From NCBI RefSeq assembly GCF_002954445.1, contig NZ_MQWA01000001.1, forward strand, positions 3,378,077-3,442,076: a stretch of 64,000 bases of DNA, read 5' to 3'. The translations under genes and the position numbers were made by a program. This document shows, in pieces, positions 1 to 64,000 of this stretch. Origin of the DNA: Rubritalea profundi (lineage in GTDB: Bacteria; Verrucomicrobiota; Verrucomicrobiia; Verrucomicrobiales; Akkermansiaceae). Numbering within the stretch: the stretch's first letter is position 1; each line of letters starts with the position of its first letter. The notes under the pieces are model-generated. The model was not told where the DNA came from. It searched no databases and worked only from the letters and a program-made list of their open reading frames with translations.

Positions 1-577
1 GGTCGCTGTGCGGAGCGTCGACAATGACTTGGGTGTTGGTGAGATTGTGGAGGGTGGTGATGGTGCCGCGTTCGATGCCGATTTTTTCATGCACCACCTT
101 GATAGCTGGGGCGATGCAGTTGGTCGTGCAGGAGGCCGCTGTGACAATGCGATGAACGAGTGGGTCATAGAGCTCATCGTTGCAACCGATCACTATGTTG
201 AGGGCTTCGTCGTCTTTGACTGGGGCTGCGACCACGACCTTTTTGACTCCTTGAGCAAAGTATGCTTCTAGCTGAGCCACTGTTTTATAGACTCCAGTGG
301 CTTCGATCACGATGTCACAGCTTGACCAATCTGTGTCCTCGATCCTTTTGTTGTGAGTGACTGTGATTTTTTGTCCTTCGACTGATATAGAACTCTCGTC
401 ATGTGTGATGTTGCGATCCCAGCGGCCGTGGACTGTGTCGAACTCCAGCAAGTGTGCGGCAGTTTCAGCTATCCCGCCGAGCTCGTTGATCTGGACGATG
501 GTGTATTCTGTGTGGTCTAATCCAGCGCGGAAACCGAGCCTTCCTATGCGGCCGAAGCCATTGATTCCAATTTTCAT
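1..577 (-). CDS. ArsJ-associated glyceraldehyde-3-phosphate dehydrogenase, C-terminus beyond window
   Basis: Reading the minus strand from the ATG at 577 gives a type I GAPDH start, MKIGINGFGRIGRLGFRAG, with the Rossmann NAD-binding motif GINGFGRIGR, then GGIAETAAHLLEFDTVHGR and the catalytic cysteine motif AASCTTN near residue 145-150. The frame runs off the left edge, so it is absent from the ORF track; about 192 of roughly 335 residues are present. The GG-AETAAHLLEFD-VHGR stretch is typical of GAPDHs encoded with ArsJ rather than glycolytic GAPDH. In that pathway GAPDH attaches arsenate to glyceraldehyde-3-phosphate, giving 1-arseno-3-phosphoglycerate, which the ArsJ permease exports. An ArsR gene lies 19 bp upstream on the same strand, which fits. 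ArsJ itself would lie outside the window, so the assignment rests on sequence type and the arsR neighbour. Confidence 0.85.
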   Translation of the reverse strand, partial: MKIGINGFGRIGRLGFRAGLDHTEYTIVQINELGGIAETAAHLLEFDTVHGRWDRNITHDESSISVEGQKITVTHNKRIEDTDWSSCDIVIEATGVYKTVAQLEAYFAQGVKKVVVAAPVKDDEALNIVIGCNDELYDPLVHRIVTAASCTTNCIAPAIKVVHEKIGIERGTITTLHNLTNTQVIVDAPHSD

Positions 578-596
578 AGTGAGTTTGATTTAAATT

Positions 597-917
597 TTAG
601 CAGCAGTCGCTGGAAGGTTTGCAAAGTTCTGGTCGGCCTTGACAGCAATCCTCGGTGAGGAAATGGATCAGCTCCCGCATGCCGTCGATTTTCAGGCTGT
701 AGATTATGTTTCTGCCCTGACGCTCGGATTGAATGAGCTCTGCAGTGGTGAGTTCTTTGAGATGGAAAGAGAGGGTGTTGGACTGAATGCCTGTGTGTTC
801 TGCTATTTCGCCCGCACTCAAGCCCTTGTCTCCACAGCGAACTAAGAGTCGAAAGATGCTGAGGCGTGACTCCTGAGAAAGAGCGCTCAATCGGGTGACT
901 GCTTGCTTTATATCCAT
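597..917 (-). CDS. arsR: ArsR family arsenic-responsive transcriptional repressor
   Basis: A 106-residue winged-helix protein of ArsR/SmtB size. The DNA-recognition region is around residues 35-57 (AGEIAEHTGIQSNTLSFHLK). The C-terminus is cysteine-rich: Cys91, Cys92 and Cys99 in EDCCQGRPELC, then a terminal CC pair. Adjacent CC plus a third Cys about seven residues later, near the C-terminus, is the As(III)-sensing arrangement known from the Acidithiobacillus ferrooxidans type of ArsR, unlike the helix-4 CxC site of the plasmid R773 type. It should repress its own operon, which continues into the ArsJ-associated GAPDH 19 bp downstream, and release DNA on binding arsenite. The start at 917 lies 7 nt after a good -10 box, suggesting a leaderless message. 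Confidence 0.92.
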   Translation of the reverse strand: MDIKQAVTRLSALSQESRLSIFRLLVRCGDKGLSAGEIAEHTGIQSNTLSFHLKELTTAELIQSERQGRNIIYSLKIDGMRELIHFLTEDCCQGRPELCKPSSDCC

Positions 918-953
918 ATATCGACTAATATAGAAATATTAAAGAATGGTCAA
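917..953 (-). promoter_or_regulatory. arsR promoter with overlapping candidate ArsR operator
   Basis: On the minus strand TTGACC (948-953) is followed after 17 bp by TATTAG (925-930), a good sigma70-type promoter. The -10 ends 7 nt before the arsR ATG, so the expected +1 coincides with the start codon. An inverted repeat TATAT-N6-ATATA (917-932) overlaps the -10, where an autorepressor would block RNA polymerase. The promoter is seen; the operator role is inference. Confidence 0.5.
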
Positions 954-1116
954 GAGCTATGGTGGTGACAAATTTGACACCAATCATGGTCTAGAGTATG
1001 CGCCAGTTCTTTCCTGTTGACCTGAGCTCTAATGCTACACTTTATAACTCATAAGTTTGCGCTTTTTCGATTTTTATGTGAGAGCTTGAGCTTAAAAACA
1101 CACCTATTCAATTCCA

Positions 1117-2292
1117 ATGAATGCAGTCTATAAAACTATGATGGCGTATGGAGCCTTAGCAACCTCGTTGCTGGCCCAGACGAATATCGATAGGCTATGC
1201 ACAGATGAAGGCTATTGGGCCAAGTCTGCGAAAGCTGCTGCTGATGAGTTCTCTACATACGAGTGGGGTGCCTCAGCAGACAAAGCAGTTCTGAAGAATA
1301 CAGATATCCGCTTATGGAACCGAGATGTTGATGGATTCGACATGGTTTCTAGGGATGGATTTTTGCGTTCTTTGAATGTGCTAGTCGATACGACTAAATA
1401 AAAACCAGAATTTTCTGACACACTCGAAGAATGGGTTGCGGTTTTCGATGCGAACCTCAAGGTGGATCACACCGAGGATGCTTTTCAATCTAAAGATGGA
1501 GGTAAGTCTATGACCTACCGCTGGAAGCAAGATTCCTACTATGTCTACCTCACTGGCACAAACAAAGGGGATAGATACAATGTTTCTCAGGAGTATAGAC
1601 CGAAGGTTGTATCTGATGCTCCCGCAGCAGTACTAGCTGAGAAAGACCGGTTCGACGGTATTTACGAACGCAAATTCTACACTCCAGACTATTCGAAGTC
1701 CTTCAAAGGTCGCATCGTCGGATTTGATCAAGGAAAAGAAACTATTTCAGTGCAGACAAAGAAGTCCAGACTCACAATCTCTCTCGATAAACTTAGTGAA
1801 CGCGATTTAGCGTATTACGAGGAGATCAAAGACCTAGTGATTGCTTCTAAAAGTTTAGGTCTTTCAATCAAAGAAAATAAAGCAAAGGCTGAGAGAAATG
1901 GTAGAGCTTCCACAGTGAATACAAACTTTGCTATCGGTTTAGCTAATCGTTCATCTCAGCCTATTCAAGAGCTTGAGATCAAATATGTGGCTTCCCACAA
2001 AGTAGATACTCTTGATGGACCTCCAGTGCTCACCTCGACAAGTGGCAGTGTCGATGTGACTTCGCTCTTCGGCAATTATCATGAAACTATTTATACCGAT
2101 ATGGTGCCAATTATCCGAGAGACGAGACCTGGTGTCAGCAGCAGTGGATGATGTGGTACTGGAACACCTGCCGGTCGGCGGGTAGATAGTATGGTTAGCC
2201 TTGTGGTTAAGGTTTACCTTAAAGGAGTGCTAGTACTTGAAAAGTACAGCCGTAATGGTCTCGATAAAGACATCCAAAAGCTCAGAAGATAA
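1117..2292 (+). pseudogene. SHD1-domain-like secreted protein interrupted by two in-frame stops
   Basis: The ORFs at 1117-1401 and 1462-2151 are in the same frame. It stays open apart from a TAA at 1399-1401 and a TGA at 2149-2151, and ends at TAA 2290-2292, about 390 codons in all. The segment between the first stop and 1462 reads sensibly (KPEFSDTLEEWVAVFDANLK), and the segment after the second stop reads VSLVVKVYLKGVLVLEKYS, so the parts belong to one gene. Residues around GRIVGFDQGKETISVQ and ISLDKLSERDLAYY resemble the SHD1 (SLA1 homology) domain common in PVC bacteria. The N-terminus looks like a weak signal peptide. No frameshift is needed to join the parts, only two nonsense codons. 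A strong terminator follows. Function unknown. Confidence 0.7.
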
Positions 2293-2301
2293 TTCTAAAG
2301 G

Positions 2302-2344
2302 AAAATACCCGAGTGGCTAAGTCGCCGCTCGGGTATTTTTTGTT
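2302..2344. terminator. Bidirectional Rho-independent terminator
   Basis: An 11-bp perfect stem AAATACCCGAG (2303-2313) / CTCGGGTATTT (2328-2338), 14-nt loop, then a T run on the plus strand and an A run before the stem, so it can act on both strands. It lies 10 bp after the broken SHD1 gene and 20 bp beyond the stop of the convergent MATE gene, serving both. Confidence 0.9.
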
Positions 2345-2363
2345 TAAATCGAGGAGCTGGAGT

Positions 2364-3674
2364 CTAGCGGATTTTACGCCACAGGCGGGTGGAGAGCAAA
2401 ATGGATGCTATACCCAGTCCCAGCGCGAGTCCCCACCACATACCTTTTGCTTGTAGGCCGCCAAAGTGGGCCAAGCAATAGCCCGCTGGAATACCAATCG
2501 CCCAATACGATAAGATGGCCATTTTCGCAGGTATTTTAGTGTCATGTAGCCCACGTAGAAGTCCTGTGGATGCTACTTGCATACCGTCTACGATTTGAAA
2601 AATACCAGAGACAAACAAAAGTGATGCAGCGAGCGTGATGAGCTCAGGGATGTCGATGAACAGAGACGCCACTAGCTCGCCCGCAAAAATGAAGATCGCG
2701 GCAGTCGTGAAGGAGCACAATATAGTGAGAAGCCAACCAGTCTTGACGATGCTTCTCTGGCGCTTGTGGTCGCCGTGAACCTCTCCAATACGCACAGTTA
2801 GAGCCATGGAGATACCAAGAGGAATCATAAACGCCATGCCTGAAGATTGCAGCGCTATTTGATGTGAGGCTAGAGCTTCAGCACCGAAGGCACCAATAAT
2901 CAATCCGGCAGCGGCAAATGTACTGACCTCGGCTAGAGTCTGCAGCCCAGCTGGCAAGCCGAGCTTATTGAGTGAGCGGATTTCGCTCCAGTCCGGTTTT
3001 TTAAACCAATGGTTGGGAGTCCATGGGTGGAGAGATCGGTCGAGACGAAACCAGAGCATCATGGCAACTACGATGGCCCATCGCGCTACAAGGGTGGCGA
3101 TGGCAGCTCCCTCAAGTCCCATTTGAGGAAATCCCCATTGTCCAAAAATGAGAGCGGCATTGAGCAGGATATTGAGTGCTACCCCTCCCATGAAAATCCA
3201 AAATGCTGGCCATGGTCGGTCAAGAGCATCGGCGTGATTTTTCAGCAAAAGTGACATCGCGATGGGGATCAGCGAGGCCATGACGATGAGATAATAACCT
3301 TCAGACCTCGTTGCTACGTCATCGGGTTGGCCCATTGAATGGAGAAAAGGGAAGGCCGCAAGGGAGACTAAGAAGAATACTGTTCCTATGATGATTGATA
3401 GATAAAATCCATTACGGCAAACACTTCGCGCTTCGCCTTGGTTCTTCTGGCCACGGGCTGTGGATGTTCGGATAGAAATACAAGTGAGAATCCCTATCGC
3501 AAAGACGAAAGGGACAATGAAGAGGCTGTTAGCAAAAGAAAGGGCGGCCAAATCGAGGACGCCCACTTTTCCCACCATGATGGTGTCAAATACTCCCAGC
3601 AGCATCTGGCCTAGCTGGCCGATGACTAGGGGAATGGCTAAGGCTATGATGCTTTTTATTTCACGGACTGTCAT
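2364..3674 (-). CDS. MATE family multidrug/cation antiporter
   Basis: A 436-residue, strongly hydrophobic protein with about 12 predicted membrane segments in two homologous halves. The start is the characteristic MATE pattern: IIALAIPLVIGQLGQMLLGVFDTIMVG, followed by a loop with LGALDL-like spacing and repeated small-residue helices. Family members (NorM/DinF branch) export cationic drugs and metabolites from the cytoplasm using a Na+ or H+ gradient. Length matches the family (430-460 aa). It stands alone between the shared terminator downstream and the xylose operon upstream (42 bp to the xylB stop). Substrate cannot be read from the sequence. The ATG start MTVREIKSI is the natural one, as the first helix begins shortly after. 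Confidence 0.9.
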   Translation of the reverse strand: MTVREIKSIIALAIPLVIGQLGQMLLGVFDTIMVGKVGVLDLAALSFANSLFIVPFVFAIGILTCISIRTSTARGQKNQGEARSVCRNGFYLSIIIGTVFFLVSLAAFPFLHSMGQPDDVATRSEGYYLIVMASLIPIAMSLLLKNHADALDRPWPAFWIFMGGVALNILLNAALIFGQWGFPQMGLEGAAIATLVARWAIVVAMMLWFRLDRSLHPWTPNHWFKKPDWSEIRSLNKLGLPAGLQTLAEVSTFAAAGLIIGAFGAEALASHQIALQSSGMAFMIPLGISMALTVRIGEVHGDHKRQRSIVKTGWLLTILCSFTTAAIFIFAGELVASLFIDIPELITLAASLLFVSGIFQIVDGMQVASTGLLRGLHDTKIPAKMAILSYWAIGIPAGYCLAHFGGLQAKGMWWGLALGLGIASILLSTRLWRKIR

Positions 3675-3715
3675 AGAAGATTAGCGCAGCATAGCACCTA
3701 TCTTCAGATAGCAAA

Positions 3716-5272
3716 CTAATAGCCGAGAGAATCTTCTAACAAATCAAGAAAGCGTGCGTGATCACGGAGGTGTGAAGAATAGATCTCACTGCCGTCTTGT
3801 GGCAGGGTCGCTGCAGGTGATGGCGAGCAAAAGGACTCGACGAGTTCCGTATAGTTAGCGCCTTCAGAAAGAGCTGCTAGAATGGCTGATCCAAGTCCGA
3901 CGGAGCTGGAGACTTCGAGTCGTTTTACCGGAGCTTGGAAAATGTCCGCAATAGTTTGGGCAATAGCTTGGTTCTTAGAAGCACCGCCGGTGAGCAAAAC
4001 ATCAGTGATGTCGAGTTGCATCCATTCTGACTGCAACTTCATGTTACTGAACTGACCTTCGAGCAGGGCGCTGAGAGTCGTTGCTACGGGTTCATTCTGT
4101 GGATCCCATTGGTTTGTCTGGAAGCCAGCTTCTTGTAGCCGCGGTGTGACCTCTGGAGTGAATAGGGCAGCTGCAAGCTTACCTTGGTTTCCTAGTGGGG
4201 AACTAGCGAGAGCGTCTTGTTCAAATTGCTCCCAGCTTAGGTTGTGTTGTTCTTTGATGGTTTCTCTAGCGAGCGAGCCGTTAGCGAAACAGATCAAGCT
4301 CATGTAGCCCTTTACCGGGTTGCCGAAGACGTGGCCGAATCCATTGGGGTCGGTCTTAGATTCTGGCATTGCGGCAAAGAGGGTGTCACTGGTGCCGAGA
4401 CTAATGACCACTTTTCCCGCTGATGCAGCGCCCATACCTACTAGGCTAGCGGGGTTGTCACCAGTCCAGCTCAGAGCCTTGCAGTCGGAGCTGAAGCCAT
4501 ATTTCTTTACGAAGTAGCTAGAAATATTAGCGACATAAGTACCGGCGTTTTTGAGATCTGGAAGTTTGTTAGAGAGATCAGGGGCGGTGGCCTGCAGCAT
4601 TTGGCTGTTCCACTCATTGGAACTTATATCCATCAAGTTCATGCCTGCTCCGTCACCGAAATCTATTGGGGCGTTAGCTCCTGCGAGTACAGAGGCTAGG
4701 AAGGAACTGTTGAGATGGATCTTGCTTGTTTGCGCGTAGGCTTCGGCAGATTCTTGGTAGAATTTGCGGATCTGTGGTCCAGTGAAGCGCTGCGTCGCGA
4801 CGGAGCCAGTAAGCTCACTGACTTTTTGGCTAGATCCAATGGAGTCGGATATTTGCTGGCATTGCTCGCTGGTCGAGCTGTCCATCCAGATGGGCGACTG
4901 TGCGCGTGAAAGTGTGGCAGCGAGTTGTTCGCTCAATGAGCGTGTGGCATCGAGCCGTCCTAGCGCACCATCAAAGCTGGAGTTGAGGTAGACGCTGGCG
5001 TGTTGCTGTCCGGCGCCGCAGACGGCACGTACTTTAGACAGGTCTATGCCTTTGTCACAGAGTCGTTTTAAAACTAGGTCTAGGGCATCTAGCCACATCA
5101 GGGGGGAAGCTGTGACAACTCCCTCTGCTGAACTAATGAAGCCATTGGGTGAGTCATATTCTGGAAACTCAGCGCCAAAATTGACACTGTCCTCCGCTAT
5201 AATTTCACCTTGAGCTGTGTCTATCAGTATAGCTGAGAGACTCTGAGTAGATGCGTCTAGACCTAGGTACAT
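3716..5272 (-). CDS. xylB: Xylulokinase
   Basis: A 518-residue FGGY-family sugar kinase that phosphorylates D-xylulose to D-xylulose-5-phosphate with ATP. The N-terminus MYLGLDASTQSLSAILID is the phosphate-1 motif; MDSSTSEQC around residue 130 matches the substrate-binding M-D-x-S/R region; WTGDNPASLVGMG and VVISLGTSDTLFAA mark the start of the C-terminal ATPase half; VLLTGGASKNQAIAQ is the adenosine motif. The length is at the upper end for XylB. It begins 8 bp after the xylA stop, so the two form an operon, with the regulator gene xylR divergent. The product feeds the pentose phosphate pathway. No broken motif was seen. Confidence 0.95.
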   Translation of the reverse strand: MYLGLDASTQSLSAILIDTAQGEIIAEDSVNFGAEFPEYDSPNGFISSAEGVVTASPLMWLDALDLVLKRLCDKGIDLSKVRAVCGAGQQHASVYLNSSFDGALGRLDATRSLSEQLAATLSRAQSPIWMDSSTSEQCQQISDSIGSSQKVSELTGSVATQRFTGPQIRKFYQESAEAYAQTSKIHLNSSFLASVLAGANAPIDFGDGAGMNLMDISSNEWNSQMLQATAPDLSNKLPDLKNAGTYVANISSYFVKKYGFSSDCKALSWTGDNPASLVGMGAASAGKVVISLGTSDTLFAAMPESKTDPNGFGHVFGNPVKGYMSLICFANGSLARETIKEQHNLSWEQFEQDALASSPLGNQGKLAAALFTPEVTPRLQEAGFQTNQWDPQNEPVATTLSALLEGQFSNMKLQSEWMQLDITDVLLTGGASKNQAIAQTIADIFQAPVKRLEVSSSVGLGSAILAALSEGANYTELVESFCSPSPAATLPQDGSEIYSSHLRDHARFLDLLEDSLGY

Positions 5273-5280
5273 AATGTTAT

Positions 5281-6594
<1,314 letters not shown>

Positions 6595-6616
6595 GATATT
6601 TATTTGTTGTGCTGTG

Positions 6617-6637
6617 TTTATACACTATGTCGACATA
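6617..6637 (-). promoter_or_regulatory. Candidate xylA promoter element and XylR operator
   Basis: In the 126-bp divergent region, the perfect 12-bp palindrome TATGTCGACATA (6626-6637) lies just upstream of a minus-strand TATAAA (-10-like, 6617-6622), with no recognisable -35. A dyad over the -35 position suits an activator-dependent promoter for xylAB. The palindrome is seen; its assignment to XylR is inference from position. Confidence 0.45.
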
Positions 6638-6720
6638 TATTTCTTCTTCATTTGCGTAGGGTTTAGGATGATATGCGTATTTTTCTTCCCTAGAATGGGG
6701 AAATGGCTTAAGCCTCAGGT

Positions 6721-7881
6721 GTGAAAGATCTCTACCGCATTGGTCTATTGATGAAAAAAAGCATGGGCTTCAATCGCAATGTGATTGAAGGTATTTATGC
6801 GCATAGCCAGCGCAGGAAGAACTGGGTGTTTTATGATGCCGATCCCTCACTGGAAGGAATCGATGCTTTAGCTCAGTGGCAGGTAGATGGGGTGATTGGC
6901 CATTTCTTTGATGAAGAATTATTAGGTCGAGTTCTCGCGCTAGACATTCCGCTGGTGAATACTACAGATTCCTTGTTAGGACTGAATGGTGCGCTTTCAG
7001 ATGTGAACCACCAAGCAGTGGGGCGTATGGCTGGGGAGTATTTTTTAGGTTTGGGATTTAAGAATTTTGGTTATGTTGGAAATGGAATACTGCAGTATTC
7101 AAAACAGCGACTGAGTGGCTACAAAGAAGCCCTAGGTGGAGGGAATGTGGTGGATACTTGCTTCGTTGCCTATCTTCCTCAGATTGTGAGTGCTGCAGAG
7201 TCGCATCAGGTTCGTGAGAAAATGAAGCAATGGGTGAGTGGTCTGAAGAAGCCCGCTGCAGTGTTTTGTTCCAATGATATTCCAGCGAGAGATTTAGCGG
7301 ATGTCTGCCTTGAGTTAAATGTTAGTGTACCGGGGGAGATTGCCATCCTTGGGGTGGATAATGACTTTGTGGAGTGTCGGTTGTCGCGACCGCCTCTCTC
7401 AAGTATCGAGATTCCAGCTGCAAAAGTGGGATATGCTGCCGCTGAAATGCTGGCTGACATGTTAAACAAGCGCGAGCTGCGGCACGATGGGCATTTTTCA
7501 CCAGAGCCAATTCGCGTGGTCGAGCGGGGGTCAACCTCGATGAACGCGGTGATGGATCCACATGTGCGCACAGTGTTAGAGTATGCGGATGCTCATTTGG
7601 CTAATGTGAAGGATGTGGCAGAATTGGTGAATCAGGTACCTCTGAGTAGGCGCAACTTGGAACTGCGGGTCCAGTCGAGCATTGGAATGAGTCTTTGGAG
7701 TATGATGCTCTCGAAGCGGGTTGGCTACGCTAGGGTATTACTCGTTGAAAAAGATAGCTCAGTGGGAGAGGTTTCTGAACGTTGTGGGTTCGCTAGTGTT
7801 AGGCGGTTCTCTGAGGTGTTTAGAAAAGCGACAGGCTTTAGCCCAAGAGACTTTAAAAAGAATTCGAGCCGAGTTCTCTGA
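6721..7881 (+). CDS. xylR: XylR-type xylose regulator (periplasmic-binding-like sensor plus AraC HTH)
   Basis: A 386-residue regulator of the E. coli XylR type. Residues 1 to about 275 form a LacI/ribose-binding-like sugar sensor (VDGVIGHFFDEELLGRVL, NFGYVGNG near 115, AVFCSNDIPARDLADVCLE near 185, IAILGVDNDFVECRLSRPPLSSI near 215). The last 100 residues are an AraC-family double HTH (VNQVPLSRRNLELRVQSSIG, then VGEVSERCGFASVRRFSEVFRKATGFSPRDFK). It would bind xylose and activate the divergent xylAB operon. The start used is GTG at 6721; the next in-frame ATG is at 6751. Convergent with the membrane-fusion gene, 22 bp between stops. Confidence 0.93.
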   Translation: MKDLYRIGLLMKKSMGFNRNVIEGIYAHSQRRKNWVFYDADPSLEGIDALAQWQVDGVIGHFFDEELLGRVLALDIPLVNTTDSLLGLNGALSDVNHQAVGRMAGEYFLGLGFKNFGYVGNGILQYSKQRLSGYKEALGGGNVVDTCFVAYLPQIVSAAESHQVREKMKQWVSGLKKPAAVFCSNDIPARDLADVCLELNVSVPGEIAILGVDNDFVECRLSRPPLSSIEIPAAKVGYAAAEMLADMLNKRELRHDGHFSPEPIRVVERGSTSMNAVMDPHVRTVLEYADAHLANVKDVAELVNQVPLSRRNLELRVQSSIGMSLWSMMLSKRVGYARVLLVEKDSSVGEVSERCGFASVRRFSEVFRKATGFSPRDFKKNSSRVL

Positions 7882-7902
7882 GCGGCTAAATGAGCAGCAT
7901 CA

Positions 7903-9099
7903 CTATGTGTGTGGTACTTGCTCAATGATGCGGACTGGTGATCCTTGAGATGCGTAAGATAACTTTGAAGTAGCCAACAGAGCTTTATCTAGTCCTTCGG
8001 TGTCGGTAAAAACTGTATCGATTGTAGACCAAACAATGTTGATCGTTTGGCGATGGATCGTGTTGTCCTTGATCAGAATGATTTCATCTTTGCCGTAGAT
8101 TGCTTTACGGGAGATAGCTACGACATTATTGAGAGTGTTCGCTTGGATCGTGGCGGTGACTGGTTGGTTCATCCGCAATGGGTGGCCGGATGTCTCGCTC
8201 TTGCGACCAAAGGGGTCTTCTATTCGTGCAACGACGAAGAGTTCGCGAGAGTTTGGATCGAGCTCGCCCTCAATACGGACGATTTTAGCTGGCCACTGTC
8301 GGTCGTCATAGGCGTGAAGCGCGTCTTCCAGCACCACAGGGATATGCTCAAAATCAATTTCATCGATGTCAATTTTAGCAAGTTGACGGGTCGATAGTGG
8401 AAGTCTGACCTCTGCGTATGCTGTTGCATAAAGTTCTCCTAGCTTTGTGCTTGATCCTACTGACTGGCCTAGACCGATGTTTCTTGAGCGGATGCGTCCA
8501 TCGTACGGGGCTCGAATTTTTGTGCGCGCTAGATTTCGTTGGGCACGTTCTAGCGAGGCTTGCTGTGCTACGACGTTAGCCTCGGCCTCTTTGAGTTGAG
8601 GTTTTCTTAGAACGAGAGCATTGGGCTCTTCATCGAAGCCGATATCTCGCCAATTTCTGAGGGCTTGGGCAGCACGGGCATTTTCTTGGGCGAGCGATGC
8701 TTCGGCTCGGGCAAGGGCTGCGGAGGCTGATGAAATCTGCGATTGGAAGTCACTTTGGTCTAGTTCAACCAGTATTTCACCTTTTGCAACAAAGGAACCA
8801 TTTTCAAAATTGGGCGAAATTTCAGCAACGATTCCGGTGACTTGCGGGTTGAGTGTGGTGATAGCGGGTGGCTTTACAATTCCGTGAGATGTCAGTTCGA
8901 CTAGAAAATCCTCTGAGTTAAGTTCGATGACGTGGGTTTGCTGAGCATTTGCCAGAGCTCGCGCTGTGCGCTCGGTTTTACTGAGTCTAGCCGGCTTCTT
9001 TTTCTTACTGTCGTCCTCCGCAGTAGAAAAGTGTTTCCAGCCCCATACTCCGATAGCGAGAATGAGGATAGCTGGAATTATTCGAAGGATGCTTTTCAT
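7903..9099 (-). CDS. Efflux periplasmic adaptor (membrane-fusion protein, HlyD/RND type)
   Basis: A 398-residue adaptor subunit. An N-terminal signal anchor (ILRIIPAILILAIGVWGW) is followed by a lipoyl-like half (VTGIVAEISPNFENGSFVAKGEILVELD, residues about 85-115), an alanine-rich coiled-coil hairpin (SSASAALARAEASLAQENA to QQASLERAQRNLARTKI), and the second lipoyl half (IRAPYDGRIRSRNIGLGQSV). A beta-barrel and membrane-proximal domain follow. Such proteins bridge an inner-membrane pump to an outer-membrane channel. No RND or ABC pump gene is adjacent in the window, so its partner is unknown and it may work with a remote pump. Transcribed away from pta across a 200-bp divergent region. Confidence 0.9.
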   Translation of the reverse strand: MKSILRIIPAILILAIGVWGWKHFSTAEDDSKKKKPARLSKTERTARALANAQQTHVIELNSEDFLVELTSHGIVKPPAITTLNPQVTGIVAEISPNFENGSFVAKGEILVELDQSDFQSQISSASAALARAEASLAQENARAAQALRNWRDIGFDEEPNALVLRKPQLKEAEANVVAQQASLERAQRNLARTKIRAPYDGRIRSRNIGLGQSVGSSTKLGELYATAYAEVRLPLSTRQLAKIDIDEIDFEHIPVVLEDALHAYDDRQWPAKIVRIEGELDPNSRELFVVARIEDPFGRKSETSGHPLRMNQPVTATIQANTLNNVVAISRKAIYGKDEIILIKDNTIHRQTINIVWSTIDTVFTDTEGLDKALLATSKLSYASQGSPVRIIEQVPHT

Positions 9100-9301
9100 T
9101 TGGTCATTACTGTAGACTGATTTTACGAGTGCTAAAGTGCTTATTTTTCATCGAAAGACAAAAACATTCACCCAGCCACTCTAGCTAACGAGAGTAGAAC
9201 AGGGATAGTTATTCCACAAATGTGATTACTTATGTCAGTTTATTGATCCATTTGGATGCTTTTAGCATTGCGGGCATGTTGGACTTCGGATTAGTTCTCT
9301 A

Positions 9302-10405
9302 GTGAGCGATTCGACCGCTAGTATTTCTATGACGACATCTGACATTCAATTTCCAGAGGCTAACGAGCTGACAAAGCACCTGTTTTCCACTCTCAAGAGG
9401 CACCCAAAGCGGATCGTCTTCACGGAAGGTGAAGATGAGCGAGTGATCCGTGCAGCAGCTCAGTTAGTGAAAATGGAGATCATAGCACCCATTTTGTTAG
9501 GGGATAAGAATAGGATTCGCGCTATGGCTGCCCAATTGGGGATTTCTCTGAAATGGGTCAATGTGATGGAGCCTAAGCGTTCGAGCGACCTAGACCTATT
9601 CTGTCGACGTCTCGAAAAAATAGAGCGTTACCGTGGTCGAGAAGTAGCGGATGGGCGCGAAATGATGGCTAGGCCTCACAACTTCGCTGCGATGATGGTA
9701 CAATACGGTCATGCGGATGGAATGGTGTCAGGTAATAAGTCTAACCCAGCGTCGATTTACCGTTCCTTGATGAACTTTGTAAAAAAAGATCCCAATGCTC
9801 CAAAGCTTTTTAGTGTGGTGGCAATGGTTGCTCCACACCTGAAGCATTTTGGTAGCGAAGGAATGCTTTTTCTCACCGACTGTGGGGTGAACCCAGAACC
9901 AACGGTGGAAGATCTTGCTGGATTTGCGGTGGAAACTGGTAAGCTTGCCGAGCATTTTATGGGCCACGCTCCAAGGGTTGCTATGTTGAGCCATTCTACG
10001 CATGGATCAATGCCAAGTAATTCAGCAAAACGCGTGGCGGCAGCCGCTGCTCTTGCGCGCCAAAAAGCACGTGATCAGAGACTCGATATTAGCATCGCTG
10101 GTGAGGTTCAGGCTGATGTGGCTCTCGATCTAGCAGCAGCTGAGGTCAAACTTAAAGACAAACGCGCCGAGAAGAGTGCGGATGTTTTGGTGTTTCCAAA
10201 TCTGGATTCAGCTCACATATCTTTCAAGTTGCTAGAGCATGTTGCCGGAGCGCAAGTCTATGGCCACTTACTTTGCGGTCTTACCAGACCCGCTGCTCAA
10301 GTCCCGAAGACTGTCAGTGTGGAAAGCCTCATTGGAACAGCCGCTCTGGTCGGTGTGGAAGCTATAAAATTCCGCGAGGTTTACCCAGACGGCGAGATTG
10401 TGTAA
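9302..10405 (+). CDS. pta: Phosphate acetyltransferase
   Basis: A 367-residue PTA_PTB-family enzyme interconverting acetyl-CoA and acetyl phosphate. Seen motifs: RIVFTEGEDERVIRAA (residues about 38-53), a glycine-rich catalytic region HADGMVSGNKSNPASIYRSLM near 140, MLFLTDCGVNPEPT near 190, HSTHGSMPSNSAKRV near 240 and LVFPNLDSAHISFKLL near 300. This is the short single-domain form without the N-terminal DRTGG/AAA-like region of enterobacterial Pta. The ORF opens at GTG 9302; an in-frame ATG at 9329-9331 region (MTTSDIQF) is an alternative start, since the conserved domain begins only near residue 25. No acetate kinase gene is adjacent. The next gene begins 2 bp after the stop. Confidence 0.9.
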   Translation: MSDSTASISMTTSDIQFPEANELTKHLFSTLKRHPKRIVFTEGEDERVIRAAAQLVKMEIIAPILLGDKNRIRAMAAQLGISLKWVNVMEPKRSSDLDLFCRRLEKIERYRGREVADGREMMARPHNFAAMMVQYGHADGMVSGNKSNPASIYRSLMNFVKKDPNAPKLFSVVAMVAPHLKHFGSEGMLFLTDCGVNPEPTVEDLAGFAVETGKLAEHFMGHAPRVAMLSHSTHGSMPSNSAKRVAAAAALARQKARDQRLDISIAGEVQADVALDLAAAEVKLKDKRAEKSADVLVFPNLDSAHISFKLLEHVAGAQVYGHLLCGLTRPAAQVPKTVSVESLIGTAALVGVEAIKFREVYPDGEIV

Positions 10406-10407
10406 AG

Positions 10408-10836
10408 ATGATTGCTAGCATTCTACGCGTGCTGTTGGCATTGGTTTTCCTCATTTTTGGGGGGATGAAGCTGTTTGATGCCCACGCATTTGTTGAGAAT
10501 GTGGCAAATTTTCAGATCTCACCATTTGATTCTGCTCCCTATGATATGTGGCTGGCCTATTTTCTGCCGCCGTTAGAGGTGTTGGTAGGAGTCTGTCTAC
10601 TCACCACATTTTGGTTGCGCGGTGCCTTAGTTGTTAGCTTAGGCATGATACTTGCATTTTTGGTCGGTATCGGCTCAGTCTGGTCTAGAGGACTCAATAT
10701 CGACTGCGGTTGTACTGGTGGCAACGTGTCCCTTGGAGGTTACCAGACACATATGACAATTCTGGCAATCATGTTAGCAGCCTCCGTCTACCTTGTAATC
10801 GACACATTATTTGCTAGTGATGAAACTGAGGGCTGA
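10408..10836 (+). CDS. MauE/DoxX-like integral membrane protein
   Basis: The ORF track starts this frame inside pta; the ATG at 10408, 2 bp after the pta stop, is a better start and gives 142 residues. Four hydrophobic segments are visible (IASILRVLLALVFLIFGGMKL, YFLPPLEVLVGVCLL, VSLGMILAFLVGIGSVW, ILAIMLAASVYLVI). The loop motif NIDCGCTGG holds two conserved cysteines typical of MauE/DoxX-like proteins, which are linked to thiol-disulfide chemistry in the envelope. Cytoplasmic membrane location is expected. The tight spacing suggests co-transcription with pta, though no functional link is obvious. Confidence 0.8.
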   Translation: MIASILRVLLALVFLIFGGMKLFDAHAFVENVANFQISPFDSAPYDMWLAYFLPPLEVLVGVCLLTTFWLRGALVVSLGMILAFLVGIGSVWSRGLNIDCGCTGGNVSLGGYQTHMTILAIMLAASVYLVIDTLFASDETEG

Positions 10837-10930
10837 CTCTGAGGAACTGAGTTATTCTGAAATTTTCATTCAATACACTTGATCGTGAGCGTTGAGAAAC
10901 TAGGCTGCTGCCTCTACATCTAGAGTGAAT

Positions 10931-11758
10931 ATGGAGATTGAAATTTGGAAGGCGATTGTTGTTGGAATAGTGCAAGGCTTGGCAGAGTTTTTGCCGGTCT
11001 CATCGAGTGGGCACATTGTCTTGACCCAGTATCTGTTAGGAATTCGGGTGGAGGGTGCTTCGCATCAGCCTGATCTATCCTTTGAGATTATTCTCCATCT
11101 AGGAACCTTGGTGAGTGTGCTGTTGTTCTTTAGAAAGAGTTTGTGGCAGCTCGTGCAGTCGCTCTACACCAAGGAGATGGCTGAAGAACGGATGAAGATT
11201 GTCTACCTTGGGCTGGCGACAGTTCCCGCTGTGATCGCGGCTCTTCTCTTCAAAGATCTTTTTGATGCAGCTCCAGGTAACCCGGTGTTGGTGTCTGGAT
11301 TGTTGGTCGTCACTGGCTTGGTGTTGTTTATCCCACGACTGGTTAAAGGTGGGCAGGGGGCGGTCGGTCTCAAAGGAGCTTTGATGATGGGGGTGGGCCA
11401 AGCCTTTGCTATTTTACCTGGAATATCACGCTCAGGCTCAACCATCGCCGCTGGTCTAGTGAGCGGTGTGAAAGCAGAAAAAGCGGCGGAATTTTCATTT
11501 TTGATGTCGATTCCTGCAATCGCTGGAGGATTTGTTCTGACGATGAAAGATAAAATGGAAGAGACGGGCTCATTGTCTTCCGCATTCGAAGCCTGCTTCA
11601 ATACCCCGTATATTGCTGGAGCCATAGCCGCTGGTGTGGTTGGGTTATTAGCCATTTACCTAGTGATGGGTGCAGTCAAGAGAGGGAAGTTGGAGTACTT
11701 TTCCTATTATTGCTTTGCAGCAGGTATTAGTGGTATGCTGTACTTTTCACTCACTTAG
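10931..11758 (+). CDS. uppP: Undecaprenyl-diphosphatase (BacA/UppP)
   Basis: A membrane enzyme of about 275 residues that dephosphorylates undecaprenyl pyrophosphate to recycle the lipid carrier for peptidoglycan. Both family signatures are present: QGLAEFLPVSSSGH near residues 15-30, with catalytic Glu and Ser/His, and PGISRSGSTIAAGL near 165, the second active-site segment with its Arg. About eight hydrophobic helices are predicted. The track starts at GTG 10925; I prefer ATG 10931, preceded by AGAGTGA as a weak ribosome-binding site. The next gene starts 3 bp after the stop, and its product also acts on cell wall, so the pair makes functional sense. Over-expression in other bacteria gives bacitracin resistance. 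Confidence 0.95.
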   Translation: MEIEIWKAIVVGIVQGLAEFLPVSSSGHIVLTQYLLGIRVEGASHQPDLSFEIILHLGTLVSVLLFFRKSLWQLVQSLYTKEMAEERMKIVYLGLATVPAVIAALLFKDLFDAAPGNPVLVSGLLVVTGLVLFIPRLVKGGQGAVGLKGALMMGVGQAFAILPGISRSGSTIAAGLVSGVKAEKAAEFSFLMSIPAIAGGFVLTMKDKMEETGSLSSAFEACFNTPYIAGAIAAGVVGLLAIYLVMGAVKRGKLEYFSYYCFAAGISGMLYFSLT

Positions 11759-11761
11759 ATT

Positions 11762-12403
11762 ATGCTACCCCGCTACTCAGTAACTATTTGTGTCGTGATG
11801 TGCATGATGAGTTCTGCTCTCATGGCAGGCGTGACTGTTGTGCTCGCTGACGGCTTTGATTTTCCAGTCGGCAAACCAAATGCTTCTGGATACTATAAAG
11901 CCCGTGGCTTGCGCTTGCGCAGTCCAATGCATTTTGGCGAAGACTGGAATGGCAAAGGCGGAGGGGATTCAGACTTACATGACCCGATCTATGCCTGCGG
12001 TAATGGCGTTGTGACCTTTGCTTATCACATTCGTGGAGGCTGGGGGCGTGTGATCATCATCAGGCATGCCTACCGAGACCCGAAATCGAGTCAAATTAAG
12101 TTCGTAGATTCTCTCTACGGCCATAACCGTAAAATGCTCGTCAAGGTGGGAGATAAAGTGAAGCGCGGCCAACAGATCTCCACCATGGGGAATAACCGTG
12201 GGATGTACATGGCCCATCTGCATTTTGAAATTCGCCATAACCTCAAAATTGGTATGATGCGATCCAGTGTGAAGAGCAACCTAACCAATTGGGCTGACCC
12301 TACAGCATTTATTAAAAAGTATCGAAAGCTGCAGGTTGAATCTAAAAAGCACGCAGTGCCGACGAAAACCTACCCAGTGTATAAGGGCTTTAAAGGGCTC
12401 TAA
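11762..12403 (+). CDS. Secreted M23 family (LytM-type) metallopeptidase
   Basis: A 213-residue protein with an N-terminal signal peptide (SVTICVVMCMMSSALMAG). The zinc-site motifs of M23 endopeptidases are visible: HFGEDWNG (the HxxxD motif) near residue 60 and HLHFEIRHN (HxH) near residue 155, with a metal-spanning beta core between (GNGVVTFAYHIRGGWGRVIIIRHAY). M23 enzymes cut peptidoglycan cross-bridges in the periplasm, or regulate amidases if metal ligands are missing; here the ligands are present. It lies 3 bp after uppP and 5 bp before the nuclease gene, so these three genes are probably one transcript. Confidence 0.9.
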   Translation: MLPRYSVTICVVMCMMSSALMAGVTVVLADGFDFPVGKPNASGYYKARGLRLRSPMHFGEDWNGKGGGDSDLHDPIYACGNGVVTFAYHIRGGWGRVIIIRHAYRDPKSSQIKFVDSLYGHNRKMLVKVGDKVKRGQQISTMGNNRGMYMAHLHFEIRHNLKIGMMRSSVKSNLTNWADPTAFIKKYRKLQVESKKHAVPTKTYPVYKGFKGL

Positions 12404-12408
12404 ATACC

Positions 12409-13068
12409 ATGGTTAAGAAAGTGAATACTACGAGTTGGGTACTGATTTTGCTATTCGTCGCCGTCTCCTCGTGGCTCTATCAGAGAGAGGCCAATCTCTA
12501 TCAGATTCCAGTAGAGCAAGGCCTGAGTGATGCCTCCGAGCTCGTAGTTACTGATGACTACGAGGTGCTAAATGGCTGCTCGCTGATCAAAAATAGGCGA
12601 AATGATGGCGATAGCTTTTTTGTGAAGCACCCAAAAGGAGAAACTGAATTTCGTCTCTACTACGTGGATGCCCCCGAGAGTAGGTATCGGGAATACGCTA
12701 ATGGCGATACCAATGGCAAGAGAATTCATGCACAGGGAACCTACTTCGGTGGACTTGATCGCGAGACGACTACCGACCTTGGTGCGAAAGGAAAACGTTT
12801 TGTTGTCGACTTGTTAGCTCGTAAGCCATTTAGAGTGATCACTCGTTGGGAACATGTCTTTAGCCCTGAGCGGCGTTATGCCTTTGTCGTGATCGAGCAC
12901 CATGGGAAACAGGTCTTTCTGCACGAACTCTTGATTGAAATGGGCTACGCGAGGATTCACACTAAACCTGCAACTATGCCAGGTGGAGGGAATATAAAAC
13001 TTCAGCTGAAAAAACTGAGGCTGCTGGAAAAGTCAGCTAAAAACGCGAAACTTGGTGGCTGGCAATGA
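12409..13068 (+). CDS. Thermonuclease (SNase-like) family protein, membrane-anchored or secreted
   Basis: A 219-residue protein with one N-terminal hydrophobic segment (WVLILLFVAVSSWLYQ) and a staphylococcal-nuclease-like OB fold. Active-site equivalents of SNase Asp21, Arg35, Asp40 and Glu43 are visible in NDGDSFFVKH and FRLYYVDAPES; a later Arg region (PFRVITRWEHVF) may supply Arg87. A Ca2+-dependent extracytoplasmic nuclease cleaving DNA or RNA is the likely activity. The role could be nutrient scavenging or DNA turnover. Tight spacing after the M23 peptidase suggests one envelope-related transcript. The C-terminal tail (LKKLRLLEKSAKNAKLGGW) is the usual SNase end helix. Confidence 0.85.
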   Translation: MVKKVNTTSWVLILLFVAVSSWLYQREANLYQIPVEQGLSDASELVVTDDYEVLNGCSLIKNRRNDGDSFFVKHPKGETEFRLYYVDAPESRYREYANGDTNGKRIHAQGTYFGGLDRETTTDLGAKGKRFVVDLLARKPFRVITRWEHVFSPERRYAFVVIEHHGKQVFLHELLIEMGYARIHTKPATMPGGGNIKLQLKKLRLLEKSAKNAKLGGWQ

Positions 13069-13113
13069 GGATATCGGATTGACCTCGGCGCAAATGCAGT
13101 TTTACTTCACCGC

Positions 13114-13881
13114 ATGCTCGCTAAGCGAATTATACCTTGTTTGGATGTGACCAATGGTCGCGTGGTAAAAGGAACCAATTTTGTCGACCTCCGCGACGCT
13201 GGAGACCCTGTGGAATGTGCGATCGCTTACAACGAACAAGAAGCGGACGAACTTGTCTTCCTCGATATCACAGCATCAGTCGATGGCCGTGACACGATGG
13301 TAGATGTCGTGCGCCGCACCGCTAAGCATTGTTTTATCCCGCTGACTGTGGGTGGTGGAATTCGCAAAGTGGAAGACATGCGTGAGATGCTTCTTGCTGG
13401 TGCCGATAAGGTGGGGATCAATACCGCAGCGATTATAAATCCAGGTTTGATCGATGAAGGGGCTACAGCTTTTGGCAGCCAGTGTATTGTCTGTGCTATC
13501 GACGCCAAAAAAGAAGGCCCAGGAAAATGGGGGATCTACACTCACGGTGGTCGAAAGCCAATGGGCATTGACGCTGTGGAGTGGGCTAAAGAAGTTTATA
13601 ACCGTGGAGCTGGAGAGATTCTCCTTACTAGCATGGATGCCGATGGCACAAAAGATGGCTACGACATTGAGCTCACGGCAGCAGTGAGCGAAGCCGTCGG
13701 AATCCCGGTCATCGCCAGTGGTGGTGCAGGAAATCTGCAGCATATGGTAGACGTGTTAGAACAGGGGAAAGCTGATGCTGTCTTGGCCGCCAGCATTTTC
13801 CACTTCGGCCAACACACAGTAGGGGAAGCCAAAGATTACTTTGCCGAGCGCAATATCCCAGTGCGGCCTACTTGTAAGTAG
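13114..13881 (+). CDS. hisF: Imidazole glycerol phosphate synthase cyclase subunit HisF
   Basis: A 255-residue (beta-alpha)8 barrel of the histidine and purine pathways. The catalytic aspartates are in [14 protein letters not shown] (Asp near 11) and CAIDAKKEG (Asp near 130). Phosphate-binding loops are VGGGIRK near 82 and IASGGAGN near 202. HisF receives ammonia from HisH and closes PRFAR to imidazole glycerol phosphate and AICAR. Length is the family norm. It stands apart from other his genes, with no hisH adjacent. A 46-bp gap separates it from the nuclease gene, so it may share that transcript or use its own promoter. Confidence 0.97.
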
Positions 13882-14021
13882 TTTAGTAGATCCCGAATTA
13901 TTTTTCGTGTTAAGTGAATATGTTGTTACATCTACTACAGATGGCATAGAAACTACCGAGTTGCACCCCCAATATTTCAGTTAGATAGTGACTATCGATC
14001 TCACCACACAGCACAGCCTGA

Positions 14022-14869
14022 TCATCTGACTTCGGATGGTCGGCAGCCAGTGTGTTGTTTGAAAGCATTGGAGAAGGCAAACGAGTCATAGTAGCCTACA
14101 GCGTTAGCGATGGTTTCAATTTTTAGTTGGGTTGCACCGAGGAGTATCGAGCTTTTCTGATACGGAGGAATGCCAGTTGCTGCTTTGGGCTACGGTTGAA
14201 TTGTCTCTTACATAGTCGTCTCAGATGCTCTGTACTCATGGATGAGATGGCGGCCATTTCTGAGACTTTCCACGGCTGTTGAAGATTTTTTTCAATCTCT
14301 GACCATAGTCTCCACAGGCGTGGGTCTTCTACTTTTGGTTTGGCGAAGTCGCGCACGTATTTGTGGATGAGTTCGATCCATAACCCTGAGACAGCAGAGA
14401 AGTCCGCTGATTCAAGTTCTTTATAGAAACCTAGAATTGCATGAAGAAATGGTTCAGTTTCAAATGTACCCATGATGGGAGAAAGTGCGGTGGCAATAGG
14501 TTGAGATTCCTCGCTTTCGAGATATTTTACCCACGTGAAACTCCAGCTTTTTCCTTCCACTGCTTTAATCGAGTTAAAAGAAAATGGTGGTAGCAATGTG
14601 GCGGTTCCCGGTGGTAATTTTTTCCAGCTACCTTCGGTGTAGACGACGCCTTCTCCCTTTGTCGTCGCGATGAGGCAGCTTCCTGATTGATGGATTCTAG
14701 TAAGTTCATAGGGAGCTCCAGTCGTCATGTATCCCAGATGTGCGATGCTGTAACGCTTCAATGTTTGACAGTAAGGGTGTCCAACCAGTCTTTCGTCACT
14801 GTCGTCCCCTGAAATTTGATAACGTTCTAGGACGGAGGAGTTGATGTCTTTATCCTGAAGATTTAGCAT
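14022..14869 (-). pseudogene. AraC family regulator, frameshifted within the C-terminal HTH
   Basis: The 248-residue ORF (14123-14869) matches the intact AraC regulator at 43014-43880 along its length (for example SGSCLIATTKGEGVV, WIELIHKYV, STEHLRRLCKRQFNRSPKQQL) but ends abruptly after FLRIRKA. In the -1 frame the protein continues as SSILLGATQLKIETIANAVGYYDSF then CRPSEVR to a TGA at 14022-14024, restoring the second HTH helix. The break maps to the A4/T4 run at 14153-14156, which would have been A5. The repaired protein is about 282 residues, close to the paralogue's 288. As it stands, the second recognition helix is lost, so DNA binding should fail. It is divergent from the SDR gene, also broken. 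A read error is the alternative. Confidence 0.85.
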
Positions 14870-14999
14870 AGAAAGTGGTGTTTTCTAAATGTTTTCCCAC
14901 AATGTGTCGATGTTGTTTTTTTACATGTATTGGTGCTGTTTCCTGTGGAATGTTGATTGTGGATGTGTGCTTATGCTGTATTTTTTTGTCATGACAGCG

Positions 15000-15757
15000 A
15001 TGAAATACATCTTAAAGAATGCTCTTATATTACTCATTACGAGTTCAATAGCTATGGGCGGAGAAAAAGGAACTGTGCTTATCACAGGGGCAAACAGGGG
15101 GCTCGGGTTGGAGCTGGTGAAGCACTTTGTCGCGGATGACTACACGGTGATTGGTACCGCGAGAAAGCCTGAAAAAGCGACAGATCTCAAAGCTACTGGA
15201 GCCACAATCATCAAGCTTGACGTCACCAGTGAGAAAGACATCGCGGCTATGCGGCAAACTCTCAAGGGACGAAGGATCGATATCCTCATCAACAACGCGG
15301 GATACTTCGGTCCCAAACTGATGACGGAAAAACCAGATAATATTGAGAAGCTCACCCGCGAAGAAATGACCCGCTGCATCAGTGTCAATACCCTAGGCCC
15401 GCTGTTTGTTACGCAAGCACTACTCCCGAACTTACGTCATTCCCAGAATCCTAAAGTCATCAATATGTCCACTCGATCGGCTATATTGAATGCCAGACCT
15501 GGGGGGCAGCCTATGGGTATAGGGTCAGTAAAACTGCTCTAAATATGGTCACGCGTACTCTGTCTGCGGATACAGCTCTCAAAGGGATGCTTGTGGTGTC
15601 CATTGCTCCTGGTCACAACAAAACGGATATGGGCACGGAGTGGGCAAATCTCAAGCCTGAGGAGAGTATGAAAAAGGTGAAAACTCTCATAGAGTCGCTC
15701 ACTCTTCAACATCACGGCGGTTTCTGGTTTTACGATGGCTCTGCTCGCCCTTGGTAA
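15000..15757 (+). pseudogene. Short-chain dehydrogenase/reductase, frameshifted before the catalytic YxxxK
   Basis: The start ATG at 15000 (or 14991) opens a hydrophobic leader (ILKNALILLITSSIAMGG) followed by the SDR nucleotide motif TGANRGLGLEL, and NNAG (ILINNAGYFG) near residue 95. The frame then ends at 15542 with a nonsense tail. In the next frame the text resumes as YGYRVSKTALNMVTRTLSAD, containing the catalytic YxxxK, through to 15757. The break is at the G6 run 15501-15506: one more G gives RPGGAAYGYRVSK. An SDR with an apparent export signal is unusual. It sits divergent from the broken AraC regulator and upstream of the broken transporter, so the three probably formed one regulated unit now decaying. 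Confidence 0.85.
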
Positions 15758-15793
15758 CAGCCGTCTTTTCAATTTTAAATTTTGGACCATTCC

Positions 15794-17056
15794 ATGTTTA
15801 AGCAGGATAACTTCTTTAGCAAACTCACCCAGGTTGAGCCGTCAGAAATCAAGGGAGTCTTGGTCTCCTTTCTCTTTATTTTTGTGCTCATGGCTTCATA
15901 TATGATTATGAAGCCAGTGCGTGACGCACTGCCTAGCGACTGGGGAGACGTGAGTCTGGCTCAGCAATGGACCTACACCTTCATTGTTTCTACCATTGCG
16001 GTATCTGTTTATAATCTGTGCGCCTCCTTTGTGCCGCTACGCATTTTGGTGCCCAGTGTTTTTGTTTTTTTTGCCGCTTCTTTTCTAGGCATTTATGCAG
16101 CTTTTCAGGGCAAGGTGATTGAAGTCACTACTTTGGGAAAAGTTTTCTATGTCTGGAGCAGTGTGTTCTCCTTGTTTCATATTTCTGTATTCTGAAGTTT
16201 TATTTCCCAGCACTATGACAAGGGGCAAGGAAAACGTATCTTCGGCTTCATCAATACAGGTGCGAGCGCTGGCGCGATTTTTGGGCCGGCGATGATCTTG
16301 CTATTTAGGCATAGGATCAACGAAGAAAACATTCTGCTGGTTACGGCTGGAGTATTGCTGCTCACCTTGCCTTTAATCGCCATTTTGAACCGCGAGTTTG
16401 CCAAAAAAGAAGGGAAGGTGAAACGGTCCCGACTCAGTGCCAACCCGTTTTCAGGATTTCAGGAATTTATCACACACAAGCGTTTGGTGGGCATTGCCGC
16501 TTTTATTTTCCTGTTCACAGGAGCTTCGGCTTTTCTCTATTTCGCTCAGAAGGAGCTTTTGACAGACTACTCACGTGCAGATCGGAAGCAATTGCTTGGA
16601 AGTGTCGAGCTGGCAACCAACATCCTGACCATTGTGATTGGCATGTTTGCTACTAACAGGATCGCTAGAAGATTTGGTATGCCGACCACACTTTCGCTGG
16701 TTCCTTTTGTCATCTGCAGCCTGTTGCTTCTAGTTAGTATGAATCCCGCGATTATGTTGGTACTAGCACTGCAGGTAGTTCGGCGCTCAGGGAACTACGC
16801 TATTACCCGGCCAGCGCGTGAAATTTTATACACAGCAGTGGATCGGGAGGCTCGTTTCAAAACAAAACCCATCATTGATGTCGCGGTTTACTGTGGCGGC
16901 GATGTTTTCTGGATCTGGCTGATTACATTGCTCGGTGAAGGGGGGCTCAAACTCGGGCTCACACCCATTCTATGTGTGGGTGCAGCTGTGACCCTCATCT
17001 GGGGATTTGTGGGGGTTTACCTCGGCAGAAAACATGATCTAGACGACAGCGAGTAG
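15794..17056 (+). pseudogene. TLC/Npt-type (ATP/ADP exchange-like) transporter with in-frame UGA
   Basis: Both ORFs (to 16195, and from 16292) are in one frame, separated only by a TGA at 16193-16195. The joined text SVF-stop-SFISQHYDKGQGKRIFGFINTGAS matches the family layout, where a Trp usually precedes the SF motif (SVFWSF), so TGG to TGA is the simplest explanation. About 12 hydrophobic segments are present, with MKPVRDALPSDWG near residue 40 typical of bacterial relatives of ATP/ADP translocases. Such free-living homologues are often annotated as MFS; their substrate is unknown. The ATG at 15794 is preferred over the TTG 12 bp upstream. Other genes here end in TGA, so UGA is not a sense codon in this genome. 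Confidence 0.8.
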
Positions 17057-17179
17057 GTGAAACCAGAGTGAATTTGTAGAGCGCGACATTGTGTACTCTA
17101 CAACTGCGGAGTACTATTTCACGAGGTAGAATTTTTTATTTACTCATATTTCTGGACGAAAATAATATGGAGATCTAGT

Positions 17180-17377
17180 TTGAAAACCATGAGCTGGTTG
17201 CTAGTTTTCTATTATTTCTTATCTGCAGAGATTGAAGTTGAGACCGAAGTACGAATCACTCCACTTAAACAAGAGGTACATGACGCACAGTTGGAGCCAA
17301 CGAAGCTGATGAATCGTCAGTTCTTCGGCGAGCAATTTAAGATTATTGAAGCAGAGGAGAATGAAAAACGAAGATGA
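17180..17377 (+). CDS. Small hypothetical protein upstream of DUF2721
   Basis: A frame of 65 residues from TTG 17180, or 62 from ATG 17189, beginning with a hydrophobic stretch (SWLLVFYYFLSAE) followed by a charged tail ending EAEENEKRR. Its stop overlaps the start of the DUF2721 gene by the ATGA arrangement, which suggests translational coupling and supports it being a real gene. I do not recognise a family. It could be a small secreted or membrane-tethered accessory protein of its neighbour. Confidence 0.5.
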   Translation: MKTMSWLLVFYYFLSAEIEVETEVRITPLKQEVHDAQLEPTKLMNRQFFGEQFKIIEAEENEKRR

Positions 17378-17796
17378 CAATTGATATTTCCACACCCGCT
17401 TTACTGTTTCCGGCAGTGAGCTTACTTTTCCTGAGTTACACGAACCGATTTCTAGCACTCTCGGCGCTGATTCGCAAACTGCATACAGACTGGATTCATA
17501 CGCCAGAACACTGTGATAGAGCTCTGTTAGCGCAGATCACTAACCTACGCCGCCGGCTGAAACTAATTCGCTGGATGCAGGTGAGCGGTGCGTTGAGTTT
17601 ATTTCTCTGTGTTACATCAATGGGGCTGATGCTCTATGACTTTCGCGGCTCGGGTACGGTGTTTTTTGCCACAGCTCTGAGCTTGATGGCTGTTTCATTG
17701 GTTGCTCTTGTCCGCGAGGCTTACATCTCTGGTGGGGCGCTGAATATCCTTCTCGATGAGACTGGTAAATCAGCCCCATCGGATGAGGATTGTTAG
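17374..17796 (+). CDS. DUF2721 family membrane protein
   Basis: A 140-residue protein with three hydrophobic segments. The N-terminus ISTPALLFPAVSLLFLSYTNRFLALSALIRKLH is the DUF2721 signature. Further helices are IRWMQVSGALSLFLCVTSMGLMLY and VFFATALSLMAVSLVALVREAY. Function of the family is unknown; it is common in Verrucomicrobiota, Bacteroidota and cyanobacteria. Its start overlaps the stop of the small upstream gene by 4 nt. It converges on asnS with 23 bp between the stops. Confidence 0.8.
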   Translation: MTIDISTPALLFPAVSLLFLSYTNRFLALSALIRKLHTDWIHTPEHCDRALLAQITNLRRRLKLIRWMQVSGALSLFLCVTSMGLMLYDFRGSGTVFFATALSLMAVSLVALVREAYISGGALNILLDETGKSAPSDEDC

Positions 17797-17819
17797 TTCT
17801 GAGGCTCAGAGGTCCCCGC

Positions 17820-19181
17820 CTAAAACTCGCATGATCCTGGTGTTCTTGCGAAGGGGATGACGTCACGGATGTTTTTCATGCCGGTGACAAACATCAGCAT
17901 GCGCTCGAAACCTAGACCGAAGCCAGCGTGCGGGCAGGTGCCGTATTTGCGTAGGTCGAGGTACCACCAGTAGTCTTCTTCGCTAAGACCGTGATCCTTC
18001 ATGTTCGCTTGGAGCACATCGAGACGTTCCTCACGCTGCGCACCACCAATGATTTCACCGATACCTGGCACTAGGACGTCCATGGCGGTGACTGTCTTGC
18101 CGTCGTCGTTGGTACGCATGTAGAAGGGCTTCACGCTCTTAGGGTAGTTGTAGACTGTCGTAGGGCATTTGAAATGTTCCTCAGTGAGGAAACGTTCGTG
18201 CTCAGACTGCAGGTTCACTCCCCATTCGACTGGGTATTCAAATTTCTGACCAGAAGCTAACAGGATATCGATGGCCTCGGTGTAGCTTACCCGTTGGAAT
18301 GGACGCTCAGCGACGAATTCTAGACGCTTGCGCAGGCCTTTATCGACAAATTTGTTAAAGATTTCTAGGTCACCTTCGTTGTTGTCTAACACGTCTTTGA
18401 CTAGATATTTCACAAATTCCTCAGCGAGGTCCATGTCTCCCTCGAGATCGCAGAATGCCATCTCAGGCTCGACCATCCAGAACTCTGAAGCATGGCGGGT
18501 GGTGTGGGAATTTTCCGCACGGAAAGTAGGGCCGAATGTGTAAACGTTAGAGAGTGCTGTGGCAAATGCTTCACCTTCTAACTGACCCGAAACAGTGAGG
18601 TAGGTGTCCTTACCAAAGAAGTCTTCTTCAGGCTTCGGAGCAGCCCCTTGCTGCTGAGTCGTCACGCGGAACATCTCGCCAGCACCTTCACAGTCAGAGT
18701 CGGTGATGATTGGTGTGTGGACGTAAGTGAAGTCCTGCTCGTCGAAAAAGCGATGGATCGCTTTTGACAGGCGTGAGCGCATGCGAAATACTGCGCCGTA
18801 AAGATTTGCCCGCGGACGTAGATGGGAAATAGAGCGCAGGAACTCGGGCGAGTGACCTTTTTTCTGCAGAGGGAAGTCGCTGGGCGACTCACCGATGAGT
18901 TCGAGCGAGCTGGCATGGATTTCCCAGGTCTGGCCTTTGCCTTGAGATTCGATCAGTTGACCAGTGATGCCGACGGCGGCACCGGTGCTCATTTTGTGAA
19001 TGTCATCATAGCCTGAGATTCCAGCATCTGCGATACATTGGAGGTTCCCGAGGCACGACCCATCATTGAGCTCGATGAAGGAAAACTCTTTGGAGTCGCG
19101 GCGGGTCCGCACCCATCCTTTGACTGTGATTGAATCTGCTGGGTGTGCACTCTTGAGTGCATTCTTGATCAATGTGCGCAT
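17820..19181 (-). CDS. asnS: Asparaginyl-tRNA synthetase
   Basis: A 453-residue class IIb synthetase charging tRNA-Asn with asparagine. The N-terminal OB-fold anticodon-binding domain covers residues 1 to about 110 ([23 protein letters not shown]). The catalytic part shows motif 1 to 2 features ([55 protein letters not shown]) and motif 3 ([30 protein letters not shown]). The sequence [15 protein letters not shown] and the AsnRS-type [11 protein letters not shown] favour AsnRS over AspRS. Length is slightly short of E. coli AsnS (466). No neighbours of related function. Confidence 0.95.
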
Positions 19182-20074
19182 GTGAATGATTTAGCACTCG
19201 TTCGTGGAAGTTCAACCTTGGAGTGATTCCTAGGTGCTGTTCTTTATTTGTGTGAGTTGTGAAGGGTGAAGGGGGTAGCGGCTTATAGAAGGATCATGAT
19301 TTTTCTAATCCTCTATGGAACATGCGATTGGCGAGACTTTCTCTCTCTATTAGTCTGTGTTTCTATGTGAGTCTGTCTAATAGATGCTAGGAACATTCAC
19401 CATAAAATAGCCCTAGAGGGGCGATCAACTCCCACAATCGATTTGGGCGATTCTAGATGCGGAATAATTGCTTAACATTCTAATAGCTGGACGTGAACTG
19501 TTGTGGTTTTGATTGTTGTGGTGGTGGGCAGAGAGTGGGTTGGTAGTCTGGTAGTCTGGCGGGCGATTGGAAATTGGGGAGGTAAGGCGATGGAAATCAG
19601 CAATCCCCGTGGCTCCGCGACCTAGCAGCAAGCAAGCCGCGTGTGGAATCAAAAAAGCTTGTCTGATTGAGCTTGTTATCGACTCTATTGAAGGGTGAGG
19701 GGGCTTTTATATTTCCACGCGATGCCCCTCCATAGACCGAGAAGAAATTTAACGATCCTTTATAAATGAAAGGATTACATAGGTTTTAGCTTAGTTAGTC
19801 TGTCTAATAGTGGTAATATTTTGTTCACATATTAAGGAATCATAGACAGGCTTTTCCTAACAGCTAAACCGCCGATAACTCCCCTTAAGTCCGTGCCATT
19901 CGGGTCAGGCCTCTATTTTTGCAACGGCTAACATTGCAGCGCCAATAGTGATTTCACGTTTAGTCATGAAGTGTTGTGAGAGGGTGGATGATCCAGTGTA
20001 AATGATAGACGCGCAAAATTGGGACCTAGGTTGAAGAGGGACAATGAAAGGATGTTGTTTATGCTGGTCTTATC
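19182..20074. other. Gene-poor intergenic region of about 890 bp
   Basis: I see no convincing gene. The 75-aa minus-strand ORF at 19425-19652 has low-complexity composition and no recognisable start signal. A 13-bp word GTCTGTCTAATAG occurs near 19371 and near 19798. The 10-mer GGGTCAGGCC occurs at 19902-19911 and again at 20641-20650, on either side of the terminase remnant. No tRNA fold was recognised. Confidence 0.5.
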
Positions 20075-20583
20075 ATGAAGAACGGAAGGCCGACCAAATA
20101 CGCTGAAGCTCTAGGAAGTCAGATTTGCGATGAACTCGCCAGTGGGAAGACGCTAGTGAGTACTGTTCACGGCTTGAAATGCCTTCTACTACTTCCGTCT
20201 ATCGGTGGATTGCTGAGGACGGGCATCAGGGGTTTAGGGACTCGTACAAGGCTGCTAGGGAGAATCAGGCGTGGCACCTATTTGAAGAAATGCTCATCAT
20301 AGCCGATGATATTCCAAGCAAGGCCACATGTGCTCCAGGTACAGGAGAAGCAACCGCAAGAGTGATGGCTGAACGTGAACGCATCAATACCCGCAAGTTC
20401 TTTATCTCGAAGATTATGCCTCGAATGTTCGGCGATAAGGTTCAGCAAGAGACCACCGGCGCGGGCGGTGGGGCGATCAAGACAGAGACCAAAGCCATCG
20501 AGTTAACGCCAGAACTCAAAGCCGAGTTGCACAAGATCAACGAGATAAGCATGAACATGGTGAAGCCTGAAGGCATTGAATAG
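20075..20583 (+). pseudogene. Phage terminase small subunit remnant, frameshifted
   Basis: The N-terminal part MKNGRPTKYAEALGSQICDELASGKTL (20075 frame) and the larger C-terminal part (20179 frame: MPSTTSVYRWIAEDGHQGF, YKAARENQAWHLFEEMLIIADD, RINTRKFFISKIMPRMFGDK) together match the small-terminase HTH/oligomerisation layout: a GRP-KY start, a PS-T-VYRW recognition helix, and AR-QA...EIL-IADD. The frames join at an A3 run near 20177-20179; one more A gives GLKMPSTTSVYRW. No large terminase, portal or capsid gene follows, so this is an orphan prophage relic marking the left edge of the accessory island. Small terminases recognise phage packaging sites. Confidence 0.75.
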
Positions 20584-20763
20584 GCTACGCAAGATCTCAC
20601 CTTCTCACAAATAGCCGCAATAGACGGCGTATTAGGCTAAGGGTCAGGCCAGTTTTTTGTTAGTGTAAGCCGATCACGGTTTCGTCGGGATTGACCTCAG
20701 TTACAAATAAAGGCCCGTCTTCATAGAAGAGCGAGGCTTTGGTGTTAGGTGTTCCTTCGAAAG

Positions 20764-21180
20764 TTATTCGGACGGCTTGTCTTCTTTTGGAATGAATGAG
20801 CGAGCGTCGATCGTTGGAATCTGAACAGAACCATGAAGAGAGCGAGAGGTCAGCGATATAATCATCTCGCGCACGGCCCCGTAGAGGATAGCGCCAGTAT
20901 TCATTGCGATCATTTTCTCACTAGACTCTGCTGGAAATTCAGGGTGCAGTTGAAATCTACCGATGATTTCAAAACTGCCTTTATAGGGAGCAGGATTGGT
21001 TTCATCGGCATTATGAAACTCGACTGACAACTTAGCTAGCCAGACATGTTCTTCACTTTCAGATTTTTGAGTGGAGAGAACATGACTGCCATTGAGTTCA
21101 CCGTCTGGATTTTCTGCATCGGTAGCGTTCAGCTCAATCTTGCTAAACGAATGAGACAGCAGTTGTATGGCGCTTAACAT
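20764..21180 (-). CDS. SecB-like chaperone of a toxin-antitoxin-chaperone (TAC) system
   Basis: A 138-residue protein with the SecB fold pattern: an N-terminal strand LLSHSFSKIELNATD, strand AKLSVEFHNADE, then GSFEIIGRFQLHPEF, and the SecB core MIAMNTGAILYGAVREMIISLTSRSLHGSVQIPTIDARSF (compare the G-x-ILYP-x-R-E-I-xx-LT-RG-xx-P-LP pattern of SecB). True SecB genes usually lie near grxC/gpsA; this copy instead overlaps the end of an antitoxin-type gene by 7 nt, as in TAC operons such as mycobacterial HigBA-Rv1957. In those systems the chaperone protects the antitoxin through a C-terminal addiction segment. Cytoplasmic. Intact. Confidence 0.8.
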   Translation of the reverse strand: MLSAIQLLSHSFSKIELNATDAENPDGELNGSHVLSTQKSESEEHVWLAKLSVEFHNADETNPAPYKGSFEIIGRFQLHPEFPAESSEKMIAMNTGAILYGAVREMIISLTSRSLHGSVQIPTIDARSFIPKEDKPSE

Positions 21181-21850
21181 GATTGAGCCTCCATATCAAA
21201 GTTCATGCAGTCTGAATGCTGTGTCGACAAGCAACCATCAGATTCAAATTTATGGCGTATTGGCATAGTTAGCGGGTTGGTAGCTGTAAGTATTAGCCCT
21301 GCAGCCAGACCTACGCTCTTAAGAGCTGGGGATTTACCCCATGACTGGGATCTTAGTTCTACTTTTGCGGCTGCAAAGCAGATGACTTCAAAGCTCTTTT
21401 GTTGAGCTTCTAAAGTGTCGAGAGCTGTACGAATAGCTACGTCGGTGCTTTCGTTCTGTACTCGTTGACCGGCTTCTAATCTCTTAAGGCTAGCTTCTTC
21501 GACGCCTTTGGCTAGGACGCAGAACCGGGGTTGGCTCATCTTGAGAGCTTTGCGTCGCTCTTTTACCTCTGCTGCAGTTAGTAGCCCATGCTTGCGTTGG
21601 TACATAGCTATAGCAGTCAAAGTGTCAGTTTTAAGCTGTGCTGGTGTCATTAGCTCATAATGACACTTTGTGCAGCAGTAAGAGCTAGTAGGTACTTGTA
21701 GCTTTCGCCTTTGACCTCCATAGTCTCTTTTTTGCCGCTGGTAAGTTTCCACTCGGTTTCTTCGCCGCAGGCGAAGCACTCAGGTGGTAGTGTAAGTTTA
21801 TTTTGGCTCATCTTCGTGACAGGTGATGTGTCCGTAACATTCTGTGCCAT
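21174..21850 (-). pseudogene. MqsA-like Zn-ribbon/HTH antitoxin with C-terminal extension, frameshifted
   Basis: Two overlapping minus frames form one protein. The first gives MSQNKLTLPPECFACGEETEW (first CxxC); the second gives SSYCCTKCHYELMTP (second CxxC), a linker, then an HTH (AAEVKERRKALKMSQPRFCVL, KGVEEASLKRLEAGQRVQNESTDV). CxxC-CxxC plus HTH is the MqsA/YgiT layout. They join near 21693-21698, where one extra G would read ESYKVPTSSYCC. After the HTH an extension of about 85 residues runs to the stop, with a hydrophobic part (SVGLAAGLILTATNPLT); this fits a chaperone-addiction tail read by the downstream SecB-like protein. The lesion separates the zinc site halves. If the upstream toxin were active, loss of antitoxin should be harmful, so either the toxin is dead or the frame needs checking. 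Confidence 0.7.
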
Positions 21851-21899
21851 TACTCATTTTTTTAATGGCGAACTTGGTGTAGACGGTTTTTTCTATTTT

Positions 21900-22205
21900 T
21901 TAGTCGTAAACGCTAAAGGCGAACATTTCGCAGTTCTTTAGTGCTTTGACGGAGTTGCACATTTCTGGGGGCTTTCGTCCTGTGTATGTGGCTTCTGGAT
22001 CTTGTAGTGCTGTTGTTAAGCAGCGTGTGACAAGATTCCAGTATTGTTCATCGTTATATAGATCAAGTCTCTCAATGTTAGTTGCGATCTGTGATCTGAC
22101 AGTACTTTTGTCAATAAGTACTCGTGGTCGATCTGGCTCATTGAGACAATCGAGAGCTGCGTTGAGCTTTTTTGTAAGCTCTTTGTGGCTGGGGCGCGGT
22201 GGCAT
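21900..22205 (-). CDS. Unrecognised 101-aa protein in the toxin position of the TAC operon
   Basis: First gene of the three-gene minus-strand unit, 50 bp upstream of the antitoxin-like frame. The protein (101 residues, charged, no membrane segment) has no family I can name with confidence. Its length, position before an MqsA-like gene, and C-terminal strand-like end (KNCEMFAFSVYD) resemble small RNase toxins such as MqsR, but I do not see a convincing MqsR match. A perfect 14-bp palindrome lies 36 bp upstream of its ATG, as expected for an autoregulated TA operon. Toxin function is inferred only from context. Confidence 0.55.
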   Translation of the reverse strand: MPPRPSHKELTKKLNAALDCLNEPDRPRVLIDKSTVRSQIATNIERLDLYNDEQYWNLVTRCLTTALQDPEATYTGRKPPEMCNSVKALKNCEMFAFSVYD

Positions 22206-22240
22206 TGTTGGAAGGCGTTTTCATATCCATCTGGCATTCG

Positions 22241-22254
22241 GTATCATATGATAC
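22241..22254. promoter_or_regulatory. Perfect palindrome, candidate TAC operator
   Basis: GTATCATATGATAC is a perfect 14-bp dyad lying 36 bp upstream of the toxin-position ATG and within the 150-bp gap after hsdR. HTH antitoxins of the MqsA/HigA type repress their own promoters by binding such dyads. The palindrome is seen; binding is inference. Confidence 0.5.
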
Positions 22255-22355
22255 TAAGTTCGCCTAGTGGATTTTTCAAGAAAATGATTAAGAGAGGCTG
22301 TAAACTGATTATTCGAGAGCTAAAATAGTTTTGTGTTTTGTGAACATTCTTCTTC

Positions 22356-24870
22356 CTACGCCACGTCTCCCTTATACAGATGCTCTTGGAAGCCGATGAA
22401 GGTTTGGCGGATGGTGGGGATGGGGCCTAGGGCTTGTTTGGCGTCGGCTATGGCTCCGTAGTTGAGTTTGAGGAGTTCGCCTAGCTTGGCGTCGTCTAGC
22501 TCGGTGACGCCTTGTTTGACGTATTGGGTGAGGACGAAGTTGAGGAAGGCTTGTTGCTTGGGGTCGTAGTCCTTGATCTGGATCATTGCTTGCTCGGCAC
22601 GCTCGAGTCTTGGGACTAGGTCTTTGTGGTAGGCCACGTAGTTGAGGACATCGAAGAGGTCGCTGTCTTGGCCGTGGACTAGCTTTCTGAGTTCTTCTAG
22701 CTGGGATTCCGTGTAGCCCTTTTCGCTGAGTTCATCGAGTAGCTTTTTGCGTGTGCCTGGTGTGCTCCAGAGTTGGCGAAGTTCTTCTTCATTTTTGAAG
22801 AAGTGGGGGATGTCGCCGAAGAGTTGTTGGATGAACTCTCCGGATGAGAGTATTGATCCGTCGGCGCTCCAGAAGGTGGTGTGGATCATCGAGTCGATAG
22901 CGATCTCTTTGCCTTTGGAGAGCTGGATCTTGATCATGCGGCGTGGGCCTTGCTCGCAGGTGCATGGATCGTTTTCGCACTCGGTGCAGGATTCAGCTTC
23001 TGGCTTTTCACAGACACAAGGGCTTTCACCGCAGTTCTTGCATGGTTGTTTCTCTTTCGGCTCAGGCGGTGTTTCTGGCTCCTCAATTTCACCGTCCCAT
23101 GCTGGGTCTTTGAAGTGCTCGTGGGCGTCGACGTAGTCGAACACGGTGAAGTGGTCTTTGCCTTCGAAGAGGCGGGTTCCACGTCCGACGATCTGCTTGA
23201 ACTCGACCATCGATTTGACGGGGCGGAGCAACACGATGTTGCGGATCTCTGGTGCGTCGACGCCGGTGCTGAGTTTCTGGGAAGTGGTGAGCACGGTTGG
23301 CAGGCTTTTCTCGTTGTCTTGGAAGTCTCGGAGGTGGCCTTCGCCGATGTCGCCATCTTCTGCGGTCACTCGGTGGCAGTAGTTAGGGCTTTTGCTATCG
23401 CAGTGTTGGTTGATTAGATCCCGCACCATTGCTGCGTGGCGCTGGGTGGCACAGAAGACGAGGCTCTTGTGGTTCTGATCTATCTCATTCAGGAAGAGTT
23501 TCACCCGATAGGCTTCACGTGCTGTGATTTCGATATTTCGGTTAAAGTCACCTTCGGTGTATTCTTTGCCGGCATCGACCTCACCATCCTGAACCACGTC
23601 GTCGTTGGTGTAGGTGTAGTCATCGATGGTGGTGGAGATTTGCTTTACCTTGAAGGGGGTGAGGAAGCCATCGTTGATGCCGTCCTTGAGCTTGTAAGTG
23701 TAGATTGGGTCTCCGAAGTAGTTGTAGGTGTCGGCATTGACATCGCGTCTTGGCGTGGCGGTGAGACCTAGTTGCACAGCAGGTGAGAAGTGCTCCATGA
23801 TTGCACGCCAGGTGCTCGCCTCGTTGGCACCACCTCGGTGGCACTCGTCAATGATGATGAAGTCAAAGAAGTCTGGGGCGTATTGGCCAAAGTAGGATTC
23901 TACTGAAGCCGCCGAGTCAGACGCTTTTTTTGCTCCATATTCCATTTCACCCTCAGCCGCACGGAGGCAGGCTGTGGAGTCCGTGCTGTCTGACTCTTCC
24001 ATCGCTTGTTCCTCGTCGTTCTCTGAGGCATCGTTAGCCATGAACGACTGGAAGATGGTGAAGAAGATACTGCCGTTGGTAGGCACCTTGCCGGTCTTCT
24101 TTATTTGCTTGGGAGTGATCCGTACTAGGGCATCGTCATCGAAGTCGCCAAAGGCATTGAATGCTTGGTCAGCGAGTAAGTTGCGGTCGGCTAGGAAAAG
24201 GATTCTTGGGCTGCGGATGCCATCGCGTTTGAGATTCCACTTGGCGTGAAAGAGTTTCCAGCAGATATGAAAGGCAGTTGCTGTCTTGCCTGTGCCTGTC
24301 GCCATGGTGAGCAAGATCCTATCCTTCTTCGCCGCAATCGCATCGAGCGTCTTCTCGACCGCCACGTGTTGGTAGTAGCGGGGGAGATACTTGCCTTTGA
24401 AGAGGGTGAAGGGGATGGACTCGAACTTCGACTTCCACTCGGTGATTTCCTTTTTGTAGGATTCCTGTGGAGTCGGGAAGGTCATCTCCCAGAGTTCTTC
24501 AGGAGTGGGGAATCGCTCAACGCCGCCTTCCGATCCCTCGTCCATGTCGATCCCATAGATCTTTAGGCCATTGGTGGAGTAGGTGTAGCGGATGTTGAAC
24601 CGCCCAGCGTAGTCCTTCGCTTGGCCTACTCCCTCGGTGTAGTTGAGGTCTCTGGCTTTCGCCTCGATCACTGCCAGTCGCTTGTTGCGGTATTGCAGAA
24701 TGTAGTCCGCCTTCAGCGCCAACCTTGCGTCGTCCTTGGCCGATGATGCGTCCATCGGTGATCTTATTTGCCGATTGCTCGACGAGGATACGGCTGCCCT
24801 CAACGACACCCCAACCAGCCTCTCTGAGAGCGGGGTCAATGTGGTCTAAGCGTGTTTGGGCTTCGTTCAT
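22356..24870 (-). pseudogene. hsdR: Type I restriction endonuclease subunit R, frameshift near the N-terminus
   Basis: The true start is the ATG at 24870 (MNEAQTRLDHIDPALREAGWGVVEGSRILVE). The frame slips near 24722-24726, where removing one G of AAGGTT would rejoin it to ADYILQYRNKRLAVIEAKA, the D...ExK nuclease core. The long ORF (827 aa from an internal start) then carries the translocase: LTMATGTGKTATAFH (Walker A), FIIIDECHRGGANE (DECH), VGRGTRLFEG (motif VI), and a Cys-rich insert (CKNCGESPCVCE, CTECENDPCTCE) before the EcoEI-type C-terminal domain. HsdR cuts DNA after ATP-driven translocation when HsdM/HsdS find unmethylated sites. With the frameshift, the N-terminal part of the nuclease domain is not translated normally. 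Two bp after the fic stop, so same transcript. Confidence 0.85.
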
Positions 24871-24872
24871 GG

Positions 24873-25952
24873 TTAGGTAGGCGTGCTAAGTGAGGTGAGT
24901 AGAGTAAACAGCGGAGTATTTACATAGAAATTTGAGCGACCCATTTTCTTTTTATCGAGAAATCCATCTTTGGCTAATCGGTCTAGGTATTTGGTCGCAG
25001 TGGGTCTGGAGACACCGAGTTCATCCACGATGAATTCAATTTTTGTGTAAGGGTAGCGGAACAAGTTATTAAGCAGGTCTTGGCTGTAGAATTTGTAATT
25101 CTTACGGATTCTGTGTTTGTAGTCCCGCATCAGTGCTGTGAGTTGGCCAATCAGCTGAATCTCATGCTTTGCTGTTTCTGTAATCCCTTTGAGAATATAG
25201 ACACACCATTCATCCCAGCGGTTCTCGTCACGCGCTTTTTGTAAAAGTTCGTAGTAGCTTGCCTTACTGTGATTAATGTAGCGGCTTAGATAGAGGATCG
25301 GCAGGTCTAGCAGTCCCTCACGCACCAGCACTAGAATGTTGAGGATACGACCAGTGCGGCCGTTGCCATCGTAGAATGGGTGGATGCTTTCGAATTGGTG
25401 ATGAATGATTGCCATCCTCAGTAGGGGATCTAGCTCGTCTTGCTCATCATGAATGTAATCCACCAGATTAGTCATCAGCTGCTCTACCTCCAGCTTACTT
25501 TGTGGTGGCTGGTAAATGGTTTCCCCTGTCCGATCATTCTTTAGCATCGTGCCGGGGAGCGCTCTCAAGCCAGCCTCGTTCTGCTCGATCTCTGCCTGAA
25601 TCGCTAAAATCGTATCCAGTCTGATCAGCCCAGTGTCACGCACTTCTTTGAATCCATGCTGAAGCGCCTGCACATAGTGCTGCACCTCCTTAGCCGCCAG
25701 ATTCAGTCCTTCTACGTCACTACCTTGAGTGGCATACAGGTCATCATGAGTGGTGATGATGTTTTCTATCTCGGAGCTGTCCTTGGCTTCTTGTAGAGAA
25801 AGAGTCTGAGTCAACAAACTAGGATTAGGCAAAGAGAGACACACGCCCTTGAGCTCTGCCAGATAGCGATGAGCCATGTTCAGTGCCCGCCACACCTCCC
25901 GAGTCTCAAGTCCTGAGTCCGGTGGAAGTGGTAATGGGCTTAATGTTGACAT
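24873..25952 (-). CDS. Fic family protein with N-terminal inhibitory motif and C-terminal winged helix
   Basis: About 359 residues from ATG 25952; the track's start at 25973 is a GTG. The Fic core motif HPFYDGNGRTGR is intact (HxFx(D/N)GNGRxxR), so AMP or other NMP transfer to protein hydroxyls is likely. Upstream, SSEIENI near residue 65 matches the (S/T)xxxE(G/N) inhibitory helix of class II Fic proteins. The C-terminus is a winged helix (FIVDELGVSRPTATKYLDRLAKDGFLDKKK), suggesting DNA binding and autoregulation; three TTACATGT-type half sites lie just upstream. It is placed between the ABC-3C genes and hsdR; fic genes are often found inside type I restriction operons. Confidence 0.92.
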   Translation of the reverse strand: MSTLSPLPLPPDSGLETREVWRALNMAHRYLAELKGVCLSLPNPSLLTQTLSLQEAKDSSEIENIITTHDDLYATQGSDVEGLNLAAKEVQHYVQALQHGFKEVRDTGLIRLDTILAIQAEIEQNEAGLRALPGTMLKNDRTGETIYQPPQSKLEVEQLMTNLVDYIHDEQDELDPLLRMAIIHHQFESIHPFYDGNGRTGRILNILVLVREGLLDLPILYLSRYINHSKASYYELLQKARDENRWDEWCVYILKGITETAKHEIQLIGQLTALMRDYKHRIRKNYKFYSQDLLNNLFRYPYTKIEFIVDELGVSRPTATKYLDRLAKDGFLDKKKMGRSNFYVNTPLFTLLTSLSTPT

Positions 25953-25979
25953 GATAGGTAAAGAAAAGGGCACTTTTTA

Positions 25980-26028
25980 TTACATGTTAGTGCCGACATG
26001 TAAAGGAAACTCGATTTCCTTTACATGT
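25980..26028. promoter_or_regulatory. Triple TTACATGT half-site array upstream of fic
   Basis: TTACATGT (25980-25987), 8 bp, ACATGTAA (25996-26003), then the perfect 14-bp inverted repeat ACATGTAAAGGAAA (25996-26009) / TTTCCTTTACATGT (26015-26028) with a 5-nt loop. The array lies 28-76 bp upstream of the fic ATG. The shared middle half-site could pair with either flank, an arrangement suited to cooperative autoregulation by the Fic winged-helix domain. It could alternatively be a transcribed hairpin. Confidence 0.5.
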
Positions 26029-26424
26029 TTAGAATGCTCATCAGAAATCGATCAAGAAAGTGTCGGAGCTTTAATAGCCTATTCTATAAGCAAAGGGTGA
26101 ATGTTAGAGTCTCGAATGGGGGGCTTGGATCAAAACCCGATCAAGAAACTAGTGTGAGTGTTGTCTAGGTGGGGAAACTTGAATTGAGTGCGTAAACTAG
26201 GCTATTGACGCGCAGTTATCATGCTATATGGAAAGTACAGGTTGCTGAATGGGGAACGGTGCTCATTGTGAATGCTCTCTCTGTCGGTGAACTGAAAAAT
26301 TATAAAGGCGTCCAAGCTAATGTCGGAACGGTGTTCTCTAAGTTCGCTCTCTGACTAGGTGTTTCGGGCGCCTTTTTTCCGTAGGTGAGCCAGTCGTAAA
26401 TGTTCATTACAGTTCTGAAGCTAC
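26029..26424. other. Intergenic region between fic and the ABC-3C ATPase
   Basis: No gene of normal size. On the plus strand a short frame (about 48 codons from the TTG near 26206, or 28 from GTG 26268) ends at a TGA near 26352 and reads AEWGTVLIVNALSVGELKNY; I do not recognise it. AAAGGCGTCC near 26302 can pair with GGGCGCCTTT near 26367, followed by a T run, a terminator-like pairing with a long loop. The region separates two minus-strand transcripts, so fic and hsdR probably have their own promoter. Confidence 0.35.
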
Positions 26425-28125
26425 CTACACTTTGAACAACTTCTCGCTTTGGGAGAGCTCGATCACCGTGTATTTTTTCAGGTCAATAACTGCTGGTATT
26501 TTATCTTTCAAAATGGGTGCTATGTATTGGCAGTTGATGCTAGGGACTAGTTTTTCCAGTATTGTGACAATTTGACGATCATCGACATTCTCAATTTGAT
26601 CGTGCATGATGAAGTTGAGGTGGGGGATGTCTAATTTTTCTGCAAACTCGATATACGCGAGATCAAAGGCGGTGATATGGCCTTTCTTTTCACCTGTTCC
26701 AGGATTGGAACTGACTCCAAGCATTTCAAATTGTAGCGTCTTTAGATCTTTGCCATTCTTGTCCTTTTCTGAGCGAATGAGCATGTATTGCTGGCCGTAG
26801 AGAGCTTGGGCAATGCGTTTGAGGCTAGTGTTGAAAACTTCTAGATTAGCTGCGATCTGTGAGTTCAGTAACTTCGCTTGATCACTAAATGTCTCTAGTG
26901 CTTGATTGAGCTTTTCTAGGTCGCCTAAACATGTTCGCCAAATTCGATTTTGCTCACTCAACTTCGCGTGGCGTTCAATCAACCGATTAAGGTCAGTGTT
27001 GATTTTTTCAAGGGCAACGAGAGTTTTGTCTTTGTGCAAAAGTTCCTTATATTGCTCCGCTTGCAGTTCTAGTTCGTGCAGCTTGATTCTGATGGCGCGA
27101 TCTTCTTCAGTTAGACTTGGAAGTTCCTTGGTGATGAACTCTAGCTTGTTCTCGATCATCTGATTGTGGAAATGCACACTTTCTTCAAATGTTTTCTGAA
27201 GGTCCGGGATTAGAAGTTTTGCCTCCGCATAGAGTGCTTGAATCTCATCTACAGCCACCTGGGATTTATCTTTCTCTAGGCTATTTCGGCTTTCTTCTAT
27301 GAGGTCTTTACGCAGGGTGATGGTGCTTAGCGTCGTAGCACAGCGGCCCATTTCAGTCTTCACCAAGTCAAATTCATCTAGCTGCTGTTGGTAGTTTGAG
27401 TCGAGATCCAGGCTGTCCTTCTTCGCTCCTAGCTCCTCCATTGTTGATTCGAGTGTGGGGAGTAGCTGAAACTCGCTCAGATTGAATTGTTTGGAGAGCT
27501 GTGACTTGTAAGTTTCCTGTTTTTTGTGTTCGTCCTTAGCTCTTGAATAGGCGTCACCATTGGCACTATGCACACCAAATTGGAATTGATAGAGCGTTTC
27601 GTATTGAATATCTGTATCGAAAGGGCTGAGTACCTTAAGGATGTGGTTTAACTTACTCTTTTCATCCCGAATGTTTTTGGCGATGAGGTGCCTAAGCGTA
27701 GGTTTGATCTCTGTATGCCTAAATACTAATTCTGCTAGTCTGGGGGCAAATTTCTTGTCTGTGAATGTTTCCCCATTGATCTTTTGAATCTTCTCAGGAC
27801 GCTTCAGGAAATTGCGCTCGATAGTGACTTTAGGCGCTGCTTCAGAGTCGAGGTTTTTAGCCAAGACGAGGGTGATCAAAACTTGCTGTTCAATGAGAAA
27901 GTCTTTAATTTCTGACTCTGTTTTGAATTCTGGATCAGTGTAGAGGTTCTTTCCACTACTGCCGAAGCAATAGTCGACCAATCGTAGAATGGTGGTCTTG
28001 CCGACATTATTACCTGACTCGTTTTCCCCTACAGAGTTGTCGACGATGAGGTTGACGCCTTTGTGGAAATCTATGTGGCGGATTTCTCCTTCGATTCCTG
28101 AAATGTTGAGACTCTTTAGAAACAT
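26425..28125 (-). CDS. ABC-three-component (ABC-3C) system ATPase, DUF2326 type
   Basis: A 566-residue SMC/RecN-like ATPase. Walker A lies in GENESGNNVGKTTIL (residues 33-46). The middle (about 200-440) is a long coiled coil (repeated EELGAKKDSLDL, HELELQAEQYKELL). The C-terminal head has the DUF2326-type Walker B region HLNFIMHDQIENVDDRQ near residue 500. It is preceded by an overlapping 76-aa middle component (10-nt overlap) and an HNH protein, which is the layout of ABC-3C conflict systems described by Aravind and co-workers. There the ATPase is predicted to sense nucleoprotein or invader DNA and license the effector nuclease. Cytoplasmic; all core motifs present. Confidence 0.85.
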   Translation of the reverse strand: MFLKSLNISGIEGEIRHIDFHKGVNLIVDNSVGENESGNNVGKTTILRLVDYCFGSSGKNLYTDPEFKTESEIKDFLIEQQVLITLVLAKNLDSEAAPKVTIERNFLKRPEKIQKINGETFTDKKFAPRLAELVFRHTEIKPTLRHLIAKNIRDEKSKLNHILKVLSPFDTDIQYETLYQFQFGVHSANGDAYSRAKDEHKKQETYKSQLSKQFNLSEFQLLPTLESTMEELGAKKDSLDLDSNYQQQLDEFDLVKTEMGRCATTLSTITLRKDLIEESRNSLEKDKSQVAVDEIQALYAEAKLLIPDLQKTFEESVHFHNQMIENKLEFITKELPSLTEEDRAIRIKLHELELQAEQYKELLHKDKTLVALEKINTDLNRLIERHAKLSEQNRIWRTCLGDLEKLNQALETFSDQAKLLNSQIAANLEVFNTSLKRIAQALYGQQYMLIRSEKDKNGKDLKTLQFEMLGVSSNPGTGEKKGHITAFDLAYIEFAEKLDIPHLNFIMHDQIENVDDRQIVTILEKLVPSINCQYIAPILKDKIPAVIDLKKYTVIELSQSEKLFKV

Positions 28126-28346
28126 TGTGTGAGGTGCTTGCCTTTAAGTTTGATTGCCCCGATCAGATAGAGCCAGTTCATTGCCATAGAGAAGGCGTGG
28201 TAGCTGACTTTCTCATTCTTGTTGATTTGCTCAAACACGTCTAGCAACTGAATCTTTTTGCTAGAATTTTCTTTGAGTGCGCTGAGGATCAATGATCCAA
28301 GATAGTAAGCCTGCTTTTCAGGTTTGATGTCTTGATTGACGATCAT
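28116..28346 (-). CDS. ABC-3C system middle component (small wHTH-like protein)
   Basis: A 76-residue protein translated from an ATG overlapping the HNH gene stop (ATGA) and itself overlapping the ATPase start by 10 nt. It starts MIVNQDIKPEKQAYYLGSLILSAL and ends with FSMAMNWLYLIGAIKLKGKHL. This is the usual outline of ABC-3C middle components (IKPE...LLxxGA; F-ALDLLYxLGAIEL), probably the MC6-like group. The middle component is thought to connect effector and ATPase. Family subtype is uncertain because of its size, but genomic position is diagnostic. Confidence 0.75.
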   Translation of the reverse strand: MIVNQDIKPEKQAYYLGSLILSALKENSSKKIQLLDVFEQINKNEKVSYHAFSMAMNWLYLIGAIKLKGKHLTQCF

Positions 28347-29119
28347 ACCTTTGGTTCCTCCAGTATTTTACAGCGCATGAATGCATCAACCATTATGATG
28401 TTTACGCACCATTCTAGTGGTTCGCTATACTCGTGCTTACTTTCATTGTTTAACTTTTCTATCAGTTTCGATTCCACATTATCCCAGAGGTCGTCTGAGG
28501 AGATAGAGGGGCGTTGGCAGGAAAGATAGATGTCATTGATAGCCTCTAAAAGAGAGGCTTTCTGAGCTGGCTCCAGCTCATTATAGAGGCATTCGACACT
28601 GTGGTAATAGACTGAATATTTATGAATGATCCCATAATGGCGGCTACTCAGAGCGTTAAAGTCAATCTTCGCGTCTATTTTGAACGGATGAGACACATTC
28701 GCTGGTTTTGGTTCAGCCTGCAGAGAGCTGAGGCTGTGAACGATTTTGGAAAGTAGACTAGGTGTCTTAATGGAAAATAGCGTTGCACGTGAAGCCTCAA
28801 ACCAATCTCGGCGTGCTTGCTTCATTTGTTTAAGCTGGTGCGTGTTGTAGTATGGCTGACCAGCTGTGTCTACTTGGTCAATGATACCGTGGTGCGTTTT
28901 ACACAGTAGCATGAGATTAGGGAACGCATTACGTTCTTCGTCAGAGCTATCTGGGTTATAGCGAGGTCCACCTGGGCTTAGTGCTTCAATATGACAAATG
29001 TCGGCATTGTTTCCCTCCTCAGGGAACAACCTTAACGGGCACTCAGGATAGGCGCAGCAATCACCAGACTGCACGTGTAGCCTCTGTTTCGTTAATGCGC
29101 TGTAGTTTCTCTGTGCCAT
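28343..29119 (-). CDS. HNH endonuclease effector of the ABC-3C system
   Basis: A 258-residue protein with an N-terminal HNH nuclease and a C-terminal ABC-3C adaptor-type domain. Nuclease residues: Cys21, Cys22 and Cys27 (DCCAYPECPLRLF), Cys42-His43 (ADICHIEALSPGG), Asn68, and Cys73, His76, His77 (NLMLLCKTHHGIID), giving a zinc-stabilised beta-beta-alpha-metal site. Residues about 150-258 are helical with no catalytic motif, consistent with the C-terminal domain that couples effectors to the middle component and ATPase. First gene of the three-gene ABC-3C unit, 64 bp after the hsdS stop, so possibly read through from the restriction operon. Confidence 0.82.
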   Translation of the reverse strand: MAQRNYSALTKQRLHVQSGDCCAYPECPLRLFPEEGNNADICHIEALSPGGPRYNPDSSDEERNAFPNLMLLCKTHHGIIDQVDTAGQPYYNTHQLKQMKQARRDWFEASRATLFSIKTPSLLSKIVHSLSSLQAEPKPANVSHPFKIDAKIDFNALSSRHYGIIHKYSVYYHSVECLYNELEPAQKASLLEAINDIYLSCQRPSISSDDLWDNVESKLIEKLNNESKHEYSEPLEWCVNIIMVDAFMRCKILEEPKV

Positions 29120-29183
29120 ATTGGACGTAAATCGCTTGTGTTATTTAACTAACCTTTAGTAATTCTATCAAGGTGAAAAAATA

Positions 29184-30260
29184 TTAGGTTAATTCGCCTG
29201 CGAAGGCTTTTTGCAGGATGGATTTTTTGAGTTCGTCGAGGGAGACGAGTTTGGTTTGGTAGAGGGACTGGAGCTGGCTGGTTGATTGGGATAAAGAGTC
29301 GAGTTGTTTGACTATGTTTTTTTGTTCATGTAGGGGCGGGAGAGGTATTTTGAAGTCTCGGAGCATACCAATTTTCAAGAATTTCGTATTAGCTCCGACA
29401 GAGCTCCGTTTAAGTTCTATCAATCCTTTTGTTAATTGGTGGTAAAGGTATCGATAGTCTAGCTTGGACTCATCTGGAATTGAAATCACATAAGTCCGCT
29501 GATAAGCATTAAATTTTCCTTTGTAATGCTTAACGTTGAAGTCGCCCGATGCGTTGTTCCCTGCTAATAAAATTGCTTCGCAATCGAAGGCATAATGATC
29601 AATCTGGAAAACTTCTCTTGAGCATGTGAAAAATGGGAACTCGCCACTTTCTACCGCAGCATTTGAATTCAGTTTTCCAGTTTTTATATCTACCAGATCA
29701 CCCATTGAATTTTCAGTATAATCGAAACTTTGGAGTTTGGATTGGAAGAGTTCTTTGGCGTTGGCGATGTTTTGTTGGATGTTGGCCTTGGCTTGGTCGA
29801 TGGCGGAAAATGCTTTGTCCAAGACCTCCACAATAGCCTCCTGCTCGGCTAAGGGCGGGATGGATGCACCGTATTTTTTTATCATCGGAACGGTTAGTTG
29901 AGGAATTGAGCTACCACTGTTCACAAACTCCATACCCTCTACGACATATTTAAGGTAATTGATACTAACTGACTCTAAATTGGGAGTTAGCACAATTAAC
30001 CTTACAACTGGAAAAAAAGGTTCAGATCGTATTTCTGAATAACCTATCGTGCCCCGAGCTGAGACTGTTATACTAGGCTCAGTAACTTTTACTAAATCTG
30101 TGTAGCCATATAGCCCTTTGTTTTTTTCACCATTCGCAAAAATAGGAATAGAATATTTATCAGTTCGAGTTTTAGAAAGATTGTTTTTTGGCACATCCCC
30201 CCCCGCAAAGATCTTATCACAAAGTCCTTCTAACGTATTATCTACCCAACCTTTCTTCAT
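29184..30260 (-). CDS. hsdS: Type I restriction-modification specificity subunit S
   Basis: A 358-residue HsdS with two target-recognition halves. Each half ends in the family's conserved helix start: IPPLAEQEAIVEVLDKAFSAID near residue 135 and LPPLHEQKNIVKQLDSLSQS near 310. The second half begins SMGDLVDIKTGKLNSN, and the protein ends with LKKSILQKAFAGELT, a standard HsdS terminus. TRD1 spans roughly residues 5-130 and TRD2 185-305, so a bipartite target is expected; sequence cannot be predicted. The ATG overlaps the hsdM stop by 4 nt. Slightly short for the family (380-450), but complete. Confidence 0.92.
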   Translation of the reverse strand: MKKGWVDNTLEGLCDKIFAGGDVPKNNLSKTRTDKYSIPIFANGEKNKGLYGYTDLVKVTEPSITVSARGTIGYSEIRSEPFFPVVRLIVLTPNLESVSINYLKYVVEGMEFVNSGSSIPQLTVPMIKKYGASIPPLAEQEAIVEVLDKAFSAIDQAKANIQQNIANAKELFQSKLQSFDYTENSMGDLVDIKTGKLNSNAAVESGEFPFFTCSREVFQIDHYAFDCEAILLAGNNASGDFNVKHYKGKFNAYQRTYVISIPDESKLDYRYLYHQLTKGLIELKRSSVGANTKFLKIGMLRDFKIPLPPLHEQKNIVKQLDSLSQSTSQLQSLYQTKLVSLDELKKSILQKAFAGELT

Positions 30261-31710
30261 ACCAACTCCTTGATTGATTTTAAAAGATCCGCAGTCTCAG
30301 CATCGAGAGTTTCCATCTGAGCAAGGATCTCCTCAGGGCTTCGCAAGGGAGCTTCTTCTGGGGTGTTGGGGTTTTTGACCGAGAGGTCGTAGGTCTTGTC
30401 GTCGATGTCAGCCACGTCGAGGCTCCAGCTCTTTTCGCTTTCGGGCTTGGTCTTTTGGAGTTCGATGAACTCGACCATGTCCTTGTCGTTGAGCGGATTG
30501 GTTTTGCCCATGTTGCGACCGGGATCGAGTTGGTAGAACCATACCTTCTTAGTTGGCTCACCTTTCTGGAAGAAGAGGGTGACGGTTTTGACTCCCGCAC
30601 CCGTGAAGGTGCCGCCTGGCATGTCGAGGACTGTGTGGAGATTGCAGCTTTCTAGCAAGAGCTTACGCAGTGCGACCGAGGCATTGTCGGTATTACTCAG
30701 CACGGTGTTCTTGATGACGATGGCAGCACGTCCGCCGGCCTTGAGCGACTTGATGAAGTGCTGCATGAAGAGGAAGGCAGTCTCGCCAGTCTTGATGCGA
30801 AGTTCTGCTGCACCTCTGGGCGTTCCTTGCCGCCGAAGGGTGGGTTGGCGAGGATCACATTGTAACGGTCCTTTTCCTGAATGTCGCGGATGCTCTCGCC
30901 AAGGGTGTTGGTGTGGATGATGTTGGGGGCCTCGATGCCGTGCAGGATCATGTTCATGACACCTATCACGTAGGCGAGGTTCTTCTTTTCCTTACCGTAA
31001 AAGGTCTTCTGCTGGAGCGTCTGTAAGTTGTCGGTGGATTTCTCCATGCGCTGTAGCATGTAGTCGTAGGTCTCACAGAGGAAACCACAGGAACCGGCGG
31101 CACCATCGTAGACAGTCTCACCCATCTGAGGGTCAGTGACGGCGATCATGGCACGAATCAAGGGACGTGGGGTGTAGTATTGGCCACCATTGCGGCCAGC
31201 ATTGCCCATGTTCTTGATCTTTGTCTCGTAGAGGTGACTCAGCTCGTGCTTGTCCTTGCTAGAGCGGAAGGGTAGCGTGTCGGCATACTCGAGGATCTCG
31301 CGGAGGTTGTAGCCACTCTTGATCTTGTTATCTAGCTCGGAGAAGATCTCACCGATCTTGTATTCTAGCGTCTGCGCGTCATCGGTCTTGGCCTTGAAGC
31401 CAGCGAGGTAGGGGAAGAGCTGCCTATCGACGAACTCGACTAGATCCGCACCGGTCATCGCGACGTGGTGGTCGATCTTGCCATCGGTGCCTTTCGGCAT
31501 TGCCCAGTTAGGCCAACGGAACTTTTCTTCCACGATGAAGCTGTATTCTTTGCCTTCTAGCTCGGCTTCATCCGCCTTGTCTTGCTCTAGCTCATCGAGG
31601 TAGCGCAGGAACATGACCCAAGAGGTCTGACCGATGTAGTCGAGCTCGCTGTCGGCCCCTGCATCCTTGAAGAGGATGTCGTCGATGTTTTTGAAAGTTT
31701 GTTCGAACAT
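30257..31710 (-). pseudogene. hsdM: Type I restriction-modification methyltransferase subunit M, frameshifted
   Basis: The first frame (from ATG 31710) holds the N-terminal domain (FKNIDDILFKDAGADSELDY), the SAM-binding region (GQYYTPRPLIRAMIAV, ETVYDGAAGSCGFL) and the catalytic N6-adenine motif IV NPPF (YNVILANPPFGGKERPEVQQNF). It then shifts. The second frame continues RIKTGETAFLFMQHFIKSLKAGGRAAIVIKNTVLS, through PGGTFTGAGVKTVTLFF to the end at 30257. The break is at TTCGC near 30798-30802, one C short of TTCCGC (F-R). Repaired length is about 484 aa, normal for HsdM. Loss of methylation alone would be dangerous with an active HsdR, but hsdR is broken too. Confidence 0.87.
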
Positions 31711-31728
31711 GGTGGAAAATTTGTGGTG

Positions 31729-32331
31729 TTATTTGCGGGGGGATTTGTGAGTGATTTTTGTGGCAATGACTTCAGGGTCATCAGTTGGTTGCTCGTTAGC
31801 AAAGTGGGAATCTGGATTCTCAGCTATGGTGCGAGCCCAGTCAGAGAACTCCGCTAAGGTGTCAGCGAACTCCATGTAAACGGGGGTGAAAGCTTTGTTC
31901 TGGGCTTCAAGGTCTTTGATAAGCGCTTCGCAGGCCTCCGGTGAGTGAATGTCGAGATCTCCTAGGGTCTGATGGATTAGGGTGTTTCTTGAGAGCAGGA
32001 TGGACTGGAGTTTTTCCTTATGCGCTTCTAACCCTTCTTCAGTTGCGAAGACTGTGCGAATCTGGAGAGAGAAGGTAGAGTCGCCTCTGTGCTTGGGTGA
32101 CTCTTTACTGGGGGCGTAGAGTGTATCGAACAGTCGAGTAACTAGGTTTCCTAGAGTCTGCATGGAATGCGACTTCCTGAGGTCATCAAAAACTTCCTGA
32201 GCATTACCATCTATAGTGAAGACATTGGTATGAACAATGAGTGTCTTGAGTAGTTTTTCAAGCTTCTGATAATTGTAGATAGTTTTCCCGATTTCTCGGA
32301 GAGCTTGATCTTGAAGTGAGAGTGACGACAT
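31729..32331 (-). CDS. HEPN-motif protein upstream of hsdM
   Basis: About 200 residues from ATG 32331 (MSSLSLQDQALREIGK); the track's longer start adds nine unlikely residues. Mostly helical. Residues 115-120, RNTLIH in ILLSRNTLIHQTLGDLD, match the R-x4-H motif of HEPN RNases, with the usual preceding helix of small and hydrophobic residues. The N-terminal helix YNYQKLEKLLKTLIVH also resembles HEPN/Abi-type folds. It ends 19 bp before hsdM and is the first gene of the minus-strand run HEPN-hsdM-hsdS. HEPN proteins are metal-independent RNases common in anti-phage and TA systems; here it may add an RNA-cutting arm or guard the restriction system. Function is inference. Confidence 0.6.
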   Translation of the reverse strand: MSSLSLQDQALREIGKTIYNYQKLEKLLKTLIVHTNVFTIDGNAQEVFDDLRKSHSMQTLGNLVTRLFDTLYAPSKESPKHRGDSTFSLQIRTVFATEEGLEAHKEKLQSILLSRNTLIHQTLGDLDIHSPEACEALIKDLEAQNKAFTPVYMEFADTLAEFSDWARTIAENPDSHFANEQPTDDPEVIATKITHKSPRK

Positions 32332-32587
32332 GGGAGTACTGATGCAGGGTAGTAGCAAGTTCTAGCAGGTGTGTGAAGGGGGAAGTTCTGGGAGGATGGG
32401 GTGGATGATTGCCTTTAGAGTGGGTGTTATTTGCAGAGGGTTTGGAATGGATTATTGGTTAGTGTGTTAGGCTTGCTTCGTGATGCGTGGACCGTTTCAA
32501 ATTATCTTCCGGAGATGAGGTGGTGCTGATGCCTTAGAGTCTCACTTATTGAGCTGTTTGGGGGCAATTCACGGGAGAGATGGGAAC

Positions 32588-33058
32588 TTACTTCTTCCAA
32601 TAGGTGAGGTACTGGAGGCCGGTGGCCTTGGTGAAGGTGAACTTATTATTTTTACGCCTAGCCGAGGTGGTGAGCCACTGAAGCTCTGCTGGAGTCCCTC
32701 TCTTCCACTCGGACCACGTTTTTCCTTTGTTACGATCGTAGTAGCGGTAGGCCTTGCATTTGATTGAAGCAACAGCATGCAAGTCAACATGGTTGAGTTT
32801 GTCAGCATCGTTGAGCGCTAAGCTGTGAGGACCATTCATTCTGGCACCACTCAATGCATAGAAGCGCACATTGCTAGAGCTTTTTACGGCCACTCTCCCG
32901 ATGCTCGACTCGATTCGGATGTATGGAGCGTAGAATTTATTGATAGCCGCTTCTAGAGTTTGACCACTGGAGTCACGCTGAGAGCTTATGTTTTTGGGGG
33001 CAGCTTCCAGAAATGAAGACAGCAGAGTGAAGGTGAGCAAGAGGGAGTAAAAACGCAT
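32588..33058 (-). CDS. Secreted hypothetical protein
   Basis: A 156-residue protein with a clear signal peptide (MRFYSLLLTFTLLSSFLEA, cleavage likely before APKN). The mature part is basic with many Tyr/Lys/Asn, including YRYYDRNKGKTWSEWKRGTP and TTSARRKNNKFTF, suggesting a beta-rich periplasmic or surface protein. I do not recognise the family. It is on the minus strand between the HEPN-hsd operon and the VWA gene, with gaps on both sides, so probably a single-gene transcript. Confidence 0.6.
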   Translation of the reverse strand: MRFYSLLLTFTLLSSFLEAAPKNISSQRDSSGQTLEAAINKFYAPYIRIESSIGRVAVKSSSNVRFYALSGARMNGPHSLALNDADKLNHVDLHAVASIKCKAYRYYDRNKGKTWSEWKRGTPAELQWLTTSARRKNNKFTFTKATGLQYLTYWKK

Positions 33059-33117
33059 TGATGTTAGATAGCGCGATGCAGGTCCAGATGTGAAGGAAAT
33101 AGTTCGCGTCTCATGGC

Positions 33118-33801
33118 TTAGGAGCCCTTTTGCTTTTTTGTTTCTTCTTCGACGATTTCGGAGAGGTCGGCGTCGGCGTCTTTGGCTTGTTCATCATCGC
33201 TCCAGACTTCGCTGAACCTTGCCCGTGATGCTTTGACCTTACGTGAGATGCTCATCGTGCTGGCTTGCATACCCGGGGCATTGAGCGAAACCTGAGCTGC
33301 GTTGCTTTCATCAATACCGTAGTGTGCTGCTGTGGCGATGGCGTCTTCGTTAGCGGCAAGGAACAGGAACTGCCAGCCGTATTGCTCGGTTTGATGTTTG
33401 ATCATCTCGCGGATACGAGCGGCGGTGTAATCGGTTGAGGCGTTCTCATAGCCATCGGTGTAGATAGCAATGGTGACAGATGCCGGGCGATCTCTCTCCG
33501 GGGCACAGGAGAGCTTTGCCCCGATGCTATCGATGGTGCGGCCAATGGTATCGAGTAAGGCAGTTGAGCCACGCGGGACGTAGCTCAGTGTATCGAGCTT
33601 TTGGACATCCTTGAGCGGAGCACGATTGGCATGCAGGATGTATTCATTATCGAACAGGACAAGGGTGAGACGAGCTTCGCCCGGAGTATCGAGTTGGTCA
33701 TCGAGGAAGGAGTTGAATCCTGTGATTGCCGCTTCAGTGAGTGACTGCATGGAGCCAGAGCGGTCGAGGATAAAGGCGATTTCAGTGAGTTCGTTATTCA
33801 T
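33118..33801 (-). CDS. von Willebrand factor type A domain protein
   Basis: A 227-residue cytoplasmic VWA protein without signal peptide. It starts ELTEIAFILDRSGSMQSL, the MIDAS metal site DxSGS at residues 13-17. The MIDAS threonine is likely within SYVPRGSTALLDTIGRTID near residue 75, and the aspartate in IAIYTDGYENAS near 115. Residues 160-227 form a charged tail (SRARFSEVWSDDEQ, SEIVEEETKKQK). Stand-alone bacterial VWA proteins of this size act as metal-dependent adaptors, sometimes in stress or phage-response systems (TerY-like). No ter or MoxR genes are nearby. It lies at the right edge of the island, before the repeat region. Confidence 0.88.
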   Translation of the reverse strand: MNNELTEIAFILDRSGSMQSLTEAAITGFNSFLDDQLDTPGEARLTLVLFDNEYILHANRAPLKDVQKLDTLSYVPRGSTALLDTIGRTIDSIGAKLSCAPERDRPASVTIAIYTDGYENASTDYTAARIREMIKHQTEQYGWQFLFLAANEDAIATAAHYGIDESNAAQVSLNAPGMQASTMSISRKVKASRARFSEVWSDDEQAKDADADLSEIVEEETKKQKGS

Positions 33802-33923
33802 GGGTATTCTTTCTAGTTAAGGGTTAAGCATGGTCGACACGACCAAGGAGTAACCTATAGGAAAGAATTTAGAGGGAGGGGTGGGACATCTACGGGGGTA
33901 GCCTGCGGCGGAGACTGAGAGTT

Positions 33924-34083
33924 TTCAGAGTTCAGAGTTCAGAGTTCAGAGTTCAGAGTTCAGAGTTCAGAGTTCAGAGTTCAGAGTTCAGAGTTCAGAG
34001 TTCAGAGTTCAGTGTTCAGTGTTCAGAGTTCAGTGTTCAGTGTTCAGAGTTCAGAGTTCAGTGTTCAGTGTTCAGAGTTCAGA
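33924..34083. repeat. Heptanucleotide tandem array (TTCAGAG), about 23 copies
   Basis: Head-to-tail 7-mers TTCAGAG run for about 160 bp. The second half holds variant units with TTCAGTG. A second array with the same unit lies at 51325-51406, 17 kb away. The unit length is a multiple of neither codon nor helix turn, and no gene is adjacent on the array itself, so phase variation of a coding region is not supported. Confidence 0.95.
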
Positions 34084-35116
34084 CAAGACTGATGAAACGG
34101 GCGCAAGAGGGCACGTATCACGTATAGAGGCCATGTCTCACGTGACTTTGTGCGCGTGATTGGGTGTGGTCGCGTAAATCGTCTTTGGCGCACGCGATTG
34201 GGGGGAGGGGAGCTTGGTGCTAGCCAGATAGACCATCTCAACTACTCAACAGACCCGCTAAACTCAACAGATCCGCTAAAATTATCCGCCTAACTGATAG
34301 AATGTTAAACGATGTGTGTCGCGCAAGCATTGATTTTCCATATGCTAGGGGGAGGAAGCGAGCTTGCTTGCGTGCGTGGAGGGGGATGTTCGGGGTTTCA
34401 AGGGCAGAGCTAGTTGGGTAAGCGGCTGGAAGCCACTTCTACGGTGTGGGCTACTTTTTATTCGCTACTTCTGAATACTCGCATCTGAGCACGGGGGATA
34501 GTATACTGCCGAATTGACTTGGCACACGCGATTAAAGTGTTCGGTTTTCAGTTTCCAGACTTGGGTTGATGAAGCGGGATATTCGCTACGCTCTAATTAA
34601 TAATGAACAATTAGGGGAGCTTGGTGCTAGCCAGATAGACCAGCTCAACTACTCAACAGACCCGCTAAACTCAACAGATCATCTAAACTCAACAGATCAT
34701 CTAAAATTATCCTCCTAACTGCTAGAATGTTAAGTGATGTTATTCGTTGGTGTATTGTCAAGAATGATGGCTCGTGTGCAACGCCTTTGGTGCACGCGAT
34801 TGGGGGGGGTGCCTGCGGCGGAGACTGAGAGTGTTCAGTTTTCAGACAAGACTGATGAAACAGGGATGAGGCGGGTGGGATGAAGACATGGGAGAAATGA
34901 TGCAGGTTTCTAGCAGTGTTCTTTTGTGGCTAGAAGGTGAAAATGGGGGAGCTTAAATAGGCTGGTGTAGGTGACCTAGGATGAAGTTGTTAGGCCGATT
35001 TTTAAAATGAAGAGTTTTGTGAGCGCTGAGTTGAGTCTAAGGAGGCTGAATACCGAGGTAGGCAGATTCCTCCTGTCAATTATTCCCGCAAGAGCGACGA
35101 GGACAACCGGAGGTTG
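34084..35116. repeat. Intergenic mosaic of shuffled direct repeats
   Basis: No gene of usable length. Two long copies of one segment starting GGGGAGCTTGGTGCTAGCC occur at 34207-34315 and 34614-34740; the second has an extra internal 20-bp duplication containing AACTCAACAGATCATCT. A module GCACGCGATTGGGGGG appears near 34190 and 34792, with a variant near 34520. GCCTGCGGCGGAGACTGAGAG appears at 33900 (before the heptad array) and at 34811. ACAAGACTGATGAAAC follows the array at 34083 and recurs at 34847. The pieces recur in different order, giving about three decayed copies of a composite unit. Confidence 0.8.
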
Positions 35117-35494
35117 TTAGTGATGGTAAGGACTGGATGAAGTAATCCCGATCACGCCGGCGATGTACCCCATACAAAACGTAGCGACCAAGCATGCGAT
35201 AAAGTAAAAGAAGCCCACCAACACTTTTTTCCCTGTTGAAAAGGAGGGATGGCACAGAGTAAGTTGCCAACAGCAAAATCCACTTGCAACTGGGGAGCTT
35301 AATACAAGAACTATAAGGTAAACGCCCATGGCTTCAAAACTGCCCCCCTCGGCATCGTATTCCCACCACACTGGGAAAAGAACTGGTATACTCAGAATGA
35401 TGATTCCAGGCGCAAATAGCGCCAAAAAAAACAATATAAAATTGAATTCCCTCCCTCTGGCTTCACGGCGTTGGGCGTGAGTTTTTTCGTTCAT
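35117..35494 (-). CDS. Small integral membrane protein, unknown
   Basis: A 125-residue protein with a charged N-terminus (MNEKTHAQRREARGRE) and three hydrophobic segments (FILFFLALFAPGIIILSIPVLF, VYLIVLVLSSPVASGFCCW, VLVGFFYFIACLVATFCMGYIAGVIG). No family recognised. It stands alone after the repeat mosaic, with no operon partner and no clear ribosome-binding site. It is likely real because of its coherent membrane topology. Confidence 0.5.
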   Translation of the reverse strand: MNEKTHAQRREARGREFNFILFFLALFAPGIIILSIPVLFPVWWEYDAEGGSFEAMGVYLIVLVLSSPVASGFCCWQLTLCHPSFSTGKKVLVGFFYFIACLVATFCMGYIAGVIGITSSSPYHH

Positions 35495-35802
35495 GAGTGC
35501 AAGCTAGCAGATCGGTGAAACAGAGACTAATTCTTTATATCAATGAGTTCATCGTTAGAGGGGTATGAATTGAGGTAGACCCCATAGTGAAAGTGCAGCA
35601 ACAAATATTGAAAATCTTTGTTTAGTGGGGGTTTTGGGGCGTAGCCCTATTTAAGTACACACTACTACCGTAACTGTCCTCGAATATGAGGACTTCAACT
35701 ACTTCGTGTTTCTAGGCTATGTGAGATCGCTTTCTATTAGTAAATCCGAGCTATAGTATTTTTCGAAGTCTATGATGTACGGTTTCTTCACGGGTATGCG
35801 TG
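35495..35802. other. Intergenic region with a small hairpin
   Basis: No gene seen. GTCCTC (35676-35681) and GAGGAC (35688-35693) form a 6-bp hairpin, preceded at about 35637 by GGGGCGTAGCCCT. The combination of a GGGGC..GCCC motif and a CTC-loop-GAG hairpin resembles the clearer REP-like cluster at 51445-51533, so this may be a decayed member of the same dispersed family. Confidence 0.35.
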
Positions 35803-36171
35803 TTAGTGAATATGCCTTGTGTACTCTTCCACCTTGATTAGGGCATAGCGTCTGTCGGCGCATTTGATGAAGGGGAAGGTGTAGGCTTCGCCAGCTTGGA
35901 CACCAGTGCAGTAGCCATAGACGAGGTTGAGCGTGTCGTAGGCTGCGAGTGCTGGGTCAGTGTCCTCGTCGATCCAGAGGTAGTAACCGGTAGGTGGATC
36001 ACCCAGGCCATTGGCAAAGAAGTCGTAGAGCGCGTCGAGACCTTTAGGACTGTCTGCTAATGCCCGCACCAGCGGGTAATGCATGGCGCGAGTGATCTGC
36101 GTGAGCATGTCGACAAGCTGGATCATGCCGCCGACACCTGCGCTTACTTTATCGAGTTCGGAGCGAGTCAT
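35803..36171 (-). CDS. Hypothetical protein
   Basis: About 122 residues from ATG 36171 (MTRSELDKVSAGVGGMIQLVDML). The track's longer start adds a low-complexity Pro/Ser/His stretch that is unlikely to be coding. Features: FFANGLGDPPTGYYLWIDEDTD in the middle and YTFPFIKCADRRYALIKVEEYTRH at the end. No signal peptide or membrane segment and no family recognised. A single gene downstream (in the same direction) of the PVC dehydrogenase locus. Confidence 0.45.
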   Translation of the reverse strand: MTRSELDKVSAGVGGMIQLVDMLTQITRAMHYPLVRALADSPKGLDALYDFFANGLGDPPTGYYLWIDEDTDPALAAYDTLNLVYGYCTGVQAGEAYTFPFIKCADRRYALIKVEEYTRHIH

Positions 36172-37990
36172 GATCCCACGGTAGACGGTGGAGTGGTGGG
36201 GGGATGAGGCTGGAGAGGGGGGGGACGAGCGGCATGGGGCTGCTAAGAAATGCATCCTTTGCCGTGGAGAAGTGCAGGGATCTCTAGCTAATTGGGTTGA
36301 GCCTTTTAGCTAGAGATGCTGCTTACTTGAGTGTGCGAATGTGAGCCATGATGTCGGCGATCACGGAGTCTGGCAGTTGGTCAAAGATGCCTGATGGCAT
36401 GAAGGAGCGGGAGCCAGCATGTTCTTCGCGGCGGATGTCTTTGCGCGGAATGAAGACTTTTTCGCCGCCTTGGAATGCGACAGTGGCGCCGAGTCCATCG
36501 GACTTGATCTTCATTCCTTCATGGATCGTGCCATCCTTTTCGATCACGCGGAAGAGAATGTAGGCTCCCTCGGCTGCTGCGTCAGGTAGTAGCAGAGCGG
36601 TGAGCAATGCCTCAGGTTCACGTTTGGCCGAGCCATCTAGAGCGGGGCCAATTCCTGCACCTTGGTCGCCGACCTGGTGGCAGCTCAGGCACATTCCTGT
36701 GAAAATGGCTTTGCCAGCGGTGGCATTGCCGCCTTTTTTCTCAGCAAGCTTGATCAGTGAAGGAATACGCTCTTTGGCTTTCGTTTTGGCAGCATTGTGC
36801 TTGGCTGTAGCAGTATCGTAGATTGATTTGACTGTGGGGTTCTTTTTAAACGCGAGGGCAAAGTGCATGCGGTCGGCTGTGGTGTAGTCGAAGTCCTCAA
36901 TGCTCAATACTCCGGCATCGACTAATTCACGGAGCTGAAAGAGGCCGTGGTCAGACTTGGCTTGCACTTGGATGATTTCAAGTTTTCGGCCTGGGTTTTG
37001 TTTGAGGAATGCTGCGAGGAAATTCCGATTTTTGTTGCGGCTAGCACCATCGGCTCTGCCCATGGAATAGGCAGCCTGAATGAAGCTTTCAAATTGGCTG
37101 TTAGGGTCTTTGAGGATTGCTTCAAAGTGTTGCACATATGTGTGACGGTCTATATCCAGAGCCTTCAGGGCGGCAAGTTTGACAGCCTCGTCGTTGCTGG
37201 TCTTGTAGAGATTCTCAGCTTTCGGAAGTGCTGGTTTCACCCGCAATCGCGAAATGGCTTCTAGGCCTTTTACTTGTAGTTTCGGATCGCTGTTATCTAA
37301 CAAGTTGTTGATAGAGAGAGCTATAATCGAGCCAAAGCTGTCGGACTGAACTGCGCGTTGGTTAGCGAGTGCAAGAGCAACAAATTTCTCAGCATTTGCT
37401 TTGTCGGAGAACATAGGCTTGAGCTCTTTTACGATGCTCTTTTCCGAGGTTAGTCCCGCGAGAACGACAAAGGTCGAGTCGTTCATCGGCTTAGATTTGA
37501 GATTCTTCCAAATCTTGAGGAAGGCTTTATCGCCGGCGCCGGGGAGTGCTTGGTTCGCCCAAAGTAAGTTTGTTGCTGGCATGGCGGCGCCAGCTGGAGT
37601 TGCTAAGAATTGTTCTAACTCAGAAGGGTATTGCTCTAGTGCTTTGCGAGCGAGGAAGCGTTCGAACTTGCGCTCGTAGGGGCCACCTATTTGGTTGCCT
37701 GGAAGTTCTTTCTTACAAGCATCGACAAGTAGGCTGATGGTTGCGTTGCTCGCTGTTCCAATATCGCTGAGTGTTCGAAGAATCTGCGAACGCAGCATGA
37801 CATTTTTGTCACTTGCTAGCGGTTGGACTAGGTTCGCTACTTGGTCGGCGGTGAGCTTGAAGCTGGCTAGCGATCTGACTGCCTCGCGGCGAAGTTCATC
37901 ATGCTCGGAAGCGAGCGTTGCAATCATTAGCTTTTCGTCAAAATGTCCGAGAGATTCCAGCGACCAGAGCGCGTGGATGCGGGTGGTCGT

Positions 37991-38057
37991 GCTAGCTGAC
38001 TTATCCGCAACTAGAGAAACGAGCGCTGGAATGAGCGGCTTCGTTTCTTGCGCTGGA
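37991..38057. repeat. Source copy of the 67-bp direct repeat
   Basis: This segment encodes AQETKPLIPALVSLVADKSA within the HEAT region of the PVC dehydrogenase. It is identical over 67 bp, in the same orientation, to 38524-38590. As it is in frame here and disruptive there, this is the ancestral copy. Confidence 0.9.
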
Positions 38058-38523
38058 CGGTCGGCGATTTGATGCCAAGCGGCACGTTTTTCCCAGAGCG
38101 TCGGAGCGCTAAGGTGTTTTACCAATGCATTGGCTGGAGCGGTGATGAGGTTCGGGATAGAATGTGGTTTCTGAGACTCGTGGCGGATACGCCAGATTCG
38201 ACCGTGTTTTTTATCGCGATCTGGGTGGGTGGTGGGGAGCTCGTTGTGCGAGACAATCTTGTTGTACCAATCGACAATGTAGAGGCAGCCATCTGGGCCA
38301 AACTCAGCATGCACTGGGCGGAACCAATCGTCTTTTGACTTTAGTAGTGGTTTTAAATGCTCCGCAGTGACTGAGCCATCAGGGCTGCGCTTGATCCGCA
38401 CGCTGTTGATTTCTGAGGTGATTGGGTTGGCTAAGAAAGCGACGTCTTTCCACTCGCTAGGGAATCCCTGTTTGCCATCTTCAGAAAATGCTAAACCGGA
38501 GAGTCCGGTGCCGCCCACCCGGA

Positions 38524-38590
38524 GCTAGCTGACTTATCCGCAACTAGAGAAACGAGCGCTGGAATGAGCGGCTTCGTTTCTTGCGCTGGA
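38524..38590. repeat. Inserted 67-bp duplicate that breaks the PVC dehydrogenase
   Basis: Exact copy of 37991-38057, 466 bp apart by inner edges. It joins HKF of the N-terminal part to a stop after SFQRSFL, just before the GGTGLSG segment. A local templated insertion or an assembly error would both give this picture. Confidence 0.9.
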
Positions 38591-39547
38591 ATTTATGTAA
38601 ATTGGGGAACTGAGGTTGATAAGGACGAAGGCGTTCGTTACCGATGCCTCTGTATCCAGTTTGTTCTTCCATAGGCACTACAGACCAACTCTGGTCATTG
38701 GCCTCTGTGCCGTACCACTGGCCGTTTGCCTGCATGGTGTAGCCCCAGATGTTATTGAGACCAGCATTGATGACTTCGATTTTGTTGCCGTCGAGCGAGA
38801 ACTTGGCACATTTTGAATAGTCCATGCGAGCCGACTGGCCTGAGCGCACAGCGGTGATGTTGCCTTTGTTGAGTGCGCCTTGGGTGAAGTGAATCCAGCC
38901 GCCAGGGCCGCGAACCATGCAGTGAGCCATGGTGTGGGTGTCGGTAAATCCGAAGCCAGTGAGTACAGGGACGCGCTTGTCGCTCTTTCCATCGTTGTTC
39001 GTATCATTCAGATAGAAAAACTCTGAGCCTTGCGCCACATAGACACCATTGCGGTAGGGGATCAATGACTGGGGAATAGTGAGACCTGACGCAAATGTCT
39101 TGGTCTTGATCTTTTGGCCGGGATAGATGCCAGAGAGTACAAGGATCTCATCTTCTCCACGGGTGCGACCTTGGTAGAGATCTTTGATTCTCTTAAATTC
39201 AGGGTTCTTGTCCTGCGCCGCAGGGTCATCCATCAATTTTAGCAATACGTTCCACTGGATGTCTTTGACCGGATCGAGCGGGTACATCCGAGCTGTTTGG
39301 GTCCATAGTCGACCAGAGTCGTCGAAGCTGAGATCGATCGGGTTGATGACGCCGTCTTTTTCGCTGGCGACGAGTTCCGCGACGAAGCCTTCTTGTAGCT
39401 CGAAGCCTGCAAGTTGTGCTTCTGGGGTGCTGGCTTCGGTGCGGGCAGATTGGGTTTTCTTTGCCTGCGTCGTGAGTGTCACTCCAAGTGAGATGCCGAG
39501 GAATATTGAAAGTGTTTTCATGGGTAGAATGAGCAGTTAGAGGACGC

Positions 39548-40186
39548 TTAGAGTTCTTCGATGACGATGTTCTTGTATTCCATTTTGGCGATGCCGCCGC
39601 TGTGGAGTTGGAGGGCGATGACTCCTGGAGTGGTGAATTTTTTGTCAGTTTCATTCCAATCACAGGTTTTCACACCATTGATGTAGAGTTCGTGGCGATC
39701 GCCAGTGCAGCGGATGGTGTAGCTGTTCCAGCCATCTTCTTTGAGTAGGTGCTTGAGCGTGCTCAAGTCGCCTTTGACGAGCTTGCCACGGCGATGCTCG
39801 TCATAGATGTCACCCCAGTAGCCTTTGCCAATGTCAGCTTGGTAACCGATGATTTTTCCATTGTGTATGCCAGAACGGTATTGCAGGCCGCTGTTGATGA
39901 GCCCTGTTTTTTGGTCTCCTGAGAGGCGGAAGAGGCAACGGAACTCAAAGTCTGCGTAATTTTTCTCTGTCGCGAGGTAGGTGTTGGTGGGCATTTTTTT
40001 ATCACCGCTGGAGCAAGTGATGACGCCGTCGACAACCGACCAGTAGTGGGCGTTGGCAGGGTTGACCGCTTTCCAACCGGTGAGAGTTTTGCCGTCGAAG
40101 AGAGAGGTTGCTTTGACGCTGGATGGTGCGGCGGAGCTGACAAGTGTGGTCGCTGCGAGAGCGAGTGTGAGAAGTAGTTTGTTCAT
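39548..40186 (-). CDS. Secreted DUF1080 (3-keto-disaccharide hydrolase-like) protein
   Basis: A 212-residue protein with signal peptide (MNKLLLTLALAATTLVSSA). The DUF1080 concanavalin-like fold is visible from TSLFDGKTLTGWKAV through FEFRCLFRLSGDQKTGLINSGLQYR, KIIGYQADIGKGYWGDIYDEHRRGKL, to WNSYTIRCTGDRHELYINGVKTCDW and IALQLHSGG. Members hydrolyse 3-keto-glycosides or bind carbohydrate in the periplasm; they are hugely expanded in Planctomycetes and Verrucomicrobia. The pairing with a downstream oxidoreductase (26 bp apart) makes sense for oxidation at C3 followed by cleavage. A pair of 21-bp-spaced repeats lies 36 bp upstream. Confidence 0.9.
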   Translation of the reverse strand: MNKLLLTLALAATTLVSSAAPSSVKATSLFDGKTLTGWKAVNPANAHYWSVVDGVITCSSGDKKMPTNTYLATEKNYADFEFRCLFRLSGDQKTGLINSGLQYRSGIHNGKIIGYQADIGKGYWGDIYDEHRRGKLVKGDLSTLKHLLKEDGWNSYTIRCTGDRHELYINGVKTCDWNETDKKFTTPGVIALQLHSGGIAKMEYKNIVIEEL

Positions 40187-40221
40187 CTGATACTAGAGTG
40201 TACCGATTGGTGGTGGTGTGT

Positions 40222-40254
40222 TTATCAACATTCGAATATGTGTTATCCACATGT
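40222..40254. promoter_or_regulatory. AraC-type tandem operator candidate upstream of DUF1080
   Basis: Two direct repeats, TTATCAACATT and TTATCCACATG (ATC at 40224 and 40245), are spaced exactly 21 bp, two helical turns. The same motif with the same spacing occurs at 42818-42850 in front of the other unit of this locus. AraC-family activators bind tandem direct half-sites with this geometry. Confidence 0.55.
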
Positions 40255-40277
40255 TGCTGATTGGAATGAGGGAGTGA

Positions 40278-41477
40278 TTAGGCCTGTTCTATGAGTTCTA
40301 GTAATTTGCGGGCAGCGGCCTCGGCGAAGATCGGGCTGTTGATTTCTTCATCGTAGTCAATGACTTCCACCTGAGCAGTGGCGTGAATGGCATCGAACAG
40401 TGCTTTGTCGGCCTCAGCATCGTAGAACGGTTGACCTTTCGCTGAAATGATACTGACGGTTTTGAGCGGGTTGAGGATGGCTGTAGGAGCTGGGTTTGCA
40501 TTGGCTTTCTCAGCGATAATTTTTCCAAGTTGCGCACATTCTTCTGCGTTAGTGCGAAGCAGCGTGACCTGTGGGTTGTGAACGTAGATTGTGCGGTTCT
40601 TGAATTTTTCAGGCAGCGTATCTAATTCACCATAATTTGCCATGTCGAGGCAACCAGGGGCGACGACTGCGGGAACTCGCGCTTTAGTCATAGCGTCCAT
40701 CCGTGTGGGGCCTGCGGTCAGAGTGGCTCCTAACAACTCGTCAGCCCATTCGGTGGTGGTGATATCTAATACCCCAGCAACCATACCGCTTTCGATGAGG
40801 CTTTCCATGGATTTTCCACCCATGCCTGTGGCGTGGAAGATGAGGACCTCGTAGCCCGCGTCTTCGAGGATTTTACTCGCATGATTGATGCATTCCGTGG
40901 TGTTGCCGAACATGCTGGCGACGATGAGTGGCTTGGAGCCAGAGCTGTCGACCTTGGAAGTGACCATTCCGCAGATGGCACCCGCAGCCTGGCTGAAGAT
41001 GGTTTTAGAAATGCGATTGAGTCCGGCTACATCGACGATGGATGGGATCATCACAATGTCCTTGGTGCCGACATAGTGAGCGGTGTTGCCACTGGCGAGA
41101 GTGGAGACCATCACCTTAGGAAAACCAATTGGGAGGGCGCGCATAGCTGCGGTTCCTAGTGCTGTTCCGCCGCCACCGCCGAGTGAAATAATGCCGTCGA
41201 TTTCCCCTTCTTCGGCCAGTTTGGAAACGAAGAGTGGGGCGGCCTTTGACATAGCCACGACGCACTCGCCACGGTCTTGCCGATCAATCAGAGCTTGGAG
41301 GTCAGTGTTGTTTGCAGCAGCAACCTCAAAGCGTGAGAAATCAGGAGTGACTTGAGGCTCAGCGCCAGTGCCCAAATCGATGAGAATGGGTGTGTGACCA
41401 TTGGCTTTGATTTGTGCTGCGACGAAAGTATGTTCGTGACCTTTAGAGTCGAGGGTTCCTACTACGGCGATGTTCAT
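40278..41477 (-). CDS. Tm-1-like ATP-binding protein (UPF0261)
   Basis: A 399-residue protein with the two-domain Tm-1/UPF0261 layout. It starts MNIAVVGTLDSKGHEHTFVAAQIKANGH; residues about 90-110 contain the nucleotide loop GIISLGGGGGTALGTAAMRALPIG; later features are TKDIVMIPSIVDVAGLN and GVLDITTTEWADELLG. The plant homologue Tm-1 blocks tobamovirus replication; bacterial members occur with PEP-hydrolase-like TIM barrels and are thought to act in small-molecule catabolism, but the reaction is unknown. Here the order is TIM barrel, Dabb, Tm-1-like on one strand with gaps of 36-53 bp, so they are probably co-transcribed. Confidence 0.88.
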   Translation of the reverse strand: MNIAVVGTLDSKGHEHTFVAAQIKANGHTPILIDLGTGAEPQVTPDFSRFEVAAANNTDLQALIDRQDRGECVVAMSKAAPLFVSKLAEEGEIDGIISLGGGGGTALGTAAMRALPIGFPKVMVSTLASGNTAHYVGTKDIVMIPSIVDVAGLNRISKTIFSQAAGAICGMVTSKVDSSGSKPLIVASMFGNTTECINHASKILEDAGYEVLIFHATGMGGKSMESLIESGMVAGVLDITTTEWADELLGATLTAGPTRMDAMTKARVPAVVAPGCLDMANYGELDTLPEKFKNRTIYVHNPQVTLLRTNAEECAQLGKIIAEKANANPAPTAILNPLKTVSIISAKGQPFYDAEADKALFDAIHATAQVEVIDYDEEINSPIFAEAAARKLLELIEQA

Positions 41478-41513
41478 GGGATTTAGTAAAGTATCAGCTA
41501 ATGAAAATTATTT

Positions 41514-41834
41514 TTAGAGCGCAGCTGTACACTCAGGTGTTGGTTCAAAGTCTAAAACGATAGCACGCTCGAGGTAGAGTCCAAAGAGCTCGACGCGTTC
41601 CATGTGGATCGGGTGAGGAAGGTAGGCGTCGCGAGATTCAAACGAGTCGAATGTCATGCAGAAAACGTGTTCGAGACCTTCATCGAGACCTTCGTCTGAT
41701 TTGTGTGGGCCATGTTCGATTTTGAGAAGTCCGGGCAGCTGGCCGACCATGGCTCTGAGCTCTGAGAAACAATACCGGATCTGCTCTGGTGTGGTTTCAT
41801 CCTTAAATTTGAATCCTCCTAAATGTCTTATCAT
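41514..41834 (-). CDS. Dabb (stress-responsive A/B barrel) family protein
   Basis: A 106-residue protein with the dimeric alpha/beta barrel pattern: MIRHLGGFKFKDETTPEQIRYCF, LPGLLKIEHGPHKSD, EHVFCMTFDSFESRDAYLPHPIHMERV. The YLPHPIHMERV helix is a family hallmark. Dabb domains act as small enzymes or binding modules, for instance cyclases and decarboxylases on polyketide-like substrates. Its position between the TIM barrel and Tm-1-like genes suggests it handles an intermediate of the same pathway. Substrate unknown. Confidence 0.9.
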   Translation of the reverse strand: MIRHLGGFKFKDETTPEQIRYCFSELRAMVGQLPGLLKIEHGPHKSDEGLDEGLEHVFCMTFDSFESRDAYLPHPIHMERVELFGLYLERAIVLDFEPTPECTAAL

Positions 41835-41886
41835 AGTTTTGGTGATGGATGCTGAAAAGAGGCTGGAAGCACTCTTTTACGAGGGT

Positions 41887-42756
41887 TTATTTGATGCGCT
41901 TGACGGGAATAGCTTTGAACTCACGAGTGAGGTCAGTGATAGATTGCTCCACCGCCATCCGTTCGATGCTGGAGGCACCAACAAAGCCGACTGTGTCAGT
42001 GCGTTCGTTGATATAAGCTGCGTCAGATGGGGTGAGAATGGGGCCGCCGTGGGAGAGCACCATGACGTCTTTGCGTACAGAATGCGCCGCTTCGCAAATG
42101 GCTTGCGTGGCTTCAGCTGCTTGGTCGAGTCCGATAGAAGCATCGCTCACTCCAATAGATCCACCAACAGTGCAGCCGACATGGGCAATGACAGCGTCAG
42201 CTCCGGCTGCGGCCATTTTTTGTGCTTCTTCAGGAGTTGCCACGTAGGTGATCGTGAAAATATCCATTTTACGAGCAAGAGCTACAGTATCGATTTCTTT
42301 CTGAACTCCCATGTTAGTTTCCTCCAGCGACTGGCCGAATTGACCGTCGATGATGGTGTGGGTTGGAAAGTTATTGATGCCTGAGAACCCCATGGCTTTG
42401 ACTTGCTCGAGCCAGTGCCACATGCGGCGGCGTGGGTCGGAGGCGTGGACGCCGCAAATTACTGGGATTTCGTTGACGACTGGCAGGACTTCGTATTCGC
42501 CGATGTCCATCGCAATCGCGTTGGCATCACCATAGGCCATCATGCCGGCGATAGAGCCAGCACCCGCCATGCGGAAGCGGCCAGAGGCGTAGATGATGAT
42601 CATGTCGGCGCCACCTTTTTCGATGAACTTGGCAGAGATTCCGCAGCCTGCGCCAGCGACGATAATAGATTCTCCTCTAGAAAGTGTGTTGTTAAGTCGT
42701 TCGAGGACTTCTGTGCGAGTGTATGGGTTTCCGATCCCCGTGTATGGATTTGGCAT
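41887..42756 (-). CDS. Phosphoenolpyruvate hydrolase-like TIM-barrel protein
   Basis: A 289-residue TIM barrel of the PEP-hydrolase/IGPS-like group. The first segment SRGESIIVAGAGCGISAKFIEKGGADMIIIYASGRFRMAGAGS is diagnostic. Then VLPVVNEIPVICGVHASDP, FSGINNFPTHTIIDG and GADAVIAHVGCTVGGSIG follow. Characterised relatives hydrolyse C-C or P-O bonds of small keto acids, but substrates vary. First gene of its operon, 62 bp downstream of a tandem AraC-type repeat, divergent from the AraC gene. Length normal and no lesions. Confidence 0.9.
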   Translation of the reverse strand: MPNPYTGIGNPYTRTEVLERLNNTLSRGESIIVAGAGCGISAKFIEKGGADMIIIYASGRFRMAGAGSIAGMMAYGDANAIAMDIGEYEVLPVVNEIPVICGVHASDPRRRMWHWLEQVKAMGFSGINNFPTHTIIDGQFGQSLEETNMGVQKEIDTVALARKMDIFTITYVATPEEAQKMAAAGADAVIAHVGCTVGGSIGVSDASIGLDQAAEATQAICEAAHSVRKDVMVLSHGGPILTPSDAAYINERTDTVGFVGASSIERMAVEQSITDLTREFKAIPVKRIK

Positions 42757-42817
42757 GAAACTTAGTTTGTTGGTGAGTGGCTAGACTAAAGGAGTATCAA
42801 CTGAGGGAAAGAAAAAG

Positions 42818-42850
42818 TTATCCACAATGACATACTTGAAATCCACATTG
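42818..42850. promoter_or_regulatory. AraC-type tandem operator candidate upstream of the PEP-hydrolase operon
   Basis: Direct repeats TTATCCACAATG and AAATCCACATTG (ATC at 42820 and 42841), spaced 21 bp. They match the pair at 40222-40254. They lie in the divergent region between the operon and the AraC-family gene, 62 bp from the operon's ATG. The first repeat also equals a DnaA box, but the spacing and context favour a regulator. Confidence 0.6.
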
Positions 42851-43013
42851 TTTGTAGGTGTTTCAGTATGAAGAGAGGGTGTTATGTGGTAAGGATTATC
42901 CTAACATGGCGCTGCGGTTTCATTTTTCTATAGCGTCGTTTGTTGAGGGGCGTTAGCTTGAACTTATGTTGCATCACGTTGAGGGGATGGCTTTATTTTA
43001 AGAGTTACAGACT

Positions 43014-43880
43014 ATGAAATCACTTAAAAATATTACCGGAAATTCTAGAATATTCGGCAACGAATCTAAGCTTAAAGTTGTGCGATCTACTGAGATCGAT
43101 GACCGTGAGTGGTTGGGTGATGCTCCAGTCTGTGCGGTCTTGGCAAAACACAACATTTTACACGCGGCGGTGATGCATGCGAAAGAGGGCTTTTCCGTGT
43201 CACGAGCGCATCAGTCGGGGACGTTCATGTTGGCCAGCCTTGAGGGGGAAGGTATTGTGCTAGCTGATGGTAGGTGGAAAAAGGTGAAGGCTGGCCAAGC
43301 GTGTTTGCTGCCGCCCTTTGTCGCCAATTCCCTTAAAGTGGTCGATGGACAAGATTGGAAGTTTTGCTGGGTGCGTTATATAGAATCAAAAGCATGCAAG
43401 CCGATCGTCTCGGAGGTTTCCCCGGTGAGTGGTGACTTCAACGGTGAGCCGCTAGCTTCTTCTATTCTGGGGTTGATAGCAGAGTGTCAGGCGGAGCTCT
43501 CACCGGCGGCCACGCATTTGTGGGTTGAGTTGATTCAGCACTACGTGTTGAGTTTCGCGCAGCCACACCAGAAGGATGATCGGCTGTGGAAGTTATGGCA
43601 TAAAGTGGAGAAGCACCTTGGGGATGATTGGTCGCTCCACGGCTTGGCGCACGATGCCAAGCTCAGCGAGGAACATCTGAGGCGGCTTTGTCAGAAGCAA
43701 CTGGGGCGGAGCCCAATGCAGCACCTCACGTTTTTACGGATGCAGAGAGCCAGTCATTTGCTTTCTAGTGGTAGTGATAAGATCGAAGTTGTCGCTAAGG
43801 CTGTTGGCTATGACTCTGCTTTCCATTTTTCTAATGTCTTTGCTAAGTGGGTTGGCTGTAGACCCTCTGAGCACAGGTAG
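43014..43880 (+). CDS. AraC family transcriptional regulator
   Basis: A 288-residue regulator. The N-terminal cupin-like sensor (residues about 45-150: SRAHQSGTFMLASLEGEGIVLADGRWKKVKAGQACLLPPFV) is followed by two HTH units: SLHGLAHDAKLSEEHLRRLCQKQLGRSP and DKIEVVAKAVGYDSAFHFSNVFAKWVGCRP. It is intact, unlike its paralogue at 14022-14869, and helps define that lesion. Divergent from the PEP-hydrolase operon with a 21-bp-spaced tandem repeat in between; probably activates that operon and the DUF1080 unit on sensing the pathway substrate. Confidence 0.92.
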   Translation: MKSLKNITGNSRIFGNESKLKVVRSTEIDDREWLGDAPVCAVLAKHNILHAAVMHAKEGFSVSRAHQSGTFMLASLEGEGIVLADGRWKKVKAGQACLLPPFVANSLKVVDGQDWKFCWVRYIESKACKPIVSEVSPVSGDFNGEPLASSILGLIAECQAELSPAATHLWVELIQHYVLSFAQPHQKDDRLWKLWHKVEKHLGDDWSLHGLAHDAKLSEEHLRRLCQKQLGRSPMQHLTFLRMQRASHLLSSGSDKIEVVAKAVGYDSAFHFSNVFAKWVGCRPSEHR

Positions 43881-44039
43881 TCATAACGGCGCGTACAGCT
43901 AGAATTTACTTCATTTTATTTAGGGAAATCTTTCTTCGAAAAGAGCTTGCGCGTTCAGATTTCCGAGTGTTTACTGTCGCATCTTTTAACATAACAATAC
44001 TTAGCAACTTTGTAATGTATTGGAAATTTCGTAAGAATT

Positions 44040-45803
44040 ATGATCCCATCACACGCTCCTTTTGACCCGAATCAGCGCACTATAATTAGTGCGTTAATTC
44101 CTACTTTGACACCCGAGCAAAAAGCTTGGCTCAGTGGCTTCTTAGCTGCTTCGCAGGGTGGCGCAGTTGCAGCACCCGCTGCAGCTTCTAAACCATTGAC
44201 TGTGCTTTACGGTACAGAGTCTGGTAACTGCGAATCTTTAGCGGATAAAGTCGCTAAAGAGGCGAAGAAAAAAGGCTTCAAAGTTGCCATGAAAAACCTC
44301 GCTGACATTTCAGTGAAGGACATTTTGAAGTTTGAGCATGTGGCTCTCATCGTTTCCACTTGGGGCGATGGTGAACCACCAGAAGGAGCAGTGTCTTTCC
44401 ACAAAGAATTCATGACTGCAGATCTCGATCTTAAGGGGCTCAAGTTCTCTGTTCTCGCCCTAGGTGACACTTCCTATGATAAATTCTGCCAGACCGGTAA
44501 AGACTTTGACACACGCCTCGCCGCACTCGGTGCTGAGCGTATTGCTGATCGTGTCGACTGCGATGTTGACTTTGACGATGCATACGGCACTTGGAAAGAG
44601 TCACTTTTCGCGGCACTCGGAACAACCGCTTCAGCAGCTGCACCAGCAATCGACCTTGAAGGTTTCGCTCCAACAGTAGAGTACGGTCGCAAGAATCCAT
44701 TCCCAGCGGAAGTTCTCGATAACCAACTCATCAACGGCGAAGGCTCCGCTAAAGAGACCATTCACCTAGAGCTCGATCTCGAAGGCTCAGGCCTCGGTTA
44801 CGAGGCTGGTGATGCACTCGCAGTGGTTCCTGTAAACTCCGACGGCGTAGTTACTGCATTCCTCGCAGCATCTGGCCTCAGTGGTACTGAGCAAGTAGAA
44901 GTAAAAGGCGAAGACATGTGCGACCTTAAAGAGGCGCTCACTTACAAGCTCGATATCACTGGGCTTTCCCGAGCAGTGGCTAAGAAATATTTTGCTCTAT
45001 CCAAGAGCGATGAACTTGGCGAAATCGTCAGCGATAAAAATAAATCAGAATTCAAGAACTGGTCATGGGGCCGAGAGGTTGTAGATCTTCTAGAGCTATT
45101 TCCAGTGCAGAAGCTCGGTGCTCAGGCATTGGTGAGCGTTCTTCGCAAGCTTCCTCCTCGTCTTTACTCTATCGCATCTAGCCCTAAAGCGCACCCAGGT
45201 GAAGTGCACCTTACTGTTGCTGCAGTGCGTTACGAAGGCCACGGCAAAGCGCGCAAGGGAGTTGCCTCCTGCTACATCGCAGACGAAGCGAAGTCTGGTG
45301 AGAAGGTTCAGGTCTACGTTCACAAAAACAAGAACTTCCGTCTACCTGTAGACACTGACAAACCAGTCATCATGGTTGGACCTGGAACTGGAATCGCTCC
45401 ATTCCGTGCCTTCATCGAAGAGCGCGGCGAAACATCTGCCAAAGGTGACACATGGTTGTTCTTCGGAGACCAACGCTACACCTACGACTTCCTCTACCAG
45501 CTCGAACTTCAGGACCACCTTAAGTCCGGTGCTCTGACAAAGCTCGATGTTGCGTTCTCTCGCGACCAGCCAGAGAAGGTCTACGTGCAGAACAAGATGC
45601 ACGAACAAGGTGAAGAAATTTACAAGTGGCTCGAAGCGGGTGCTTACTTCTACGTCTGTGGTGATGCCGAGCGCATGGCCAAGGACGTGAACACAGCACT
45701 TATCGACATCGTTGCTAAGCACGGTGGCAAGTCAGCAGATGATGCAGCGGCATACATTGACGCACTTAAAAAAGACAAGCGCTACCAGCGTGACGTTTAT
45801 TAA
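44040..45803 (+). CDS. cysJ: Assimilatory sulfite reductase (NADPH) flavoprotein subunit
   Basis: A 587-residue diflavin reductase. Domains in order: N-terminal helix, flavodoxin (LTVLYGTESGNCESLADKVAKEA, residues about 58-200), FAD-binding insert and barrel (LPPRLYSIASSPKAHPGEVHLTV near 375), and NADPH domain (VIMVGPGTGIAPFRAFIEER near 440; FFGDQRYTYDFLY; the terminal helix ending RYQRDVY). Electrons go NADPH to FAD to FMN to the CysI hemoprotein, reducing sulfite to sulfide. CysI follows 32 bp downstream. All cofactor motifs are present and the length is the family norm. First gene of the cys cluster. Confidence 0.95.
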   Translation: MIPSHAPFDPNQRTIISALIPTLTPEQKAWLSGFLAASQGGAVAAPAAASKPLTVLYGTESGNCESLADKVAKEAKKKGFKVAMKNLADISVKDILKFEHVALIVSTWGDGEPPEGAVSFHKEFMTADLDLKGLKFSVLALGDTSYDKFCQTGKDFDTRLAALGAERIADRVDCDVDFDDAYGTWKESLFAALGTTASAAAPAIDLEGFAPTVEYGRKNPFPAEVLDNQLINGEGSAKETIHLELDLEGSGLGYEAGDALAVVPVNSDGVVTAFLAASGLSGTEQVEVKGEDMCDLKEALTYKLDITGLSRAVAKKYFALSKSDELGEIVSDKNKSEFKNWSWGREVVDLLELFPVQKLGAQALVSVLRKLPPRLYSIASSPKAHPGEVHLTVAAVRYEGHGKARKGVASCYIADEAKSGEKVQVYVHKNKNFRLPVDTDKPVIMVGPGTGIAPFRAFIEERGETSAKGDTWLFFGDQRYTYDFLYQLELQDHLKSGALTKLDVAFSRDQPEKVYVQNKMHEQGEEIYKWLEAGAYFYVCGDAERMAKDVNTALIDIVAKHGGKSADDAAAYIDALKKDKRYQRDVY

Positions 45804-45835
45804 TCAAAAACTTACCAATCTTAAATTTTACTAAC

Positions 45836-47557
45836 ATGAGTGAAGAAAAGAAATTATCAGCAAACGAGTACCTCAAGATAGAATCTAACTATCTTCGTGG
45901 AACGCTTGCTGAGGAACTCGCTGACACATCTACTGGTGGCATCACTGAAGGCTCCGGCCAGATGGTCAAGTTCCACGGTTGCTACGTTCAAGACGACCGC
46001 GACCTCCGCGCAAACCGCCGCAAGCACAAGCTCGAGAAAGCATACAGCTTCCTCATGCGTGTCCGCCTTCCAGGTGGTGTGGTTTCTCCTAAGCAGTGGC
46101 TCCACATGGACTGGATCTCGGAGAACTTTGCCAACAATACGCTCAAACTTACCACCCGTCAGGCATTCCAGCTGCACGGTGTGATCAAGTCCCAGCTCAA
46201 GCGCACTGTTCAGGAAATGGACAAAGTGGCGCTCGACTGTATCGCAGCATGTGGTGACGTGAACCGCAACGTGATGGTGAACCCAAATCCTCACCTTAGC
46301 GCACTGCACGCTGACACAATAAAGCTCGCTACAGAGATTTCAGAGCACCTCCTTCCACAAGGCGGCGCGTACCACGAGATCTTCCTCGATCAGGAAAAAG
46401 TCATTTCATCTGAAGAGGTAGTCGAGCCAATCTACGGTAAGACATACCTCCCACGTAAGTTCAAAATCGCTATCGTGATCCCACCGTCAAACGACTGTGA
46501 CATCCACGCCAACGACCTCTCATTCATCGCTATTGTAGAAGACGAGAAGATCGTTGGTTACAACATCGCTGTTGGTGGTGGCATGGGCATGACTCACGGT
46601 GTTGAGAATACCTACCCACGTCTCGCTGATATCATCGGTTTCTGTACTCCAGAGCAGGTGGTTGATGTGGCTGAGAAAGTTCTTCTTGTGCAGCGTGACA
46701 ACGGTAACCGTTGTGACCGTAAGCAATCACGTCTCAAGTACACCATCGATAGCCGTAGCACTGAGTGGTTCGTTCAAACTCTCAACGAGTACCTAGGCTA
46801 CGAGATCGCTCCTGTGCGTCCTTACGAATTCACAACCAATGGTGACAACTTCGGTTGGCATCAAGACGAGACTGGTAACTGGCACCTCAACCTCTTCATC
46901 GAAGGTGGTCGCGTGGTTGATTCCCCAGCATTTCCAGTGAAGACCGGCCTTCGTGAAATTGCGAAAGTGCTCAAAGGTGAATTCCGCCTCACAGCAAACC
47001 AGAACCTAGCAATTTCTAATATCCCGAATGATCAGAAGGCTGAGATCGAAGTGATTCTTGAGAAGTACAATATCCTTAAGAGCCACGAGCGTTCAGCGCT
47101 TCGTCTCTACTCGATCGCTTGTGTGTCACTTCCAACCTGTGGTCTCGCACTAGCAGAAGCTGAGCGTTACCTCCCAGTGCTCGTTACTGAGCTCGAGGAA
47201 GTAGTAGAAGAATGTGGTCTCCGCCACGACGCTATCACCATTCGTATGACTGGTTGCCCGAACGGCTGTGGTCGTCCATTCCTCTCAGAAATCGCTTTCG
47301 TTGGCCGCGGCCCTGGCCGTTACAACCTCTACCTCGGTGGTGGTCACGCTGGTCAACGTCTCAACAAGCTCTACCGGCAAGACATCCTCGGTGTGGACGC
47401 GAAAGAGATCCTTAAACCTCTCATCGAAGATTACGCGAAGAACCGCCAAGACGGCGAGCGCTTCGGTGACTTCGTTATCCGTGCCGGCTACGTCGAAGCA
47501 ACAGTCAATGGCTTGGATTTCCACAAGAACATCAAGCCGGAAGCCATTCCTTCTTAA
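45836..47557 (+). CDS. cysI: Assimilatory sulfite reductase hemoprotein subunit
   Basis: A 573-residue siroheme/[4Fe-4S] enzyme catalysing six-electron reduction of sulfite to sulfide. Seen: KFHGCYVQDDRDLRANRRKHKLEKAYSFLMRVRLPGG near residue 45, LTTRQAFQLHGV near 105, DVNRNVMVNPNP near 145, and the cluster/siroheme cysteines in SLPTCGLALAEAERYLP near 430 and RMTGCPNGCGRPFLSE near 475. Codon use shows many CTC/CAC endings like the neighbours, in keeping with well-expressed genes. Two hairpins with almost the same stem (AGAGGCTT) lie after this gene and after cysH. Confidence 0.96.
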   Translation: MSEEKKLSANEYLKIESNYLRGTLAEELADTSTGGITEGSGQMVKFHGCYVQDDRDLRANRRKHKLEKAYSFLMRVRLPGGVVSPKQWLHMDWISENFANNTLKLTTRQAFQLHGVIKSQLKRTVQEMDKVALDCIAACGDVNRNVMVNPNPHLSALHADTIKLATEISEHLLPQGGAYHEIFLDQEKVISSEEVVEPIYGKTYLPRKFKIAIVIPPSNDCDIHANDLSFIAIVEDEKIVGYNIAVGGGMGMTHGVENTYPRLADIIGFCTPEQVVDVAEKVLLVQRDNGNRCDRKQSRLKYTIDSRSTEWFVQTLNEYLGYEIAPVRPYEFTTNGDNFGWHQDETGNWHLNLFIEGGRVVDSPAFPVKTGLREIAKVLKGEFRLTANQNLAISNIPNDQKAEIEVILEKYNILKSHERSALRLYSIACVSLPTCGLALAEAERYLPVLVTELEEVVEECGLRHDAITIRMTGCPNGCGRPFLSEIAFVGRGPGRYNLYLGGGHAGQRLNKLYRQDILGVDAKEILKPLIEDYAKNRQDGERFGDFVIRAGYVEATVNGLDFHKNIKPEAIPS

Positions 47558-47602
47558 GGAGTTTTTAAGCGCAGATTTCACAGATTAAACAGATTTTTTA
47601 GT

Positions 47603-47624
47603 AGAGGCTTTGCCCGAAGCCTCT
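47603..47624. other. Hairpin AGAGGCTT/AAGCCTCT between cysI and cysH
   Basis: An 8-bp perfect stem with 6-nt loop (TGCCCG), in the 146-bp gap before the cysH ATG. No long T run follows, so it is at best a weak terminator or a processing or attenuation hairpin. It is preceded by CAGATT three times in 24 bp. A related hairpin follows cysH. Confidence 0.5.
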
Positions 47625-47703
47625 TCGTAAATTCCTTTAATTTTGTAAATTCTGTCAAAAAAAGATCTGGATGGGAGATTATCAGGAAAAAGACATCACT
47701 ATT

Positions 47704-48432
47704 ATGAGTGCAGCAGAACAGAAACTAACAGATGCAGAAATTATTGCTGCTGAGCTTGGTGCTAAAAAAGCGGGCGAGCGCATCAAGTGGCTATATGAAA
47801 CCTATGGGGACCGCGTAATGGCGAGCACCAGCTTTGGTTTGCAAGCAGCTGTGATGCTTCATCTGATCAGTGAAAATGCACCGAAGATGCCGATCGCCTT
47901 TGTGGATACCGGCTATCTTTTCCCTGAGACCTACAAGTACCTCGAAACGCTGCAACAGCGCTTTGAGGTGGATCTACGTATCTACAATCCGAAGCTAACA
48001 GCAGCGCGGCAAGAGGCTCTCCACGGAAAGCTCTGGGAGCAGGGAGAAGAGGGGAACACTAAGTATGGTTTGATTAACAAGGTTGAGCCACTGGATCGTG
48101 CGATCAAAGAGATCGGTGCAGATATCTGGATCAGTGGTCTCCGCCGCGCGCAATCAAGCACACGTAAAGACCGGGCATTTGCTGAGCAACAAAGCGAGAC
48201 GATCAAAGCGTACCCAATCCTCGACTGGGCTGATGCGCAGGTGAATGTGTATTACCACATGCACGACCTCCCACGCCACCCGCTCGAAGTTGAGGGCTAT
48301 ATCACGATGGGTGACCACCATTCCACCATTCCAGCGACTGAAGGAATGACTGCTGAAGATACCCGCTACGGCGGCCAAAAGTACGAGTGCGGCATCCACC
48401 TCGACAACGGCAACAGCGACTTCCAGATCTAA
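47704..48432 (+). CDS. cysH: Phosphoadenylyl-sulfate (PAPS) reductase, thioredoxin-dependent
   Basis: About 242 residues from ATG 47704 (MSAAEQKLTDAEIIAAEL); the track's start adds eleven codons. Motifs: MASTSFGLQAAVMLHL (PP-loop-like), FVDTGYLFPETYKYLETL, WISGLRRAQSSTRKDRAF, and the C-terminal KYECGIHLDN carrying the single catalytic cysteine. The CC...CxxC cysteines of iron-sulfur APS reductases are absent; only this one cysteine is present, so the substrate is PAPS and no cluster is used. Feeds sulfite to CysJI. A MazEF-type pair separates it from cysK. Confidence 0.92.
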   Translation: MSAAEQKLTDAEIIAAELGAKKAGERIKWLYETYGDRVMASTSFGLQAAVMLHLISENAPKMPIAFVDTGYLFPETYKYLETLQQRFEVDLRIYNPKLTAARQEALHGKLWEQGEEGNTKYGLINKVEPLDRAIKEIGADIWISGLRRAQSSTRKDRAFAEQQSETIKAYPILDWADAQVNVYYHMHDLPRHPLEVEGYITMGDHHSTIPATEGMTAEDTRYGGQKYECGIHLDNGNSDFQI

Positions 48433-48439
48433 ACGCAGA

Positions 48440-48456
48440 AGAGGCTTCCAGCCTCT
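48440..48456. other. Hairpin AGAGGCT/AGCCTCT after cysH
   Basis: A 7-bp perfect stem with 3-nt loop, 8 bp after the cysH stop and followed by TTCT. It may be a weak terminator. The stem repeats that of the hairpin between cysI and cysH, so the two flank the cysH gene. Confidence 0.5.
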
Positions 48457-48519
48457 TTCTATTGAATAATCAAATTTCTAAAAGGCATCACGTCCATAAA
48501 GAGGTACTACTATAGCTAT

Positions 48520-48555
48520 TTGACAGCGTAAGTCATAAGTCATACAGTGTGTGTA
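48520..48555 (+). promoter_or_regulatory. mazE-type promoter, predicted leaderless
   Basis: TTGACA (48520-48525), 17-bp spacer, TACAGT (48543-48548); the expected +1 falls on the ATG at 48555. A direct repeat AAGTCATAAGTCAT lies in the spacer, a possible antitoxin site. Promoter match is seen; leaderless start is inference. Confidence 0.55.
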
Positions 48556-48773
48556 TGAGAGTGACATTATCCATCCCAGACGATGTGGCGCGACGCTTCC
48601 AAGCTTCGGTTCCTGCTCGTAAACGCTCAAAGCTTGTGACAGAGCTGTTGCTGAAAGAGTTATCAAAGCTAGAAGGTGCCTTGGCTGCAGCTTGTATCAA
48701 TGCGAATGCAGATGCCAAGCTCAATGTTGAAGTAGAAGAATGGCAAGCATTCGAAGATGAAATCTCAGAATGA
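48555..48773 (+). CDS. RHH-type antitoxin of a MazEF-like pair
   Basis: About 72 residues from ATG 48555; the track starts two codons earlier. The N-terminal MRVTLSIPDDVARRFQASVPARKRSKLVTELL has the ribbon-helix-helix pattern (strand with alternating residues, then two helices) used for DNA binding. The acidic C-terminal tail (NVEVEEWQAFEDEISE) is where such antitoxins wrap the toxin. Its stop overlaps the toxin start by 4 nt (ATGA). It has its own promoter, so the unit is an independent insertion in the cys cluster. Confidence 0.85.
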   Translation: MRVTLSIPDDVARRFQASVPARKRSKLVTELLLKELSKLEGALAAACINANADAKLNVEVEEWQAFEDEISE

Positions 48774-49099
48774 AGCCTATCAAACGTGGTGAGATATGGT
48801 GGGTCAGTCTAGACCCTACACAGGGCTCTGAAATTCGCAAAACCCGTCCGTGCGTGGTGATGAGTCACAATACATTGAATCAACACAGGCAGACAGTAAT
48901 CGTCGTGCCTCTTTCGACCGCAGCCAAAGCCCATCCGCCGATTACGATCCCTGTGACTTGTAAGAAGAAGCAGGTAATGGCCGTGGTGGATCAAGTGAGA
49001 GCAGTCTCGAAGCATCGCTTAAAATCTCGCTTGGATAACTTGGAGCAAGCCCAGCTTTCAGAGTTAGGTGACGCCCTAAAAGTGATCTTGTCCTTGTAG
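48770..49099 (+). CDS. MazF/PemK family mRNA interferase toxin
   Basis: A 109-residue PemK/MazF toxin: RGEIWWVSLDPTQGSEIRKTRPCVVMSHN is the family N-terminus (GEIW-V-LDP--GSE--K-RP-VV-S); VIVVPLSTAAKAHPPITIP and MAVVDQVRAVSKHRLKSRLDNL follow, containing the conserved D-Q-R-x-V-x-K-x-R region. Sequence-specific endoribonuclease acting on mRNA. Catalytic Arg and Thr/Ser positions appear intact, so unlike the TAC locus this pair looks functional. Neutralised by the antitoxin translated just before. Confidence 0.92.
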   Translation: MKPIKRGEIWWVSLDPTQGSEIRKTRPCVVMSHNTLNQHRQTVIVVPLSTAAKAHPPITIPVTCKKKQVMAVVDQVRAVSKHRLKSRLDNLEQAQLSELGDALKVILSL

Positions 49100-49213
49100 T
49101 GTACAGTAAATTTGGATGGCGCTAAATTTCTCAAATTTCCGTCTGGTCAAACGGTAGTTCGGATGGGAAAGTCTGCCTGCTCAAATACGAATCAATTTTA
49201 AACAAACAATACT

Positions 49214-50182
49214 ATGGGAATCCTAGCTCAAAACATGGTCGACACAGTCGGCAACACTCCGCTCATCAAGCTCAACAAAATCACTGAAGGTCTCGATGCT
49301 GAGATCTACGTGAAAGGTGAATTTTTCAACCCGCTCTTCAGCGTCAAAGACCGTATCGGTAAGTCGATGATCGAAGCTGCTGAGAAGGATGGTTCACTCA
49401 AGCCGGGTGGCACAATTATCGAGCCAACTTCTGGTAACACAGGAATCGCTCTCGCATTTGTATCACGCGCTAAGGGCTACCGTTGTGTTCTTACAATGCC
49501 TGAGTCGATGTCCATTGAGCGCCGTGTACTTCTTCGTATGCTCGGTGCTGAGATCGTTCTTACTCCAGCCGCTAAAGGCATGGGTGGAGCGATAGCAAAG
49601 GCAAAGCAACTTCTTGAAGAAGACCCAACAGCATTCGGTCCATCACAGTTCGATAATCCAGCAAACCCACAGGCTCACCGCGAGACTACTGCGGAAGAGA
49701 TCTGGAGCGCACTCGACGGCGACGTTGACTTCCTTGTGTCAGGTGTTGGCACAGGGGGCACTATCACTGGCGTTGCTGAAGTGATCAAGGATCGTAAGCC
49801 TAGTTTCCAAGCGATCGCAGTAGAGCCTGAGAACTCCCCAGTTATCGGTGGTGGTTCTCCAGGTCCTCACAAGATCCAGGGCATTGGTGCTGGATTTATC
49901 CCAGGTAACCTCAATATGGAGATCATCGACGGCACAATCACTGTGACGAACGAAAACGCATTCGAGACTGCTCAGAAGCTCGCTCAGCTAGAAGGCCTGC
50001 CTGCTGGCATCTCTACAGGAGCTAACGTATGGGCTGCTATTCAGCTTGCTAAGCGTCCTGAAGCTAAGGGCAAGAATATCGTAACCATCGGTTGCTCTAG
50101 CACTGAGCGATACCTCTCGACTCCACTCGCTGAAAAGATCCGCGAGGAAGTGGCTAACCTTCCAGTGAGTGAAATCGTATAG
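49214..50182 (+). CDS. cysK: Cysteine synthase A (O-acetylserine sulfhydrylase)
   Basis: A 322-residue PLP enzyme making cysteine from O-acetylserine and sulfide. PLP lysine in FSVKDRIGKSMIEAAEK (Lys near 42), substrate loop PTSGNTGIALAF near 70, phosphate loop GVGTGGTITGVAE near 180, and IQGIGAGFIPGNLN near 225. Codon use (CTC, CAC, GGT) is like that of the cysJIH genes. A strong terminator follows 23 bp after the stop. It completes sulfur assimilation, though a TA pair interrupts the cluster before it, so it probably has its own promoter in the 114-bp gap. Confidence 0.96.
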   Translation: MGILAQNMVDTVGNTPLIKLNKITEGLDAEIYVKGEFFNPLFSVKDRIGKSMIEAAEKDGSLKPGGTIIEPTSGNTGIALAFVSRAKGYRCVLTMPESMSIERRVLLRMLGAEIVLTPAAKGMGGAIAKAKQLLEEDPTAFGPSQFDNPANPQAHRETTAEEIWSALDGDVDFLVSGVGTGGTITGVAEVIKDRKPSFQAIAVEPENSPVIGGGSPGPHKIQGIGAGFIPGNLNMEIIDGTITVTNENAFETAQKLAQLEGLPAGISTGANVWAAIQLAKRPEAKGKNIVTIGCSSTERYLSTPLAEKIREEVANLPVSEIV

Positions 50183-50205
50183 TCTCGCTTTGAGATGACA
50201 TTTTC

Positions 50206-50240
50206 AAAAGCCCGTGGCGTAATTGCTGCGGGCTTTTTCT
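50206..50240 (+). terminator. Rho-independent terminator after cysK
   Basis: Stem AAAGCCCG (50207-50214) / CGGGCTTT (50229-50236) with a 14-nt loop, followed by a T-rich tract. It closes the cys cluster and insulates trpD. Confidence 0.9.
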
Positions 50241-50276
50241 TTTACTTTTAGAATCGGCTGTTAGCTTGATTTTAAC

Positions 50277-51320
50277 ATGGACGCGCTAATCAAATGTGTA
50301 CAATCGGGGCAAGAGCTCGCAGCGGATCAAATCGTTACTGCGGCTGAATTCTTATTAGATGAAAATGCTTCTATTGAGAAAAAGATAAGCTTCCTTAAAG
50401 GCTTGTCAGCAAAGGGGGAGACTCCTGCCGAGATCGCTGGATTCGTGGAGGCCTTCCTCGAACGCGCGCTTGATCCCGGTACGACTGGAATGACTTTTGA
50501 CGGTCCAACGATTGATGTCTGCGGTACCGGTGGCGACAAGCTCAACCTCTTTAATGTCTCGACCACTAGCATGTTTGTGATCGCTGCTGGTGGGGCAACC
50601 GTCGTCAAGCACGGTAACCGTGGCATCACTTCAAAGAGTGGAGGGGCGGATGTGTTAGAAGCACTAGGTATCCGTCTGGATATATCACCGGAGACTTTCC
50701 GTAAATGCCTCGACGAAGCGGGAGTGGGCTTCCTTTTCGCGCAAATGTATCACCCGGCTTTCAAGGCTGTTGGGCCAGTTCGCGCAGAGCTCGCCAAAGA
50801 AGGGATCCGCACAATTTTCAATTTGATCGGGCCGCTGCTCAATCCCGTTCGTCCTCAATGCCAATTGATAGGGGTTTGTAATCCAGCACTTGGCCCAGTA
50901 TTCTCTGAAATCCTTCAACGACTGGGCCGAGAGAGTGCCTGGATCGTCAATGGCAATACCGCCGACGGTCGGCCAGTCGATGAAATGAGTCTGATGGGAT
51001 CGACTGAAGTCTTTAAATCTGGCAGTAACCAAAATCTCAGCCATGAGACAGTGAAGCCAGTAGACTTTGGTCTTACGGTCTGCGATGAGTCAGAGCTCGA
51101 AGGTGGCGAAGCTGATGAGAATGCACAAATCCTCTTTGATATACTTTCAGGCAAAGAGACTGGAGCAAAGCGTGAGATGGTCCTCCTCAATGCTGCCGCG
51201 GGTCTAGCCTGTGCTGGTCTCGCTGATGATATCGCTGACGGTGTCCAAAAGGCACGCAAACTCATCGATTCAGGTGCCGCGCTAGAGCGCCTTCACAAGC
51301 TGCAAGCTGCTGCGAAGTAA
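50277..51320 (+). CDS. trpD: Anthranilate phosphoribosyltransferase
   Basis: A 347-residue enzyme of tryptophan synthesis joining anthranilate to PRPP. Seen motifs are IDVCGTGGDKLNLFNVST near 80 (PRPP loop GTGGD), VVKHGNRGITSKSGGADVLEALG near 105 (KHGNR), FLFAQMYHPAFKAVGPVRAELAKEGIRTIFNLIGPLLNP near 155, and NGNTADGRPVDEMSLMG near 225. The length is the norm. No other trp genes are adjacent. It is followed within 5 bp of the stop by the second heptad array, so its 3-prime end borders a repeat. Confidence 0.96.
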   Translation: MDALIKCVQSGQELAADQIVTAAEFLLDENASIEKKISFLKGLSAKGETPAEIAGFVEAFLERALDPGTTGMTFDGPTIDVCGTGGDKLNLFNVSTTSMFVIAAGGATVVKHGNRGITSKSGGADVLEALGIRLDISPETFRKCLDEAGVGFLFAQMYHPAFKAVGPVRAELAKEGIRTIFNLIGPLLNPVRPQCQLIGVCNPALGPVFSEILQRLGRESAWIVNGNTADGRPVDEMSLMGSTEVFKSGSNQNLSHETVKPVDFGLTVCDESELEGGEADENAQILFDILSGKETGAKREMVLLNAAAGLACAGLADDIADGVQKARKLIDSGAALERLHKLQAAAK

Positions 51321-51324
51321 GAAT

Positions 51325-51406
51325 TTCAGAGTTCAGAGTTCAGAGTTCAGAGTTCAGAGTTCAGAGTTCAGAGTTCAGAGTTCAGAGTTCAGAGTTCAGA
51401 GTTCAG
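51325..51406. repeat. Heptanucleotide tandem array (TTCAGAG), about 12 copies
   Basis: An 82-bp run of perfect TTCAGAG heptads beginning 4 bp after the trpD stop. It has the same unit as the 23-copy array at 33924-34083, here without the TTCAGTG variants. Confidence 0.95.
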
Positions 51407-51444
51407 GAAGGGCTATAGAATCTAACAGATTGGGTGTGTGCTTG

Positions 51445-51533
51445 CCCCAACGGGGTTTCGTAGCTAAGCCTAGGGTTGGTGGAGCCTACCCTAGTTTGGA
51501 ATACAGACGAGAGAATCAACTCTGAAGGAGTTG
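51445..51533. repeat. REP-like cluster of three hairpins
   Basis: Three consecutive dyads: CCCC-AAC-GGGG (51445-51455), CTAGGGT/ACCCTAG with 11-nt loop (51470-51494), and CAACTC-TGAAG-GAGTTG (51517-51533). No gene crosses them. The compact order of palindromes resembles dispersed REP/BIME elements. A possible relic lies at about 35637-35693. Regulatory RNA is the alternative. The rest of 51407-51672 shows no gene. Confidence 0.5.
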
Positions 51534-51672
51534 TGTCTGTGCAGGTGGTCTTGCGCCCTTCGACGACACCGTCAGCATTGTGCTAACGAGACACATTTCT
51601 ACCCTAACTACTTTTTATCGGCAACACTTGGGCTGAGAGGCGAATGGTTTGGCGGACCGTCTAGACTACGAT

Positions 51673-52617
51673 TTAATCTTTCGATGCCTTTGGGTCTAAT
51701 GCATCTCGCAGGCCGTCGCCAAGGAAGTTGAAGGCGAAGAGCGTGATAGAGAACACCAGTGCGGGGAAGAGGAGTACGGTGAAGTTTGTCTCCAGGTAGT
51801 TGGCTCCCTCTTGAATGAGTTTGCCCCATGAGCTGTTAGGTGGCTCGATTCCTAGTCCTAGAAATGAGAGTGCCGCCTCATAGAGGATGAAGCTAGGGAT
51901 TGTCAGAGTGGTGAAAATGATGATTGGTCCCAGAGTGTTAGGGATGATGTGCTGGAATAGGATGCGTGTGTGGCTGAGTCCTAGTGAACGTGCAGCCTCA
52001 ACATACTCTAACTGGCTAAGTGAAGCTGTTTGAGTACGGACAATTCGGCTCATTGTAAGCCAGCCCGATGCTCCAATCGCGATGAAGAGTGGGATGATGT
52101 TCTGGTAACGCAGAACAAAGTCGCGGTTCCATCCTTGCACTTCCGTGAGGTATTTACCCACAGTTTCAATGTGGCCGCTGATGACTTCGCGGAAGAGAAT
52201 CACAATGATGAGGAATGGTAGCGCGAGTAGTCCGTCGACAATACGCATCATGGTATTATCTATTTTACCACCCACATAGCCAGAGATGGCACCATAAGCG
52301 ATACCTATGGTGACTGAGATAGCCGTCGCGGCGAAGGCGACTAATAATGAAATCTGACCGCCGTAGAGAATCCGAGCAAGCAGGTCGCGACCAATCTGGT
52401 CGGTACCTAGTGGGTATTCCATGCTAGGTGGGAGCAGCTTGTTGGGTAACTCACCACTATTGGGATCGACTCCATATATGAAGGGGCCAATGAAGCAAGC
52501 GAGAACAATGAAGACCACTGTCCAGAGGCTAACAATAGAGAGCTTGTTTTTTGAAAGACGAATCCACGCATCATTCCAGAGCGAGCTTCCTTCTATAGGT
52601 TGAGAATTTGTTGCCAT
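51673..52617 (-). CDS. oppC: Oligopeptide ABC transporter permease (OppC-like)
   Basis: A 314-residue inner-membrane permease with about six helices. N-terminal OppC-type segment WIRLSKNKLSIVSLWTVVFIVLACFIGPF; the binding-protein-dependent transport motif EAARSLGLSHTRILFQHIIPNTLGPIIIF (EAA loop) near residue 215; and LGLGIEPPNSSWGKLIQEGANYL near the end. Pairs with OppB as the channel for peptides. Last gene of the minus-strand unit oppA-oppB-oppC, which lacks its own ATPases; it could use the oppD/oppF of the divergent operon. Confidence 0.92.
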   Translation of the reverse strand: MATNSQPIEGSSLWNDAWIRLSKNKLSIVSLWTVVFIVLACFIGPFIYGVDPNSGELPNKLLPPSMEYPLGTDQIGRDLLARILYGGQISLLVAFAATAISVTIGIAYGAISGYVGGKIDNTMMRIVDGLLALPFLIIVILFREVISGHIETVGKYLTEVQGWNRDFVLRYQNIIPLFIAIGASGWLTMSRIVRTQTASLSQLEYVEAARSLGLSHTRILFQHIIPNTLGPIIIFTTLTIPSFILYEAALSFLGLGIEPPNSSWGKLIQEGANYLETNFTVLLFPALVFSITLFAFNFLGDGLRDALDPKASKD

Positions 52618-52625
52618 GGTCAGAA

Positions 52626-53549
52626 TTAGGTAGCGTCACGAAGACGTGGGTTGAGAAGAAGCAGAGCGATGTCGACGAGCAGGTTGGCGCCAGCCATCAA
52701 GAATCCGTAGAATATGACGAGCCCTTGAAGCAGTGCGTAATCCTTGCTGGTGACGGCATTGACGAAGTGTTGGCCCATTCCTGGAACTTGGAAGATTGTT
52801 TCAACAATAAAGGAGCCTGAGATGATAGCAGCGAATGCGGGTCCGAGAAATGTTACCGCAGGCATCATTGCTCCACGGAGGGTGTGTTTTACAATGATTG
52901 GAAGCATTGGCACGCCTTTGGCCTTTGCTGTGCGGATGTAATCTTGAGATAGAATTTCAAGCATTCCACCGCGAGTAAGGCGTGCGAGGTAGGCTGCAGA
53001 TCCAACGCCGAGAGTGAGAGATGGAAGTAAAATGTCTGCGGCGGTGTCCCACCCGGCAACGTTTATCCAGTCAGTTTTACTAGCGACCCATAGCTGAAGG
53101 AGTGGGCCTAATACGAAAGTTGGGATACAGATGCCGATCATGGCCACAGCCATAGATGAGTAGTCAATCCATGAATTTTTTCTAAGGGCAGCTATGACTC
53201 CCATTGGAATGCCTAGCAATACAGCGACTGTGATGCCGCCAATACCTACGAGTAATGAAGCAGGTAGAGACTGGACAATGATCTCGTTGACTGTGCGGCC
53301 GGGCTTAGAGGTCGATAGCCCAAGGTCACCCATGAGAACATTTTTTACATAACGTCCGTATTGGACAATCAGCGGTTTATCTAGCCCGTAGTATTCTTCT
53401 ATCTTTTCCTTCACATGCTCAGGCATGCTTTTGTCATCGGTGGATAATGGGTCACCAGGGATGGCTCGGATAGCAAAGAAGGTTAGGGTGAAGAGGAAAA
53501 ATACGACTGCAAAGGCTTGCAGGACGCGACTAATAATTAGACGAAACAT
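52626..53549 (-). CDS. oppB: Oligopeptide ABC transporter permease (OppB-like)
   Basis: A 307-residue permease with the OppB/DppB start MFRLIISRVLQAFAVVFFLFTLTFFAIRAIPGDP. The EAA-type loop is RTAKAKGVPMLPIIVKHTLRGAMMP near residue 210, and GSFIVETIFQVPGMGQHFVNAV follows. Standard length, unlike its long counterpart in the divergent operon. It is 8 bp upstream of oppC. Substrate is likely short peptides, as inferred from the oppA partner. Confidence 0.93.
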   Translation of the reverse strand: MFRLIISRVLQAFAVVFFLFTLTFFAIRAIPGDPLSTDDKSMPEHVKEKIEEYYGLDKPLIVQYGRYVKNVLMGDLGLSTSKPGRTVNEIIVQSLPASLLVGIGGITVAVLLGIPMGVIAALRKNSWIDYSSMAVAMIGICIPTFVLGPLLQLWVASKTDWINVAGWDTAADILLPSLTLGVGSAAYLARLTRGGMLEILSQDYIRTAKAKGVPMLPIIVKHTLRGAMMPAVTFLGPAFAAIISGSFIVETIFQVPGMGQHFVNAVTSKDYALLQGLVIFYGFLMAGANLLVDIALLLLNPRLRDAT

Positions 53550-53572
53550 GAGATGAAGTGGGAAATGAGAAA

Positions 53573-55507
53573 TTAGTTAGACTCAAGCTCAACGAACTTG
53601 AATGGATGGTTGTCTAGCAAGAGTGGATTCCAGCCTTTGACTGAGGGATGAAGGAGGTAGCTAGTAGTATACCAGTACAGTGGTAAAATCGGGCGCTCAT
53701 TTAGGATGATGGCTTCAGCTTCTTTTAGGATTTCAAGACGTTCACTAGGATCAGCATTTTGTTCCGCTAGGTTGAGCTTCTCTTCGAACTCGGTACTGCT
53801 CCATCCAGTGTTGTTGTTACCGTTACCTTTACTCCACATATCGAGGAAAGTAGTGGGGTCGAGGAAGTCGCCAATCCAGCCACCGACAGCGATATCGTAA
53901 TCAAGCTCTTGCTGGGCTGTAAGGAATGTGCCCCACTCGCGTTGTTCGATACGGACATTGATTCCGAGGTGTTGTTTCCACATTGCTTGGAGAGCTTCAG
54001 CCATACGGATAGAGGTTTCTTTTGGTGTTGTTAGGATTTTGAGGTCGGTGGTGAACCCTTCACCATTGGGGAATCCAGCTTCGGCCATAAGTTTCTGCGC
54101 TTCAGTTGCGTCGAAGTGTATCACCTTTGGAGTCGTGTATTCCTCAGTCTGAGGGACCAGCCCATGGGCCGGTGTTTGGCCGCCCTGTAGCAGGTTGTCT
54201 ATGATAAGCCGTCTATCGATAGCTGCTGAAAGGGCCAGTCTCACTTTTTGATTTTCCAGAGGTTTTCTTGTGGTGTTAAGACGGAGAAAGTAGACGCCAA
54301 CATACGGTTCTTGTCTGAGAGCTTCAGGTCTAACCTTTCTTGAGTGAATGATCATCTCTGGGGGGAGGGTGTAGGTCTTGTGCAATTGGCTGTCGTAAAA
54401 CATACGAGCTTCAGTGTAGGCGTTCTTCACAGGGAGATAGCGAATACCATTAAGTTTTACTGTGCTAGAGTCCCAGTAATTAGGGTTCTTCAGCGCTTCG
54501 ATGTGGTGGTTGAAGCGCCAACTGTTGAGTACGAAAGCGCCGTTAGAAACGATATTTCCTACCCGTGTCCAACCTGTGTTTGGCGTATCGATGGTTCCGA
54601 ACTTGAGTATTGTATGCTTGGGCACAGGGAACCAAGTGTAGTGCTTGGTGATTTCTGGTAAGAAAGGAATCGGGCCTCGGAGGTTGATAACGAGGGTGAG
54701 CGGGGTCTTCGCCGTTACGCCAACATGAGCGAGATCCCAAAGATCAGGTGAACCCGCCTCGGCGTGCTGCATCAGGCGAGCGATGATAACCTCTCTCTCT
54801 GCCGCAGTGACAGAAGTCGGCCAATCGAACTTGATAGACCCATCTTGGATGGTTTTGAGCTGTTTTAAGCTGATTCTATTGAGGCCCTTGTGGTTGACGT
54901 AGAGTTGTTTTTGTTCGGAACTCAGAGAAGAGAAGTCATTTTTAGCAGTGTCTTTAAATGAGGAAATGTCGATCTTGTCGTTGCCTGTGAAGTTACAGTC
55001 TTTAATCAGTTGCCAATCGAGTGGGCTTTTGGGGTCGGCCTTGAAGAAGATGTATCCCTTGTGGTCTTGGTTGTATTCCTTGGCGTTACTCAGGTAATAG
55101 AGCATTTCTGCGTACTTAGCTCCGAGGTTTGGTGAGAGAATTCGATGGTAGGAGAAGATGAAGTCTTCAGCAGTGATCGGTACGCCATCAGACCACAGAG
55201 CATTGGTGCGAAGGTTGAATGTCCATTGAGTGAAGTCCTCGTTAGATTCCCAGCTTTCCGCGACACCGGGGAGGCATTCTGCATTTTTCTCGGGGTGATC
55301 CACACAGAGCCCTTCGAATATTGCGCGGATGATGTTTCCCTCAATGACTCCACTCACTAGATGTGGGTCGATCCCTTTTGGCTCATCACCGTTTCCTATC
55401 AAGAGGATACCTTCACGATTTGCTCGCTCTATTGGAGTTTCGTCTTGGCAGCTTGTCAGAGTCAATAGACCGCTGAGGAGAAGTAGGGTGAAGGTGATGC
55501 TTCGCAT
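53573..55507 (-). CDS. oppA: Peptide ABC transporter substrate-binding lipoprotein (OppA-like)
   Basis: From ATG 55507 (MRSITFTLLLLSGLLTLTSC) this is a lipoprotein of about 644 residues with a lipobox cysteine (LTSC); the track's longer start is less likely. It belongs to the SBP_bac_5 family: EPKGIDPHLVSGVIEGNIIRAIFEGL near the start, AESWESNEDFTQWTFNLRTNALWSDGVPITAEDF, then VRLALSAAIDRRLIIDNLL near 420 and WNPLLLDNHPFKF at the end. A long insertion (about residues 150-260) sits between the two lobes. Binds peptides in the periplasm for OppB/OppC. Confidence 0.93.
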   Translation of the reverse strand: MRSITFTLLLLSGLLTLTSCQDETPIERANREGILLIGNGDEPKGIDPHLVSGVIEGNIIRAIFEGLCVDHPEKNAECLPGVAESWESNEDFTQWTFNLRTNALWSDGVPITAEDFIFSYHRILSPNLGAKYAEMLYYLSNAKEYNQDHKGYIFFKADPKSPLDWQLIKDCNFTGNDKIDISSFKDTAKNDFSSLSSEQKQLYVNHKGLNRISLKQLKTIQDGSIKFDWPTSVTAAEREVIIARLMQHAEAGSPDLWDLAHVGVTAKTPLTLVINLRGPIPFLPEITKHYTWFPVPKHTILKFGTIDTPNTGWTRVGNIVSNGAFVLNSWRFNHHIEALKNPNYWDSSTVKLNGIRYLPVKNAYTEARMFYDSQLHKTYTLPPEMIIHSRKVRPEALRQEPYVGVYFLRLNTTRKPLENQKVRLALSAAIDRRLIIDNLLQGGQTPAHGLVPQTEEYTTPKVIHFDATEAQKLMAEAGFPNGEGFTTDLKILTTPKETSIRMAEALQAMWKQHLGINVRIEQREWGTFLTAQQELDYDIAVGGWIGDFLDPTTFLDMWSKGNGNNNTGWSSTEFEEKLNLAEQNADPSERLEILKEAEAIILNERPILPLYWYTTSYLLHPSVKGWNPLLLDNHPFKFVELESN

Positions 55508-55663
55508 GGCAGGGGGACGTTGTCTGAAAACCTTGAGAGTTGCAGTCATTATTTTAATAAAAATCAATTGATTTTGAGGAAACGCATTCTTGCCTTCGCT
55601 AAACGGGTGTCATACATACCAGCATGCTCGTTCAGTTATACTGGCGAACCTCACCTACATTTC

Positions 55664-57016
55664 ATGAAAGCCTACTTCATTCGCCGACTTTTACTGGTGC
55701 TACCAACCATGATAGGGATCACTTTGCTTGTCTTCACCGTGACACGCTTTGCGCCAGGTGGTCCGATGGAGAGTATACTCCAGGCAGCAGTAGCAGGCGG
55801 CGACGATGGTGGAGGCTCAGGTGGCTCAGACAATAAGTCAGGTCAGCTGTCGACAGAGGACCTTGAGGACCTTGAGGAAGAATATGGATACGATAAAAAT
55901 GTCGTCCATGCCTATGGTCAATGGTTAGGGGTGATGCCCAAAGAGACATTGATTTCCAAAAAAGAATTTGGTGGTGAAACCGTCGACAAAAATCTCGATA
56001 CGAGCAAGCAACTCAAACTGGTGTTACTAGGCTCAGACAGAGTTGTAGAAGTGCAGATAAATCGAGAAGAGGGGAGTGAAGTTTCCTTAAAGAGTTTTCA
56101 ATATCTCGACGGCAGCGACCCGCTAGACGATGGCTGGGCGCTACGTATCGAATCACCAGCGGATAGAGCTGAGCGCTGGGCACGCAGAGAGAAGAAGGAT
56201 GTTAGTGATTGCACTGAGGTCTACGACTATCGTGCTGTGGCATATAAAAAGCGATTCACTGGTCTGATTCAGGGGGATCTAGGACGCTCCCAACAATACG
56301 GAGACACTGTGTGGTCGATGGTTTTAGCGCGCATACCGATTGCTTTATATTTTGGAATTCTATCCACCTTGATCATTTACGGGACATGTATCCCACTAGG
56401 AGTCGTTAAAGCCATCAGCCATCGTTCGTGGTTTGATAACCTGAGCTCGATCATGATTTTTGTCGGCTATGCTATTCCTGGCTATGCATTAGGTGCGTTG
56501 TTAGTAGTTTTCCTAGGTGCTCAAATGGGCTTGTTCCCGATCTTCGGTCTAACCAGCGAAGGCTTTGATGATCTTAGCGTGTTTGGCCAAATGAAGGACC
56601 TGGCGCACCACACTGTGTTGCCGGTCATCTGTTACGTGATCAGTGGCTTCGCCTTCCTAACCATGATGATGAAGAATAATCTAATGGATAATTTGTCCGC
56701 TGATTATGTGCGTACAGCCATGTCAAAGGGGGTGACATTCCGCCGGGCTGTGATCGGTCATGCCTTCCGAAATTCCTTTATCCCTATTGCCACAGGCCTG
56801 GGGGGGCTGATCACGCTTTTTGTCGGTGGCAGTATGTTGATCGAGCGTGTATTTGATATCCAAGGCTTTGGAATGCTCCAATTCCAAGCGGTGATGGATA
56901 AGGATATCCCAGTGATTATGGGAACACTTACTATCAGTGCATTTCTTATGCTTATGGGCAATATCTTGTCAGACATCATCGTGGCGATGGTCGATCCTCG
57001 AATCAAATTTAACTAA
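55664..57016 (+). CDS. OppB-like permease with large periplasmic insertion
   Basis: About 450 residues from ATG 55664 (MKAYFIRRLLLVLPTMIGITLLVFTVTRFAPGGP); the ORF track's earlier start adds an unlikely leader. After helix 1, a region of about 150 residues is inserted: a Gly/Asp/Ser linker (GGDDGGGSGGSDNK), LSTEDLEDLEEEYGYDK, then a domain with VLLGSDRVVEVQINREEGSEVSLKS. Typical OppB spacing resumes at IQGDLGRSQQYGDTVW. The EAA loop TAMSKGVTFRRAVIGHAFRNSFIP is intact. Divergent from the first opp operon by about 155 bp. Confidence 0.9.
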   Translation: MKAYFIRRLLLVLPTMIGITLLVFTVTRFAPGGPMESILQAAVAGGDDGGGSGGSDNKSGQLSTEDLEDLEEEYGYDKNVVHAYGQWLGVMPKETLISKKEFGGETVDKNLDTSKQLKLVLLGSDRVVEVQINREEGSEVSLKSFQYLDGSDPLDDGWALRIESPADRAERWARREKKDVSDCTEVYDYRAVAYKKRFTGLIQGDLGRSQQYGDTVWSMVLARIPIALYFGILSTLIIYGTCIPLGVVKAISHRSWFDNLSSIMIFVGYAIPGYALGALLVVFLGAQMGLFPIFGLTSEGFDDLSVFGQMKDLAHHTVLPVICYVISGFAFLTMMMKNNLMDNLSADYVRTAMSKGVTFRRAVIGHAFRNSFIPIATGLGGLITLFVGGSMLIERVFDIQGFGMLQFQAVMDKDIPVIMGTLTISAFLMLMGNILSDIIVAMVDPRIKFN

Positions 57017-57030
57017 CTAAGAAATTTATT

Positions 57031-58602
57031 ATGAGAAAAGTTGCTTGGTTTATATTAGTAGCCTCCGTGCTAGCAGCCCTCGCTGAGGTGTTCGGGTTGC
57101 ACCTCCCAACAATGAGTTGGGCGTACGACCTTTCACATAAAGTGAGCTGGCTCCAGAGTGAGATAGGTACCGCGGAGAGCCTGGGGAAATTTGTGTGGTT
57201 TGGCTACGCGATGAGTGTCGTTGGCATTGCTGTTGCGGTGCTGCTTCTTATCAAAAACCCTGTGGGCAAGGAGATGTTGCCGTCGACGAAAGTTCGCTTG
57301 AATAGGTTTAAATCAAATACCCGCGGCTACGTTTCGTTCTGGATTATACTAGCAATGATCCTTCTCGCAGGGCTCGACCAAGTAGTTGTCGGCAAGCGTG
57401 CTCTATTTGTGAAAACAGATGCAGGTATGTACTTCCCCGCATTCAGCCGAGCAGTGTATTACGGCAAAGATTTCGGGCTGACGGGTGATAAATCCTCAGC
57501 TGAGGCCGACTATAGACTCGTTAAGCAGCTAGGGGACCACACCGTGCTGATGCCACTGGTTCCATTCGACCCTACACAGGACACAGTAAAGGTTCCTTTT
57601 GTGGAGTTAGAGGATAAAGCCGGCGTGCTGATAGGTATCAATGGCAGCGCTATGAATGGTAGTGTCTCTACTCTTTATGATGGCGACTCCGAACGCCGTC
57701 ACATGATCTACGATTACCGTAAAGGAGTAAAACAAGGACTTGTCGTGGGCCGTGATAGAAAAGGCGTGCCAGTCTATGAGGCACGTTATGAGAAGGGTGC
57801 CCTAGTTGATGACTCGGAGACATACTCTGGCGAAGAAATCAGTCGCGAGGAATTTCTCGCAGCTGGCGATGGAAAACTCTGTAAGGTGTTTTTCCATGCA
57901 GCACCTCCCGGAAAAGAGCACTTGTTAGGAACAACTCCTTTGGGCAGCGACATGGTGGCTTACCTCTACGGTGGATTGCAGATCAACATCAAGGCGGCCT
58001 TGATCTATATCCCAATGATTTATTTCATCGGTGTGAGTTTAGGTTTGTTGATGGGCTTCTTTGGTGGAGCATTTGACCTCATTTTCCAACGGATCATTGA
58101 GATATTCTCGACCATTCCATTCCTCTTTGTCGTGATCATCTTTAGTAGTCTACTCGATGCTAAAGACCGTGGGTTGGGACTCATCTTGTTGATTCTTATC
58201 GCATTTGGATGGATGGGCATGACCTATCTTATGCGAACCGCGGCAATGAAAGAAAAGGCGCGTGACTACGTGGCCGCGGCTCGAGTTTCTGGAGCGTCGA
58301 CACCTCGCATTATCTTCACTCACATCTTGCCGAATACTGTGGCGATTTTGGTGACCTTGGTTCCCTTCAGCGTGTCAGGCATCATCATGTCTCTTACTGC
58401 TCTAGACTACCTAGGATTCGGTCTTCCCTCTGAATACGCAACTTGGGGAACCCTGTTGAAAGATGGACTAGCAAACTTTTCTAAACCTTGGCTAGTAGCA
58501 TCATCCTTCACCGCTTTGGTTTCCACACTTGTACTGGTCACCTTCGTTGGTGAAGCAGTCCGGGATGCGTTCGATCCGAAGAAATTCACAACTTACAAAT
58601 AG
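57031..58602 (+). CDS. OppC-like permease with N-terminal extension and periplasmic insertion
   Basis: A 523-residue permease, far longer than usual OppC (about 300). Two extra N-terminal helices (WFILVASVLAALAEVFGL, VWFGYAMSVVGIAVAVLLLI) come first, then the OppC-type helix (FWIILAMILLAGLDQVV). About 160 residues of periplasmic domain follow (TVLMPLVPFDPTQDTVKVPF, RRHMIYDYRKGVKQGLVVGRD), then the standard core: HLLGTTPLGSDMVAYLYGGLQINI, the EAA loop AAARVSGASTPRIIFTHILPNTVA, and FGLPSEYATWGTLLKDG. 14 bp after the upstream permease. Confidence 0.9.
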   Translation: MRKVAWFILVASVLAALAEVFGLHLPTMSWAYDLSHKVSWLQSEIGTAESLGKFVWFGYAMSVVGIAVAVLLLIKNPVGKEMLPSTKVRLNRFKSNTRGYVSFWIILAMILLAGLDQVVVGKRALFVKTDAGMYFPAFSRAVYYGKDFGLTGDKSSAEADYRLVKQLGDHTVLMPLVPFDPTQDTVKVPFVELEDKAGVLIGINGSAMNGSVSTLYDGDSERRHMIYDYRKGVKQGLVVGRDRKGVPVYEARYEKGALVDDSETYSGEEISREEFLAAGDGKLCKVFFHAAPPGKEHLLGTTPLGSDMVAYLYGGLQINIKAALIYIPMIYFIGVSLGLLMGFFGGAFDLIFQRIIEIFSTIPFLFVVIIFSSLLDAKDRGLGLILLILIAFGWMGMTYLMRTAAMKEKARDYVAAARVSGASTPRIIFTHILPNTVAILVTLVPFSVSGIIMSLTALDYLGFGLPSEYATWGTLLKDGLANFSKPWLVASSFTALVSTLVLVTFVGEAVRDAFDPKKFTTYK

Positions 58603-58612
58603 GCCTATTTAC

Positions 58613-60739
58613 ATGAGGAAACTAATCCATCTCCTACTACTCTCTGCCGCGGCTGTCTGCATGACGTCATGTAGCAAAGAGCAGGATCAAGTGAAACGTG
58701 AGTCAGGCTTTCCCGACTTCGTTGAGAACTATAACCGGAATATTTCGGAATGGTTGTTAGAAGAGCAGGTAAAGCTCGATAAGCGAGAAGCTAAGCACCA
58801 AGACGAGCTCGCTTCAGCGGGTTCAGATTCAGAAAAAACGTCAATTGAAGGCAAGATCAAAGACCTTGCTAAAAAGCGCGCAAAGTACACTTACCGCCAG
58901 AGTCTAGGTAAGTATTTTGACTTCAAGAAGCACGAGGACATTCCTAATGATTTGGTTTGGGAGAATGGAGCTGACAACCCAATTATTGGAGACCCTAGAG
59001 CTAAGAAGGGAGGAACCTTACACACCTATATGCTGAGTTTTCCAAAAACTTTGCGTCCCTTTGGTCCCAATTCTAATGGTAGCTTGCGAGGCGAACTTTA
59101 CGACCTCATTGATATGAGTTTGATAGCTTACCACCCAATCACAGAAAAAGTGATTCCGGCATTAGCCAAAGAATGGGCGTATGGTGCAGATGGACGCACA
59201 GTTTTCTACCGAATAGATCCCGATGCGACCTACAATGATGGGGTGAAAGTGAAAGCCACAGACTTCATGTTCTACATCTATGTGCGAATCTCAGACAATC
59301 TTTCTAACCCGTTTCAAAAGCAATATTTCAGAGAGCAATTCGCTAATTTCACAACTTATGGTGACTCAGTTATTTCGATTTCACTTCCTGAACCAAAGCC
59401 ACGATTAGCATTATATGCGAGCCTATCTCCTTCTGCCCCTCATTTTTATGAGGCGTATGGTCCTGACTATAAAGACCGTTACCAATGGCTCGTGCCTCCA
59501 ACAACTGGAGCCTACACCATTCTCCCTAAAGATGTCAAAAAAGGACGTAGCCTCACGCAATCAAGGATCAAAGATTGGTGGGCGAAGGATAAAAAGTACT
59601 ACAAACACGCTAACAACGTAGATAAAATCAACTATCAGGTGATTGCCGATCAATCGAAAGCCTTTGAACTATTCCTTATCGGAGATATTGATTTCTTCAG
59701 TCTCAATGTCCCTGACTATTGGTATGAAAAGATGGAGGTGCCACAGTATTTTGGTGGCTACATCGAGAAAGTTCAGTTCTATAACATCTTCCCTCGTACT
59801 CCACGTGGCTTGTACCTCAACCTCGCAAAAAAGCCGCTAGACAACCTCAATGTGAGAAAAGGCCTATCACATGCAATGGACTTCGATACGGTCAACACGG
59901 TGTTGTTCCGAGGCGACGTGGAGCGTTTACAAAGTTGGACTGAAGGTTACGGTAAATTCAGTAACCCGAATATCCAAGCGCGTGAGTACTCAGTGAGTAA
60001 AGCTGAAGAGTACTTTACTAAAGCAGGTTACACCAAGCGTGATTCTGAAGGGTATTTGGTGAGTGAATCTGGCAAACGAATGCAGTTGGAGATCACTTGG
60101 GGGCGCGCTCCTATTTATGATCAAATCATGGACAAGCTGAAGGAGGGCGCCAAAAAGGCTGGGGTCGAGATTCTCCTCGATGGCCAGATCAGTTCTGTGG
60201 CCTTTACCAAGATGTTAGAAAAGCGTCACCAAGCAGCCTTTTTAGGTTGGAATGTCCAGCCTCCATTTCCACGCTACTATGGATCATTTCATTCCAAGAA
60301 TGCCTATGATGAGAAGGGCAACCTTAAGAAGCAAACCACAAATATGAACTCATACAGCAATCCAGAGATGGATAGATTGTCAGAGAATATTCGTGCGGCG
60401 ACTAGTGAAGAAGCTCTCCAACGTGACTCCTGGAAAGCTGAGCAACTTATACACGATGACGCTCTATTCATTCCTGCGATCAAGTCTGGCTATCTAAGGC
60501 AGGGCCATTGGCGTTGGCTCAAATGGCCGCAGACTAAGCACTATGAATTCAATGCTCCAGCGGTTTCGTTAGCGTATGAGAGTTACTTGTACTGGATCGA
60601 TGAAGATTTAAAAAAGGAGACACTCGCAGCTAAAAAAGCGGGAATGAAGTTGCCCGAGAAAAACCATTTTTACGACCTCTACCGCAAAGGTATCCCAACT
60701 CTCAATGAGCTGGAGCAACGTAAGGTGAAACAGAACTAA
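58613..60739 (+). CDS. Peptide ABC transporter substrate-binding lipoprotein
   Basis: 708 residues from ATG 58613 (MRKLIHLLLLSAAAVCMTSC, a lipobox cysteine); the track begins inside the previous gene. An N-terminal charged helical segment (EEQVKLDKREAKHQDELASAGSDSEKTSIEGKIKDLAKK) precedes the SBP_bac_5 domain (GGTLHTYMLSFPKTLRPFGPNSN, PALAKEWAYGADGRTVFYRI). Longer than typical OppA (about 540); resembles the YejA-like branch of large peptide-binding proteins. Partner of the two insertion-bearing permeases and of oppD/oppF. Confidence 0.92.
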   Translation: MRKLIHLLLLSAAAVCMTSCSKEQDQVKRESGFPDFVENYNRNISEWLLEEQVKLDKREAKHQDELASAGSDSEKTSIEGKIKDLAKKRAKYTYRQSLGKYFDFKKHEDIPNDLVWENGADNPIIGDPRAKKGGTLHTYMLSFPKTLRPFGPNSNGSLRGELYDLIDMSLIAYHPITEKVIPALAKEWAYGADGRTVFYRIDPDATYNDGVKVKATDFMFYIYVRISDNLSNPFQKQYFREQFANFTTYGDSVISISLPEPKPRLALYASLSPSAPHFYEAYGPDYKDRYQWLVPPTTGAYTILPKDVKKGRSLTQSRIKDWWAKDKKYYKHANNVDKINYQVIADQSKAFELFLIGDIDFFSLNVPDYWYEKMEVPQYFGGYIEKVQFYNIFPRTPRGLYLNLAKKPLDNLNVRKGLSHAMDFDTVNTVLFRGDVERLQSWTEGYGKFSNPNIQAREYSVSKAEEYFTKAGYTKRDSEGYLVSESGKRMQLEITWGRAPIYDQIMDKLKEGAKKAGVEILLDGQISSVAFTKMLEKRHQAAFLGWNVQPPFPRYYGSFHSKNAYDEKGNLKKQTTNMNSYSNPEMDRLSENIRAATSEEALQRDSWKAEQLIHDDALFIPAIKSGYLRQGHWRWLKWPQTKHYEFNAPAVSLAYESYLYWIDEDLKKETLAAKKAGMKLPEKNHFYDLYRKGIPTLNELEQRKVKQN

Positions 60740-60749
60740 TCTAACCAAC

Positions 60750-61742
60750 GTGTCTGATAATATTTTAGAAATCAAAAATCTCGTCACCGAGTTCAAAACT
60801 GAGAACGGTTGGCTGCGTGCTGTCGATGGAGTGAGCTTTGATGTGCCGAAGGGTAAAACCGTTGGTATTGTTGGGGAATCAGGCTGTGGCAAGTCGGTCA
60901 CCGCAATGTCCATTATCGATCTATTGCCAAAGCCCATGGGACATGTCAAAAGGGGACAGGTTGTTTTCAAAGGCCGTGACCTTCGTCAGCTAGATCATAA
61001 GGAGTATTACAAGATCCGGGGAGGACGGATTTCAGTGATCTTCCAGGAACCGATGACTGCGTTGAACCCAGTGCACAAGATCGGCCGTCAGATTTCTGAA
61101 GTGCTATTGCTGCACACGAAAATGAGTAAGAAAGAAGCGTGGCAGGAATCTATTCGAGTCCTGGATAGCGTGGGGATTCCAGCTCCCGATCAGCGCATAA
61201 ACGAATACCCACACCAACTTTCCGGCGGAATGCGCCAACGTGTAGTGATAGCCATGGCTCTGGCCTGTAAGCCAGACCTAGTGATTGCTGACGAACCGAC
61301 CACCGCACTCGACGTGACTGTGCAGGCTGAGATTCTAGACCTCATCAACAAGCTGCAAAAGGAAATGGGCATGTCGGTCATTATGATCACTCACGATCTT
61401 GGAGTCATTGCGGAGACCTGTGACGAGGTGGTCGTAATGTATGCTGGTCGCGTTGTTGAACGTGGCGACGTGCACACCATCTTTAAAAAACCAGTACACG
61501 CCTACACCAAGGCGTTGTTAAACTCGATCCCGTCGTTGGATGCTCCACGCAAGTCCGAACTTTCCACGATCCCCGGTACAGTCGAAGGCATTGCCGACTT
61601 TGTAGAAGGTTGCCGATTCTGCCAACGTATGTCAGTCCCAGTCGAGCAGCTCACCGAGCGCCCGAATTTTATCGAAATCGAAAAAGGTCATTGGGTGGAG
61701 AATTGCCCAACCTGTAACTCCCAACGTCCAGCAATGGCTTAA
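60750..61742 (+). CDS. oppD: Oligopeptide ABC transporter ATP-binding protein (OppD-like)
   Basis: A 330-residue ATPase. Walker A is GESGCGKSV near 40-48, Q-loop [14 protein letters not shown] near 95, signature [15 protein letters not shown] near 155, Walker [14 protein letters not shown] near 175, and switch [20 protein letters not shown]. The C-terminal oligopeptide region has a Cys pattern ([17 protein letters not shown]) as in OppD/DppD. GTG start at 60750, 10 bp after the previous stop. Powers the upstream permeases, and possibly also the divergent oppBC. Confidence 0.95.
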
Positions 61743-61745
61743 ACT

Positions 61746-62759
61746 ATGTCCGATCTTCTTGAAGTAAATGATCTAAAAATGCACTTCCCTGTGCGCGGGG
61801 GAATAACCATGAAACAGGTGGGTTCAGTCAAGGCTGTCGACGGTGTCTCCTTCACAGTGAAACCAGGGGAAACGCTTGGACTTGTTGGTGAGTCTGGTTG
61901 CGGGAAATCTACTTTGGGGAAATGCCTCCTGCGACTTTACGAGCCGACGGCAGGCCAGATTGATCTAGAGGGGCGCGATATCACGCGGATGTCTCAGGCC
62001 AAGCTACGCCCGTTGCGAAAGGACATTCAGATGATGTTCCAAGACCCCGCCGAGTCATTGAACTCACGTTTCTCTGTGCGCCAGATTGTGCGTGAGCCAC
62101 TCGATATTCAAAAGATAGGCACCCGTAAAGAACGCGATGCCATGGTTGAGGACTTACTCGAAAAAGTAGGCCTGCCTCGCTCCGCCGCAGATAAGTTTCC
62201 ATTCGAATTCTCCGGCGGTCAGCGCCAGCGTATCGGAGTCGCCAGAGCCATCGCGCTGAATCCTAAGATGCTCGTGTTAGACGAACCTGTCTCAGCGCTC
62301 GACGTGTCGGTCCAATCACAAGTACTCAACCTCTTAGTGGACCTGCAGAAAGAGCTGAACATGGCCTACATCTTCATTGCTCACGACCTCGCAGTAGTGA
62401 AACACATTTCTGATCGTGTCGCAGTCATGTATCTTGGGAAGATCGTAGAGCTAGCAGACTCTGACGTGATCTATCACAGCCCACGTCACGGCTACACCAA
62501 GGCGCTACTCTCCGCTATTCCTCACGCTGATCCTAGCTACGAAAAAAATCGTATCCGCCTCGAAGGCGAGGTGCCCTCACCGATCGACCCGCCCAAAGGC
62601 TCAGCTTTCGGTCACCGCATCAATCACCCACGCTACGATGAAACAGTAGGAATGGACATGAAACTCGTCGAGATAGCATCAGGCCATTGGGTCGCCGCCG
62701 ACCCATGCAGCCTCACCGAAGAAGATTGGCAGAAGGCGAAAGCGTTAGTATCAGCATAG
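61746..62759 (+). CDS. oppF: Oligopeptide ABC transporter ATP-binding protein (OppF-like)
   Basis: A 337-residue ATPase and second NBD of the transporter. The N-terminus with [23 protein letters not shown] is OppF-like. Walker [13 protein letters not shown] near 47, Q-loop [14 protein letters not shown], signature [15 protein letters not shown] near 155, Walker [15 protein letters not shown], and H-loop AHDLAVV. The C-terminal stretch [21 protein letters not shown] is the oligo_HPY region, lacking the usual Cys. 3 bp after oppD; ends the operon. Confidence 0.95.
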
Positions 62760-62889
62760 CAACAACAACAGCGCTCTCGACCGCTCATCTGATCGGCAAC
62801 CGCTGGAGCGTAGCGCAGGCGTCTCGCCTGCTTCAACCAACCTTGCAAACGCGCGGAATACTGAGTTCAATAATAATACCTCTAACACT

Positions 62890-63789
62890 GTGACCCGTTC
62901 TACATTCGGCATTCTTTCTGGCCTTGCAGCTTTCCTTCTTTGGGGGTGTTTACCTATTTTTTGGGAACAACTTCAGGAGGTTCCAGCGAGTTCGATCACA
63001 GCTTACCGTATCATTTTTTCAGCCATTGTGCTGATTCCTATTCTATTTTTCAGGAAGCGACTCAGTTCCACTTTGAAGACATTTAACGAGCCCACATTGC
63101 TGCTCAAGAATGGTGCCGCGGGCGCTCTTCTGTCAGTCAATTGGTTGATCTATGTATGGGCTACTAACAATGGTCGCGTGATTGAGATTTCGCTAGGGTA
63201 TTACCTCTTACCCCTCATCTATATTGTCATTGGCTACTTCTTTCTTAAGGAAGAGATTTCTCGGCTTCAGTGGCTAGCAATCTTCTTCGCATTCATAGGA
63301 GTCGTGGTGCAAGCTCAGGGTCTAGGATCTATTCCATGGTGTGCTCTTGGAGTTGCCTCTACCTTTGCTACCTATGCAGTGGTTAAAAAAAGAACCAAGT
63401 GTGATGGCATGTCAGCGCTCTTTCTTGAAATGATCATCACCGCTCCATTCGCTTTTGTTTACCTCCTCTGGTTTGCTCCGACACTCGAAGGCACCAGCGA
63501 TACACCAGCCTCTAGCGCAACCCTCCTTCTCATAGCGCTCACCGGAGTGGCCACAGTGGCACCACTTTTATTTTTCTCTGCCGCGACTAAACGCATCACG
63601 CTAAGCACCATCGGTATGCTTCAGTATATTGCCCCTACCGGGCAATTTCTCATAGGTTGGCTCTACTTCGGCGAGTCGATCAATAGTACTCAGATGATAG
63701 CCTTCAGCCTCATTTGGTTGGCTGTCACACTGTATTCTCTGAGTTCCCTCTTTCTGAAACAATCAAAAACCACAGTCAAGCTTGAGTGA
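62890..63789 (+). CDS. rarD: EamA/RarD family transporter
   Basis: A 299-residue protein with about ten helices in two EamA halves. RarD features: GLAAFLLWGCLPIFWEQLQEVPASSITAYRIIFSAIVLIP at the start, NWLIYVWATNNGRVIEISLGYYLLPL near 80, and TLSTIGMLQYIAPTGQFLIGWLYFGE near 235. RarD-type DMT proteins are predicted metabolite exporters; substrate unknown. GTG start at 62890, 130 bp after oppF, so probably its own unit. The remaining 211 bp to the window edge show no gene. Confidence 0.9.
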   Translation: MTRSTFGILSGLAAFLLWGCLPIFWEQLQEVPASSITAYRIIFSAIVLIPILFFRKRLSSTLKTFNEPTLLLKNGAAGALLSVNWLIYVWATNNGRVIEISLGYYLLPLIYIVIGYFFLKEEISRLQWLAIFFAFIGVVVQAQGLGSIPWCALGVASTFATYAVVKKRTKCDGMSALFLEMIITAPFAFVYLLWFAPTLEGTSDTPASSATLLLIALTGVATVAPLLFFSAATKRITLSTIGMLQYIAPTGQFLIGWLYFGESINSTQMIAFSLIWLAVTLYSLSSLFLKQSKTTVKLE

Positions 63790-64000
63790 TTATGCAGTGC
63801 TGGATACAGCGGTGAAAGCTAGTATCGGAGAATGCAAACTCCTTGACCGTCTTCGTAGACCTACGGGTTTGTCTTAGCAGTCTGGAAAGGTTTGGATAGT
63901 GTTTAGGACGTTTTCGAGCAAGTCACTTGAGGAGCTGGAAGCAAATGCAATAGTGCAATCGAAGGTGGCTGAGTTTTGTGAAGTGAAATATGAATATTTT

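Follow-up and report, generated by a model that had tools for sequence, protein, structure and literature searches.

The six genes between positions 36,323 and 43,880 of the window (the whole 64,000-nucleotide stretch of Rubritalea profundi DNA that was analysed) are a real, conserved and co-regulated catabolic unit, confirmed at the sequence level by linkage and by a shared operator-like repeat. We propose, with a probability of about 0.5, that they represent an AraC-controlled catabolic regulon of Verrucomicrobiota, in which a glycoside would be oxidised and cleaved outside the cytoplasm and the product phosphorylated and cleaved inside. Gene content, linkage and fusion, the operator, the signals for secretion and the interruption of the PVC-type dehydrogenase gene were read from the sequence here, and we infer that the substrate is a glycoside and that the TIM barrel acts after UPF0261.

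Gene content and linkage in related genomes

An earlier note on this DNA had proposed an AraC regulator with TIM-barrel, Dabb, Tm-1-like, DUF1080 and PVC dehydrogenase genes, and all of these gene types were recovered at the proposed positions by their Pfam profiles (Table 1). The dehydrogenase claim stood in part only, as the family is present but the gene is not intact, being split into two ORFs by a 67-bp copy. In the translations, hydrophobic signal sequences were found at the start of the DUF1080 and PVC proteins, while the TIM barrel, Dabb and UPF0261 had none. Neither a GMC flavoprotein nor a Gluconate_2-dh3 subunit (marks of a LacABC-type locus) was detected within 36,323–43,880; a Gluconate_2-dh3 gene was seen in one relative (L009). 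Scans for RNA elements and tRNAs found none, those for sigma-70 promoters and terminators stayed near background, and the perfect inverted repeat directly past the PVC stop codon is a possible transcript end. NCBIfam gave no function for the TIM, Dabb or DUF1080 proteins.

Table 1 Features of the locus (positions in the window)
Feature	Position	Strand	Evidence or remark
AraC-family regulator	43014..43880	+	Pfam HTH_18 4e-20, AraC_binding 1e-4; divergent from enzyme genes
Operator-like direct repeat CAATGTGGAT-N11-CATTGTGGAT, 21-bp period	42820..42850	-	64-94 bp upstream of TIM start
PEP_hydrolase (TBST) TIM barrel, 289 aa, cytoplasmic	41887..42756	-	PF09370 3e-104
Dabb small alpha-beta barrel protein, 106 aa	41514..41834	-	PF07876 3e-21
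UPF0261 (Tm-1-like), 399 aa, predicted small-molecule kinase	40278..41477	-	PF06792 7e-63, PF23189 3e-82
Second operator-like repeat, UPF0261-DUF1080 gap, upstream of DUF1080	40224..40254	-	one mismatch to refined motif
DUF1080 / 3-keto-disaccharide hydrolase family, 212 aa, N-terminal signal sequence	39548..40186	-	PF06439 1e-37
PVC-type dehydrogenase N-terminal fragment: signal sequence, first part of DUF7133	38544..39521	-	PF23500 1e-38; TIGR02604
67-bp insertion, perfect copy of 37991-38057, TCC-flanked; disrupts PVC frame	38521..38587	-	sequence identity
C-terminal fragment of PVC-type dehydrogenase: remainder of DUF7133, HEAT repeats, CxxCH cytochrome	36323..38518	-	PF23500, HEAT_2, Cytochrom_C; TIGR02603 3e-24
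Perfect 12-bp inverted repeat directly past PVC stop codon	36280..36317	-	12/12 complementary, 14-nt loop

Relatives of the locus carry the names Akkermansiaceae, Haloferula and Luteolibacter. Among 195 family genomes the TIM barrel and UPF0261 occur together in 104 and are discordant in only 5 (3 + 2), the other 86 being without both or without a listed match, and the two genes are adjacent in most family loci. For 54 loci, where the TIM barrel adjoins UPF0261 with sufficient flank, the linkage of the remaining genes could be assessed. In 32 of them DUF1080 lies downstream in the same orientation, and a PVC dehydrogenase does so in 32, against approximately 1.4 expected in each case from about 24 genes of either family in the 4.17 Mb genome (the PVC count is approximate, with split matches merged by eye); since the loci are related, a binomial figure overstates their independence. 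Dabb was found in 25 and a divergent AraC gene in 24 of the 54 loci, while neither DUF1080 nor PVC was detected downstream in 14. The earlier note had staked its reading on the five enzyme families keeping company in other genomes, and this check, run here, found all five in 20 of the 54 loci (15 of them with the divergent AraC gene in addition), with full sets spread over several genera (genome handles g1, g7, g9, g10, g12, g13, and g16).

In many relatives a single gene of the operon encodes DUF1080 and PVC as a fusion of about 1400 aa, and Opitutae-type contigs (L052, L054, L061, and L062) also have UPF0261 with DUF1080-PVC after it. No transporter or other additional gene is conserved across the family loci; an FG-GAP protein is seen repeatedly, but in close relatives only. 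Neighbours in other loci include carbohydrate genes (sulfatases, beta-helix proteins, a SASA esterase, and UxaE), and in other phyla the UPF0261-TIM pair has sugar ABC transporters and a small cupin as neighbours, the cupin occupying the place of Dabb. The neighbours of the pair in rhizobia, haloarchaea and Thermomicrobium differ from those here, the last having PEP-utilising, FAH and xanthine-dehydrogenase-type genes, so the core UPF0261-TIM reaction need not involve glycosides.

The operator-like repeat

A spacing of about 21 bp is typical of AraC-family half-sites. The repeat upstream of the TIM barrel has 10-bp units 21 bp apart, and two such sites are present in the window versus 0.09 expected by chance. 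A refined motif, ATGTGGAT-N5-ATA-N7-GTGGA with 21-bp phasing, was searched genome-wide with at most one mismatch and returned only three sites, which precede the TIM barrel, DUF1080 and an unlinked DUF1080-PVC fusion gene. This motif superseded a first genome-wide pattern, the inner spacing of which was wrong and which gave background-level matches only. The shared operator-like repeats of the earlier note are thus borne out by the two window sites and by the fact that the three best motif matches in the genome all precede TIM, DUF1080 or PVC genes.

In the relatives, the operator was also recovered upstream of the TIM barrel, where 30 of 39 regions were individually significant against shuffles, and the ATA at positions 15–17 of the aligned sites was 83–96% conserved without having been a selection criterion. 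The fusion genes of genus g9 (L230, L231, L234, L236, and L237) and of G064 have the site upstream as well. It is not universal, because the unlinked fusion genes of seven genomes tested (G046, G124, G128, G113, G148, G136, and G154) lack it. A direct repeat with a period of about 21 bp near the target promoter corresponds to an AraC-family control unit, and the AraC protein of the window is the probable ligand of this repeat. Co-regulation of the locus through the 21-bp-phased repeat is supported by these sequence comparisons, and the single regulator over one conserved unit that had been suggested agrees with the divergent AraC gene and with the retention of the shared operator in relatives.

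Candidate chemistry inside and outside the cytoplasm

The DUF1080 protein covers positions 2–186 of the 187 of its profile and carries a secretion signal. DUF1080 proteins with an assigned role are 3-keto hydrolases, and one of them is required for growth of Caulobacter on lactose (PMC9007349), while a purified TIGR02604 + HEAT + CxxCH protein from Verrucomicrobiota frees glucose from lactose (PMC5342196). By analogy, PVC and DUF1080 may act by oxidation followed by cleavage. The two-compartment glycoside pathway advanced in the earlier note fits the signal peptides, the DUF1080-PVC fusions and the published activities of the secreted families (PMC9007349, PMC5342196) and, with a kinase step added, is the best available model, its substrate and reactions being putative.

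The same note had grouped UPF0261 with the proteins of unknown chemistry, and this can be narrowed. Both UPF0261 domains are present at full length, and the model matches plant Tm-1 with a TM-score of 0.86. Its PDB relatives are Tm-1 (3wry, 369 bits) and, less close, Saro_1862 from Novosphingobium (9mpy, 275 bits), the crystal structure of which contains acetovanillone. In the same Novosphingobium species acetovanillone catabolism begins with a single-component kinase, MarK (PMC13101465), and the PDB title together with a citing paper suggests that MarK is Saro_1862; on this analogy UPF0261 is probably a small-molecule kinase.

The TIM barrel, found beside its UPF0261 partner, fills positions 1–267 of the 267 of PF09370 and matches PDB 2p10 in sequence (E 2e-75) and also in the fold of its model, with weaker matches to PEP mutase and isocitrate lyase folds. 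Since the model is middling (pLDDT 69), the assignment leans on the sequence match to 2p10. PEP mutase chemistry is favoured at the fold level alone; the KKCGH-type catalytic loop of the PEP mutase/isocitrate lyase superfamily is absent from the TIM translation. Dabb has At3g17210 and olivetolic acid cyclase as its PDB relatives. The UPF0261 and TBST families show co-evolution, and plants carry them as a fusion (PMC5028733); the literature found gives no reaction for the pair.

In the proposed pathway, the PVC dehydrogenase and DUF1080 would oxidise a glycoside outside the cytoplasm and cut its glycosidic bond, the cleavage product would be taken up, UPF0261 would phosphorylate it with ATP, and the paired TIM barrel would split or rearrange the phosphorylated compound with the assistance of Dabb. 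AraC, bound to the product or the substrate, would activate two or three promoters via the 21-bp-phased repeat. A more specific version, which we consider rather doubtful, is that UPF0261 and the TIM barrel work together as kinase and lyase in a phosphorylative route that processes the keto-sugar or aglycone set free by PVC and DUF1080, and that the fused plant Tm-1 originally performed this chemistry before being turned against a virus. The unit's want of a conserved transporter, the loci with neither DUF1080 nor PVC detected downstream (14/54), the missing KKCGH-type loop of the TIM barrel, the different neighbours of the UPF0261-TIM pair in rhizobia, haloarchaea and Thermomicrobium and the broken PVC gene count against the pathway model.

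The interrupted dehydrogenase gene, alternative readings and known systems

The two PVC fragments together display the PVC-type architecture (TIGR02604 N-domain, HEAT repeats, and CxxCH C-domain, with a CLSCH motif in the C-terminal fragment), and the frame is interrupted by the templated insertion, the source of which is part of the same gene at a distance of 533 bp. Without the 67 bases the gene has a frame of 1043 codons, which can be aligned over its full length, at 53% identity, with intact relatives from a same-genus genome (L114) and another genus (L124). The simple reading is a copy-and-paste (template-switch) event, with an assembly fault as the alternative. The local PVC gene looks inactive in this genome, so a different PVC protein would have to carry out the secreted step. 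The unlinked DUF1080-PVC fusion gene (C1:3065488), the product of which is 64% identical to the in-operon fusion of other genera, is itself split by a frame change, and its nearest AraC gene is unlike that of the window (26% over the DNA-binding part only). It is a real possibility, although short of an even chance, that the secreted arm is decaying here: the perfect templated insertion, the split fusion gene and the stops carried by a further PVC gene near C1:1402356 would then leave no working DUF1080-PVC enzyme, so that the locus would be a relic in this organism, an outcome compatible with the main model. Against it stand the intact TIM, Dabb, UPF0261, DUF1080 and AraC genes, both intact operators and more than 10 other PVC genes remaining in the genome, and the insertion could stem from an assembly error.

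Two other readings concern the link between the arms, and we hold both to be unlikely. The substrate could be a plant- or lignin-type glycoside from which the secreted enzymes release a phenolic aglycone, with UPF0261, the TIM barrel and Dabb degrading a phenolic ketone as in acetovanillone catabolism; the acetovanillone in the nearest functionally informed UPF0261 structure, the resemblance of Dabb to olivetolic acid cyclase, an aromatic-forming enzyme, and the gene neighbours of the Thermomicrobium pair all point in this direction, but the carboxylase and phosphatase of the acetovanillone pathway are absent from the locus, UPF0261 is nearer to Tm-1 than to Saro_1862, and its neighbours elsewhere are carbohydrate genes. 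One regulator could also govern two functions, DUF1080-PVC harvesting a glycoside and UPF0261-TIM-Dabb being a co-induced general salvage or repair module that does not act on the product. The occurrence of the UPF0261-TIM pair without DUF1080 or PVC across bacteria, archaea, plants and fungi (PMC5028733) agrees with such a division, as do the 14 of 54 family loci that miss both secreted genes; a same-strand linkage that far exceeds the chance level in several genera, and an operator common even to the unlinked fusion gene, argue for the single pathway instead.

Under the proposed pathway, a UPF0261-TIM pair that is widespread in bacteria, archaea, fungi and plants is tied to glycoside oxidation by linkage, shared operator and fusion partners. 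This makes its function testable in a concrete and inexpensive way and gives a clue to the role that plant Tm-1 had before it acted against a virus. Verrucomicrobiota have many PVC-type dehydrogenases, which are hardly characterised; from the regulon one can predict which of them act together, and its DNA motif can be used to find more.

Among known systems, the acetovanillone catabolism of Novosphingobium (Saro_1862/MarK) shares a UPF0261 member that is a probable kinase; the identity is about 30% and the substrate here is probably different, and a search of the locus found neither the biotin-dependent carboxylase nor the phosphatase of the Hpe/Acv/MarK pathway. The plant Tm-1/UPF0261-TBST pair comprises the same two families, which are neighbours here and a fusion in plants (PMC5028733); the literature searched had no report of a linkage of UPF0261/TBST to a glycoside-oxidising arm. 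Lac161_ORF7, a lactose-hydrolysing PVC-type protein of Verrucomicrobiota, has the same TIGR02604 + HEAT_2 + CxxCH architecture (PMC5342196), but was studied alone and in another gene context, whereas the PVC gene here is interrupted. As in the 3-keto-glycoside pathways (Caulobacter LacABC with its DUF1080 hydrolase, and Bacteroides BT2157), a secreted DUF1080 family member lies by a periplasmic dehydrogenase (PMC9007349); unlike in LacABC, this dehydrogenase is a PVC-type HEAT/cytochrome protein instead of a GMC flavoprotein, and the locus adds the cytoplasmic UPF0261-TIM-Dabb set and the AraC operator.

Gene content around the locus and a second TIM-barrel copy

A second copy of the TIM barrel (71%) occurs in the window's own genome, G000; next to it are an AraC gene of its own and the gene for a ThuA-PVC protein, but no UPF0261. 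The window is without the gene for an FG-GAP repeat protein that lies between UPF0261 and DUF1080 in its close relatives. Both tandem arrays in the window are built from one heptamer, 17 kb apart, and a short array with a 7-bp unit occurs near position 5268 of L193, another stretch of G000.

Features discussed, with their coordinates
Feature	Coordinates	Contig position or copies
DUF1080-PVC fusion gene, unlinked to window locus	L193:7489-11768	G000:C1:3065488 onward
721-aa and 1982-aa (LTD/CotH) proteins, beyond AraC, genus g9	L121:11598-19790	G108:C305
FG-GAP repeat protein, UPF0261-DUF1080 interval	L114:7132-8355	
FG-GAP repeat protein, same interval	L124:7438-8727	
FG-GAP repeat protein, same interval	L116:11667-12983	
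TTCAGAG array	33924-34083 (window)	22.9 copies
TTCAGAG array, second	51325-51406 (window)	11.7 copies
Second TIM-barrel copy and neighbours	L113:5678-11541	G000:C1 about 2093677-2099540
Other DUF1080/PVC genes with stops or split frames		G000:C1:1401581-1403436 and 3580648-3581764

Matches to the putative operator and interrupted reading frames

The unlinked DUF1080-PVC fusion gene has a perfect match to the putative operator, and a shift of reading frame near L193:9340 divides the gene in two. Other DUF1080/PVC genes of G000 contain stops or split frames, which suggests either that this family is decaying or that the consensus is of low quality. In genus g9, an operator with one mismatch lies immediately upstream of the 721-aa gene, and the 721-aa and 1982-aa proteins may be further regulon members.
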